From Nitrospira sp. (GTDB taxonomy: Bacteria > Nitrospirota > Nitrospiria > Nitrospirales > Nitrospiraceae): DNA of 42,208 nt. The notes beneath the pieces were generated by a model, which did not search any database, was not told the origin of the DNA, and saw nothing but the letters and a program-made list of their open reading frames with translations. A program made the position numbers and the translations under genes. Each line of letters opens with the position of its first letter. The stretch's first letter is position 1. Positions 1-42,208 of this stretch are shown piece by piece. The DNA is taken from assembly GCA_024998685.1 (NCBI GenBank), contig JACOEH010000041.1, forward strand, positions 1 to 42,208. Direction: 5' to 3'.

Positions 1-54
1 AACCCGGACATTTCTACTTTGGGAGAAACAGGACATTTCTAAATTGGGTTGACA
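1..54. mobile_element. probable insertion-sequence end (partial, runs off the window)
   Basis: The 11-mer ggacatttcta occurs twice (positions 7-17 and about 32-42) and the segment ends in TTGACA. Read on the other strand it starts TGTCAACCC and carries two copies of the same GAAATGTCC word. Short repeated words next to a TGT...ACA terminus are typical of IS21-like and some IS481/IS3-like element ends. No transposase lies inside the window, so the family is a guess. The outward-facing TTGACA could act as a -35 box for the next gene, but no good -10 follows at the right distance. Confidence 0.45.
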
Positions 55-149
55 GAATGGGATGAGAGTATTGCACGTCGCGCGCAAACGCGGTAAATAC
101 CAGGGATTGATAACTTTAGATAAGTACCCCTCCACACGAAGGAGAATAA

Positions 150-1244
150 ATGAAGCGGTCGATGATGGTGGTCGCAATGCTTGGTCTGATCATGTTGGCG
201 CACGCTGCTTTTGCCGACGATGGAACGATCCCGACAACACCGACTCCGCCCGTGGATGTCGTGACCTTGAAAGACGGCAGTATTATCTATGGCGAAGTGA
301 TAGAAATGACGGATGGGTTGTTACAGATCAAGAACGCACTGGCGGCGGACATCATCAAAGTCAAATGGGCGGAGGTCAGTAAGCTGACGATTACTCATCC
401 GATTCCCTTTCATTTAAAGGAAGGGACCGTGCTTGTCGGCACGGTGGAAGAGAGCGAGCCGGGAATGATGAACCTGAAGGCCGGGCCCATCGGAGGCACG
501 ATGGCGGTGCCGATGGACACCGTCACCCAAATGAACCCGGTCGTCCAACCACCGATTATCTATGTGGGTGGTGTGAATGCCGCTTATTCTCAATCGACGG
601 GGAACAGTCATCTGCGTAACGTCACCGTGGTCGGAGATCTCGTGGCGCGAAGTGAACAGCTCCGACTGACTTTAAATGGCCGCTATGTGTATGGGGACAA
701 TAACAATAACCTCAATACGCGCAACGCCAAAGGAACGATCAAGCTCGACTTCTTCCTCACTAAACGGCTTTTCTGGTTCACATCGGCCTATTTTGAGAAC
801 GATTATTTTCAGGACCTCAAGTTGCGGACGGCGATCGCGAGTGGGCCCGGGTATCAATGGATCGATCGAGGAGATTACAGCGGCCTCCTTAAGGATATGA
901 CCCTCTACACGGAAGCAGGCCCGGCATATTTCAACGAGGATTTCCGCATCGCTCCGGATAAAGCCAGTTTTCGCGCGCGTGTCGCGATGAAGTTCAATTG
1001 GCCGCTCTTCAACGAACGTATCACGCTGTACCACAATGACGAGATTTTCCCCTCGCTCCAAAACTTCTCGGACTTTTACCTCACGATGGATAACGGCGTC
1101 CGCTTTAAGATTTGGGAAGGGCTGACAAGCGGATTGCAAGCGACCACGCGCTACAACAATCGGCCGCCGCCCGGTATCGTCAATACCGACAATCTGTACT
1201 TACTTACGCTGGGCTATGCTTTCGATACCACTCGCAAACGATAG
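150..1244 (+). CDS. DUF481-family outer-membrane protein
   Basis: A 364-residue exported protein. Residues 1-22 form a clear signal peptide ending AFA-DD. Residues about 35-130 look like two small Sm-like beta repeats ([11 protein letters not shown]... and [11 protein letters not shown]...). From about 135 to the end the alternating pattern and aromatic residues match a DUF481/YdiY-type beta-barrel, ending in a typical outer-membrane C-terminus ([14 protein letters not shown]). An AAGGAG Shine-Dalgarno sequence sits seven bases before the ATG. The exact function is unknown; YdiY-like proteins are induced by acid or envelope stress in some bacteria. The two N-terminal modules may be a periplasmic domain. 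The gene is followed closely by mscL. Confidence 0.8.
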
Positions 1245-1287
1245 GTTGGGGCTTATCGCACTGCTACTACTCAGAGGGAGGAGGACC

Positions 1288-1710
1288 ATGCTGAAAGAAT
1301 TCAAAGAGTTCGCCATGAAAGGGAACGTTCTGGATATGGCGATCGGCGTCATCATCGGTGGGGCGTTCGGAAAAATCGTCTCGTCGCTCGTCAGCGATGT
1401 CCTAATGCCGCCTCTTGGGTTGCTGATGGGCAAGGTGGACTTTTCCAGTCTGTTCATCGATTTGTCCCGAACATCACCTCCATCGTTAGCAGCGGCCAAA
1501 GCTGCAGGGGCTCCCACTCTCAATTACGGAGTCTTTCTGCAAAGCGTGTTCGACTTCCTCATTATCTCATTCGTCATCTTCATGTTGGTCAAACAGGTGA
1601 ATCGGTTCAAGAAGGAAGCCCCCCCACCGCCGCCTTCCGCCCCCCCACCGCCGACGAATGAAGAGAAATTGTTGATGGAGATTCGTGATCTGCTCAAGAG
1701 TCGTCAGTAA
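1288..1710 (+). CDS. mscL: large-conductance mechanosensitive channel MscL
   Basis: A 140-residue inner-membrane channel that opens under membrane tension and releases solutes during osmotic downshock. The N-terminus [20 protein letters not shown] and the following [23 protein letters not shown] (TM1) are the family hallmark. TM2 is at about residues 77-100 ([20 protein letters not shown]). A proline-rich linker ([11 protein letters not shown]) joins TM2 to the C-terminal bundle helix [15 protein letters not shown]. The ATG at 1288 was chosen over longer in-frame extensions because GGGAGGAGG lies just upstream and the family starts here. The unusually long polyproline linker is the only oddity. 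Confidence 0.96.
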
Positions 1711-1781
1711 AGTCGGCCCGATAGTCAGAACGAGATTCTTGCGAGGAATTCACCGCGCAAGCAGAGAAGAAGGAGATCCAT

Positions 1782-2771
1782 ATGTGTACGCGCAAGAGCG
1801 TGACGGTACTGATAGGCATGGTCGTGCTGGCCGGCTGTTCGTCGTTTAAGAATCATCCTTCTTCCTATATCAAACAGCCAACCGTCTGTATCGACAAGAA
1901 ATGGTACGGTTATTACCAGGACAGCGGGTGCCCCTCTACGGAAAAAGCGGTGGAGCCGGATGCAGCTCAAGAAACAGCGGCTCGCATTGCCGATCTTGAG
2001 AGACAGCGTAACGGACTGGCTGACGAACTGGAAGCAGCACAGAGACAAAATGGGGCGCTGAGGGACCGTGTGAGCGAGTTAGAGGGCCAGTTGGCCGATC
2101 GCGATCGGGAAATCATCGCGCTTCATTCAGGATCCAGCGAGAAGGATAGGCTCGCCGAGGAACTGGCTGCGGCGAAGCGGCACATCGAGGATCATGACCG
2201 GCTGGCGGCGGAATCGGAGACGCAATTAGCGGCGGCGAAGCAACGTGTGGCAGATCTGGAAAGTCAGCTGGCCGATCGTGACAAAGAACTCGCCGGACTT
2301 CGAGGCGATTTATCCGCAGAAACGGCGAAGTTGCAAGAGGCACAGCGCGGGTTGCTCCGAGCCCTTCGCCCTGAGATCGACAAGGGTGACATTACCGTCA
2401 ATTTAAACAGCGAGCATCTGCTCATCAACCTGGCTTCCAGCTATCTCTTCGGCTCAGGAGAAGATCAACTGAAGCCAGCCGGAGCGGACGCGCTGCAACG
2501 GGTGGGCGTCGTGCTCAAAGACTTTCCGGAAAAGCAGGTGCACGTAGCAGGGTACACTGACAACGTGCCGATCAAGGGAGCGTTGCAGAAGAAGTATCCG
2601 TCGAATAAGGAACTGTCTGATGCACGTGCGAATGGCGCAGCTCGAGCCCTGCAAGACGGTGGTGTGGCCAACCTCACGGCCGCAGGTCATGGCGAAAGTG
2701 ATCCGATCGCCAGCAATAAAACGGCGGAAGGCCGAGCCAAAAATCGACGGATTGAAGTCATCATTAAGTAA
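1782..2771 (+). CDS. OmpA-family lipoprotein with coiled-coil stalk
   Basis: A 329-residue envelope protein. A lipobox (VVLAGCSS, acylated Cys at residue 19) marks it as a lipoprotein. Residues about 60-195 are heptad-rich and repeat ADLESQLADRDKEL-like units, indicating a long coiled coil. Residues about 215-329 form a MotB/OmpA-type peptidoglycan-binding domain, with the sequence around AGYTDNVPI, LSDARANGAARAL and the terminal AKNRRIEVIIK carrying the Asp and Arg that contact diaminopimelate. The expected role is tethering a membrane to peptidoglycan at a fixed distance. AAGAAGGAGA precedes the ATG. Known from the family: OmpA-like domains bind cell wall. The precise partner is unknown. 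Confidence 0.85.
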   Translation: MCTRKSVTVLIGMVVLAGCSSFKNHPSSYIKQPTVCIDKKWYGYYQDSGCPSTEKAVEPDAAQETAARIADLERQRNGLADELEAAQRQNGALRDRVSELEGQLADRDREIIALHSGSSEKDRLAEELAAAKRHIEDHDRLAAESETQLAAAKQRVADLESQLADRDKELAGLRGDLSAETAKLQEAQRGLLRALRPEIDKGDITVNLNSEHLLINLASSYLFGSGEDQLKPAGADALQRVGVVLKDFPEKQVHVAGYTDNVPIKGALQKKYPSNKELSDARANGAARALQDGGVANLTAAGHGESDPIASNKTAEGRAKNRRIEVIIK

Positions 2772-2802
2772 CGGACGAGAACGGAGTTCCAGTAGTATCA
2801 TC

Positions 2803-2833
2803 GGGGGCTCTTCTCTCTAGAGGAAGAGCTCCG
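2803..2833. terminator. hairpin between convergent genes, possible bidirectional terminator
   Basis: GCTCTTC (2807-2813) pairs with GAAGAGC (2823-2829), and the stem extends outward through G-U and G-C pairs to about 10 bp. It lies 35 bp after the OmpA-like lipoprotein gene, where transcription converges with the minus-strand NTF2-like gene. No T-tract follows on either strand, so intrinsic termination is uncertain. Confidence 0.35.
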
Positions 2834-2911
2834 ATGCAGCGCATGGCCCTCTCCAGCTCCATTTCACAGCGTCACAATCCTTGTCATGCTCAGTTGATCT
2901 CTATAGGGATC

Positions 2912-3403
2912 TTAGAAACCGAGGTCCGAAAGAGAGGGATGATCATCTGGGCGTCGGCCCAGAGCCCAATGGTACTTCCGCGCTGCTTCTCTGATAGGAA
3001 GATCGTTGATGCTCGCGATACGCCGACGCATAAGACCGTCCCCATCGAACTCCCAGTTTTCGTTACCATAGGATCGGAACCAATTCCCTGCGTTGTCGTG
3101 CCATTCATAGGCGAAGCGGACGGCGATGCGGGCCTTGTGGAAGGCCCATAATTCCTTGATAAGACGATAATCCAACTCCGTTTCCCATTTACGACGCAGA
3201 AACCGAACAATCGCCTCTCGACCCAACAAGAACTCCGAACGGTTTCGCCATGCGCTATTCATCGTGTAGGCCAGCGACACCCGTTCGGGGTCGCGTGTAT
3301 TCCAAGCATCCTCTGCCATGCGTACTTTCTGGATGGCAGTCTCCTGTGTAAAGGGCGGAAACGGGGGACGTGTATTCTGATCTGATGCCATCATGTTCTC
3401 CAT
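2912..3403 (-). CDS. DUF1348 / NTF2-like protein
   Basis: A 163-residue soluble protein. The pattern [20 protein letters not shown], then [20 protein letters not shown], then [20 protein letters not shown] and [12 protein letters not shown], is that of the DUF1348 (YesE-like) branch of the SnoaL/NTF2 fold, a small cone-shaped pocket domain. Substrate and reaction are unknown. It is the third gene of a minus-strand run after the DsrE-like and PPOX-type genes and is probably cotranscribed. The start is ambiguous: a GGAG sits best for the Met at 3391 rather than the first Met at 3403. Confidence 0.8.
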
Positions 3404-3445
3404 GCGGATGCACGACGGACGGCGGTCGCAAAAAGTGTCTCCGCG

Positions 3446-4066
3446 TCAGGTTGAGGCAAATCCTGACCCTGCTCTCGCCGCATGTAACTCGGTCTCTAGC
3501 TCTGCGATGCGTGCCTTTAACGATCCTGCAAGTTCCTCTACCTCTTCGATCGGGTATCGGGGAGTAATGTGCTTCTGGCAGTTCCAGTCGAACGAGACCA
3601 CGTCAATGAATATAATCCGTTCCACTCGTGCTTTCTCGCCAGGCTTGGAAAGCTGCCCCGTGAGGTCTGGATGTGACTCGGCATCCTCGACTTTGGCATG
3701 CCCGAGGATTTTCAAGCGTGTGCGGGTTGGGTAGTCTATGAGAAACAGGGAGACTCGGTCGTTTACAGCAAGATTGCCCGTGCTCAAGAGCTGCCGGTTA
3801 CCTTGGTAGTCGGCGAACGCCAGTGTGGTAGGGTTGAGCACTTGCAGGAATCCTCTGGGGCCTCCGCGATGCTGAATGTAGGGCCAGCCGGTTTCGCTCA
3901 CTGTGCCTAGGTAGAAACTATCTCTTGTCGAGATAAACTCCGCCTCAGCTTCATCGAGTGGATCGCGTTCCGGCGCCTCCGAAATGTTTGCCGCGCGTCC
4001 GTAATAGTGTTTCTGCACGCGGCGTACTGAGTTTGTCATCATCGTATCCAGGTATTTCGTCGCCAT
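3446..4066 (-). CDS. pyridoxamine 5'-phosphate oxidase-related FMN-binding protein
   Basis: A 206-residue protein of the PPOX/split-barrel flavin-binding fold. The core reads DEAEAEFISTRDSFYLGTVSETGWPYIQHRGGPRGFLQVL and then LAFADYQGNRQLLSTGNL and RVSLFLIDYPTRTRLKILGHAKV, the usual FMN-phosphate and isoalloxazine contact regions. These proteins reduce or bind flavin substrates; the true substrate here cannot be read. A C-terminal helix (EVEELAGSLKARIAELETELHAA) looks like a short coiled coil. GGAGG lies eight bases before the ATG. It sits between the DsrE-like and NTF2-like genes on the same strand, facing a CGNR regulator, which suggests a small stress-response or detoxification operon. Confidence 0.85.
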   Translation of the reverse strand: MATKYLDTMMTNSVRRVQKHYYGRAANISEAPERDPLDEAEAEFISTRDSFYLGTVSETGWPYIQHRGGPRGFLQVLNPTTLAFADYQGNRQLLSTGNLAVNDRVSLFLIDYPTRTRLKILGHAKVEDAESHPDLTGQLSKPGEKARVERIIFIDVVSFDWNCQKHITPRYPIEEVEELAGSLKARIAELETELHAARAGSGFAST

Positions 4067-4138
4067 CGAGGCGTCCTCCGTTGAATCGGCCCGTCAATGG
4101 TTGCCCGTTGCAGGCCGATCACCGAATCCATTCTTGGC

Positions 4139-4513
4139 TCAGAACACCACTGTGTTCCATCCATCACCCACATACCGACGTAAGCTCAATAGACCCGATG
4201 TGCCGGCCAACGCATGATCGTTCTTGAGCGGCACCCCACAAGATTCGACGCCTTCTCTGGCTCCAAAGACATCGGCGCAACCACGAGAGACGCCTTGCAC
4301 CACATCGCGAACCGAATTGTAGAGGGCATTGGCCGGATGCGAGAGCTTTGTGAGTTCGGCGGGCCAACGGGTCCCGGTTCCGTTGAAGACGACTGCAACT
4401 TCATCGCCCTTCTGTTTACACTCTGACGCCAGGGCCAGAGCATTAAATACCCGCCCAAGCGCCTCCTCTGAACCAGTCTTTGGGTCCGACATGATCACGA
4501 TGGCTGTTTTCAT
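4139..4513 (-). CDS. DsrE/DsrF-like family protein
   Basis: A 124-residue protein of the DsrE/TusD-like fold. The N-terminal beta strand MKTAIVIMSDPKTGSEEALGRVFNALALASE and the following GDEVAVVFNGTGTRWPAEL match small DsrE-like proteins. Two cysteines (SRGCADVFGA and ESCGVPLK) are in positions often used for sulfur relay in this fold. The ATG at 4513 is preceded by GGAGGAAT. A TTGACA-17-TATAAC promoter lies upstream. It is first in the operon with the PPOX-type and NTF2-like genes. Sulfur chemistry is inferred from the family only. Confidence 0.8.
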   Translation of the reverse strand: MKTAIVIMSDPKTGSEEALGRVFNALALASECKQKGDEVAVVFNGTGTRWPAELTKLSHPANALYNSVRDVVQGVSRGCADVFGAREGVESCGVPLKNDHALAGTSGLLSLRRYVGDGWNTVVF

Positions 4514-4563
4514 AATTCCTCCGTTGAATTGGTTTTCCCCTGCGATACAGACGATGCATAAAT

Positions 4564-4594
4564 ATAACCATCTAAAACTTAGATAGAAGGTTAT
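4564..4594. promoter_or_regulatory. nested inverted repeat, candidate operator
   Basis: ATAACC (4564-4569) pairs with GGTTAT (4589-4594), and ATCTAA (4570-4575) pairs with TTAGAT (4579-4584). The element covers the -10 box and the expected start of transcription of the DsrE-like operon, a classic repressor position. The neighbouring CGNR regulator is the obvious candidate ligand, but that is inference. Confidence 0.5.
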
Positions 4595-4618
4595 ATAATA
4601 CAAGGACCAACTTGTCAA
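4590..4618 (-). promoter_or_regulatory. sigma70-type promoter of the DsrE-like operon
   Basis: On the minus strand TTGACA (4618-4613) is followed after 17 bases by TATAAC (4595-4590). This is a near-consensus promoter about 80 bp upstream of the DsrE-like start codon. Confidence 0.65.
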
Positions 4619-4662
4619 TCAGCGCTTTATCGGTTATTTATCGGGTGGAAAGATAAGGATTC

Positions 4663-5277
4663 ATGGGAAGAGGTATGCAGAAATTCTTGTTTGTAGGGAA
4701 TCACCCATGCTTGGATTTCATCAATACCCAGATGATTGTGAAGGAAGAACCGGCGGATCTTCTTGGTGGTTTTGAAGATCTGATTTCCTGGCTTCTACAA
4801 GCTCGGGTCTTAGCCAAGACTCAAGCCGATGTCGTCAGGGCAGAGCTTAGTCACGATCAGATGTCTTCACTGCTGGAGCAGGCAAAGAGCTTCCGTGCGA
4901 CACTGCGCGGCTTAGCCGAACGGCTCGTAGCTTCTAAACCCGTCCCTGATTCCACCATCATCACGATCAACCGATTCTTATCCCAGCGGTCAGGCTACCC
5001 ACAGCTTGTTCGGAGAAAAGGAGGGTTTGAGCAACGCTTCCACTCCGCGGCAACGCCTGCGCAAAGCGTACTGGCTCCTTTGGCAGAGGCCACAAGCGAC
5101 TTGCTATGTCGGGCAAACGTTGCCCTGATCAAGAAGTGTGGAAACCCTTCTTGTATTCTCTATTTTTACGATACGACCAAGAATCACACACGGAATTGGT
5201 GCAGCATGCAGCTGTGCGGAAATCGCCTGAAAGTGGCGGCGTACTACCGAAGAAGCCGGGGGAAGGCAAGCCTGTAA
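4663..5277 (+). CDS. CGNR zinc-finger / ABATE-domain transcriptional regulator
   Basis: A 204-residue predicted regulator. The N-terminal part (GNHPCLDFINTQ... to about residue 140) is the ABATE, putative stress-sensing, domain. The C-terminal part carries four cysteines in CGNPSC (159, 164) and CSMQLCGNR (180, 185), and ends in the defining CGNR motif at 185-188, which forms a DNA-binding zinc ribbon. It is divergent from the DsrE-like/PPOX/NTF2-like operon with about 150 bp between start codons, so local regulation is likely. AAGGA precedes the ATG at 4663 closely; a second Met at 4675 is possible. Confidence 0.88.
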   Translation: MGRGMQKFLFVGNHPCLDFINTQMIVKEEPADLLGGFEDLISWLLQARVLAKTQADVVRAELSHDQMSSLLEQAKSFRATLRGLAERLVASKPVPDSTIITINRFLSQRSGYPQLVRRKGGFEQRFHSAATPAQSVLAPLAEATSDLLCRANVALIKKCGNPSCILYFYDTTKNHTRNWCSMQLCGNRLKVAAYYRRSRGKASL

Positions 5278-5322
5278 GCGACCACAAGTGAAGAAGTTAC
5301 AAACGGAAGACCCGGTACATGT

Positions 5323-5733
5323 TTACTGCTTTGGAGCAACCGTGCCCGCAATCCTCGTAATGCTGCCTTCAAGATCGGTGATGATCTGATGCTGCCACAA
5401 CCGGATAACCTTCCATCCATACGATCTTAACTTTCTGAAATTCCGGCGATCTCGAGCGCGGTTCGTCCTGAGTTTGTCACGCCAAAAAGGCGAGAGCGTA
5501 TGTTCCCATGCGGGTAGGCGCCACCCATGCCAGAAATCGCCATCAACGAACACGGCTACCTTCTTACTGGTGAAGACGATATCCGGTCGGCCAGGAAGAG
5601 CTTTTACATGGCGTCTGAATTTCAGACCACGGACTCGCAACTCGCACTGCACTAAACTTTCGAGCGACCCATTCTTGAGTTTTACGTGCTTCATAGCACG
5701 TGAACGTTGTTCGGGCGTCAGATGGTCAGGCAT
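5323..5733 (-). CDS. vsr: very short patch repair (Vsr) endonuclease
   Basis: A 136-residue nuclease that nicks next to T:G mismatches left by deamination of 5-methylcytosine. The opening MPDHLTPEQRSRAMKHVK is the standard Vsr N-terminus. GRPDIVF supplies the catalytic Asp51, FVDGDFWHGW supplies His69, and WKVIRLWQHQI is the conserved C-terminal strand. It is the last gene of a minus-strand operon with a cytosine-5 methyltransferase, whose lesions it would repair. The zinc-binding cysteines of E. coli Vsr are absent: the only Cys is at residue 30. It belongs to the common zinc-less subfamily with a GDFWHG motif. Confidence 0.93.
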   Translation of the reverse strand: MPDHLTPEQRSRAMKHVKLKNGSLESLVQCELRVRGLKFRRHVKALPGRPDIVFTSKKVAVFVDGDFWHGWRLPAWEHTLSPFWRDKLRTNRARDRRNFRKLRSYGWKVIRLWQHQIITDLEGSITRIAGTVAPKQ

Positions 5734-5782
5734 AGTGTTTTGCGCGCATAGGTGTGAAAGAACACTTTGTTTGTGCCATAGG

Positions 5783-6484
5783 TTAGGGACGGTCTGGAGC
5801 CGCCAAGTAATGCCGTTGAATTATATAGTCCGTGACGCTAGAGATGAGTTTCGATAGATAATCTATGGTCTTGGTTTTCACTTCCTCCAAGCGTGACACG
5901 TCAAAATCCCTACCAACTTCGGCAAATGATTTGTCACCATGAGCAAGGTCGTTTCTGTTCGCCTTGACCGTGACTAATAAGTTGCCATCTGCGGCGGGTT
6001 TCATGAACCCGTATTGCTTCGCTAATTTGCGTATTTCGCTAGCATCCACATTGCCAGAAACGACTTCCGCTCGCTGGAAGGTCTTGGTCACAGCATCTGT
6101 TGCCAAATTCTTGAACAGATCAAGGACATCGCTCACATTGCGTGATCGCAGATGACCCTCATCATGCCAATGCCTGAGATTTCCAAGAACTACTCGTCTC
6201 ACTTCACTTCGACAGGAATCAAAGCTCACATCTTGTTTAGTAAGCTCATCGAAGATGGCCTCCACCGAGTTCTTCACCGTAGCTTCCATGAGATTGTAGA
6301 GCATGAGGAAAATACTAGCCTTAAATGTCCTGAGGAGGTCCTCGCGTTGACTAGCTGAGTAGGCGGGTGTCATCGCATCTTTGCTTATGAGCGATATGCT
6401 TTCCTTGTCCACAGCCTGGATGAACGCGAAATACGCTTCGATTTCCCCAACGCGGTCCTGGAAGTCTTGTTGCATGCTAATCAC
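5783..6484 (-). CDS. MAE_28990/MAE_18760-type HEPN nuclease-like protein
   Basis: A 233-residue, mostly helical protein. The central helix ASIFLMLYNLMEATVKNSVEAIFDEL and the later KANRNDLAHGDKSFAEVG match the MAE_28990/MAE_18760 HEPN group found near restriction-modification genes. R177-N178-D-L-A-H182 is the HEPN R-X4-H signature, which in active members cleaves RNA. It begins (GTG at 6484, or ATG at 6475) only three bases after the DUF262 stop codon, so the two are translationally linked. RNase activity is inferred from the motif. It may be the toxic effector of the operon, released when the methyltransferase/DUF262 pair senses foreign DNA. Confidence 0.82.
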   Translation of the reverse strand: MISMQQDFQDRVGEIEAYFAFIQAVDKESISLISKDAMTPAYSASQREDLLRTFKASIFLMLYNLMEATVKNSVEAIFDELTKQDVSFDSCRSEVRRVVLGNLRHWHDEGHLRSRNVSDVLDLFKNLATDAVTKTFQRAEVVSGNVDASEIRKLAKQYGFMKPAADGNLLVTVKANRNDLAHGDKSFAEVGRDFDVSRLEEVKTKTIDYLSKLISSVTDYIIQRHYLAAPDRP

Positions 6485-6487
6485 AAC

Positions 6488-7558
6488 TTATACGCCGAGA
6501 AGATGATCTCGGACGAATTCAATGCGGCGGATGACTTTCGGTCTTGAGTTGCTGGCGTCAGAACGCATCTCTCTTTTGAATTCGTCTGATTCCAACCATG
6601 AGAGTGAAGGAGGCACGAGATCAGGCTTGATTCGCAACGCAAGGGCTGTACCAACTGAGAGGGCTTCGAAGCGGATACGTGGAGGGCGCACGTGTCCCTC
6701 GACCTTAGTGAACGTTTTGAAGTGCATCTCTACAAATGTCAACATGCGGTCCCACTCGGCTTGGTAATTGGATTGCGTTTGAGGGGGAAAGTTTGCCATG
6801 TCCTTGAGATAGGAATTGAGGAATTCAACGACGCTTCGGTCGAACTTTTTATAGTCACGTAGATATGCAAAAAAACGGAGGACGAATTCCTCGCGCTCGC
6901 GCCGATCAATGGCTGCCTTGCTGAGCGGTGCTAGTTTTGTGAAACGAGGTTGTTGGGAACAGACACGAAGAAAGTTCAGGAAAGGTCCGTCGCTTACCCC
7001 CCAGCGGACTTCCATGTCGTTTAGTCTGAGGCTGCCGGTATTAATTCGACTGAAAATGTCACGCCGAACCTCCTCACTGACACCTTCACGTAGTTCAATC
7101 ATTCTCATTGTATGTCGGCCAAAGCGACGCTGGCGGATTAAGGGAAGATTGGAGAACTTAAAGCCATTGAGTTTTGTTAGCACTTTGAGTCCTGAGAGTG
7201 TCAGCTCATCCTTCATAAAACGAGCAAGTGTTCTGACCCGCTGAGAGCCATCCACGATCTCAACTCGCCCTTCTTGCCCCTTCACGTCCGCCACGAAAAG
7301 AAGCGGAATAGGGAGACCCATCAGGACAGATTCGATGAAGCGGGATTGGTGTTCATCAGGCCAGACGAGTTCACGTTGGTAGTCAGGAATGAAAAAATCA
7401 TTGTCGTCTTCCTCTAGTCGGTTGAGGTATTTTTCTACGATAACTTCGACTGGGTACTCTCGTGTGTCGTAGTCGATTATTTTATGGTGTTCGGCGATCT
7501 GGGATTCGGCCGCGTCAATGTTGACCGGCGAATCAACAGGGAAAAGATCTTCGGACAT
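6488..7558 (-). CDS. DUF262 (ParB/GmrS-like) domain protein
   Basis: A 356-residue protein with the N-terminal DUF262 fold. FFIPDYQRELVW is followed by RFIESVLMGLPIPLLFV and IVDGSQRVRTLARF; DGSQR at about 103-107 is a variant of the nucleotide-handling DGQQR motif. The later IFSRINTGSLRLNDMEVRW is also conserved. It lacks the C-terminal DUF1524 HNH nuclease of GmrSD and SspE-type enzymes, so cutting must come from another subunit, plausibly the adjacent HEPN protein. The start at 7558 was chosen because AAGGGG lies seven bases upstream; a Met at 7579 would overlap the methyltransferase stop. Known: DUF262 proteins act in defence and use NTPs. Its target here is unknown. Confidence 0.85.
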   Translation of the reverse strand: MSEDLFPVDSPVNIDAAESQIAEHHKIIDYDTREYPVEVIVEKYLNRLEEDDNDFFIPDYQRELVWPDEHQSRFIESVLMGLPIPLLFVADVKGQEGRVEIVDGSQRVRTLARFMKDELTLSGLKVLTKLNGFKFSNLPLIRQRRFGRHTMRMIELREGVSEEVRRDIFSRINTGSLRLNDMEVRWGVSDGPFLNFLRVCSQQPRFTKLAPLSKAAIDRREREEFVLRFFAYLRDYKKFDRSVVEFLNSYLKDMANFPPQTQSNYQAEWDRMLTFVEMHFKTFTKVEGHVRPPRIRFEALSVGTALALRIKPDLVPPSLSWLESDEFKREMRSDASNSRPKVIRRIEFVRDHLLGV

Positions 7559-7571
7559 AGGATTCCCCTTA

Positions 7572-8672
7572 TCAGGCATCGAGGACTTCTCTAAGATGTT
7601 TAAGGATGCTTAGTCCTACGACCTCACCTAATCGAACAGGCACGGCATTGCCAACCATACGCCCAATGGTTGCGAAGCAGTAAGTCTCCCCCGGTTTCAC
7701 GAATTCATAGTTGCGTGGGAAAGACTGGAGGATGGCTCCCTCTCGCAAGGAGATGGCGCGATGTTGTTCAGGGTGACCGAATCGTCCATTGCCAAAACCG
7801 AAGAATTGCGTTGTGATCGTAGGGGAGGGTTTGTTCCATTCCATTCGACCATAGACACTGGGGTATGTCTTGCCAGATTTAGTGCGATGACATTTGGCAA
7901 TCAATTCTTTCGGCCAGTCGCGCCATGTACCGCCAGGTTTCGATCGACGAATGCGGCGGAGATTCAACGACGATAGTCGGCTGCTGCAATGAAGTGGGTC
8001 TACTGCGAAGGCTTCACCTGCGGCGAGGGGAGGTAATTCACTCAAGACATCCTTCACACAGCAATAGCTATCTGGTTTATGCGTATGCGGTATGAGCTCG
8101 ATTGGCCCAAGTCTTGATGCCACGAGCACGAGGCGTCGTCGGTGTTGGGGAATGCCGTAATCGGGGCAGTAGACGACACGCTTTTCTTCGTCTTCGTCGA
8201 AATGAAATCCTACATCTGCAAGCGTAGCAAGAAAGTCAGCAAAAACAGAATGCCGTTGGAGCTCCGGTACATTTTCCATACTGACGATATCGGGCTTCAA
8301 TTCTCGCACTAGGCGAGCAAACTCATGTAGCAAGCTCCATTTGGTATCTGCCTTCGTATCTTGGCCCTGGGTATACCTGGAGAAGGGCTGACAGGGGGCA
8401 CAACCGACAAGGATGCGAACATGATCTTTGGGGTAGTGACTCGCGAGCGTCTCGCCGTCGAGTTCGCTAACGCTCGTAGTGATGAACCTTGTGCCCGGGT
8501 TATTGTGTTCGTAAGCATGTCGGCAGGCGTTGTCAGTATCATAGCCCGCGACAATGGAGATTCCAGCGTCAAGCAAGCCGCGGGTAAGTCCGCCCGCCCC
8601 GCAGAACAAATCTACGGCAGTCGCTATCAATGGACGACCACTCGTCCTTTTTCTTCTGAAATCTGAAGACAT
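7572..8672 (-). CDS. DNA (cytosine-5-)-methyltransferase
   Basis: A 366-residue C5 methyltransferase using S-adenosylmethionine. Motif I is DLFCGAGGLTRGLL (21-34), motif IV is the catalytic PCQPFS (Cys94), motif VI is ENVPEL (133-138), motif VIII is QHRRR (176-180), and motif X is GNAVP near residue 341. A short target-recognition region lies at about 200-290 before SPTITTQFFGFGNGRFGHPEQ. It is the first gene of a four-gene operon with DUF262, HEPN and Vsr genes. The recognition sequence cannot be read. No endonuclease of the PD-(D/E)XK or HNH type accompanies it. No strong Shine-Dalgarno sequence precedes the ATG. Confidence 0.95.
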   Translation of the reverse strand: MSSDFRRKRTSGRPLIATAVDLFCGAGGLTRGLLDAGISIVAGYDTDNACRHAYEHNNPGTRFITTSVSELDGETLASHYPKDHVRILVGCAPCQPFSRYTQGQDTKADTKWSLLHEFARLVRELKPDIVSMENVPELQRHSVFADFLATLADVGFHFDEDEEKRVVYCPDYGIPQHRRRLVLVASRLGPIELIPHTHKPDSYCCVKDVLSELPPLAAGEAFAVDPLHCSSRLSSLNLRRIRRSKPGGTWRDWPKELIAKCHRTKSGKTYPSVYGRMEWNKPSPTITTQFFGFGNGRFGHPEQHRAISLREGAILQSFPRNYEFVKPGETYCFATIGRMVGNAVPVRLGEVVGLSILKHLREVLDA

Positions 8673-8982
8673 GCTATAAGTTTACAGGCATGCTCAAATG
8701 CAGAATCCGCTTCTGACAATGTCTGCATTGGCCATAGAAGATGACAAATGAGGGCATTCTACTTTTTCGGGGTACGGCTAGTCCATGTTTTTAGGAATGA
8801 GGGTCGACCGACTTCCAGCATGCACGATACTCCTTGCTCGGCAGCGTTGACGAGCATCTCGCTCGACCGCGATCATATCGTATTGACAGCTCCTAGGTCC
8901 CAATGCTAACTTTCCGCGCTCTGCTTCGTGCCTCGCACGAACCCTTTAGGTTTGTCCAAATAACGCATGTGGATCTGGAACG
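8673..8982. promoter_or_regulatory. intergenic region with candidate promoter for the F1 ATP synthase operon
   Basis: This 310-bp gap holds no convincing gene. TTGACA at 8883-8888 followed after 18 bases by TAACTT (8907-8912) is a plausible but imperfect promoter about 70 bp before atpH. The left part probably also carries the promoter of the divergent methyltransferase operon, which could not be pinned down. Confidence 0.4.
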
Positions 8983-9522
8983 GTGATTAAGACAACAGTT
9001 GCGCGACGTTACGCTCAAGCCCTCTTCGAGCTCCTCGATCAATCAACCATCGAAGCCACGCGGGGGACGCTCAGCGGCCTTGGTCAGGCCATGAAGGAAT
9101 CAGCTCAGCTCCGTCATGTGGTGGCCTCACCTGCGTTCGGGGTGGAGGAGAAGATCGCCGTCCTGACGGCGCTCGGCGACAAGTTGGGATGCCCTCCGAC
9201 CGGTAAAGCGTTTTTGGCGCAGTTGGTGAAAAAGAATCGGGTGGGCTTTCTGCCGGAAATCGCCGACGCATTCGGCAAGTTGGTTGATGAATCAAAGCGG
9301 ACGCAGCCGGTGACGGTTTCCTCCGCGACGGATCTTCCACCGGCGGAACAGGATCGAATCAGGACAAGCCTACGCGAAACACTCAAGCGCGAAGTCGATG
9401 TGACGTTTCAGACCGATGCCGGTCACCTCGCCGGTCTGCAGATTCACATCGGCAGCACGGTGGTCGACGGCACCGTCCGAGGCCGCTTGAGCGATTTGCA
9501 AGTCCTGCTGACGCGAGAATAA
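8983..9522 (+). CDS. atpH: ATP synthase F1 subunit delta
   Basis: A 179-residue peripheral-stalk subunit that joins F1 to the b-subunit stalk (OSCP equivalent). The N-terminal VARRYAQALFELL and the C-terminal DVTFQTDAGHLAGLQIHIGSTVVDGTVRGRLSDLQ are the conserved ends of the family. Translation starts at a GTG (8983), ten bases before atpA after its stop. It is the first gene of atpH-A-G-D-C; the F0 genes (atpB, E, F) are not in the window, and upstream lies a defence operon on the other strand. Confidence 0.95.
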   Translation: MIKTTVARRYAQALFELLDQSTIEATRGTLSGLGQAMKESAQLRHVVASPAFGVEEKIAVLTALGDKLGCPPTGKAFLAQLVKKNRVGFLPEIADAFGKLVDESKRTQPVTVSSATDLPPAEQDRIRTSLRETLKREVDVTFQTDAGHLAGLQIHIGSTVVDGTVRGRLSDLQVLLTRE

Positions 9523-9531
9523 GGAGTAGCT

Positions 9532-11052
9532 ATGCAGATCAGGGCAGAAGAAATCAGTGCAATCATCAAAGAGAAGATCAAAGGCTTCGACAAACAGGTC
9601 GATGTCAAGGAGACAGGATCCGTCATTCAGGTCGGCGACGGGATCGCCAAGGTCTACGGCCTCGATGGAGCCATGGCCGGCGAGATGCTTGAATTCCCCG
9701 GTGGTCTCTACGGCATTGCGCTGAACCTCGAGGAAGACAATGTCGGCGCCGTGTTGATGGGCGACGATGTCGGTATCAAAGAAGGCGATCCGGTCAAGCG
9801 CACGGGCCGCATCGCGGAAATCCCGGTCGGCGAGGCGCTCGTCGGTCGCGTCGTGAACGCCATCGGTCAGCCGATCGACGGCAAGGGCTCGATCAAGTCG
9901 CAGCACTCCTCCCGCATCGAAGTCGTGGCGCCCGGCGTGAACACGCGCCAATCCGTTCGCGAGCCCCTGCAGACCGGCATCAAGGCCATCGATGCCATGA
10001 TCCCCATCGGCCGTGGCCAGCGCGAATTGATCATCGGCGACCGCCAGACCGGGAAGACCGCGATTGCGGTCGATACGATCATCAATCAAAAAGGTCTGAA
10101 CGTCTTCTGTATCTACGTCGCGGTCGGCCAGAAGCGCTCGACGGTCGCGCGAGTCGTGAAGACGCTCGAAGAAAATCATGCCATGGAGTACAGCATGGTG
10201 GTCTCCGCCAGCGCCAGCGACCCGGCGCCGATGCAATTCCTGGCGCCGTTCGCAGGCGCCGCGATCGGGGAGTATTTCCGCGACCACGGTAAGCATGCGC
10301 TGATCGTGTACGACGATTTGTCCAAACACGCGGTCGCCTACCGCGAGCTGTCGTTGTTGCTCCGCCGGCCGCCGGGCCGCGAAGCCTATCCTGGCGACGT
10401 GTTCTATCTCCACTCACGGTTGCTGGAACGTGCGGCCAAGCTGAACGATAAGCTGGGTGGAGGCAGTCTCACGGCGCTTCCCATCATCGAAACGCAGGCA
10501 GGCGACGTATCGGCGTACATTCCGACGAACGTCATTTCGATCACGGACGGTCAGATCTATCTGGGAAGCGATCTGTTTTATTCCGGTATCCGTCCCGCGA
10601 TTAACGTCGGTCTGTCGGTCTCCCGGGTCGGCGGATCCGCGCAGATCAAGACCATGAAACAGGTGGCCGGAACGCTCCGGTTGGACCTCGCGCAGTATCG
10701 TGAAATGGCGGCGTTCTCTCAATTCGGCAGTGAACTGGATAAAGCGACCCAGATGCAGTTGGCGCGAGGTGTGCGCATGGTGGAATTGCTCAAACAGGGC
10801 CAGTATAAACCGATGCCGGTGGCCGATCAGGTCCTCTCGATTTACGCGGGTGTCAACGGGTTCCTCGACGATGTGCCGGTGGACAGGGTGCAGCAGTTCG
10901 AGGGCGATCTGCTCCACTACATCCAGCAGAACCATCCGGAGTTGAAAAAAGAAGTCACGACCATCGGCAAGATCGACGACAAGGTCGGCGGCCGACTGAA
11001 AGAGATCATCACGACCTTCAAGCAGAAGATGGGGTACGGGGCGAAATCGTAA
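9532..11052 (+). CDS. atpA: ATP synthase F1 subunit alpha
   Basis: A 506-residue regulatory nucleotide-binding subunit of F1. The Walker A motif GDRQTGKT is at 169-176, followed by [47 protein letters not shown] (Walker B and the alpha signature region). The segment around [18 protein letters not shown] supplies the arginine finger to beta catalytic sites. Length is standard. It starts nine bases after atpH with AAGGAG upstream. Nothing is missing. Confidence 0.98.
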
Positions 11053-11158
11053 GCATAGGAGTGAGTATCGAGGACTCAGGACTGAGACATACGACAGGGA
11101 GCCGCCGGGTTTGCAATCTCAGTCTTCAGCACTCAGTTCACAGCCCTGATGGAATATA
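11053..11158. repeat. imperfect inverted repeat between atpA and atpG
   Basis: GACTGAGA (11080-11087) pairs with TCTCAGTC (11117-11124), flanked by further CTCAG/CACTCAG words. The composition resembles the longer palindrome between atpG and atpD. It may slow or process the operon mRNA, or be a dispersed repeat. Confidence 0.5.
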
Positions 11159-12037
11159 ATGCCTAGCCTTCAATCGTTGCGCAGAAAGATAGCGGCCTTC
11201 AAGAATACCCAGAAGATCACCAAGGCCATGAAGATGGTGGCCGCGGCGAAGCTCAAGCGCTCGCAGGATCGTATTCTTTCCGCGCGTCCCTATGCCCATA
11301 AGATGCGTGGGGTATTGAGCAATCTGAGCCGGCGCGTGAACCGTTCTTCCCATCCGCTTCTGCAGAAACGCGAAGGGAGAAAGGTGGAGGTGCTCGTCGT
11401 CACGAGCGATCGCGGGTTGTGCGGTGGTTTCAACGGCAACATCGTCCGCAAGAGTTCCGAATTCGTCCGGCAGTGCGAATCCCGCGGCTTGCACGTGAAT
11501 TTGAGCATCATCGGCCGCAAAGGGCGAGACTATTTTAGACGGCGCAGTTGGCCCATCCGTCAGGAGTGGACCGGCATATTCGATAAACTCAGTTTCGAAC
11601 ATGCGATCGATATCGGCGGCGATCTCACGGATAACTTCGTCAAAGGCACGTTCGACGAGGTGTACGTCGTGTACAACGAATTCAAATCCGCCATTCAGCA
11701 GCGCGTGATCGTCGAAAAACTCTTCCCCGTCGATGCTCAGGTTGAGTTCGGTGCGGCGCAAATGGAAGGGATGACCGGCGGCAGTTACCTGTACGAGCCG
11801 GATGAGGCGGAGCTGTTGAGCGCTCTGGTGCCGAAGCATTTCCAAGTGCAGGCCTACCGGATTTTGCTGGAATCAGCGGCCGCCGAACACGGCGCCCGTA
11901 TGGCCGCCATGGACGGGGCGACGCGCAACGCCGGTCAGCTCATCAAGAAAGTGACGCTCTACTACAACAAGACCAGACAGGCTGCGATTACGAAAGAACT
12001 CATGGACATCGTCGGCGGCGCCGAAGCATTGAAGTAA
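11159..12037 (+). CDS. atpG: ATP synthase F1 subunit gamma
   Basis: A 292-residue central rotor shaft. The N-terminal helix LQSLRRKIAAFKNTQKITKAMKMVAAAKLKRSQ and the C-terminal helix AAMDGATRNAGQLIKKVTLYYNKTRQAAITKELMDIVGGAEAL are the two arms of the coiled coil that turns inside alpha3beta3. The central RKVEVLVVTSDRGLCGGFNGNI is the family motif. Spacing to both neighbours is about 100 bp, unlike the tight atpH-atpA gap, and both spacers hold inverted repeats. Confidence 0.97.
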   Translation: MPSLQSLRRKIAAFKNTQKITKAMKMVAAAKLKRSQDRILSARPYAHKMRGVLSNLSRRVNRSSHPLLQKREGRKVEVLVVTSDRGLCGGFNGNIVRKSSEFVRQCESRGLHVNLSIIGRKGRDYFRRRSWPIRQEWTGIFDKLSFEHAIDIGGDLTDNFVKGTFDEVYVVYNEFKSAIQQRVIVEKLFPVDAQVEFGAAQMEGMTGGSYLYEPDEAELLSALVPKHFQVQAYRILLESAAAEHGARMAAMDGATRNAGQLIKKVTLYYNKTRQAAITKELMDIVGGAEALK

Positions 12038-12042
12038 GACAG

Positions 12043-13576
<1,534 letters not shown>

Positions 13577-13588
13577 GCGCAATTCGGC

Positions 13589-13663
13589 AGGGTTGATCTC
13601 CTGCTCGCTGCCCGCGCACGATAAAAATGTGCTCGATCTATGCGTGCAATTGAGATCAACCCT
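13589..13663. repeat. 12-bp perfect inverted repeat between atpD and atpC
   Basis: AGGGTTGATCTC (13589-13600) and its exact complement GAGATCAACCCT (13652-13663) are separated by 51 bases. The arms bracket the 125-bp gap between the two genes. The sequence differs from the CTCAG-type repeats upstream. It may be a mobile repeat or an mRNA processing stem. Confidence 0.6.
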
Positions 13664-13701
13664 CCCGGTTGCGCCCTGGATGCTGGAAGAGGAAGGAGAA
13701 G

Positions 13702-14124
13702 ATGGCGGGAAAGATTCTATTAGAGGTTGTGACGCCGGAGAAGCAGCTGTTGAGCCTGCAAGTGGATGAGGTCATTGCCCCTGGGTCTGAGGGAGAGTTC
13801 GGCGTGCTGCCTGGACACTGCCATTTCCTGTCAACTCTTCGCATCGGCGAACTTCGTTATCGTGTCGATGGTCAGGCCCATTCCATGGCCGTACTGTGGG
13901 GCTTTGCCGAAGTCACACCGACCAAAGTCACCGTCATGGCGGAAGTTGCCGAAAGAGCTGAAGACATCGATGTGGAACGGGCTACTGCCAAAGTCACTGA
14001 GGCGGAGCGACGCCTCCAAGCCGGCGGCTTACCGTCCGAAGTCAAAGAAGCCCAGATCAGTCTCGAAAAGGCTCGTCTTCGCAAGAAAATTGCCGAACGT
14101 TCTCAAAAAACCGGCCACGCCTAA
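13702..14124 (+). CDS. atpC: ATP synthase F1 subunit epsilon
   Basis: A 140-residue subunit that couples the rotor to the c-ring and can inhibit ATP hydrolysis. The N-terminal beta sandwich reads KILLEVVTPEKQLLSLQVDEVIAPGSEGEFGVLPGHCHFLSTL; the C-terminal helical hairpin runs from about residue 88 (RAEDIDVERATAKVTEAERRLQ) to the end. The Met at 13702 is preceded by GGAAGGAG and matches the family start, so 11 extra upstream codons were dropped. It is the last gene of the operon. Confidence 0.96.
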   Translation: MAGKILLEVVTPEKQLLSLQVDEVIAPGSEGEFGVLPGHCHFLSTLRIGELRYRVDGQAHSMAVLWGFAEVTPTKVTVMAEVAERAEDIDVERATAKVTEAERRLQAGGLPSEVKEAQISLEKARLRKKIAERSQKTGHA

Positions 14125-14324
14125 ACCATCAATTCTCTTACTGCATGACTTGCATCTTAAGTTATGCGACCTCCTCACGCACAGTCTATTCCGGCATCCC
14201 ATTGCGCCTGACCGACAGAGCTGTGATCACTACGCCGGTCAAGAATGCTGGTTCCTCTCTTGTTCGATTTCTCAAGGGCCATAGGCATTCAGTGGCCGCT
14301 GCTCGACGCTGCTGGACGGCTACT

Positions 14325-14360
14325 GTCCCAACCGAATACTGATCACGATCACGCCCATGA
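14325..14360. repeat. duplicated 3' end of the downstream haem-protein gene
   Basis: Positions 14325-14360 match 14398-14433 at about 33 of 36 bases with a 73-bp offset. On the minus strand this copy would encode MGVIVISIRLGQ-stop, closely like MGAIVISIQLG in the gene. It is out of frame with the intact gene and lies beyond its stop. The 260 bp between atpC and the gene hold nothing else recognised. Confidence 0.7.
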
Positions 14361-14380
14361 TTGGATGGCGATCTGATCCT

Positions 14381-14989
14381 CTATCCAGGGAAACCGGGTC
14401 CCAACTGAATACTGATCACGATCGCACCCATGACATCATTCATCTTGAAGTCTCGCTTCGGACTGTCGGGATGGGCATTATGGCAGCCGATACAGGCCTG
14501 AGTGACGGCTAGATCGGGATACACCGCTTCATAATAACGGGTGTTGCCTACCTTTGTGACCCCGGTGAAGGGATGGTTGGGTTGAGTCACGATAGTACCC
14601 AGCGCAATACTTTGGAGAGGAGTTGTCGCGACATTTCGCTTATTGATCGGCCACAAGCTGATCAGCCGGTACTGGATGCCTATACCCTTCTTATCGAGGT
14701 GCCGTCCGGATTCCAATAGAAATTGGGCCGGCAGGGGTAAGGTGTGCATGTTTTCCCAATTTTCCGAGGCGACGACGATCCCTTTCGATTGCATGCGTTC
14801 CACGACATGCCTGGTATACGAATCTCGGTCAGCCTCGATGACGGCATGGATGTAGTCGGCTACCTGGTCCATCGACATACAGATCGATGTGGTCCCGGGC
14901 AAGGTGCGAGTCGGGTACAGGACAATCGCGCCTCCTATTGCCAATCCCAACAGAGCAGCTACCCACAGCATTTTTTTGGAGAACGTCAT
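14381..14989 (-). CDS. DUF3365 (Tll0287-like) c-type haem protein
   Basis: A 202-residue membrane-anchored periplasmic protein. Residues 7-25 form a signal anchor. Residues about 40-160 match the DUF3365 sensor-like domain (KGIGIQYRLISLWPINKRN, YYEAVYPDLAV). CIGCH at 166-170 is a single haem c attachment motif. Proteins of this family sense or carry electrons in redox stress; the partner is not visible here. AAGGAGG precedes the ATG. The gene ends in MGAIVISIQLGPGFPG, and a small out-of-frame duplicate of this end lies just downstream. Confidence 0.8.
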   Translation of the reverse strand: MTFSKKMLWVAALLGLAIGGAIVLYPTRTLPGTTSICMSMDQVADYIHAVIEADRDSYTRHVVERMQSKGIVVASENWENMHTLPLPAQFLLESGRHLDKKGIGIQYRLISLWPINKRNVATTPLQSIALGTIVTQPNHPFTGVTKVGNTRYYEAVYPDLAVTQACIGCHNAHPDSPKRDFKMNDVMGAIVISIQLGPGFPG

Positions 14990-15520
14990 AGAAACCTCCT
15001 TGTTGTGCGCGCGAATGGATCGTCCGACCGGTCACATCCCGCGAGCAGGTGAATGGCGTCGGTGTCAAAAATGAGAAATCGTTGTGTCAGTGGGTGGACC
15101 AATGCCCCTGCCGGATCAGTCCGAGAAATAATATGAGCGGATCGGAAGGGTCTGATGAAACTGTGCGGATCAATGGGTACGCCGGTGTTACCGGCGGGTT
15201 CCCTGAGAGGCAAGCGATTGTGGGAAGGCACCAAAGACATGGCCCCGTTCCCTTACTCTTATGACCTGACGCGCCCACACAGTCATACGACACAGAAGCA
15301 TACTCTCCGGTCTGCGCGTTGTCCAATGTGGTGAGCACGAGTCGAGGTAAGATGACACACCTCCCCTGAAAGCCGTCCTCGCCTGGTGTCTGAGCGGTTT
15401 TGTCCCTGGACTGGGCTCGGGAGACCCTGAGATTATCGAAGGGTCTCGAATCGCCATGAATAATGTAGACTCTCTCTCCTGACATTTGACCGGTGAGACG
15501 CGGGAGCGGTAGGGTATGCC
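14990..15520. other. 531-bp gene-poor stretch with a REP-like palindrome
   Basis: No convincing gene was found. GAGACCCT (15421-15428) and AGGGTCTC (15440-15447) form a perfect 8-bp stem with an 11-base loop. The surrounding word order (ccctgagattatcgaaggg) resembles widespread intergenic REP-type elements whose translation looks like PFDNLRVS. Several open frames here lack ribosome-binding sites and family features. Confidence 0.45.
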
Positions 15521-16507
15521 GTGACCCCGTTCCTTCTCCTTGTGACTCTCGCTTTTTCATCCAGCGCATGGTCGCTTGAGGAGCCGTGGCTCTTTCAGCC
15601 GGTATCTTCGACCACGACATTGAGGGGTGACGAGTTGCTTCGGATCGGCGAAATCCATGACGTGCAGAACCACCTTGCGGAAGCCCTTACGTATTATGAA
15701 CAGGCGCGCGAATCGTTCCGAGCGACCAAGCAGCGGCAAGGCGAAGCCACAGCCCTGACCAGGATCGGTGCAATTTTCGAACGACAGGGCCGGAGAGAAC
15801 CAGCGGCCGAGCAGCTTCGCGACGCCGTGGCGCTCTTCGCAAAAGTTCCCGCCAGCCCGGCTCATGGAGATGCGCTGTTGACGCTCGGAAAAGTCTCTGC
15901 CTGGTTGGGATCGCGAGAAGAAGCCGGTCGCTTGTTTGAACGAGCGATGGACCGATACAGCCGGTCGCGCAACGTCCAAGGGGTAGTTTCGGCAAGGATA
16001 CAATTCGGGCTCCTACGCATCAGCGACGGGTTGACCCAAGAAGGACTCCGGGTCCTTGAACAGGCACTGAAGGATGCCCGCAACCGTCATAACAACGATC
16101 AGACACTCGCGGCATTGCTTGCACTCGGCGATGCCCGTTGGATCATGGATGAGCCCGATGCGGCGAAGCAGTATTACGAAGGGGCGCTTGCGTCGGTCGA
16201 GCAAAGACCTCAAGCCGGCATGGAGGCAGTGTTGCGTTACCGCCTGTCTGTGATCTATGGCGCCATCGGCCAACAGGAGAAGGGAATAGGATCGGCGAAG
16301 CGCGCGGTGACTCTCTATCAATCGTCGCGCGATTCATCCGGCGAGGCGGCGTCCTGGTCGCTGCTGGCTTCTCTGTATGAAGCGCTCGGGCAGCATCAAG
16401 AGGCGGACGAGGCCGGACAGCGCGCGCTTGCAATTTTCCGCCGGCGACACGTTGTCGTCCATGCCGCCGGCCCATGGGAAAATCCTCTCCTCTCAGAGTC
16501 GAAGTGA
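15521..16507 (+). CDS. exported tetratricopeptide-repeat protein
   Basis: A 328-residue protein beginning at GTG with a signal peptide (LLLVTLAFSSSAWSLEEP). From about residue 35 to 310 it is a series of roughly seven 34-40-residue TPR units, for example LRIGEIHDVQNHLAEALTYYEQARE, TRIGAIFERQGRREPAAEQLRDAV, LLTLGKVSAWLGSREEAGRLFERAM and SLLASLYEALGQHQEADEAGQRAL. TPRs are scaffolds for protein contacts; no enzyme domain is present, so the partner is unknown. A GGAG lies about 10 bases upstream. It is likely periplasmic. Confidence 0.8.
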   Translation: MTPFLLLVTLAFSSSAWSLEEPWLFQPVSSTTTLRGDELLRIGEIHDVQNHLAEALTYYEQARESFRATKQRQGEATALTRIGAIFERQGRREPAAEQLRDAVALFAKVPASPAHGDALLTLGKVSAWLGSREEAGRLFERAMDRYSRSRNVQGVVSARIQFGLLRISDGLTQEGLRVLEQALKDARNRHNNDQTLAALLALGDARWIMDEPDAAKQYYEGALASVEQRPQAGMEAVLRYRLSVIYGAIGQQEKGIGSAKRAVTLYQSSRDSSGEAASWSLLASLYEALGQHQEADEAGQRALAIFRRRHVVVHAAGPWENPLLSESK

Positions 16508-16784
16508 AACCATAGAACCGTTGTCGATTGTCCATTCCGAAGCAGATCTACAAAGATATATCGGAGCAGTTTTTCCGTGAAGCTCCGGTATCACGAGGAC
16601 GTGCGTCGAGCAGATGCTCGATCCACTTCGACGGCAATGTTTCGACCGACTCGTAAATGCGGGATTGCCGCCAAGACGAGATCTCGGCGAGGTCTTCTTT
16701 CTGAAAACGATGCTCGACGAAAGAAGCAAACCAACGATATCTCCAATTGCATTTAGCCGATGCTCTTTAGTAGCGTACTCCCTC

Positions 16785-17789
16785 ATGATTACAGAATTTA
16801 TCATCACCGCGGGAGAGCAGCCAAAACGGTTGGATCTCTTTCTCGCCAATCGGGAACGGGATGTCTCACGCTCGGCGTTGCAACGGCTGATCGAGCTGGG
16901 GCGCATCCGCATCAACGATCAGATGGTCAAGCCGAGTCACAAAATCAAACCCGGCGATAAGATCACCATGGACGTGCCGAAGCCGGAGCCCCTTTCGATC
17001 AAGGGGGAGGCGATCCCTCTTGAAGTTCTGTTCGAGGATGAGTCTCTTCTGGTCTTGAATAAGCCGCCCGGGATCGTCGTCCATCCTGCTCCAGGGAACT
17101 GGACCGGTACGCTTGTCAACGCACTGCTGCATCATTTTCAGACGTCGGGTGGAACCATTTCGACCATTGGAGGGAAAGAGCGGCCGGGCCTCGTCCACCG
17201 ACTGGACAAAGAAACGTCCGGCGTCATGGTGATTACGAAGACCGATACGGCACATCGTGCTCTTGCAGCGCAATTCAAGCTCCATACCATCACAAGGGTC
17301 TATGAGGCATTGGTCTGGGGCGTTCCCAAGAAAGGCCGGGGACTGATCGATCTGGCTATCGGTCGGGACAGCAAAGACCGGAAGAAATTTTCGTCGAAAA
17401 CGACCAGCCCTAAGGAATCTGTGACGGAGTATGCGGTCGAGCGGCGGTATGGGAGAGTGGCCGCCCATGTGCTGCTTTACCCGCGAACCGGCCGAACACA
17501 CCAGCTTCGGGTTCATCTCACCTCCTTGGGACATCCCATTCTAGGGGATCACACATACGGAGGGAGAAAAGTGTGTATGATCGGCCAAGTAGAGATTCCT
17601 CGGGTGATGCTCCATGCCAGAACCCTCGGCTTCACTCATCCGGTGACGGGAAATGTGGAGGACTTCACGAGGTCTGCGCCTAACGATATGGAACAGGTGA
17701 TGTGTGCGCTTGAACAGTTCCTCATCCCCGGGAGGAAGGAGTCGCGTGGACGGGTCGCCGACATGTCCATTGCCGAGGATGCATGCTGA
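16785..17789 (+). CDS. rluD: RluD-family ribosomal large-subunit pseudouridine synthase
   Basis: A 334-residue enzyme that converts selected uridines of 23S rRNA to pseudouridine. An S4 RNA-binding domain spans about 14-75 (KRLDLFLANRERDVSRSALQRLIELGRIRIN). The catalytic motif HRLDKETSG (139-146) holds the nucleophile Asp141. LNKPPGIVVHPAPGN and GRTHQLRVHLTSLGHPILGD are the other conserved blocks. The Met at 16785 was chosen because the family begins near here; 57 upstream in-frame codons look non-coding. No clear Shine-Dalgarno sequence is seen. It overlaps the next gene by 7 bp. RluC/RluB-like specificity cannot be excluded. Confidence 0.92.
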   Translation: MITEFIITAGEQPKRLDLFLANRERDVSRSALQRLIELGRIRINDQMVKPSHKIKPGDKITMDVPKPEPLSIKGEAIPLEVLFEDESLLVLNKPPGIVVHPAPGNWTGTLVNALLHHFQTSGGTISTIGGKERPGLVHRLDKETSGVMVITKTDTAHRALAAQFKLHTITRVYEALVWGVPKKGRGLIDLAIGRDSKDRKKFSSKTTSPKESVTEYAVERRYGRVAAHVLLYPRTGRTHQLRVHLTSLGHPILGDHTYGGRKVCMIGQVEIPRVMLHARTLGFTHPVTGNVEDFTRSAPNDMEQVMCALEQFLIPGRKESRGRVADMSIAEDAC

Positions 17790-18205
17790 CCACTGAAGTG
17801 CTCGATGCCGTGGGAGGATTAACGGCTCATCTCAAGTCCTATGCCGCCAAGCTTCCACCCATTGTCCACTTGAGCGCATTGTCCTCGGGCCTGAAACCTT
17901 CCTTCGAGGCGGTCGATAGCTATGAAACCATCGTCTCCCGTGCCCGAAGCCAGAATGCCGGAACTCCATACAAGGCGCTGAATGAGTCGTTGGTGTCGTC
18001 TCTGGAGGCGTTTGAAATCGGGAACCTCCTCGGGGCCGTTCAACCGCTTCTCTCGGCATTGGATCACTTGGAACGAATGCAGCGGGATCGTGAAATTGAG
18101 ATGGGACGAATGGACGAAAAGCGGCTCAAGGAGTACCGCGCTGCGCTACACAAAGTCCTTCCAGGCAATAAGCCTGAGCTGGACGGCGCAGGCGGCGGTA
18201 TGTGA
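17783..18205 (+). CDS. hypothetical protein coupled to rluD
   Basis: A 140-residue soluble protein that overlaps the 3' end of the pseudouridine synthase gene. It has no signal peptide, membrane segment or known motif. Several amphipathic helices are evident (SLEAFEIGNLLGAVQPLLSALDHLERMQRDREIEMGRMDEKRLKEYRAAL), suggesting a helical bundle, and the C-terminus is charged and glycine-rich. The family is not recognised. Overlap implies cotranscription. Confidence 0.65.
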   Translation: MLTTEVLDAVGGLTAHLKSYAAKLPPIVHLSALSSGLKPSFEAVDSYETIVSRARSQNAGTPYKALNESLVSSLEAFEIGNLLGAVQPLLSALDHLERMQRDREIEMGRMDEKRLKEYRAALHKVLPGNKPELDGAGGGM

Positions 18206-18211
18206 GAAAGT

Positions 18212-18275
18212 TTTTAATTCTAAGTTGTGAGTTCTTGGTTCTGTGATGATCCAAATACAATTCACAACTCAAAAT
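18212..18275. repeat. imperfect palindromic intergenic repeat
   Basis: AAGTTGTGAGTT (near 18224) is nearly complementary to AATTCACAACTC (near 18260). It lies between convergent genes and could act as a bidirectional terminator, though it has no strong T-tract. The ACTCAC words resemble the palindromes in the atp operon. Confidence 0.4.
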
Positions 18276-18287
18276 ACCAACTGTGCG

Positions 18288-18467
18288 TTAGTGGCCCATC
18301 TTGGGTCCTAACGCGTTCGCGCCGGCGGTGACGAGTTTAAAGCGAGCGGTGCTACCGCAGTGAGGGCACTTCGCTCGAACGGTTTCATCGTCGAGCACCT
18401 CGTACTCATCCGCTTTCAGCCACATGAGTTGGAAACACTTTGGGCAGGTTCGGACTTGCGTTGACAT
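18288..18467 (-). CDS. small zinc-ribbon protein
   Basis: A 59-residue protein with two CXXC knuckles, CPKC at residues 8-11 and CPHC at 34-37, which should bind one zinc ion. A beta-rich region (KADEYEVLDDETVRAK) lies between them. This is a zinc-ribbon or rubredoxin-like fold, often seen in small regulators or accessory factors. The Met at 18467 is preferred to an earlier in-frame start because the extension is divergent in character. Function unknown. Confidence 0.7.
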   Translation of the reverse strand: MSTQVRTCPKCFQLMWLKADEYEVLDDETVRAKCPHCGSTARFKLVTAGANALGPKMGH

Positions 18468-18517
18468 CGGTTTCCCCGTACACTCAAAGCCAATTCGGGA
18501 GGATACTGTAGTATAAG

Positions 18518-18949
18518 ATGCCTCCAACCCTCAAGTCCGCTGTTACCTACTCCCATAACGAGCCACCTGACGCGTCTCAGCTCCTTGGGCTGTTCCACCA
18601 AGCCCCATGGGCCAAGGCTCGGTCTCTCGATGATGCGAAGGAAATGCTGCGCCATACCGATCTGACTCTTTGTGCGTGGGATGGAGATCGTCTTATCGGG
18701 TTCGGTCGAGTACTCACCGACTTTATCTATCGCGCCACGATCTGGGATGTGATCGTCGATCGGGCGTATCAGGGGCAAGGGGTGGGGACCGAGATCGTCC
18801 GACGCATCCTTGATCATCCACGCCTCAAGCGGGTGGAGCTCTTTTGGCTCTGTACCAGGCGGCCTGGCTTTTATGAAAAACTCGGCTTCAGCGCAAAAGA
18901 ACAGACAGGTATGGTGTGGAGTCGGAGCAAGCAAGCCAACATAGAGTGA
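18518..18949 (+). CDS. GNAT-family N-acetyltransferase
   Basis: A 143-residue acetyltransferase using acetyl-CoA. LIGFGRVLTDFIYRATIWDVIVDRAYQGQGVGTEIVRRIL contains strand beta4 and the Q/RxxGxG/A pyrophosphate-binding loop (QGQGVG). RPGFYEKLGFS is the closing motif. The substrate is not predictable. It is divergent from the zinc-ribbon gene, with start codons about 50 bp apart. Confidence 0.88.
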   Translation: MPPTLKSAVTYSHNEPPDASQLLGLFHQAPWAKARSLDDAKEMLRHTDLTLCAWDGDRLIGFGRVLTDFIYRATIWDVIVDRAYQGQGVGTEIVRRILDHPRLKRVELFWLCTRRPGFYEKLGFSAKEQTGMVWSRSKQANIE

Positions 18950-18957
18950 GGCCAGGT

Positions 18958-19227
18958 ATGCGCATCCTCAATTTAGTACTTCCAATCTTTCTCGCCACAA
19001 CTGCCGGGTGTTTTCCGGCCACTCATGACAAAAATGGGAATCCGTACAGTCAGGTTCCTGGAAGAGGAGTCGAGTGCTCTTGGATGACTCAGAAAACACT
19101 CGGCTGTCCGGAGATTATTGGCCCAGTGCAAAAAGGCCCATTGGGGCAAACATGCCAAACCCTCAAGCGGGGGAATGATTACGAGACACGTTGCGACAAC
19201 GGCGTTTTACCTCCAAACCCGTATTGA
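18958..19227 (+). CDS. small secreted lipoprotein-like protein
   Basis: An 89-residue protein. MRILNLVLPIFLATTAGCFPATH is a lipoprotein signal with the lipobox TAGC and acylated Cys at residue 18. The mature part is short and has four further cysteines, probably forming disulfides. It begins eight bases after the acetyltransferase stop. No family was recognised. Confidence 0.65.
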   Translation: MRILNLVLPIFLATTAGCFPATHDKNGNPYSQVPGRGVECSWMTQKTLGCPEIIGPVQKGPLGQTCQTLKRGNDYETRCDNGVLPPNPY

Positions 19228-19313
19228 CAGTCAGCCGGTATCCATCAACGACAGGGCTGGTACTCTTGCCAAGCATGAGAAGTGTAGTCTCTCACGCTTA
19301 AGCTGGTATGTAA

Positions 19314-19943
19314 CTAGAAGAACATCTTCACACCAAATAAGAACCCAAACGAAGACGCATTCCAGTCATCGTTTCGGCCGCCGGTTCCGGTAGTATGGCC
19401 GTCGTTCCGCTTGTAGGCCCATTCTGCATTGAGGGCGAACCGTTCATTGAGCTTGTAATCGGCTCCCCACCCTAACCGCCAGGCAAAGGTGTTGCTGGGG
19501 CTGATGCGACGGTTCGTGTCTTCACCAAAGCTATTGACGTTCACGCCGAAGCTCATGTTCACATACGGGATGATCCGACCTAATTTCACTGGCCGCAGTT
19601 CCACTGTTGGTAGCACCGACACCGTATCTTGATGGCCGAGGTCTATGTCAGGTCGCTCCACGCTGACTCCGTGACGTTCCCATTCAAGCATCATTCCGAC
19701 CAAGAGCCAAGTGTTCACACTGTACAAACCTTGAAAATTGACGAGCGGTCCGACCGAGGTTGAGGTGTTTTCGGAGAGTTGTTGGGTCAGTGGTGAAAAT
19801 CCCACTCGAAAGCCCAGTACCCATTTGCCTGGTTCTGTTCCCCCGAACTCTTCTGCGAGCGCGCCGTTTGAAAGGGGTAATAGGGCGATGCCGACGGTGA
19901 ACACCAATCCGATTATGCCCGCTCGGAACGTTTGCTTGCGCAT
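19314..19943 (-). CDS. outer-membrane beta-barrel protein
   Basis: A 209-residue exported protein. The signal peptide runs to about residue 30 (GNGALAEE-like cleavage). The mature part alternates hydrophobic and polar residues with glycine and aromatic turns and ends in SSFGFLFGVKMFF, a typical C-terminal barrel strand with final Phe. This fits an OmpW/OprF-like or porin-like small barrel. AGGAG lies seven bases upstream of the Met at 19943. Ligand unknown. Confidence 0.7.
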   Translation of the reverse strand: MRKQTFRAGIIGLVFTVGIALLPLSNGALAEEFGGTEPGKWVLGFRVGFSPLTQQLSENTSTSVGPLVNFQGLYSVNTWLLVGMMLEWERHGVSVERPDIDLGHQDTVSVLPTVELRPVKLGRIIPYVNMSFGVNVNSFGEDTNRRISPSNTFAWRLGWGADYKLNERFALNAEWAYKRNDGHTTGTGGRNDDWNASSFGFLFGVKMFF

Positions 19944-20096
19944 GAGATGTCTCCTATCGTGCACGACTTTCTCATAGAAAGTTCAATGGATAATGGTCCT
20001 TACCGCTATCTTCTTACACCAGGAAGAACGATAGCATGACGCTGGACGGTGGTTGTGCCATACAGATAGCATTATCGGAAGAATGGAGCAAGATAC

Positions 20097-20927
20097 CTAA
20101 TGGGAATGAGCGAGCTGTGCACGCCGCACACGTTTTGGCGAGAAAAAAACCGAAATAAAAAATAGAGTGGTCGCCAACAAGACAATGGCCGGCCCGGAAG
20201 GCACATCCCACAGGGCCGATATCAGGACACCGGTTACCGCGGTCAACACCCCAATTACTGCAGAATAGAGAGTCAGTGCTGCGAGGCTATGAGTGAGCTG
20301 GTAGGCCGTCGAGGCTGGAATCAGGATCATGGCGAAGACTAAGATCGCTCCCACTGTTTTCAGTGAGACCACGACCGTCAAGGCGACCAACGTCAGGAGG
20401 AGAAAAAATATCTGCCGCGCAGGCACGCCGGACGCTTCCGCCATCTCTTGATCGAAAGCGATGAAATAGAGTTCTTTGGCAAACAGCAGAAGGAGGCCCA
20501 ATACGAGTACACTCAACGCGCCGATGATCTGCAGCTCCTCAGGAGTGACGGATAGCACACTGCCGAATAAATATCCGTACACTTCGGCATTGTAGGTCTT
20601 CATCAGTCCGATAAAGAGAATCCCCAGTGCCATAGTCGTGGTATAGAGAATGCCGATTGAAACATCCAGCTTCATTCGGCCGCGTTCTTCGACCCAACCG
20701 GTAACCCAGACCGTCGTAAGGCCGAACACGATGGCCGGCAGCAATGGCGGCCATCCCATCAAGTAGCCGAGTGCCACACCTGCGAACGCAGCGTGCGACG
20801 TCCCGGCGCCGACAAACGCCAACCCCCGCAGTACCACAAACACGCCGATGACCGAACAGAGCCCGCCCACCATCGCGGCGGCGACAAGAGAACGTTGCAT
20901 GAAGTCATAGGCGAGGAGGTCAAGCAT
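20097..20927 (-). CDS. znuB: metal ABC transporter permease (ZnuB/MntB-like)
   Basis: A 276-residue inner-membrane permease with about eight membrane segments. The opening MLDLLAYDFMQRSLVAAAMVGGLCSVIGVFVVLRGLAFVGAGTSHAAFAGVALGYLMG is the standard start of the ABC-3 family for zinc or manganese import, and the KTVGAILVFAMILIPASTAYQLT block is the conserved coupling region. It is unusual in being 5.5 kb from the matching ATPase and binding-protein genes (26412-28192), which lie on the same strand. The C-terminus is complete. The Met at 20927 is preferred over one 13 codons upstream. Confidence 0.93.
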   Translation of the reverse strand: MLDLLAYDFMQRSLVAAAMVGGLCSVIGVFVVLRGLAFVGAGTSHAAFAGVALGYLMGWPPLLPAIVFGLTTVWVTGWVEERGRMKLDVSIGILYTTTMALGILFIGLMKTYNAEVYGYLFGSVLSVTPEELQIIGALSVLVLGLLLLFAKELYFIAFDQEMAEASGVPARQIFFLLLTLVALTVVVSLKTVGAILVFAMILIPASTAYQLTHSLAALTLYSAVIGVLTAVTGVLISALWDVPSGPAIVLLATTLFFISVFFSPKRVRRAQLAHSH

Positions 20928-20960
20928 GCCCACCGATTGAATAGCACCAGTCCTTATCAG

Positions 20961-20976
20961 GATCACGTGATCACGG
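20961..20976. promoter_or_regulatory. overlapping palindromes upstream of znuB
   Basis: GATCACGTGATC (20961-20972) is a perfect palindrome, overlapped by CGTGATCACG (20966-20975). Together they form a GATCACGT-type tandem repeat 34 bp before the znuB start codon. It is a plausible operator for a metal-responsive repressor but does not match the textbook Zur box. Confidence 0.35.
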
Positions 20977-21037
20977 TTATTAGGATGATCATATACTGGG
21001 CTAGAGCCGGTACGATAGGCAAGACCATCGCTATCAT

Positions 21038-21400
21038 CTACAGAATGGCAGATTCGTACCCAGGCTGACCGAACTGAGCACCCGTCGCCGTCACGGTCTG
21101 CAGTTTGATCGAACTAAATCCGTAAGGCAGATGCACGGTAAACGCCGCGACCAGCAGGATGATCGCCATAGGAATGCTAAACGCCAGCACAAACGCACCG
21201 AGCAGGACGGCCAATCCACTTACGAGCTCAATAATGATGGTCGCCCACGCCATGAGTTCGGGCATTGGAACTCCCATGGCGTGTACGATATCGACAAAGC
21301 GCTCCGGCCCCTTGAGGACCTTCGCATACCCGTGTGCCATGAATCCATAGCCGACGATCAGCCGCAGTGGAATGGGGGCCCAGTGTGCATATTTCGTCAT
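21038..21400 (-). CDS. DoxX-family membrane protein
   Basis: A 120-residue protein with four predicted membrane helices. PLRLIVGYGFMAHGYAKVLKGPERFV and the following GVPMPELMAWATIIIELVSGLAVLLG are characteristic of DoxX-like subunits of quinol- or thiol-oxidising complexes. It is on the same strand as the ABM monooxygenase 133 bp upstream, so both may be read from one promoter opposite the GlxA-type regulator. Substrate unknown. The Met at 21400 is chosen because it starts the first conserved block. Confidence 0.85.
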   Translation of the reverse strand: MTKYAHWAPIPLRLIVGYGFMAHGYAKVLKGPERFVDIVHAMGVPMPELMAWATIIIELVSGLAVLLGAFVLAFSIPMAIILLVAAFTVHLPYGFSSIKLQTVTATGAQFGQPGYESAIL

Positions 21401-21533
21401 ATGAAACCTTCTTCTACATTTGTGTTCAGGTTGTACCACGTGAGATCATTGTGGGCGCCATCACGGTCGAAACTCCGACGTGCGCGACTGTGTCGTCTGG
21501 CCATCGGCGACCTTGTCGTAGCACTCGGTCCGC

Positions 21534-21836
21534 TTAGTGCGAAATCTTCGCAGCGAGCACATCGACTTGTTCGATCTGTGGTGGTTGAGCCAACAAATCG
21601 GGAGCCTTTGCCATCAGTGCTGCCGCAATTTGTCCCGCCAGATGCGCCTTGCGCCCGGCTTCATCGGCAAACGCGTCAAAGATGCCGAATGCAGTAGGTC
21701 CAAATTTAAGGGCAAACCAAATCGGCGTGGCGGCTTCCTGATTCGCTAGGGCAAGGCTATCTTCGAGAAAACGAGCCACTTCCATTTCCTTCCCTGGTTT
21801 AGCCTGCAACCGCACTAACAATGCCACTCGTACCAT
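21534..21836 (-). CDS. antibiotic biosynthesis monooxygenase (ABM) domain protein
   Basis: A 100-residue ferredoxin-like ABM-fold protein. VRVALLVRLQAKPGKEMEVARFLEDSLALANQE... and FALKFGPTAFGIFDAFADEAGRKAHL match the YgiN-like branch, which includes quinol monooxygenases. The Met at 21836 was selected because GGATGGAG lies upstream and the family starts at this position. It is divergent from the GlxA-type regulator, and two strong inverted repeats lie between them. Confidence 0.87.
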   Translation of the reverse strand: MVRVALLVRLQAKPGKEMEVARFLEDSLALANQEAATPIWFALKFGPTAFGIFDAFADEAGRKAHLAGQIAAALMAKAPDLLAQPPQIEQVDVLAAKISH

Positions 21837-21887
21837 GTTCTCCATCCTTTCTGAAGTTGACCTCGTTGCTGTGCGCATCCTAGCTTG

Positions 21888-21922
21888 TAGACCAAGCATG
21901 GTCTATTGGCAAGAATGCCAAT
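21888..21922. promoter_or_regulatory. two adjacent perfect inverted repeats in a divergent promoter
   Basis: TAGACCA-AGCA-TGGTCTA occupies 21888-21905 and ATTGGCA-AGAA-TGCCAAT occupies 21905-21922, sharing one base. Each is a perfect 7-4-7 palindrome. They lie between the ABM gene (-) and the GlxA-type regulator (+); a possible -10 (TATGCT near 21924) follows for the regulator, which starts 12 bases later. This arrangement fits operator sites, possibly for the regulator itself. Confidence 0.6.
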
Positions 21923-21940
21923 TATGCTACAGTTCTAGCC

Positions 21941-22903
21941 ATGCGAATTTTCATCTTAGCGCTTCAGAACACCTTCGATACTGGTTTATCGACCCTTCTT
22001 GACACCTTCAGCGTGGCGAACGAACTCGCAGCCTCCTCGCGGGCATTGACGACGCGTTTCGATGTGACCATCGTGGGCGTACGCTCCCGCGTGACCACGA
22101 GTCACGGCCTGTCGATCCCGGCAAAACCAGCGACGGGACTTGCTCGTCCTGATGTCGTCCTAGTCCCTGCCGTGGGGGCGAAGATGCCTGATGCGTTGCG
22201 CATCATGCTCGAGCGACGAGAGATCGTGGACGCACAGAGACTCCTGCGGCGATGGTTCCAGCGAGGCACCTTGCTTGGGGCTGCCTGCACAGGCACGTTT
22301 ATCCTTGCAGGGACCTCCCTGCTCAACGGCCATCATGCGACGACTTCCTGGTGGCTGGCTCCCTTCTTTCGTGAACGGTATCCGCAGGTGGTGCTGGACG
22401 AGTCGCGTATGATTGTCCACTCGTCATCATTCATCACTGCCGGCGCCGCGCTGGCACATCTCGATTTGGCCTTGTGGCTCGTGCGTCGCCGTAGTCCCGC
22501 ACTGGCGGCGCTGACGGCCCGCTACCTCGTGGTTGACCCAAGACCGATGCAAGCGACCTTTGCCATTCCCGACCATCTGGCGCACGCAGATCCATGTGTG
22601 GAGCGGTTCGAACGGTGGGCCCGCCGCCGTTTGAGTGACGGCTTCTCGCTTCATGAAGCCGCCCGTGCCGTGGCGACGAGTCCACGAACGCTGACGCGTC
22701 GGCTGCACGCCGTGATCGGGAAATCCCCGCTTGCCTACTTCCAGGACCTTCGCGTCGAGCGCGCCGTCCATCTCCTACAGACCAGCGACCACAGCGTGGA
22801 CCAGATTGCCGCCCAGGTCGGCTATGCCAACGGGGTGACATTGCGAACCCTCATCCGGCACAAAATCGGCCGCGGCGTACGTGAGCTGAGAGCACGGGCC
22901 TAG
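21941..22903 (+). CDS. GlxA-family transcriptional regulator (DJ-1/PfpI plus AraC HTH)
   Basis: A 320-residue regulator. Residues 1-190 form a DJ-1/PfpI class I glutaminase-like domain, with Cys116 in GAACTGTFILA at the nucleophile elbow. Residues about 215-315 form an AraC-type double helix-turn-helix (SLHEAARAVATSPRTLTRRLHAVIGKSPLAYFQDLRVERAVHLLQ and VDQIAAQVGYANGVTLRTLI). The missing Shine-Dalgarno sequence and a -10-like box just before the ATG suggest a very short leader. It probably controls the divergent ABM and DoxX genes. The ligand is unknown. Confidence 0.92.
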   Translation: MRIFILALQNTFDTGLSTLLDTFSVANELAASSRALTTRFDVTIVGVRSRVTTSHGLSIPAKPATGLARPDVVLVPAVGAKMPDALRIMLERREIVDAQRLLRRWFQRGTLLGAACTGTFILAGTSLLNGHHATTSWWLAPFFRERYPQVVLDESRMIVHSSSFITAGAALAHLDLALWLVRRRSPALAALTARYLVVDPRPMQATFAIPDHLAHADPCVERFERWARRRLSDGFSLHEAARAVATSPRTLTRRLHAVIGKSPLAYFQDLRVERAVHLLQTSDHSVDQIAAQVGYANGVTLRTLIRHKIGRGVRELRARA

Positions 22904-23052
22904 CGGCAGGGTCTTTCCCCCGGTTTCCAATGATGCTCGGCGACATGGTCAAAACCTATGTGACGGACCAGGGCCATACGACGACGTTGCAGCGCGCGAA
23001 CTGAGCCGGTCCGCAATTATGTCGGTTTGTGAATAAATTGATTGAGGAGTCT

Positions 23053-23172
23053 ATGGCGCTGCACCGAGACCATGAGATCATGGCGCAGAGCATTCGTCTG
23101 TGTCGGGAGTGTGCTGAGATTTGCAAGCCGCTACTGTGTAATGGAGCCTCGGAGCTTGTAAATTTCTCTTGA
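23053..23172 (+). pseudogene. truncated four-helix-bundle copper-binding protein (DUF326) remnant
   Basis: A 39-codon frame, MALHRDHEIMAQSIRLCRECAEICKPLLCNGASELVNFS in total, with GAGGAG upstream. The piece SIRLCRECAEICK matches one cysteine helix of DUF326/Csp-like copper-storage proteins, which normally run to about 110 residues with several CXXXC motifs. Only this helix remains, so it is most likely a fragment. A possible TTG start 15 bases upstream would add five residues. Confidence 0.5.
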
Positions 23173-23182
23173 GCCCGGCCCT

Positions 23183-23275
23183 TTATACCCCGTATTCATC
23201 ATCGCGAAGACAATAATAGCCCAGGGCAAATGCTCCAAGGATAATGTAGGTGACGATATCAGCTTTGCCAGGCAT
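23183..23275 (-). CDS. 30-residue single-span membrane peptide
   Basis: A very short gene. AAGGAGGG precedes the ATG by seven bases, a near-perfect Shine-Dalgarno sequence. The product begins MPGKADIV, continues through a hydrophobic stretch TYIILGAFALGYYCL (residues about 9-23) and ends RDDEYGV. The charge pattern is consistent with one membrane helix with an acidic C-terminus. It resembles small membrane proteins that attach to larger complexes, but no family was recognised. Short length alone makes it uncertain. Confidence 0.5.
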   Translation of the reverse strand: MPGKADIVTYIILGAFALGYYCLRDDEYGV

Positions 23276-23562
23276 GGTCTGCCCTCCTTGGTAAATTGAA
23301 AAGGGATCTAGAATATCCAGCAAGCCAAGTTAGAGAACTAGGAGAACCACTGGTCTCTAAGCTACCTTCAAGAGAAAATGGCGAGGTTGGGTTCCCCTGG
23401 AACACTGTTGTGTTTTCGGAGAAAACAACTATAAGGGGCAATCCTGAGGCGTCTAGGGCTGAAAATATTCGATTCGCCGATTCGACTCAACTTATTTCCT
23501 TTCGAACGCTCCGCTTTTCCTGGGATAATTAGAGAGGTGATCCCACTCGGCATACCACGACG
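23276..23562. other. gene-poor gap with a hairpin
   Basis: No convincing gene. TGTTTTC (23411-23417) and GAAAACA (23421-23427) form a short hairpin with a three-base loop. Reading frames on either strand lack a ribosome-binding site. Confidence 0.3.
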
Positions 23563-24573
23563 ATGCACAGAATCTACCTGGGGAAGCTCCCACAACACGA
23601 TCCATTGCACGCGTATCTCCAGCATGCCATTCAGCCGCAGATCGGCGCTATCTCACGTCATTCGGGGTACCGTGTCTTCAGGCTCAATGGCTCACACGAT
23701 GTGTACCTGTATGAAGACCGCACGACCAACACCAAGGTCATCGGCAAGTTTTTTCTCTCCTCCACAAAGAACGACGCGGTAAAGGCAAGCTCCCGCCTGA
23801 CACGCGAATTCGACGGTCTCTGCATGATGCGCGATTACGGGCTGATAGGCTACCCTCACCATGTCGTAAGACCGTTGGGCCGCCAGTACGCGATGAACGC
23901 TCTGCTCATCACCGAATACTGCGAGGGAGAATTACTCAGCGACGTGATCCGGCGGGTGATTCAGAGCGGGGACCACGGGACACTGTATCATGCACTCACC
24001 GCCCTCGCGTATTTCTTGGCTTCGTTCCACAACCGAACGGCCAACGGCGTGGGGGTGGACTTCCATCAAGACTGCGCGTATCTGGACCGCCTCATTCACC
24101 GACTGCAGGACATCCGGGCACTCGAAAAAGACGAGAGAGGCGAATTATATCGGCTGCGTGACCAGTGGCGTCATCAGCCGCGGATGTGGGAAGACCAGCA
24201 GGTGCTCGTGCATGGGGACGCGACTCCGGAAAACTTCCTGATCGGGGACGGATTACAAGTCATGGCGTTCGATCTGGAGCGAGCCAAGCATGCGGATCGC
24301 GTGTTTGATACCGGCCGCATCGCCGGCGAATTAAAGCATTTCTTTCTGCGGGCCACCGGCAAGACGGACGTCGCTGAGCCCTTCATCGGCCACTTTCTGT
24401 GGGAATATGCCTGTCACTTCCCCGACCGCGATCGCGCCTTTCAATCGATCACGGGAAGGATCCCATTTTACCTCGGCATGACGTTATTACGCATCGCACG
24501 AAACCAGTGGATCGACCCCGACTATCGTCATCGCCTGATCCATGAGGCAGCAGCCTGTTTGAGGGCCCTGTAG
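23563..24573 (+). CDS. phosphotransferase of the aminoglycoside/choline-kinase fold
   Basis: A 336-residue protein-kinase-like enzyme. VLVHGDATPENFLI is the catalytic loop (HGD...N), and VMAFDLERAK supplies the metal-binding Asp of the DFE/DLE motif. KVIGKFFL, with its Lys, and LTREFDGLCMM are the N-lobe contacts. The substrate is unknown; a sugar, choline or aminoglycoside is possible, but resistance cannot be assumed. It is directly followed, with no spacer, by a HAD-family gene, so the pair probably acts on one small phosphorylated molecule. The start ATG has only a weak upstream GAGAGG. Confidence 0.8.
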   Translation: MHRIYLGKLPQHDPLHAYLQHAIQPQIGAISRHSGYRVFRLNGSHDVYLYEDRTTNTKVIGKFFLSSTKNDAVKASSRLTREFDGLCMMRDYGLIGYPHHVVRPLGRQYAMNALLITEYCEGELLSDVIRRVIQSGDHGTLYHALTALAYFLASFHNRTANGVGVDFHQDCAYLDRLIHRLQDIRALEKDERGELYRLRDQWRHQPRMWEDQQVLVHGDATPENFLIGDGLQVMAFDLERAKHADRVFDTGRIAGELKHFFLRATGKTDVAEPFIGHFLWEYACHFPDRDRAFQSITGRIPFYLGMTLLRIARNQWIDPDYRHRLIHEAAACLRAL

Positions 24574-25317
24574 ATGCAGGTCAAAGGGATTATTTTCGAT
24601 ATCAACGGCACGCTGACGGATATTCACACCAATGAGGGGCACGATGAGATCTATCGAATCCTGAGCAACGTGCTCTCCTATCAAGGCATTGTGCTCGAAC
24701 CGCATGTCGTGAAGGATCTCTATTTCCAGATCATGAAGGAGCAACGCGCGGCCCATGACGGGCGACACCCCGAATTTGATGCGGTCGGCATCTTCCATAC
24801 GATCCTCACGCGGTACGCGACGGACTTCACACGCAGCCTGTCGCCTCAGAAACTGGAGCAACTACCGAGGCTGCTGGCCGAGATGTACCGCGCCGCCTCA
24901 CGCTTTCGGTTGCAGCCCTATCCCGGCGTGGTAGACACCATCCGGCAGCTGCATCAGAACTATCGTCTGGCCATCGTTTCCGATGGGCAGGCCGCCTATG
25001 CCGTTCCCGAGCTGAACGCCGTCGGGCTCGCCGGATATTTCGACCCGATCATCATCTCGGGAGACGTCGGTGTCCGTAAGCCACACGAACGCCTGTTCAC
25101 GGACGTACTGACTGCCATGAAGATGACACCGTCCGAGGTGCTGTTTGTGGGCAATGATATGTACCGCGATGTGTATGGAGCGAAGAGAATCGGGATGACC
25201 ACGGTCTTTTGCAAATCAAACCAAGGCCTGGCGGAGAAAGAAGGCGTCACACCCGATTATATTATTTACCAGTTCCCGGAGTTGCTCACCGCCATCCGCT
25301 TCTTCGAGGCCCAGTGA
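24574..25317 (+). CDS. HAD-superfamily hydrolase with altered motif I
   Basis: A 247-residue haloacid-dehalogenase-like protein. Motif I is FDINGTLTD, with nucleophile Asp9 but Asn at the +2 position normally occupied by the general acid/base Asp. Motif II is IVSDGQ, motif III the Lys of VRKPHERLF, and motif IV GNDMYRDVYGAKRIGM. The cap lies at about 20-110. Most HAD phosphatases need the second Asp, so activity may be low or the reaction may be different. ATG starts right after the kinase stop codon. Confidence 0.85.
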   Translation: MQVKGIIFDINGTLTDIHTNEGHDEIYRILSNVLSYQGIVLEPHVVKDLYFQIMKEQRAAHDGRHPEFDAVGIFHTILTRYATDFTRSLSPQKLEQLPRLLAEMYRAASRFRLQPYPGVVDTIRQLHQNYRLAIVSDGQAAYAVPELNAVGLAGYFDPIIISGDVGVRKPHERLFTDVLTAMKMTPSEVLFVGNDMYRDVYGAKRIGMTTVFCKSNQGLAEKEGVTPDYIIYQFPELLTAIRFFEAQ

Positions 25318-25456
25318 TGAAACGGGGAAGGGGGAATCCAGTCCGCCTACTTCGGTCTTGCGCCGTCGCGGTTGCCAAAATGGACCGTGCGTGCCCCGCA
25401 AGGCTTAGCCCATACACACAAACGACGATGAACTTTTGGCGGACAGTCATTTTCAT
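25286..25456 (-). CDS. small exported protein, uncertain
   Basis: A 56-codon frame whose ATG (25456) is preceded by TAAGGAGG, a very strong ribosome-binding site. The beginning MKMTVRQKFIVVCVYGLSLAGHARS looks like a signal peptide or membrane anchor; the rest is short and basic. It starts 41 bp after the lipoprotein gene on the same strand, so they may form an operon. Its 3' end overlaps the opposite-strand HAD gene by 32 bp, which argues against it. Unrecognised. Confidence 0.4.
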   Translation of the reverse strand: MKMTVRQKFIVVCVYGLSLAGHARSILATATAQDRSRRTGFPLPRFITGPRRSGWR

Positions 25457-25497
25457 CACTGCCTCCTTACACAAGGTTGTGAATAATCTCCTCACCA

Positions 25498-25920
25498 TCA
25501 TGCCGCTTCGTCGAGGTGAATGACCGCTGTCGGACTCATCGAATGGACGGGGTCTGCAATATCCGTCCAGATATTGTATTGGACCATCCGAGACTGGAGA
25601 AAACACAAGCTGACATACGTACCTGCTGGAATCCTTACAATATCCTTCATCGCTCCGTACCATGTCTTGAACCCCCTTTCACAACCTGCCTCTTGCATTG
25701 ACTGAACACTAAGAAATCCGAGATGAATCGGGACCGAGAGGTCGTTGTGCCACCGAATTTCCTCACCGACGACCGCATACAACTCAGCAGGATTTATGGA
25801 GTTCTGGCCGTTGATATGGATGTCATGAACGCGAAGCGGCATGACCGACTTCGAAAACATGGTACAGCCGACTAATACGACAAGGAGCAAGGGAATAGAG
25901 CTGCCTATGCGTTTTAGCAT
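25498..25920 (-). CDS. cupredoxin-like lipoprotein
   Basis: A 140-residue exported protein. MLKRIGSSIPLLLVVLVGCTMF gives a lipobox (VVLVGC). The mature region has the layout of a plastocyanin-like domain: VHDIHINGQNSINPAELYAVVGEEIRWHNDLSVPIHLGFL, then GAMKDIVRIPAGTYVSLCFLQSRMVQYNIW. Cupredoxin copper ligands (His, Cys, His, Met) are only partly matched: WHND and PIHLGF provide histidines, while the Cys-x-x-x-x-His spacing is not obvious. Metal binding is therefore tentative. AAGG sits nine bases before the Met at 25920. Confidence 0.55.
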   Translation of the reverse strand: MLKRIGSSIPLLLVVLVGCTMFSKSVMPLRVHDIHINGQNSINPAELYAVVGEEIRWHNDLSVPIHLGFLSVQSMQEAGCERGFKTWYGAMKDIVRIPAGTYVSLCFLQSRMVQYNIWTDIADPVHSMSPTAVIHLDEAA

Positions 25921-25929
25921 GATCGCCAT

Positions 25930-26411
25930 CCTTGAGCGTCTTGAACGTACCCATAAAGTACGAAGAGAGGACGGTCACCACAACATCAGGCTCGCCGCCT
26001 GAAGTCCACGGTGCATTCTTACCATCCACTCAACTGTTTGAGTTTGTGTTAACCAGCCTGCTGGAGGAGACACTCAACGAGCTTGTGGGGGGTCATAGCC
26101 GTGTCGAAAAACACAGCTATTGTGAAAGAAGGTGGACTCTGGAAAAAAGCCGCAATAAGACATGACGCTCGCGTTCCACTTTCTCGAGCTGCCGAACCGG
26201 TACCCTTTCGGCGGCATCGCCCGTATACCTAACTATATAGTGACGGCGCGCGAAAGAAAACCGCCCGTGGCTGACAAAACGCTGAAGTGGACGGTTGCCA
26301 AAGAATTACAGGTCGTCTATAGGCGGTGGCAGAAAGGCGGTCCGCAATGCCTACTGACGCTTCATTCCGCCAAGATTGCTGAATGGATCGCATCGACGGC
26401 CTTTCTGATTA
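25930..26411. other. 482-bp stretch without a confident gene
   Basis: A plus-strand frame of 93 codons (26162-26443) crosses the end of the ABC ATPase gene but has no ribosome-binding site, signal peptide or known motif. The stretch joins the accessory block to the znuC side and could be a breakpoint of an insertion. Confidence 0.35.
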
Positions 26412-27203
26412 TTAGTGGTGATGGTGATAATCTTCGACGATGACGAGATCCTTCTCCGTAATAACGAGGTCTTTGCCGTACACCTGGTGAAGAATTTCGG
26501 GTTTGAGCACTTCAGCCGGAGATGCTGCGGCGAAGAGTCTGGTCTTGAGAAGAACCAACCGATCCACCCGTGAGCGGATCATATTAATGTCGTGCGTAAT
26601 AAGGAGGACCGTGAGTTTGAGTTCGTCATGGAGGTGCTGGACTAACTCAATGACATTGTGTTGAGTGGTGATATCCAGACCGGTCGTCGGTTCATCCAAT
26701 ATCAAGACCTTGGGTTGCTGGGCCAGCGCCCTGGCGATGAAAACGCGTTGTTGCTGGCCGCCGGACAGCTGGCCGAGAGCATTATCCTTGTGAGAGTCCA
26801 TTCCGACCTGAGCCAGCGCCTCCATCGCGATGTCACGATCCTTCCTCCCTGGGCGCTTGAACAGGCCCAGCGCTCCATAACGACCCATCATGACCGTTTC
26901 GAAAACCGTCACCGGAAAATTCCGATCGACGACTCCTTTCTGCGGGAGGTAGCCGATTTTGGCGCGATGGTGGCAGCGGAGTTCGTCACAGGCACAGTCG
27001 AAGATATGAAGATGGCCCTCCACTGGAGCGAGAAGTCCCAGGACGGCGCGACACAGCGTCGTCTTGCCTGATCCGTTTGGGCCGATGACCCCCACGAACT
27101 CGCCTTCATAGATGGCCAACGAAATATCTTTGAGCGCGATGAGCCCAGGAAATCCGAAGGAGGCATGGTCGAAACGGATAATGGGCTCGCGGGGGTCAGA
27201 CAC
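26412..27203 (-). CDS. znuC: metal ABC transporter ATP-binding protein (ZnuC/MntA-like)
   Basis: A 263-residue ATPase. Walker A is GPNGSGKTT, the Q-loop is YLPQKG, the signature is LSGGQQQRVFIARAL, Walker B is VLILDEPTTGLD, and the switch His is in LLITHDINMIRSRV. It powers zinc or manganese import with the binding protein 38 bp upstream. It ends in VEDYHHHH, a natural histidine tail that may sense metal. The partner permease is not adjacent, but lies at 20097. Confidence 0.95.
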   Translation of the reverse strand: MSDPREPIIRFDHASFGFPGLIALKDISLAIYEGEFVGVIGPNGSGKTTLCRAVLGLLAPVEGHLHIFDCACDELRCHHRAKIGYLPQKGVVDRNFPVTVFETVMMGRYGALGLFKRPGRKDRDIAMEALAQVGMDSHKDNALGQLSGGQQQRVFIARALAQQPKVLILDEPTTGLDITTQHNVIELVQHLHDELKLTVLLITHDINMIRSRVDRLVLLKTRLFAAASPAEVLKPEILHQVYGKDLVITEKDLVIVEDYHHHH

Positions 27204-27241
27204 GGGATCCGAAGCTCCTTCCGGCGGTAAGACGATAATGG

Positions 27242-28192
27242 CTACGAGGTCGTTTCCAACGCACCGGCTAATTGGAGCACATCATAGCGAAGCATGTCGA
27301 GATAGGTCTCGGTTCCCGCCAAACCGCCCGGCATCGTCGTCAAGACGACGACGTGGGCCTTGGTTTCTCTCGCCAGCAGCTCCGGAAGTCGTTGGCTGAG
27401 TTGAACCTCGGAGGCAATAACCCTGATATTCTCCTTTCTTATCTTGTCGATGAGAGAATGCAAGTGAAGGGCAGACGGTTCTGTACCCGATTGCATCTGA
27501 ATCGTGCCGACAATGTCGAGGTTGAATCGCTTTGCCAAATAAGGCCACGCTGGATGATGGACGATGAAACGCCGGTCGGACAGCCGCTGAGTACGCGCGA
27601 ACAGTTCATGTTGCAACTGCCCCAGCCGTTGGAGAAAAGCCGTTTGATTGGTTCGAAATTCTGCCGTGTGGCTCGGGTCCACTTCAATGAGGGCGTCGGT
27701 AATGTGGCGCAGCATGACGGCGACATTCTCAGGGTCCAGCCAGATGTGCGGATTCCCGGCTTCTCCTTCGTGATGCTTCTCTCCATGAGCATCAGCGCCG
27801 TCTCGAATCAGCTCTACTCCTTGGGATGTCGTGATCACGCGTAATGATCGGCTTCCCGCGTTCTTCACCAGCGACGAAACCCAGACCTCGAGTCCCATAC
27901 CGATTTCCAACAACAGCTTGGCTTTCCGGACCGCGACCAGATCGGTGGGCTTGGGCGAATAGGTGTGCTCGTTTTCGTAGCCGCTCAACAAAGAGGTGAC
28001 TCGCACATGAGGGCCACCGACCTGTTCCGTCAAATCCTTCAGGACGGGAATTGTGACCACCACGGGAATCGGATCGCGAGCTTCCGTCATGGCGCCAATG
28101 GGGGTCAGGAAACCGACCAGCACGGCAAGGAGAGAAAAGACAGGTGACTTCCGCACATGGTTGACCTGAAACATCGGGGGGGACGGTATCAT
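27242..28192 (-). CDS. znuA: metal ABC transporter substrate-binding protein (ZnuA/TroA-like)
   Basis: A 316-residue periplasmic protein with signal peptide (SPVFSLLAVLVGFLTPIGAMTEA). The metal site uses His in ENEHTYSPKP, His in NPHIWLDPEN, His in HHPAWPYLAKRF, and an acidic residue in the ASEVQLSQRLPEL segment. A short His/Glu-rich loop (HGEKHHEGEAGNPH) is present, shorter than in E. coli ZnuA. It is followed by znuC after 38 bp. The alternative Met at 28174 is equally likely as the start. Confidence 0.92.
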   Translation of the reverse strand: MIPSPPMFQVNHVRKSPVFSLLAVLVGFLTPIGAMTEARDPIPVVVTIPVLKDLTEQVGGPHVRVTSLLSGYENEHTYSPKPTDLVAVRKAKLLLEIGMGLEVWVSSLVKNAGSRSLRVITTSQGVELIRDGADAHGEKHHEGEAGNPHIWLDPENVAVMLRHITDALIEVDPSHTAEFRTNQTAFLQRLGQLQHELFARTQRLSDRRFIVHHPAWPYLAKRFNLDIVGTIQMQSGTEPSALHLHSLIDKIRKENIRVIASEVQLSQRLPELLARETKAHVVVLTTMPGGLAGTETYLDMLRYDVLQLAGALETTS

Positions 28193-28331
28193 CCGCGTAT
28201 TACGGTGTCAACGAGATCATGAAAGCGATACCGCTCATAGGCCCTGTCCATTCGCTCCTTGACCATACACTAAAGTTCGATTAGCGTAGCACACCCATGG
28301 ACCTCGCAGTATTCGTGCGGGTGGTGAAAGG

Positions 28332-29540
28332 ATGCCGGAGATGAACGTTGTCGGATTGATGTCAGGAACTTCAGCGGACGGGGTCGATGCGGCGCTGGTC
28401 ACCATCGTCCGTCGAAAAGCCGGTCTCCACGTCGGGATGGAGGCGTTTCATTCGCTTCCCTATCCTCGTTCGTTGCAGCAACGAATTCTCTCGGCATCGG
28501 TTTCCGGAACGGTGGCGGATATTTGCCATCTGAACGCGCTCCTAGGCGAATGGTTCGCCGACGCCGCCTTGGGAGTCATTCGGTCGGCTCAATGGTCTCC
28601 TGAGAACGTCGATCTGATCGGATCTCACGGCCAAACGGTGCACCATCTGCCGCATGGCATCAAAGATACACGTGTCGGCGCCATACGCTCCACATTGCAA
28701 ATCGCTGAGCCGGCCGTGATTGCCGAACGCACCGGGATTACGACCGTGGCCGATTTCCGTCCGCGCGACATTGCGGCCGGTGGACAAGGGGCGCCGCTGA
28801 CCCCAGGGGTCCATGCGCTGCTGTTTCGACATGTACGCCGCGCCAGACTCATCGTGAATCTTGGCGGTATCAGCAACGTCACCTACCTCCCCAGCGGATC
28901 AGGCTCTGAGGACCTTGTCGCATTCGACACAGGGCCGGCAAATATGGTTCTTGATGGGGTCATGTCCCGCACCACGAATGGTCGAGCCTCGATGGACCGC
29001 GAGGGACGTTTGGCAGCCAAAGGGCGGGTCGATTCACGATTACTCGCCAAACTCCTTGCCCATCCCTATCTGTCTCAGGCGCCTCCCAAATCGACGGGGC
29101 GTGAGGCGTTCGGCGCGAAAATGCTGGATGAATTACTCAGTTGGCCACAAACACGTCGGTTATCGGTCGAAGATCTTCTGGCCACCTGTAGCCGCTGGAC
29201 TGCCGAAGCGGTCGGTACGGCAAGGCGGTGGATCAAGGAAGGAATCGATGACGTAATCGTGGGCGGAGGCGGTGTCAGGAACCGAGCGATCATGGGATAT
29301 TTAACGGAGGTCTTTGCTCCCGTGCCGGTCACGCCATTTGAGTCACACGGTTGGGACAGTAAGGCGCTGGAATCGGTGGCGTTTGCTGTTCTCGCGTACC
29401 AGACCGTCATGGAACAGTGCGGGAACGTACCGTCGGTCACAGGGGCGGCGTCCCCACGGTTATTGGGTTGCATTGTCCCAAGCGGCCCGCATTGGTATGA
29501 GCGGTTGCGATCTCGCAAAGGCGGAAGTAAAAAGAAATGA
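28332..29540 (+). CDS. anmK: anhydro-N-acetylmuramic acid kinase
   Basis: A 402-residue recycling enzyme that phosphorylates and opens 1,6-anhydro-MurNAc from peptidoglycan turnover. GLMSGTSADGVDAALV is the N-terminal phosphate-1 loop, followed by GSHGQTVHHLP, VADFRPRDIAAGGQGAPLTPG, LNLGGISN-like VNLGGISNVTYL, DTGPANMVLD and VGGGGVRNRAIMGYL. All family blocks are present and length is about 370-400 as expected. AAAGG precedes the start. It overlaps the next gene by four bases (ATGA). Confidence 0.97.
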   Translation: MPEMNVVGLMSGTSADGVDAALVTIVRRKAGLHVGMEAFHSLPYPRSLQQRILSASVSGTVADICHLNALLGEWFADAALGVIRSAQWSPENVDLIGSHGQTVHHLPHGIKDTRVGAIRSTLQIAEPAVIAERTGITTVADFRPRDIAAGGQGAPLTPGVHALLFRHVRRARLIVNLGGISNVTYLPSGSGSEDLVAFDTGPANMVLDGVMSRTTNGRASMDREGRLAAKGRVDSRLLAKLLAHPYLSQAPPKSTGREAFGAKMLDELLSWPQTRRLSVEDLLATCSRWTAEAVGTARRWIKEGIDDVIVGGGGVRNRAIMGYLTEVFAPVPVTPFESHGWDSKALESVAFAVLAYQTVMEQCGNVPSVTGAASPRLLGCIVPSGPHWYERLRSRKGGSKKK

Positions 29541-30043
29541 AAATTCTTCTGGTCGGTGTGGTCATTGCCGTGATCGTCGGCCTTTGGCGCTATCTGCTGA
29601 ACGCACACCGAAGAAAGAAGCAGACATCGCTGCTTGCCGTTCCTCCCGGCGTCACCATCGGCTCTACCCCATTGCTCGAGAAAGAGGAGATCGCGTTGTA
29701 TGGCCTCCTGCAAATGGCCGTCCAAGAGCGCTACCTCGTGTTTAGTCAGGTGCCGTTATGGTCCTTCATAGAAGTCGGAGCGGGGGAAAAGGTGCGTGCC
29801 GATATTTTGCGCCGGATCGCGCTCAAACGAGTCGATTTTGTCTTGGTCCATCCCGGATCGTGTCGCGTCGAGCAGGTCGTGCAGATCGAGCACGAATCTT
29901 CGCAACCTCATCAGGCTGAACGGCAGCACATCATCGAGACAGTGCTCGACGCGGCGGGAATCAAGCTGACGAAGTTACAGCCGAAGCAAGCTCATTCGCT
30001 GCCCGATCTCACAGCTCGACTGGGATTAGCCGAAGAGGAATAA
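29537..30043 (+). CDS. membrane-anchored DUF2726 protein
   Basis: A 168-residue protein. Residues 2-20 form a membrane anchor (ILLVGVVIAVIVGLW). From about 45 the sequence LLEKEEIALYGLLQMAVQERYLVFSQVPLWSFIEV followed by LKRVDFVLVHPGSCRVEQVVQIE matches DUF2726, a restriction-endonuclease-like fold often fused to nuclease or topoisomerase-type proteins. The D and E in DFVLVHP and VVQIE could be catalytic. Function unknown. It is translationally coupled to anmK. Confidence 0.75.
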   Translation: MKILLVGVVIAVIVGLWRYLLNAHRRKKQTSLLAVPPGVTIGSTPLLEKEEIALYGLLQMAVQERYLVFSQVPLWSFIEVGAGEKVRADILRRIALKRVDFVLVHPGSCRVEQVVQIEHESSQPHQAERQHIIETVLDAAGIKLTKLQPKQAHSLPDLTARLGLAEEE

Positions 30044-30273
30044 CGGCGAAAGCTGCTTGGCAGGTGTGACACCAGGACGGCAGCAGGATTTTGATAAAAA
30101 GGTACTTCGAGTTCATGAAGTGTTCCTTGTCCAATGACTCTTAGGCGCGGCTATCCCATGGTGTATCGATCCACCCACGCAACTTTCAGCTATGACTGTC
30201 TGTGACGTACAGAGACTGCCGCATCTCTAACGGGAAGCTGTAGACTGCTTCAGCATAGAGTGAGGTGGGTGAG

Positions 30274-30481
30274 CTAAAGCGTACCCAAAACTTCCCGAAA
30301 CTGTTCAGGGTTCAGCTCAATCTCGCGTAGGATCTCTCGGATGAGTGGCCGGGCGAGATCTCGGCCCGGGTGATGTGGGACCGTGGTCGTTCGGCCGTCG
30401 GGATGTCGATAGAAGACATGACTGCCCTTCTGACGAATGACGCGGAAGCCAAGTGCGAGCAACCACGCTCAGCCGCGTCAT
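30274..30481 (-). pseudogene. hicA: hicA toxin gene, N-terminally damaged
   Basis: The body encodes LLALGFRVIRQKGSHVFYRHPDGRTTTVPHHPGRDLARPLIREILREIELNPEQF, a clear HicA mRNA-interferase with the catalytic His in GSHVFYRH. Normally about 15 residues precede this. The expected start, ATG at 30481, overlaps the hicB stop as ATGA and begins MTRLS, but it is not in frame with the body. About 25 bases appear to be missing. Only a TTG at 30462 would give a 62-residue protein lacking the first helix. Likely inactive. Confidence 0.8.
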
Positions 30482-30696
30482 ACGGCGACATCAATCTGCT
30501 GCAAGCCGACAAAGCGGGGTAAATCATCCAGGTTGCCCTGATACTCTTTCACACACAGCGTGATCACTTCTTTCAAATTCTCGTGAAGTTCATCAAGCGT
30601 TCGTCCTTGGCTATGGGCTCCAGGCATACCGGGGATCACCCCCACATACAATTTTGCTTCAGGATCCCATTCCACATAGGCGGAAAATGTTTTCAT
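30478..30696 (-). CDS. hicB: HicB-family antitoxin
   Basis: A 72-residue antitoxin. TFSAYVEWDPEAKLYVGVIPGMPGAHSQGRTLDELHENLKEVITLCVKEY is the HicB partial RNase-H-like fold that covers HicA. It has no C-terminal DNA-binding extension, so autoregulation may be weak. GGAGG-type sequence precedes the ATG. It lies upstream of the damaged hicA. Confidence 0.88.
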   Translation of the reverse strand: MKTFSAYVEWDPEAKLYVGVIPGMPGAHSQGRTLDELHENLKEVITLCVKEYQGNLDDLPRFVGLQQIDVAV

Positions 30697-30984
30697 CAGT
30701 GCACCTCCACCAACAAGCCCACTATGTAAAGATTAAGGCCAAAATCGCCACACTTTCATTGAACATATGGGTGTAATTATACGGCACCATCGGACAGGCT
30801 AGCCATGAATATTCAGCGATTGTGCTGACAGCCTGAAGTCCCGAGGAGGATCCTAGTGGACTACAGGATTGCGCCGGACGCAATGGGCGAGCAAGTTGTC
30901 GTATTGCGAGACGTCGTAAATAAAGCTCCGACCTTTTTATTCGACCCCCGACCTGAGCCTCTTCTTTCCTATTTTGGCTGCGAC
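30697..30984. other. 288-bp stretch with no confident gene
   Basis: No gene recognised. A GAGGAGGA precedes a GTG at 30856 which opens a 94-codon plus-strand frame, but this runs antisense to a better-supported frameshifted gene and shows no family. Confidence 0.3.
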
Positions 30985-31535
30985 TCACTGAACGACCCAC
31001 TCTGTACGAAAATTGAGAGGATCAAAGGTCAGAAAAGCAAAAAGCCTTCTTTTCTCATTTCTGAACTTCAGCGGGGGTATATCGATGGGAAGCCCTTGTC
31101 TCTCAAGACCCTTGAGAAACACCGTAAAGTGCTGATCTGAGTCAAGTGTTTTCGTATCGAACATCACGCCCACGAACACTTCTGCAGAAATGGAAAATGG
31201 ACTAAGTGAGATGTTTAGGCTGTTCGCGTTTAGCAGGTGTTTGTCGAGGTCAGACTTGTCACGGATGGCGTCCGCGACGAGCAGGGGTGGGCCTTGGCTT
31301 GGGACTCCCAGATGGGAAAGATAGGGACTAACGGGCCTCCAACCGCAAACACTCTGTTATTTTGCGGGACAATTCCGATTGTTACCGAATCCAAGGTAAG
31401 CTTCGATGAGTTTTTGCTATTAGGTAGTTGCATCTTACTCCGATCACTCGTCCCTATTATTGTGCATCCTTGTCCTAGCAAGGTGGAAAGAATAGCGACG
31501 CAAGAAAGATATGGCATTCGTTTGGTGAATATCAC
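30985..31535 (-). pseudogene. frameshifted lipoprotein gene
   Basis: The 5' part starts at GTG 31535 behind AAGGGGG and encodes MIFTKRMPYLSCVAILSTLL then GQGC, a lipobox, followed by a domain ending VGGPLVPIFPIW. Past about 31325 the frame degenerates (SQAKAHPCSSRTPSV) to a stop. A second frame of the same strand then continues as LGVPSQGPPLLVADAIRDKSDLDKHLLNAN... and FRTEWVVQ to 30985 in sensible protein sequence. One base inserted or lost near 31320-31330 would join both. The protein family is unrecognised. Confidence 0.6.
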
Positions 31536-31600
31536 ATATGCCCCCTTACACAACTCCGTTGCCGTAGAAAGACGAACCGCTTCAATCGAACATGGATTTC

Positions 31601-32092
31601 CTACGGCGATTGACTCGTCGAGTCTTCTGGACTTGGAGTAGCCTCGATGACTTTGCGAGCGAGTTCTGCTTCCTGGCTATCCGGGTATTGAGCCACCACT
31701 CGGTCGAACATGAGCCGTGCCGTCTCGTGATCCCCCAGTTTCGTGTAGGTCTGGCCGAGCTTCAGTGTGGAAGCCGCCAATTTGGGGCTGAGCGGGTAAT
31801 TGGACACGACGTCATAGAACGACTTGAGCGCGTCTCGATATCGTCCCATGCGATACTGACATTCTCCGATCCAATATTGCGCATTGGCTGCTAAGGCGGA
31901 TTCGCTATGCAGCTCAATGAAGAGTCGGAAACCTGCCATAGCTGCTTTGTAGTCGCGGTGCTTAAATTCTTCCATGACGCGATCGTATAATCGGGGGGTC
32001 GTATCCTGCCGCTGCGCAGGGGTAGCCAAGGACTGGTCGACCGAGAAGAACATAAATAGCAGCAAGAGAATTCCGATCCATTTGCGGAACAT
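31601..32092 (-). CDS. CpoB/YbgF-like periplasmic TPR protein
   Basis: A 163-residue exported protein. The signal peptide is MFRKWIGILLLLFMFFSVDQSLA. Repeats follow the YbgF C-terminal pattern: YDRVMEEFKHRDYKAAMAGFRLFIELHSESALAANAQYWIGECQYRMGRYRDALKSFYDVV and TLKLGQTYTKLGDHETARLMFDRVV. CpoB coordinates outer-membrane constriction with cell-wall synthesis in other bacteria. GGAGG precedes the Met at 32092. The N-terminal coiled coil of CpoB is absent. Confidence 0.82.
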   Translation of the reverse strand: MFRKWIGILLLLFMFFSVDQSLATPAQRQDTTPRLYDRVMEEFKHRDYKAAMAGFRLFIELHSESALAANAQYWIGECQYRMGRYRDALKSFYDVVSNYPLSPKLAASTLKLGQTYTKLGDHETARLMFDRVVAQYPDSQEAELARKVIEATPSPEDSTSQSP

Positions 32093-32367
32093 AACAAACC
32101 TCCATCTTCTCACATGGCAGTCGAGGTACTTACGCAATCGGTATGCCAGAGCGTCGAACACTCACGAATGAGAAATGCTGAGAAAACAGGATTTTTCTCG
32201 ATCCGGGAAACCGTCGGTCTTGAGGTTTTCAAGGGGCGTGTAGCCGAAGACACAGGTTTGTACAAAGTGGTCCAAATCCCTTAATCTGAGAATTCGGTAT
32301 GTTCGGTATGTAATGAGCTCGCTTCCCGTGTAGGTCGAAAAAATAAACATCTCCTGAGGAACGTATC

Positions 32368-33159
32368 GTGAGTGACGAAGCCATTCCGGGCAACCCCTTG
32401 GGCGGGCGCACATTGGTTGTCGATCGAGTCGATCGGTACTGTTATCCGACTCCGAGCGCGGCGCTGAAGGATGTCGGTGAATCGGACCAGGTCTATGTCC
32501 GTCCCGGGATCTATGAGGATAAGCTGGTCGTCACTCAACGACCGGTGCGGCTTGTCGGTGCCGGACGGGATAAGGTCCAAATCTTCTGCCGGCGTAGCGG
32601 GCCTCTGTATCTACAAGAAGTCCCGGAGGGGTGGATTACCGGCATCACGTTCCGCTATGTCGGCAGCGACCAGCATTCGGCTCTCAATATCCTCAACTCC
32701 ACCTGCATCATCACACAGTGCCGAGCGATGGAAGGGATCTTGTCGGGAGTGGTGCTGTATGGGCCGGAATGTCGGGTCGCATTCACCGACAACGAAGTGT
32801 GTCGCAACCGGGAGTCGGGCATTTTCGTCTTTGCGGGTGCTCAACCGCGAGTGGCTGGCAATCGCTGTGTCGAGAATCACCATTTCGGCATCGCGGTCCG
32901 TGATCCGGGCAGTCGCCCGGAGCTGGTGCGGAATCTGTGTGAAGAAAACATGCTGAGCGGCATGCTCTTGTTCCAGCACGCCGAAGGGTTGCTTGTCGAT
33001 AATGTCTGTCGCAATAATCAGCACTGGGGTATCGTCATGACACCCGATTCGCATCCCCACCCGGCGCCACCGGCTCTTTCTACGATGAATCGACTTGACC
33101 CGAATCCTATGGGCACGTATTCAATCTCAGATCAACCGCTCGCTCAGATCGGTCGATGA
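32368..33159 (+). CDS. right-handed beta-helix protein (NosD/pectate-lyase-like)
   Basis: A 263-residue protein starting at GTG. From about 45 to 225 it has parallel beta-helix coils of about 22 residues, for example NILNSTCIITQCRAMEGILSGVVLYGPECRVAFTDNEVCRNRESGIFVFAGAQPRVAGNRCVENHHFGIAVRD. Such folds bind or process polysaccharide. No catalytic residues could be assigned and there is no signal peptide, so it may be cytosolic. TGAGGA precedes the start. Confidence 0.75.
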   Translation: MSDEAIPGNPLGGRTLVVDRVDRYCYPTPSAALKDVGESDQVYVRPGIYEDKLVVTQRPVRLVGAGRDKVQIFCRRSGPLYLQEVPEGWITGITFRYVGSDQHSALNILNSTCIITQCRAMEGILSGVVLYGPECRVAFTDNEVCRNRESGIFVFAGAQPRVAGNRCVENHHFGIAVRDPGSRPELVRNLCEENMLSGMLLFQHAEGLLVDNVCRNNQHWGIVMTPDSHPHPAPPALSTMNRLDPNPMGTYSISDQPLAQIGR

Positions 33160-33189
33160 CAACAGCCGAAAGCCGACGAAGGTAGAGGA

Positions 33190-34116
33190 TCATGAATTCA
33201 AGCGGGTGGGAGAAGACGAATCATGTGGAATGTGAAACTGAAATGAACTTCCTCCCTGCTGCTTGGCCCGATACATGGCGGCATCGGCATGCTTCAAGAG
33301 CTCATCGACTTCGTGATCATCGATCGGGTAGACGGTAATGCCGATACTGACTCCGATCAGCGCCTTGTGCTCCCCAATGTGGAACGGCTCCGCCAATAAC
33401 TTGGTGATTCGCTGTGCGACAAGCGTGATATCTTCTTCGCACGTGAGGCCTTCAAGGATGATCGTGAACTCATCTCCTCCCATGCGGGCGACCGTGTCCA
33501 CTTCGCGCACACACTCTTGAAGTCGTTCCGCGACGGCCTTCAAAAGCTGATCACCGACATTGTGTCCCATGGTATCGTTCACCGGTTTGAATTGATCGAG
33601 ATCGAGCAGCATGAGCCCGAGAGGCTGTTGGAGCCGTTTGCTGCGCGCCATGGCTTGGATAAGGCGATCACGAAACAAGGTGCGGTTCACCAGGCCCGTC
33701 AGCTGATCATATTGAGCAAGGTAGGTCAGCCGCTCTTCAGCCCGTTTTCGTTCAATGGCATACCGGATGGAGCGGGCCAATAGCTCCGACTGCCCCTGTC
33801 CCTTGATGAGGTAATCCTGCGCACCGTTCTGGACAACTTGTAACGCGAGCGTCTGATCATTGAGCCCGCTCAGCACGATGATGGCGATTGTAGGATTCGC
33901 GGCTTGCATTTGACGGACTGTTGAAAGCCCATAGCCGTCCGGGAGCGACAGATCCAACAGGACGGCATCGAAGCGTGCACGGGCCAGGCGCGCAAAGGCG
34001 TCACTCAAGCAGGTTACATGGAGGATATCGAATTCTTCCGTGCCCCATTCCGCCAAGGTGTCCTTGGTCAGACGCGCATCGATGTCGTTGTCTTCGACTA
34101 ATAAGATCTTGATCAT
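33190..34116 (-). CDS. response regulator with GGDEF diguanylate cyclase
   Basis: A 308-residue two-domain protein. The receiver (1-125) has EDNDID, phosphoacceptor Asp55 in AVLLDLSLPDG, and Lys105 in DYLIKG. A linker RKRAEERLTYLAQYDQLTGLVNR leads to a GGDEF domain with MGGDEF at 213-217, an intact active site for cyclic di-GMP synthesis. The inhibitory I-site RXXD (REVD, 204-207) lies five residues before. Its histidine kinase is not in the window. Confidence 0.94.
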   Translation of the reverse strand: MIKILLVEDNDIDARLTKDTLAEWGTEEFDILHVTCLSDAFARLARARFDAVLLDLSLPDGYGLSTVRQMQAANPTIAIIVLSGLNDQTLALQVVQNGAQDYLIKGQGQSELLARSIRYAIERKRAEERLTYLAQYDQLTGLVNRTLFRDRLIQAMARSKRLQQPLGLMLLDLDQFKPVNDTMGHNVGDQLLKAVAERLQECVREVDTVARMGGDEFTIILEGLTCEEDITLVAQRITKLLAEPFHIGEHKALIGVSIGITVYPIDDHEVDELLKHADAAMYRAKQQGGSSFQFHIPHDSSSPTRLNS

Positions 34117-34408
34117 CGCGTTCCGGGCCAGAACTCCCTCCCTTATTCCTCCCGACCACTACGTCACGCACATGATAAGTATAGCGAAAGACCATGAATC
34201 AACAAGAGAATCGCCGAAGTAGGCCTGCTATTTGTAACATGACTCGGCTCCATGGGAGGAATGCCCTCACCTGTCTTATGGGACACTCTCAGATGTAGAC
34301 GAGGCAGGTCAATCGGTGGTCCCACCAACTTGGAGGAACGAGGTGAGAGTCTCGGAGTTTGTGGTGTGCCAATTTAATGGAGAAAAGAGCGGGAGATGAA
34401 CAATTGAG
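34117..34408. other. 292-bp gap with no gene
   Basis: No convincing open frame, repeat or RNA was seen between the response-regulator start and the downstream lipoprotein gene. Confidence 0.4.
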
Positions 34409-34750
34409 TCATGAGCCACGAATAATGACATGGGGACTACCAGGGTAGATACCGATTGGGCCATCCGGGGGGCCGATCGCTGCCTCGCAAGCGTACCCTG
34501 GTTCAAAGGGCCATAATAGTGAACGCCCTACAGTATTCCCTCGTATATGAACATACCGCAACGTCACACCCATGCGAGCGGCGTCTTCTTTAACCATTCC
34601 GGTACATTCACCGGGTGTATATCCCCGGCGTGAAATCAGGAGCGGCTCTCCGGAGGCGCTAAAAACGGAAAATTCACTTGCGCATCCTGTTATCAAGCAC
34701 AACACACTCATCATTCCAGTCAGTCGACTCAATCGTGTTTTTGAGCGCAT
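34409..34750 (-). CDS. small lipoprotein, unrecognised
   Basis: A 113-residue exported protein. The signal ends in a lipobox, LCLITGCASE. The mature chain (SVFSASGEPLLISRRGYTPGECTGMVKEDAARMGVTLRYVHIRGN...) has two further cysteines that could form a disulfide. No family was recognised. The Met at 34750 is the best start by signal-peptide shape, although no strong ribosome-binding site is seen. Confidence 0.6.
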   Translation of the reverse strand: MRSKTRLSRLTGMMSVLCLITGCASEFSVFSASGEPLLISRRGYTPGECTGMVKEDAARMGVTLRYVHIRGNTVGRSLLWPFEPGYACEAAIGPPDGPIGIYPGSPHVIIRGS

Positions 34751-35052
34751 GAGAACCGTCTTTTTGGAGACCTTGTGTTGATCCCAGAAACAGCTACACC
34801 AAACCATAACACGAAAGCCGACCGTCAATCGACCGGAGGAAAAGTTTTTTTCCTCGACTGTAGACGGGGGGATTCCTGCCGAAATTGCCTCCGTCTCGGC
34901 AAAAATTTCCATCCTGATATGGCGCTATACAGGCAGCATAGCCATTTGTCGCTATTTCCCGCATCCCTCTCTCTGGCACAGAAGTTGAGGGACACGATCG
35001 AGCCGTTGCTTTTGCTGAGAACAGCGTTTGGGTCGCCGGCGAGGTCCGTCCG
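34751..35052. other. 302-bp divergent promoter region with a hairpin
   Basis: GAGGAAAA (34836-34843) pairs with TTTTCCTC (34848-34855) around a GTTT loop, and TGCCGA pairs with TCGGCA further on (about 34877-34901). These may form mRNA structures ahead of the ZorA-like gene. No gene was found. Confidence 0.4.
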
Positions 35053-36267
35053 ATGGATGAATTGGATTCGTTCACCGCCTTTTGGGAATGGCTCACGCGC
35101 GACGTGGCGGTGGTCGGCGGGCTTCAGAGTCCTATGCTGAGCTGGCTCGGTGCTGCGGGTATCCTCACCCTTTGTCTTTGGCATAGCGCGGTACTCATCC
35201 GAGGTCTCTTACACATTCAACGGACCTTGTCGCGGTTCCAGTCGTCCGTCGAGCCCCTGGTCCTGGCACGGCGACAAATTTCCAAGGATTGGCTTGTCAT
35301 CCCGAGTTTGGCGAAAAGGCGGGCGCGTCTTGATGAGCCGGAAACGCGACGCGATCTTGATGATTTACAAGCGCTGGATCGTGCGGTACGGTCAGAGCAG
35401 TCTTTTGCCAGAGACTGGCTTTCATACCGCAAGACACTCGCGGTAGAGCAATCCGCCTGGTTTCTTGAGCCGACCGTCCACAGTCAGCGCTCCGCAAGCG
35501 ATTTTTTCTCATTCGAAGCGCTCTGCGCCGCCCATCTCAATGTCCGTTTTTACCGGCAGCTTCCCGCTTTCATGACGGGTATGGGTCTGATGTTTACCTT
35601 TCTTGCTATTTTAATCGGGCTCAGCAAGCTCCATGCGAACGGATCGGAGATCGACGGAATTCAAGGACTCATCAACGGGCTCTCAGGAAAGTTCGTCACA
35701 TCCATCGTCGGCTTGGCATGCGCCAATGCGTTCACTCTTCTCGAACATTCTCTCTGGTATCGGCTGGACAATCGGCACCGGGAGTGCGTTTCCCTCTTGG
35801 ACGAAATGTTTCCTCAGAAAGCCGCCGAGCAATCTCCCTCCGGTTCCTCATCGTCGAACGGACCTCCGACGACCATCGTCACTCCCGTCCAAACCGATGT
35901 CGCACACCAGCTTGTAGAGGTCGTGCAGCAGCGCCTGGGATCTACCGTCGCCGCTTTGAACTCCGCCGCACAGGCGCTCACGGCTTTGAATTCCAAACAT
36001 TCACCGACGAAGGTCGATGATTTGCCGGGGGCGATCGGCCAGGAGGTCCAGCGGGCGTTAAGGTCCCTGATGAATCCCTTGCTGGAAGCCATTCACGATC
36101 TCAACCGCTCCATTAAGGAGCAAGGCTCTCCGGTTCAGCTGTCTCAATCAGAGATCGAAACGATGCTTCATGAACTCAAGAGCAATACAGCTGCGGCAAC
36201 AGAACCTGTACGTCAGGCGAATAACGATCGTAATCCGGGAACGGCACGGAGGCCACGAAGGGAATGA
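35053..36267 (+). CDS. ZorA-like MotA/TolQ/ExbB-family motor subunit
   Basis: A 404-residue membrane protein. TM1 lies at about 30-52, then a 120-residue cytosolic loop, then TM2 (172-193, LPAFMTGMGLMFTFLAILIGLSKL) and TM3 (212-232, KFVTSIVGLACANAFTLLE). These match the stator ring subunit of the MotA/TolQ/ExbB group, with the LPxxxTGxGLxxTF signature of ZorA. A cytosolic tail of about 165 residues follows with predicted helices. The ZorB-like gene overlaps by 4 bp. No ZorC, ZorD or ZorE gene lies near. Known: ZorAB forms a proton-driven rotary motor in Zorya defence. Function here is inferred. Confidence 0.75.
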   Translation: MDELDSFTAFWEWLTRDVAVVGGLQSPMLSWLGAAGILTLCLWHSAVLIRGLLHIQRTLSRFQSSVEPLVLARRQISKDWLVIPSLAKRRARLDEPETRRDLDDLQALDRAVRSEQSFARDWLSYRKTLAVEQSAWFLEPTVHSQRSASDFFSFEALCAAHLNVRFYRQLPAFMTGMGLMFTFLAILIGLSKLHANGSEIDGIQGLINGLSGKFVTSIVGLACANAFTLLEHSLWYRLDNRHRECVSLLDEMFPQKAAEQSPSGSSSSNGPPTTIVTPVQTDVAHQLVEVVQQRLGSTVAALNSAAQALTALNSKHSPTKVDDLPGAIGQEVQRALRSLMNPLLEAIHDLNRSIKEQGSPVQLSQSEIETMLHELKSNTAAATEPVRQANNDRNPGTARRPRRE

Positions 36268-36887
36268 AGTCGATCTTTGCGCAGGACTCTCGTGACAGTT
36301 CTGCTGTGGTGACGAGCGGGGTTGCGGATCTTATGACCTCGCTCGCCGTCATCTTTATTCTCTTGCTCGTGGCCTATGTGACCCGCGTTCAAGATAAACA
36401 TGCTGATCCAGCCAGGGACCGTGTCATACCGACGGACATGGCGCCGAGCGTTGCCCCGCTACTGGAAGCCAAAAGGCCCAGCGTCCACACGATCACGGTG
36501 CCGGATGCGGCGATCACCTTTGAGTTCGGCAAGAGCAGGTTACTCCCTGCCGCCGAAACTTTCTTGTCCGAGGCCATGCCTCACTACGCATCGATCGCGT
36601 GCGGACCTACAGAGCAAGAAGTGGAGGCTTTTGTCATTGAGGGGTACACCGACGATTTGGGCGACGATATACGCAATCTGAAACTCAGTCAGGAACGCTC
36701 TTTTGCCGTACTGGCAAAAAGCCTTGAAGTGATTCGCGAGAAGCTTCCTTGGGCGTATGAATGCTTCTTGCGGAAAGCCACGGCGAACGGGCGCGGAGAA
36801 CAGAACCTCCTACGCAATGATGTCGGACAACCCGACCGCGATAAGAGCCGACGCGTCATTTTCAAGATCCACATGCGACCGGCATAG
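36264..36887 (+). CDS. ZorB-like MotB/OmpA-family motor subunit
   Basis: A 207-residue inner-membrane protein. The single membrane helix GVADLMTSLAVIFILLLVAYVT carries Asp22, the probable proton-binding residue of MotB/ZorB. Residues about 75-205 form an OmpA-like peptidoglycan-binding domain, with EGYTDDLGDDIRNLKLSQERS and DKSRRVIFKI providing the usual wall contacts. It overlaps the ZorA-like gene (ATGA) and would anchor the motor to the cell wall. A stand-alone ion-driven envelope motor is an alternative to phage defence. Confidence 0.78.
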   Translation: MKSIFAQDSRDSSAVVTSGVADLMTSLAVIFILLLVAYVTRVQDKHADPARDRVIPTDMAPSVAPLLEAKRPSVHTITVPDAAITFEFGKSRLLPAAETFLSEAMPHYASIACGPTEQEVEAFVIEGYTDDLGDDIRNLKLSQERSFAVLAKSLEVIREKLPWAYECFLRKATANGRGEQNLLRNDVGQPDRDKSRRVIFKIHMRPA

Positions 36888-36917
36888 CATGCCGAGCACG
36901 CACCATGTCGACGGTCG

Positions 36918-37739
36918 TCATTGGTAAAGGCTCGAGAAGCCCGTCCCATATACGCGGCGAGTCAATTCGATGAATTGCGCGATGGAAAGGATTTCCGCAC
37001 GGGTGGAGGGAGAGAGCGCGAGAGAATGCAATGCTGCCGCCACCACTTTCTGCTCGTACCCCTGATCTTTCAGCGAATTGACCAGTGTTTTACGGCGGTG
37101 GGCGAAGGCGGCTTTCACGAGCGCGGAAAATTTAGGCTCTTCTTCCCGGTCCAGCGCTCTCTGGTGCTTGGCCTTCAGCAGAACCACGGCAGAGTCGACT
37201 TCCGGTCTTGGCCTGAAACACTGCGCAGAGACTCGGAATACTTTCGTGATGTCCGCCGCATACTGCGCCAGGACTGAAAGCACGCCATAGTCGGAGCGAT
37301 CGGGTTTTGCAACCAATCGATCGACGACTTCATTTTGCAGCATGAGCACCATGCGGGGAAAACGGTCGCGCTGGTCGAGAAGCCGGAAAAGGAGAGGAGT
37401 GGACAAATAGTATGGAAGATTTGCGACGACGATGGTGCCGATCGGAAGGTGCTCGATCGGATAGGTCATCGCATCGTCGAGGACGAGTGTGAGATTCGAA
37501 GACCTGGGCGGTCGTTCAGTCAGATACGCATAGAGTCGTGGATCGATCTCGATTGCCGTCACGTGGCCGGCGGCATGACAAAGCGCCTCCGTGAGAATGC
37601 CGCGCCCTGGCCCAATTTCCAGAACGGTATCGGTCGGGGTCAGCTCAGCCGACGCGACGATTTTACGGATAATGTTGGGATCAACGAGAAAATTCTGTCC
37701 AAGACGTTTGATCGCTGCAGGGGGAAGAGGAGAATCCAC
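36918..37739 (-). CDS. rsmA: 16S rRNA (adenine(1518)-N6/adenine(1519)-N6)-dimethyltransferase
   Basis: A 273-residue enzyme (KsgA/RsmA) that dimethylates two adenines near the 3' end of 16S rRNA. IKRLGQNFLVDPNIIRKIV is the standard start; VLEIGPGRGILTEALC is the SAM-binding loop and VVANLPYYLSTPLL the catalytic NLPY motif. The C-terminal domain reads KAAFAHRRKTLVNSL. I chose the GTG at 37739, two bases after the upstream stop, since family members start about 12 residues before GQNF; an ATG at 37808 is also possible. Last gene of the larC operon. Confidence 0.95.
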   Translation of the reverse strand: MDSPLPPAAIKRLGQNFLVDPNIIRKIVASAELTPTDTVLEIGPGRGILTEALCHAAGHVTAIEIDPRLYAYLTERPPRSSNLTLVLDDAMTYPIEHLPIGTIVVANLPYYLSTPLLFRLLDQRDRFPRMVLMLQNEVVDRLVAKPDRSDYGVLSVLAQYAADITKVFRVSAQCFRPRPEVDSAVVLLKAKHQRALDREEEPKFSALVKAAFAHRRKTLVNSLKDQGYEQKVVAAALHSLALSPSTRAEILSIAQFIELTRRVYGTGFSSLYQ

Positions 37740-37741
37740 AC

Positions 37742-38047
37742 TCAACGCCCGGTTGGAGGAGTCTGGGATAGTCGCTTGGCGAGTATCATGAGCGGCGAGC
37801 GATAACATTCCACGAGATCCGTAAACTCTTCGACAAAGTCGTTGGTGAACGCCGGTCCCGGCTGGATACGAGCGAACGCTTGCCCTTCCAGAGATCCGAC
37901 GGTATTGGAGATAAGAGCCACCGTGCGCACTTTCCATTTTGCCAATCGTTCCGCCCCGGCGACGGTGTTCAAGTCTTGAAGCGTCTGTTTCTCAAGAGTC
38001 CCCAATTCGTCAATTTGCTGCCGGACCATGGCAAGGCCCTTCGACAT
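37742..38047 (-). CDS. conserved-looking small protein between pdxA and rsmA
   Basis: A 101-residue soluble helical protein starting two bases after the pdxA stop (TGATATG). Sequence MSKGLAMVRQQIDELGTLEKQTLQDLNTVAGAERLAKWKVRTVALISNTVG... has no signal or membrane segment. It may fold as a helical bundle. Its position within a coupled operon suggests a real gene, but I recognise no family. Its 3' end is two bases from the rsmA start. Confidence 0.65.
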   Translation of the reverse strand: MSKGLAMVRQQIDELGTLEKQTLQDLNTVAGAERLAKWKVRTVALISNTVGSLEGQAFARIQPGPAFTNDFVEEFTDLVECYRSPLMILAKRLSQTPPTGR

Positions 38048-38048
38048 A

Positions 38049-39131
38049 TCAGGCGACACGTCCGGCTCGTTTCGTCTTGGTTGGCGTTGCCGCCGTTCTA
38101 TTCCGAGCGATCCCGGCGGCCAGCTTGACGGCTGCAATCAGACTTCCGTGATCGGCGATGCCCTGTCCGACGATATCAAACGCTGTTCCATGATCCACTG
38201 AGGTGCGGATGATAGGCAAGCCCACGGTGAGATTGACGCATGTGCCGAAGGCGACAAGCTTCAGAGGAATGAGACCCTGATCATGGTAGAGGGCGACGAC
38301 ACCATCAAACGACCCTTTCGCGGCTTTCCCGAATAGGGTATCAGCCGGCAGAGGATCACTTGCCAGAATACCTTCTTGCCGGGAGGCACGGGCGGCTGGA
38401 AGAATCATTCGAGCTTCTTCATCGCCGAACAATCCATGCTCACCGGCATGGGGATTGAGGGCAGCCACTCCTATCCTGGGGCGTTTGATGCCGAACAGCG
38501 TCGTCAACGCCAATTGAGCCAGGCGAATCGCCTTTTCGATCTTTGCTTGGGTCAGCAGCAACGAGAGATCTCGGATCGCGACATGTGTCGTGACGAACAT
38601 GATGCGTAACGGCCCGCCCACGATCATCATGCCCGACTCGTGCGCGCGAGTGAGATCGGCCAACAACTCGGTATGGCCCGGGTACCGGCAGCCGGCCATA
38701 TTGATGGCTTCCTTATTGATGGGCGCCGTCACCACTCCGTCAATACAGCCGATCTGAGCCAGTTCGACGGCGTTCTTGATAAAGGCGACTGAAGCGGCAC
38801 CGGTCTCCGCCGCTGCGATACCAGGCTTGAACGTCCTCAGCGGTGTCTCCAACGGATCCAGTACGGCCACCGTTCCTCTCCGCGACGCCGTCGTTCCATG
38901 ACCGTGCACTCGAACGACGTCGAGTTTGAGCTTCAGTGCCTTGATCGTTCGCTCCATGACAGGCAGCGATCCGATCACGATCGATCGGCAAACATTGTGC
39001 AGGTGAGCCCCAGACAAGGCCTTGGCGATCACTTCCGGGCCGATACCGGCCGGGTCTCCCATCGTGATGCCCAGCAAGGGAAGCCGAGGGGATGAGGAAC
39101 GTGTGCGAGATGATCGTGACTCAGTTGACAT
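38049..39131 (-). CDS. pdxA: 4-hydroxythreonine-4-phosphate dehydrogenase
   Basis: A 360-residue enzyme of pyridoxal-phosphate synthesis (DXP-dependent route). ITMGDPAGIGPEVIAKAL is the N-terminal block. YPGHTELLADLT and the NPHAGEHGLFGDEE and YHDQGLIPLKL segments contain the metal-binding histidines, and VGLPIIRTSVDHGTAFDIVG is the C-terminal signature. NAD is the cofactor. It overlaps the upstream exchanger gene by 11 bp. Length is slightly longer than average because of an N-terminal tail of about 17 residues. Confidence 0.96.
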   Translation of the reverse strand: MSTESRSSRTRSSSPRLPLLGITMGDPAGIGPEVIAKALSGAHLHNVCRSIVIGSLPVMERTIKALKLKLDVVRVHGHGTTASRRGTVAVLDPLETPLRTFKPGIAAAETGAASVAFIKNAVELAQIGCIDGVVTAPINKEAINMAGCRYPGHTELLADLTRAHESGMMIVGGPLRIMFVTTHVAIRDLSLLLTQAKIEKAIRLAQLALTTLFGIKRPRIGVAALNPHAGEHGLFGDEEARMILPAARASRQEGILASDPLPADTLFGKAAKGSFDGVVALYHDQGLIPLKLVAFGTCVNLTVGLPIIRTSVDHGTAFDIVGQGIADHGSLIAAVKLAAGIARNRTAATPTKTKRAGRVA

Positions 39132-40122
39132 AGAGGTGCACGGTGTAGCCGATATAGAAAACAGCGCCGGCGGCGAGTAGCCACGGCCGCCACCGGCCTC
39201 CGATTAGAATCTGCAGGAGGCAAAGTCCCACCGCCTGCACGGCTAAGATCATGGTGGTCAATGCCGGTGGTGTGATCGACCATTCGGTTCCGATCAACCC
39301 CAGAGCGACCGGGAAAGTGCCTTGAAACACCATGGCTCCTGTGACATTGGCCACGGCGAGTCGGTCCTTCCTGCGATAGAGCCAGAGAAAGCTGTTGGAC
39401 ATCTCCGGTAGCTCGGTGGCGAGCGGTGCGATGAGCAGCGCCAAAATCAGCGGCGACATTGCGAACAAGCCGGCCATCGATTCTGCGGCCATGACAAACA
39501 AATGGGCGCCCAAAATCAACCCGCCTAAACCCAAGAGGGCTTGAAATCCGATCATCGCATACGACGGTGTGGCTGCGGTCTTGTCGAAAATCAGCGGTTC
39601 AAGTTCACCCCCTTCTTCATCACCAGCGGGTGTGAACTTGAGTTTCATGTAGTAAATATACAAACAGACCAATGTAACAGCCGCGATGAGATGAATCAGT
39701 CTGGAGGGTACGAAGACGCAACCCAAGGCGACAAAATATCCGATCATGAAAAATGTGAGGTCCGTCAGCACTTCACGATAGTTGAGATGAAATCGGGCGG
39801 TCCGCTTGCCGGCCCGGGCATAGAGCAGCAGGAGCACGGCCAGCATGGGCAACACCAGCGTGCTGAGCATGAACGGCGCGCCTAAGATGGCGCCCAAGCC
39901 GACCTCAACTTCCTCCCGGCTTTCGCCGAAGAAAATCGCAATGATCGGGATCGAGGTTTCAGGCAGGGTCGTGCCGATGGCGGCAAAGACGCTGCCGACG
40001 GCACCCTCGGAGATGCCCAGCCGCTTGCCCAGCCATTCAATGGCATTGGTAAAGAGCGCGCAACCACCGAGCGTGACCGCGACGGAGAGGAGAAAGAGGA
40101 GAACGTAGTACAGAACGGTCAC
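39121..40122 (-). CDS. CaCA-family sodium/calcium (or proton) exchanger
   Basis: A 333-residue membrane protein with about 10 membrane helices. Two alpha repeats, GSVFAAIGTTLPETSIPIIAI and ALLIAPLATELPEMSNSFLWLY, carry the acidic residues that bind calcium and antiported ions. Orientation is inverted between the repeats. The loop between them (GDEEGGELEP) is acidic. It lies between larC (4-bp overlap) and pdxA (11-bp overlap), an odd but tight combination. Ion specificity is inferred. Confidence 0.9.
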   Translation of the reverse strand: MTVLYYVLLFLLSVAVTLGGCALFTNAIEWLGKRLGISEGAVGSVFAAIGTTLPETSIPIIAIFFGESREEVEVGLGAILGAPFMLSTLVLPMLAVLLLLYARAGKRTARFHLNYREVLTDLTFFMIGYFVALGCVFVPSRLIHLIAAVTLVCLYIYYMKLKFTPAGDEEGGELEPLIFDKTAATPSYAMIGFQALLGLGGLILGAHLFVMAAESMAGLFAMSPLILALLIAPLATELPEMSNSFLWLYRRKDRLAVANVTGAMVFQGTFPVALGLIGTEWSITPPALTTMILAVQAVGLCLLQILIGGRWRPWLLAAGAVFYIGYTVHLYVN

Positions 40123-41357
40123 GCCCGGCCTCGCAGGTGACTCATTCTGTTCTTCCGGATCCCACGTCGATAGGCCAGCAAAGCTTCCTCCATAACAGTT
40201 TTGAGAGGACGACCAGTTCGTGTTGCGATGGCTTTACAGTCTTCATATTCCGGGGCTGCTTTTTCCCAGCCGGCGCCGACCTCGGCGACTTTCATGCGAA
40301 CGACTCCACCCTGAATCGTGACAGGGACGAATCGCCGGGAGAGGATCCGTCGGCGTACTTCGTGAAGGCGTACTCCGATCGTCGTCGTTTCCTGGAAGAG
40401 GACTTCGAGCACGGCATCCGTACGATCTTCAGCGGCCAGGCAGCTCAGCATGACTCCCGGTCGGCTTTTCTTCATGACGACGGGGGCCAGCACGACATCG
40501 ACGGCACCGACCTGAAAGAGCTGTTCCATGACGTGTTCGTAGGTCTGTGGATTGAGGTCGTCGAGATTCGTTTCGATCTGTATCACTCGTTCGGTCGGCT
40601 GCGCCTCCGACGCGGACTCTTCCTCCAGAAATACCCGCAACGCGTTGGGCCACTCGTCTGGATTACGGTCGCCGGCCCCATAGCCTACCGCCATGCTTTT
40701 CATGGCCGGCAGAGGGCAGAATTCCGACGCCAACGTCCGAAGCAGCGCAACCCCGGTGGGGGTGGCGAGCTCGCAGCGCGGACCGGCGGCGTAGATCGGG
40801 ATTCCCTTGGCCAGCACCGCCACGGCAGGGCCTGGAACCGGTAAGAGCCCGTGGGAAGTCTGAATGGAACCGGTTCCGACATTGATGGGGGACGATGTGA
40901 TACGGGTCGCGTTCAAAAGATGGCATCCCAGCACGCCTCCGACGACATCGATCAACGAATCCACAACCCCCACCTCATGAAAATGAACCTCCGTCACATC
41001 GACTCGATGGGCAAGACTTTCTGCTTCAGCCAGTCGATCGAAGACCGACCGGCTCCGTTCCTTGACCGGGCCGGGCAGCGTGCTGCCGGCAAGGATCTTG
41101 CGGATACGAGAGAGCGTCAACGGCCGTTGAAACCCCTGTTGAACGATCACGTCGACCTTTATCGCCGGGAGCGCGCCTCGATGCACCTCACGCTTCCGCA
41201 GTCGGTAACCGCTGAGCCGTAGGCGTTTGAGTCCGTCAATCAAATCCGTCCACGAAAGCCCGACGCTGACCAGTGCGCCCAGCATCATGTCTCCACTGAC
41301 GCCGGAGAAACAATCGAAGTGTAAATGCCGATCCACCGAGTTCCTCGCTCGCGACAC
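40119..41357 (-). CDS. larC: nickel-insertion protein for the nickel-pincer cofactor (LarC)
   Basis: A 412-residue CTP-dependent enzyme that inserts nickel into pyridinium-dithiocarboxylate mononucleotide, making the cofactor of lactate racemase-type enzymes. HLHFDCFSGVSGDMMLGAL is the family N-terminus; VHFHEVGVVDSLIDVVG supplies histidines. The later ETNLDDLNPQTYEHVMEQLFQVGAVDVVLAPVVMKKSRPG is the C-terminal cyclometallase region. A single frame encodes both halves; in Lactobacillus larC is split by programmed frameshift. LarA, LarB and LarE are not in the window. First gene of its operon. Confidence 0.94.
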   Translation of the reverse strand: MSRARNSVDRHLHFDCFSGVSGDMMLGALVSVGLSWTDLIDGLKRLRLSGYRLRKREVHRGALPAIKVDVIVQQGFQRPLTLSRIRKILAGSTLPGPVKERSRSVFDRLAEAESLAHRVDVTEVHFHEVGVVDSLIDVVGGVLGCHLLNATRITSSPINVGTGSIQTSHGLLPVPGPAVAVLAKGIPIYAAGPRCELATPTGVALLRTLASEFCPLPAMKSMAVGYGAGDRNPDEWPNALRVFLEEESASEAQPTERVIQIETNLDDLNPQTYEHVMEQLFQVGAVDVVLAPVVMKKSRPGVMLSCLAAEDRTDAVLEVLFQETTTIGVRLHEVRRRILSRRFVPVTIQGGVVRMKVAEVGAGWEKAAPEYEDCKAIATRTGRPLKTVMEEALLAYRRGIRKNRMSHLRGRA

Positions 41358-41427
41358 GTAAAATGACCGGACATCTTACCCAAACGTATTGCCGAACGGC
41401 AATCGTTGGTTCATTGTCGACGCTTCG

Positions 41428-41456
41428 TTGACAGCTCAGGGATGCTATGTTATCCC
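41428..41456 (+). promoter_or_regulatory. possible promoter
   Basis: TTGACA (41428-41433) with a 17-base spacer to TATCCC (41451-41456). The -35 is perfect but the -10 is weak. It would serve the exported protein gene at 41517. Confidence 0.35.
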
Positions 41457-41516
41457 CCTAACAATGCGGTTGAGTTCCACTGACCGTGCCTCGCGGCGAA
41501 TGCGCCACCCTTACCC

Positions 41517-42068
41517 ATGGAAGCTGGTTCGGTGTTTTCGTTGAACACTTCGAACAATCTCCATCATCCGAAACACCTGCTCGTGTTTCTCACTCTTTGC
41601 GGGTGCCTGAGCGCTTTGTCCCCGGCAGAAAGTCTTTCAAAGGCGAAACCTTCCCGCGTTCCCAGGCCCGAGCCCGAGCTCAAAATTGTCGCCCTCAACA
41701 TTGCGCCGACCCCGTATCTCCTGGGAGACGGGCCTCTTCAATTTTCCGTCACGGTACAGCTTCCGAAAGAAATGGATGGATCCGCGATTTTGGAGGTGAC
41801 ATCGCTGATTAGTTCGCCTTCGAAGACCTCGCTCCGATTTCTCACGCATCGGCAGCCTGTTCTCATCCCATCGGCGGGAAATGGAGAGCGGGAACGATCG
41901 AAGGTATCAGTCGAGCTTGCGTGGGATGGGCAGGATCACCGCAAGCAACTTGCCGTGGCGGGCACCTATTCGTATGAAGTGCGGACAAAGTTGTTGGCAA
42001 ACGGCGAAAAGGGGTTACGCACTGTGATGGTCGCTTGGCCGAAGCGAGGAACGTTGGAAGTGCGCTGA
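41517..42068 (+). CDS. exported protein of unknown function
   Basis: A 183-residue protein with a hydrophobic segment (HLLVFLTLCGCLSALSPAES) after a 19-residue polar start, consistent with a late-start signal peptide or membrane anchor. The mature part alternates in a beta-rich way (LGDGPLQFSVTVQL, GSAILEVTSLISSPS, VAGTYSYEVRTKLL), suggesting an immunoglobulin-like fold. The ending VMVAWPKRGTLEVR is unlike any motif I know. The start codon has no clear ribosome-binding site. Confidence 0.65.
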   Translation: MEAGSVFSLNTSNNLHHPKHLLVFLTLCGCLSALSPAESLSKAKPSRVPRPEPELKIVALNIAPTPYLLGDGPLQFSVTVQLPKEMDGSAILEVTSLISSPSKTSLRFLTHRQPVLIPSAGNGERERSKVSVELAWDGQDHRKQLAVAGTYSYEVRTKLLANGEKGLRTVMVAWPKRGTLEVR

Positions 42069-42161
42069 ACGAGACAAGAGTCATGGGGCGATGGTCACTT
42101 GGAAACGGGTTTCCTGAATAACGAATGACCGATGACCTATGATTTGGTACCCAGCCTCAGT

Positions 42162-42208
42162 AGTGTCCGGTTAAACCGCGAAGAGATTCAGTTGGTTGCT
42201 GTTGGTGC
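42162..42208. mobile_element. possible insertion-sequence end (runs off the window)
   Basis: tagtgtccggttaaaccgcg begins at about 42161. Words of this type (GTGTCCGGTTAAA) occur at the ends of some IS4-like and related elements. No transposase is visible, so this is recognition from memory only. Confidence 0.35.

What the first reader, a model, noticed from the sequence alone, without database searches (positions are those of the whole stretch)
35053..36887. Orphan ZorA/ZorB-like motor without Zorya effectors
A MotA/TolQ-like protein with the ZorA-type LPAFMTGMGLMFTF signature and a MotB/OmpA-like partner overlap by 4 bp, but no ZorC, ZorD or ZorE neighbour exists. ZorA's cytosolic tail is about 165 residues, shorter than in known Zorya. 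It may be a minimal defence module, a module whose effector lies elsewhere, or an undescribed proton-driven envelope motor.
Basis: partly seen in the sequence, partly recalled or inferred. Interest (0 to 1): 0.68.

Follow-up and report, generated by a model that had tools for sequence, protein, structure and literature searches.

The report
Stand-alone Zorya-type motor in Nitrospira
Nearly every Nitrospira genome examined carries a two-gene, ion-driven membrane motor that looks like the motor half of the Zorya anti-phage system, but without the DNA-attacking proteins that make Zorya a defence system; this suggests a defence motor that was kept for some other, still unknown, job.

Summary
Window 35053-36267 and 36264-36887 encode a ZorA-like (404 aa) and a ZorB-like (207 aa) protein overlapping by 4 bp. 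They match ZorA/ZorB in PADLOC, in PDB sequences and by fold, ahead of TolQ/ExbB/MotA. The own genome also has separate TolQ, ExbB-type and MotAB-type motors. All tested motor residues (ZorB Asp22, ZorA Thr182/Ser217, peptidoglycan-binding positions) are kept.

The pair is not a fragment or a local oddity. A full-length copy is present in 69 of 79 Nitrospira genomes, and in related genera and a second family of the order. It is always only zorA-zorB, in at least seven unrelated housekeeping neighbourhoods. ZorC occurs in 3 of 79 genomes, each time in a separate, complete Zorya I locus. The core is under strong purifying selection, like its neighbours; the shortened cytosolic tail is much freer.

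In rooted trees the stand-alone clade lies inside Zorya I, next to Nitrospirota loci that still have zorC-zorD (99/99 for the joint group; the alternative is disfavoured, AU p = 0.06).

Best reading: a peptidoglycan-anchored 5:2 rotary motor, derived from a Zorya I ancestor that lost its effectors, now a near-core gene pair. It is not a Zorya system. Its cellular role is unproven.

The parts
35053..36267 (+). zorA-like gene, 404 aa, stand-alone motor A subunit (three predicted membrane helices, short cytosolic tail)
   Evidence: PADLOC ZorA1 PDLC00598 5.4e-21; PDB 8vvn 2.8e-10; AlphaFold model pLDDT 69 with best matches ZorA Z 17
35134..35202 (+). first membrane helix (residues 28-50)
   Evidence: helix 28-80 in the model; invariant P27, S30, G33
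35437..35484 (+). beta hairpin in the cytosolic loop (strands 129-132 and 141-144), the insert described as specific to Zorya-type A subunits
   Evidence: PMC12505986 Fig 4 legend
35542..35760 (+). motor core: membrane helices 2 and 3 with Thr182 and Ser217 (aligned with Thr147/Ser184 of 729-aa ZorA1)
   Evidence: alignment; T182, T216 and S217 invariant in 22 relatives
35821..35892 (+). predicted disordered linker between core and tail (residues 257-280)
   Evidence: pLDDT about 32 for residues 261-280; low conservation 0.51-0.53
35893..36192 (+). short cytosolic coiled-coil tail (residues 281-380)
   Evidence: three helices in the model; 3.5-3.75 residue hydrophobic period, 5-7 times shuffled, over 65 relatives
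36264..36887 (+). zorB-like gene, 207 aa, motor B subunit with one membrane helix and OmpA-like peptidoglycan-binding domain
   Evidence: PADLOC ZorB1 PDLC00609 1.1e-33; Pfam OmpA 5.2e-8
36327..36329 (+). codon of Asp22, the ion-carrying aspartate
   Evidence: invariant in GxxDLMTSLA in 21 relatives; aligned with ZorB1 Asp26
36477..36878 (+). OmpA-like peptidoglycan-binding domain (residues 72-205); Asn138, Leu141, Arg145, Arg196 and Arg197 kept

Best explanation
The two genes make a stand-alone, ion-driven 5:2 membrane motor of the ZorAB type. Two ZorB subunits are tied to peptidoglycan by their OmpA domains and pass one helix with Asp22 through a ring of five ZorA subunits; ion flow past Asp22 and the Thr182/Ser217 ring turns the ring and its short cytosolic coiled-coil tail. 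The lineage comes from a Zorya I system that lost zorC-zorD and most of the ZorA rod, and the pair is now retained as a near-core, single-copy unit in Nitrospiraceae. Most likely it serves the cell envelope (sensing or acting on the wall, or signalling wall state to the cytoplasm) rather than cutting phage DNA. Shown here: family, residues, distribution, missing effectors, selection, tree. Inferred: 5:2 assembly, rotation, ion type, envelope role.
For: Family and fold. Direct comparison: ZorA of the Nitrospira Zorya I locus L117 matches at 6e-34 and its ZorB at 9e-28; the genome's own TolQ, MotA and ExbB do not match. Motor residues. Distribution: full-length zorB partner in 69 of 79 genus genomes; 67 of 295 phylum genomes with the stand-alone zorA. 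Two-gene unit with no constant neighbour. Neighbours ordinary. ZorC in 3 of 79, only in complete Zorya loci. Selection: dN/dS of the core 0.09-0.14 and ZorB 0.12-0.22, like KsgA, PdxA and LarC on the same locus, with similar dS. Tree: stand-alone rows plus L117/L144/L119/L206 form a group 99/99; rooted inside Zorya. Decay in place in one genome, at the same position next to ksgA (L120).
Against: No functional data. The root is uncertain: a tree with all Zorya on one side is disfavoured but not rejected (AU p 0.061 and 0.119), and the stand-alone clade itself has 88/88 to 94/91. Deep splits conflict with rpoB: the G021/G024/G025/G029/G067 copies group with another genus and family (100/99), so the pair has moved between lineages at least once. 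The pair evolves much faster than rpoB. An unknown trans effector cannot be excluded.
Confidence: 0.6

Rival explanations
1. It is still an anti-phage device. The motor senses envelope damage during phage entry and triggers a response through an effector encoded elsewhere, or by ion leakage alone.
For: Closest relatives are Zorya I loci with zorC-zorD. The ion path and peptidoglycan-binding residues are intact. The tail and its tip vary quickly. At least one lateral move.
Against: No ZorC in 76 of 79 genomes. The general SNF2 helicase is not co-distributed (complete genome G021 has the pair without it). ZorAB alone are reported insufficient for defence (PMC8565338), and the ZorA tail is needed in Zorya (PMC11890865). 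Near-core distribution; none found on plasmids or phages as a stand-alone pair.
Confidence: 0.25
2. Stand-alone ZorAB is the older state: a housekeeping motor from which Zorya systems arose by gaining zorC-zorD and a longer rod.
For: The tree with all Zorya together is not rejected (AU p 0.061 and 0.119). Broad presence within Nitrospiraceae.
Against: With TolQ/ExbB/MotA as outgroup the stand-alone clade nests inside Zorya I and its sisters carry zorC-zorD; found so far only in one phylum, while Zorya is spread over many.
Confidence: 0.12
3. A remnant of a Zorya locus without present function.
For: Effectors lost, tail shortened; one genome shows decay in place.
Against: dN/dS near 0.1 in the core and intact frames in about 69 of 79 genomes; invariant motor residues.
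Confidence: 0.03

Closest known systems
Zorya type I anti-phage system (ZorA1, ZorB1, ZorC, ZorD; PDB 8qyd, 8vvn)
   Same: A subunit with three membrane helices, Zorya-type beta hairpin, Thr/Ser ring; B subunit with Asp in DLMTxL and OmpA domain; gene order zorA-zorB; fold match Z 17
   Different: No zorC or zorD; tail about 150-165 residues instead of several hundred; near-core instead of patchy; housekeeping neighbourhoods; scores below NCBIfam cut-offs (51 bits against 100)
Divergent Zorya I loci of Nitrospirota (L117, L118, L119, L206)
   Same: Closest relatives in the tree (99/99 group); shared sequence such as GLINGL(A/S)GKF and DLMTSLAVIFILLL
   Different: ZorA of 609-703 aa and adjacent zorC-zorD
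Zorya type II (ZorE) and type III (ZorF, ZorG)
   Same: ZorAB motor
   Different: No ZorE hit or DUF3348 hit in the genus, both without a positive control; hardly any match to ZorB3 (0.013)
TolQR, ExbBD, MotAB
   Same: General 5:2 motor fold
   Different: All three types are present separately in the same genome (L001-L003); no pairwise similarity for the A subunit; no PF01618 match

Membership tests
ZorAB-type 5:2 motor | ZorA-type A subunit by profile and fold, ahead of TolQ/ExbB/MotA | tested here: met
ZorAB-type 5:2 motor | beta hairpin in the cytosolic loop | tested here: met
   model strands 129-132 and 141-144; criterion from PMC12505986; model of medium confidence
ZorAB-type 5:2 motor | ion-path residues (ZorB Asp, ZorA Thr/Ser ring) and peptidoglycan-binding residues | tested here: met
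ZorAB-type 5:2 motor | 5:2 assembly and ion-driven rotation | not testable with these tools
   needs multimer prediction or cryo-EM
Zorya anti-phage system | effector genes zorC and zorD, or zorE, next to zorAB | tested here: not met
   absent beside the pair in the window and in every neighbourhood read; ZorC in only 3 of 79 genus genomes, elsewhere
Zorya anti-phage system | long cytosolic ZorA rod | tested here: not met
   whole protein 384-460 aa in 65 relatives against 609-816 in type I rows; a short coiled coil is kept
Zorya anti-phage system | patchy, mobile distribution in defence regions | tested here: not met
   69 of 79 genus genomes; ordinary neighbours; no stand-alone pair found on plasmids or phages
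Zorya anti-phage system | protects against phage | not testable with these tools
   needs a plating assay
Zorya type III | ZorF (DUF3348) and ZorG (DUF2894) | tested here: inconclusive
   no DUF3348 in 76 genomes but no positive control rang; DUF2894 not searched
TolQ/ExbB/MotA housekeeping motors | PF01618 match or closer similarity to these than to ZorA | tested here: not met

The most novel reading that the evidence does not exclude
A phage-defence motor was domesticated: after losing its DNA-degrading partners and most of its rod, Zorya's ZorAB became a near-core envelope-to-cytoplasm motor of Nitrospira, a fourth ion-driven 5:2 motor beside MotAB, TolQR and ExbBD with a function of its own.
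Probability: 0.35. Interest if true: 0.75.

Novelty: new variant of a known kind. Interest (0 to 1): 0.56.

Why it matters
Zorya has been described as a case of cellular motor machinery taken up for defence (PMC11890865). Here the evidence points the other way, from a defence motor to a conserved stand-alone one. The pair also gives a natural 'motor only' version of Zorya, useful for asking what ZorAB does without nucleases and how much of the ZorA rod is needed. Nitrospira are nitrite oxidisers (some complete ammonia oxidisers) of wide environmental importance, and the gene pair is in nearly all genomes examined. Automatic defence annotation may count such pairs as partial Zorya.

Tried and rejected
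Effector elsewhere: ZorC not in G000; ZorD profile finds only a general SNF2 helicase of about 1216 aa matching residues 703-1032 of the profile, absent from complete genome G021 that has the pair, so not an obligatory partner; ZorE and ZorF searches empty but without a positive control. Constant neighbour: none; the ksgA-side neighbourhood is shared by many Nitrospira, others differ. Lytic transglycosylase, mechanosensitive channel and AsmA-like genes flank some copies, but not consistently. The mad2 PADLOC hit of KsgA is read as a methyltransferase cross-match. Basic or aromatic C-terminal tip: clade-specific, 46 of 65 with net positive last 30 residues, not uniform. Ion type: Thr-Ser at 216-217 occurs in types I and II alike, so not decided. 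Viral contigs gave one Zorya I locus, no stand-alone pair. Strict vertical descent: rejected for deep splits. The Nature 2025 Zorya structure paper is not held. Stand-alone pairs outside Nitrospirota could not be searched properly: the only genome-collection scan returned close relatives.

Full report
Observation. The window holds two overlapping genes, 35053-36267 (404 aa) and 36264-36887 (207 aa), sharing ATGA. The start of the first agrees with its relatives. Pfam sees only OmpA in the second and no MotA_ExbB in the first, but PADLOC gives ZorA1 5.4e-21 and ZorB1 1.1e-33. NCBIfam ZorA models match well below their cut-offs (51 bits against 100). The window belongs to a 4.8-Mb genome, G000; the named records most like it are Nitrospira metagenome assemblies (72-95% identity in ZorA).

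Family. In PDB sequences the best hits are ZorA 8vvn (2.8e-10) and ZorB 8vvi (2e-4). An AlphaFold model of the A subunit (mean pLDDT 69, motor core mostly 80-94) finds ZorA first (Foldseek 1.2e-7; VIA Z about 17, rmsd 4.5-7.6 A over 228-237 residues), then TolQ/ExbB at Z 10-11. The model has two strands, 129-132 and 141-144, in the cytosolic loop, where a beta sheet is described as particular to Zorya-type A subunits (PMC12505986). The genome has separate TolQ, ExbB-type and MotAB-type genes (L001-L003), none similar to the A subunit by BLASTP, whereas ZorA of a Nitrospira Zorya I locus matches at 6e-34. So it is a fourth motor and not one of the usual ones in disguise.

Anatomy. The ion-carrying Asp of ZorB is Asp22; Thr182 and Ser217 of ZorA align with Thr147 and Ser184 of the 729-aa ZorA1; Asn138, Leu141 and Arg145 and the Arg196-Arg197 pair of the OmpA domain align with conserved ZorB positions. 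All of these are invariant or nearly so in 21-22 relatives. The functions of the Asp, the peptidoglycan-binding residues and the tail are known from mutants of real Zorya (PMC11890865). The numbering 147/184 and its role in ion flow are from my own knowledge of the E. coli structure paper, which is not held. After the core comes a predicted disordered linker (257-280) and a short helical tail with a strong 3.5-3.75 residue hydrophobic period. Whole-protein length is 384-460 aa in 65 relatives and 609-816 aa in type I rows.

Distribution and neighbourhood. A full-length ZorB partner is in 69 of 79 genus genomes; of the rest, two have pieces (G329 partial, G246 cut at a contig end beside ksgA), G020 has a copy with stops at the same place between the small lipoprotein gene and ksgA, and G322 has only a complete Zorya locus. 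In the phylum sample 69 of 295 genomes matched the ZorA profile, of which G282 and G265 are complete Zorya loci; the others lie in Nitrospiraceae genera g1, g12, g14 and g17 and in family f3 genera g9 and g11. In all loci read, the unit is zorA-zorB and nothing else. Neighbours fall into at least seven unrelated sets: GGDEF regulator and ksgA-pdxA as in the window; murein transglycosylase and DEAD helicase; mechanosensitive channel; HflX-type GTPase and DUF748; cytochrome peroxidase; pterin synthase; EamA transporter; and alcohol dehydrogenase.

Missing effectors. ZorC (EH_Signature) is found in 3 of 79 genus genomes (G322, G333, G342), each within a complete zorA-zorB-zorC-zorD locus with a longer ZorA; G333, G342 and also G374 of another genus carry such a locus in addition to the stand-alone pair. 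The ZorD profile finds complete ZorD in G342 and G322, and in the own genome only the helicase part of a general SNF2 protein. No ZorE or DUF3348 was seen, without positive controls.

Selection and descent. On the shared ksgA locus, dN/dS is 0.09-0.14 for the ZorA core and 0.12-0.22 for ZorB, similar to KsgA, PdxA and LarC, with similar dS, while the ZorA tail is at 0.23-0.59. Against rpoB in 35 genomes, 21 of 32 splits are shared; shallow groups agree, but one Nitrospira subgroup's copies join genus g14 and family f3 with 100/99 support, which means at least one lateral move. The pair is thus persistent rather than strictly vertical.

Origin. With TolQ/ExbB/MotA as outgroup, the stand-alone rows form a clade (94/91 on ZorA; 88/88 on ZorA+ZorB) together with Nitrospirota-type Zorya I loci (95/94; 99/99), inside the rest of Zorya. 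Since near and far relatives carry zorC-zorD, loss of effectors is the simpler story. A tree with all Zorya on one side is disfavoured but not rejected (AU p 0.119 on ZorA, 0.061 on both), and long branches are in play.

Mechanism and verdict. I take it as a peptidoglycan-anchored, ion-driven 5:2 motor with a short cytosolic coiled coil. Family, residues, distribution, selection and lack of effectors are shown; assembly, rotation, ion and function are inferred. Against a pure defence role stand the near-core distribution and published statements that ZorAB alone are not sufficient (PMC8565338); for it stand ancestry and intact sensing parts. It is not a Zorya system, since two tested defining features (effectors, long rod) are not met, but it works like the ZorAB motor. 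Literature searches found no description of it, within a library that lacks most subscription papers.

Noticed in passing
L117 4412-11840, L118 2981-10418, L119 769-7850, L206 8661-16295: A divergent branch of Zorya I in Nitrospirota: ZorA 609-703 aa, short ZorC (446-523 aa) and ZorD about 1060-1163 aa; ZorC of L119 is not recognised by the NCBIfam ZorC model.
   Followed up: partly
L120 (G020) 8400-10220: The stand-alone pair has decayed in place between the small lipoprotein gene and ksgA, with stops in zorB.
   Followed up: partly
L144 1166-15193: An IMG/VR contig with what looks like Cas9, Cas1 and Cas2 genes next to a complete Zorya I locus; it looks like a bacterial defence region rather than a virus.
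   Followed up: no
G000:C42:48277-49221: A SNF2 helicase of about 1216 aa with counterparts in roughly half of the Nitrospira genomes searched.
   Followed up: no
L031, L028, L126, L122, L057 ZorA C-termini: The last 20-30 residues of stand-alone ZorA form clade-specific short basic and often Trp-containing peptides (such as RRFWPKRS, LRWFANWRQG, GWRLSRLWP), possibly partner-binding or membrane-binding tips.
   Followed up: partly
window 34409-34912: Small predicted lipoprotein gene on the minus strand (mature start probably near 34747), a regular neighbour in the ksgA-linked lineages, without any family match.
   Followed up: no
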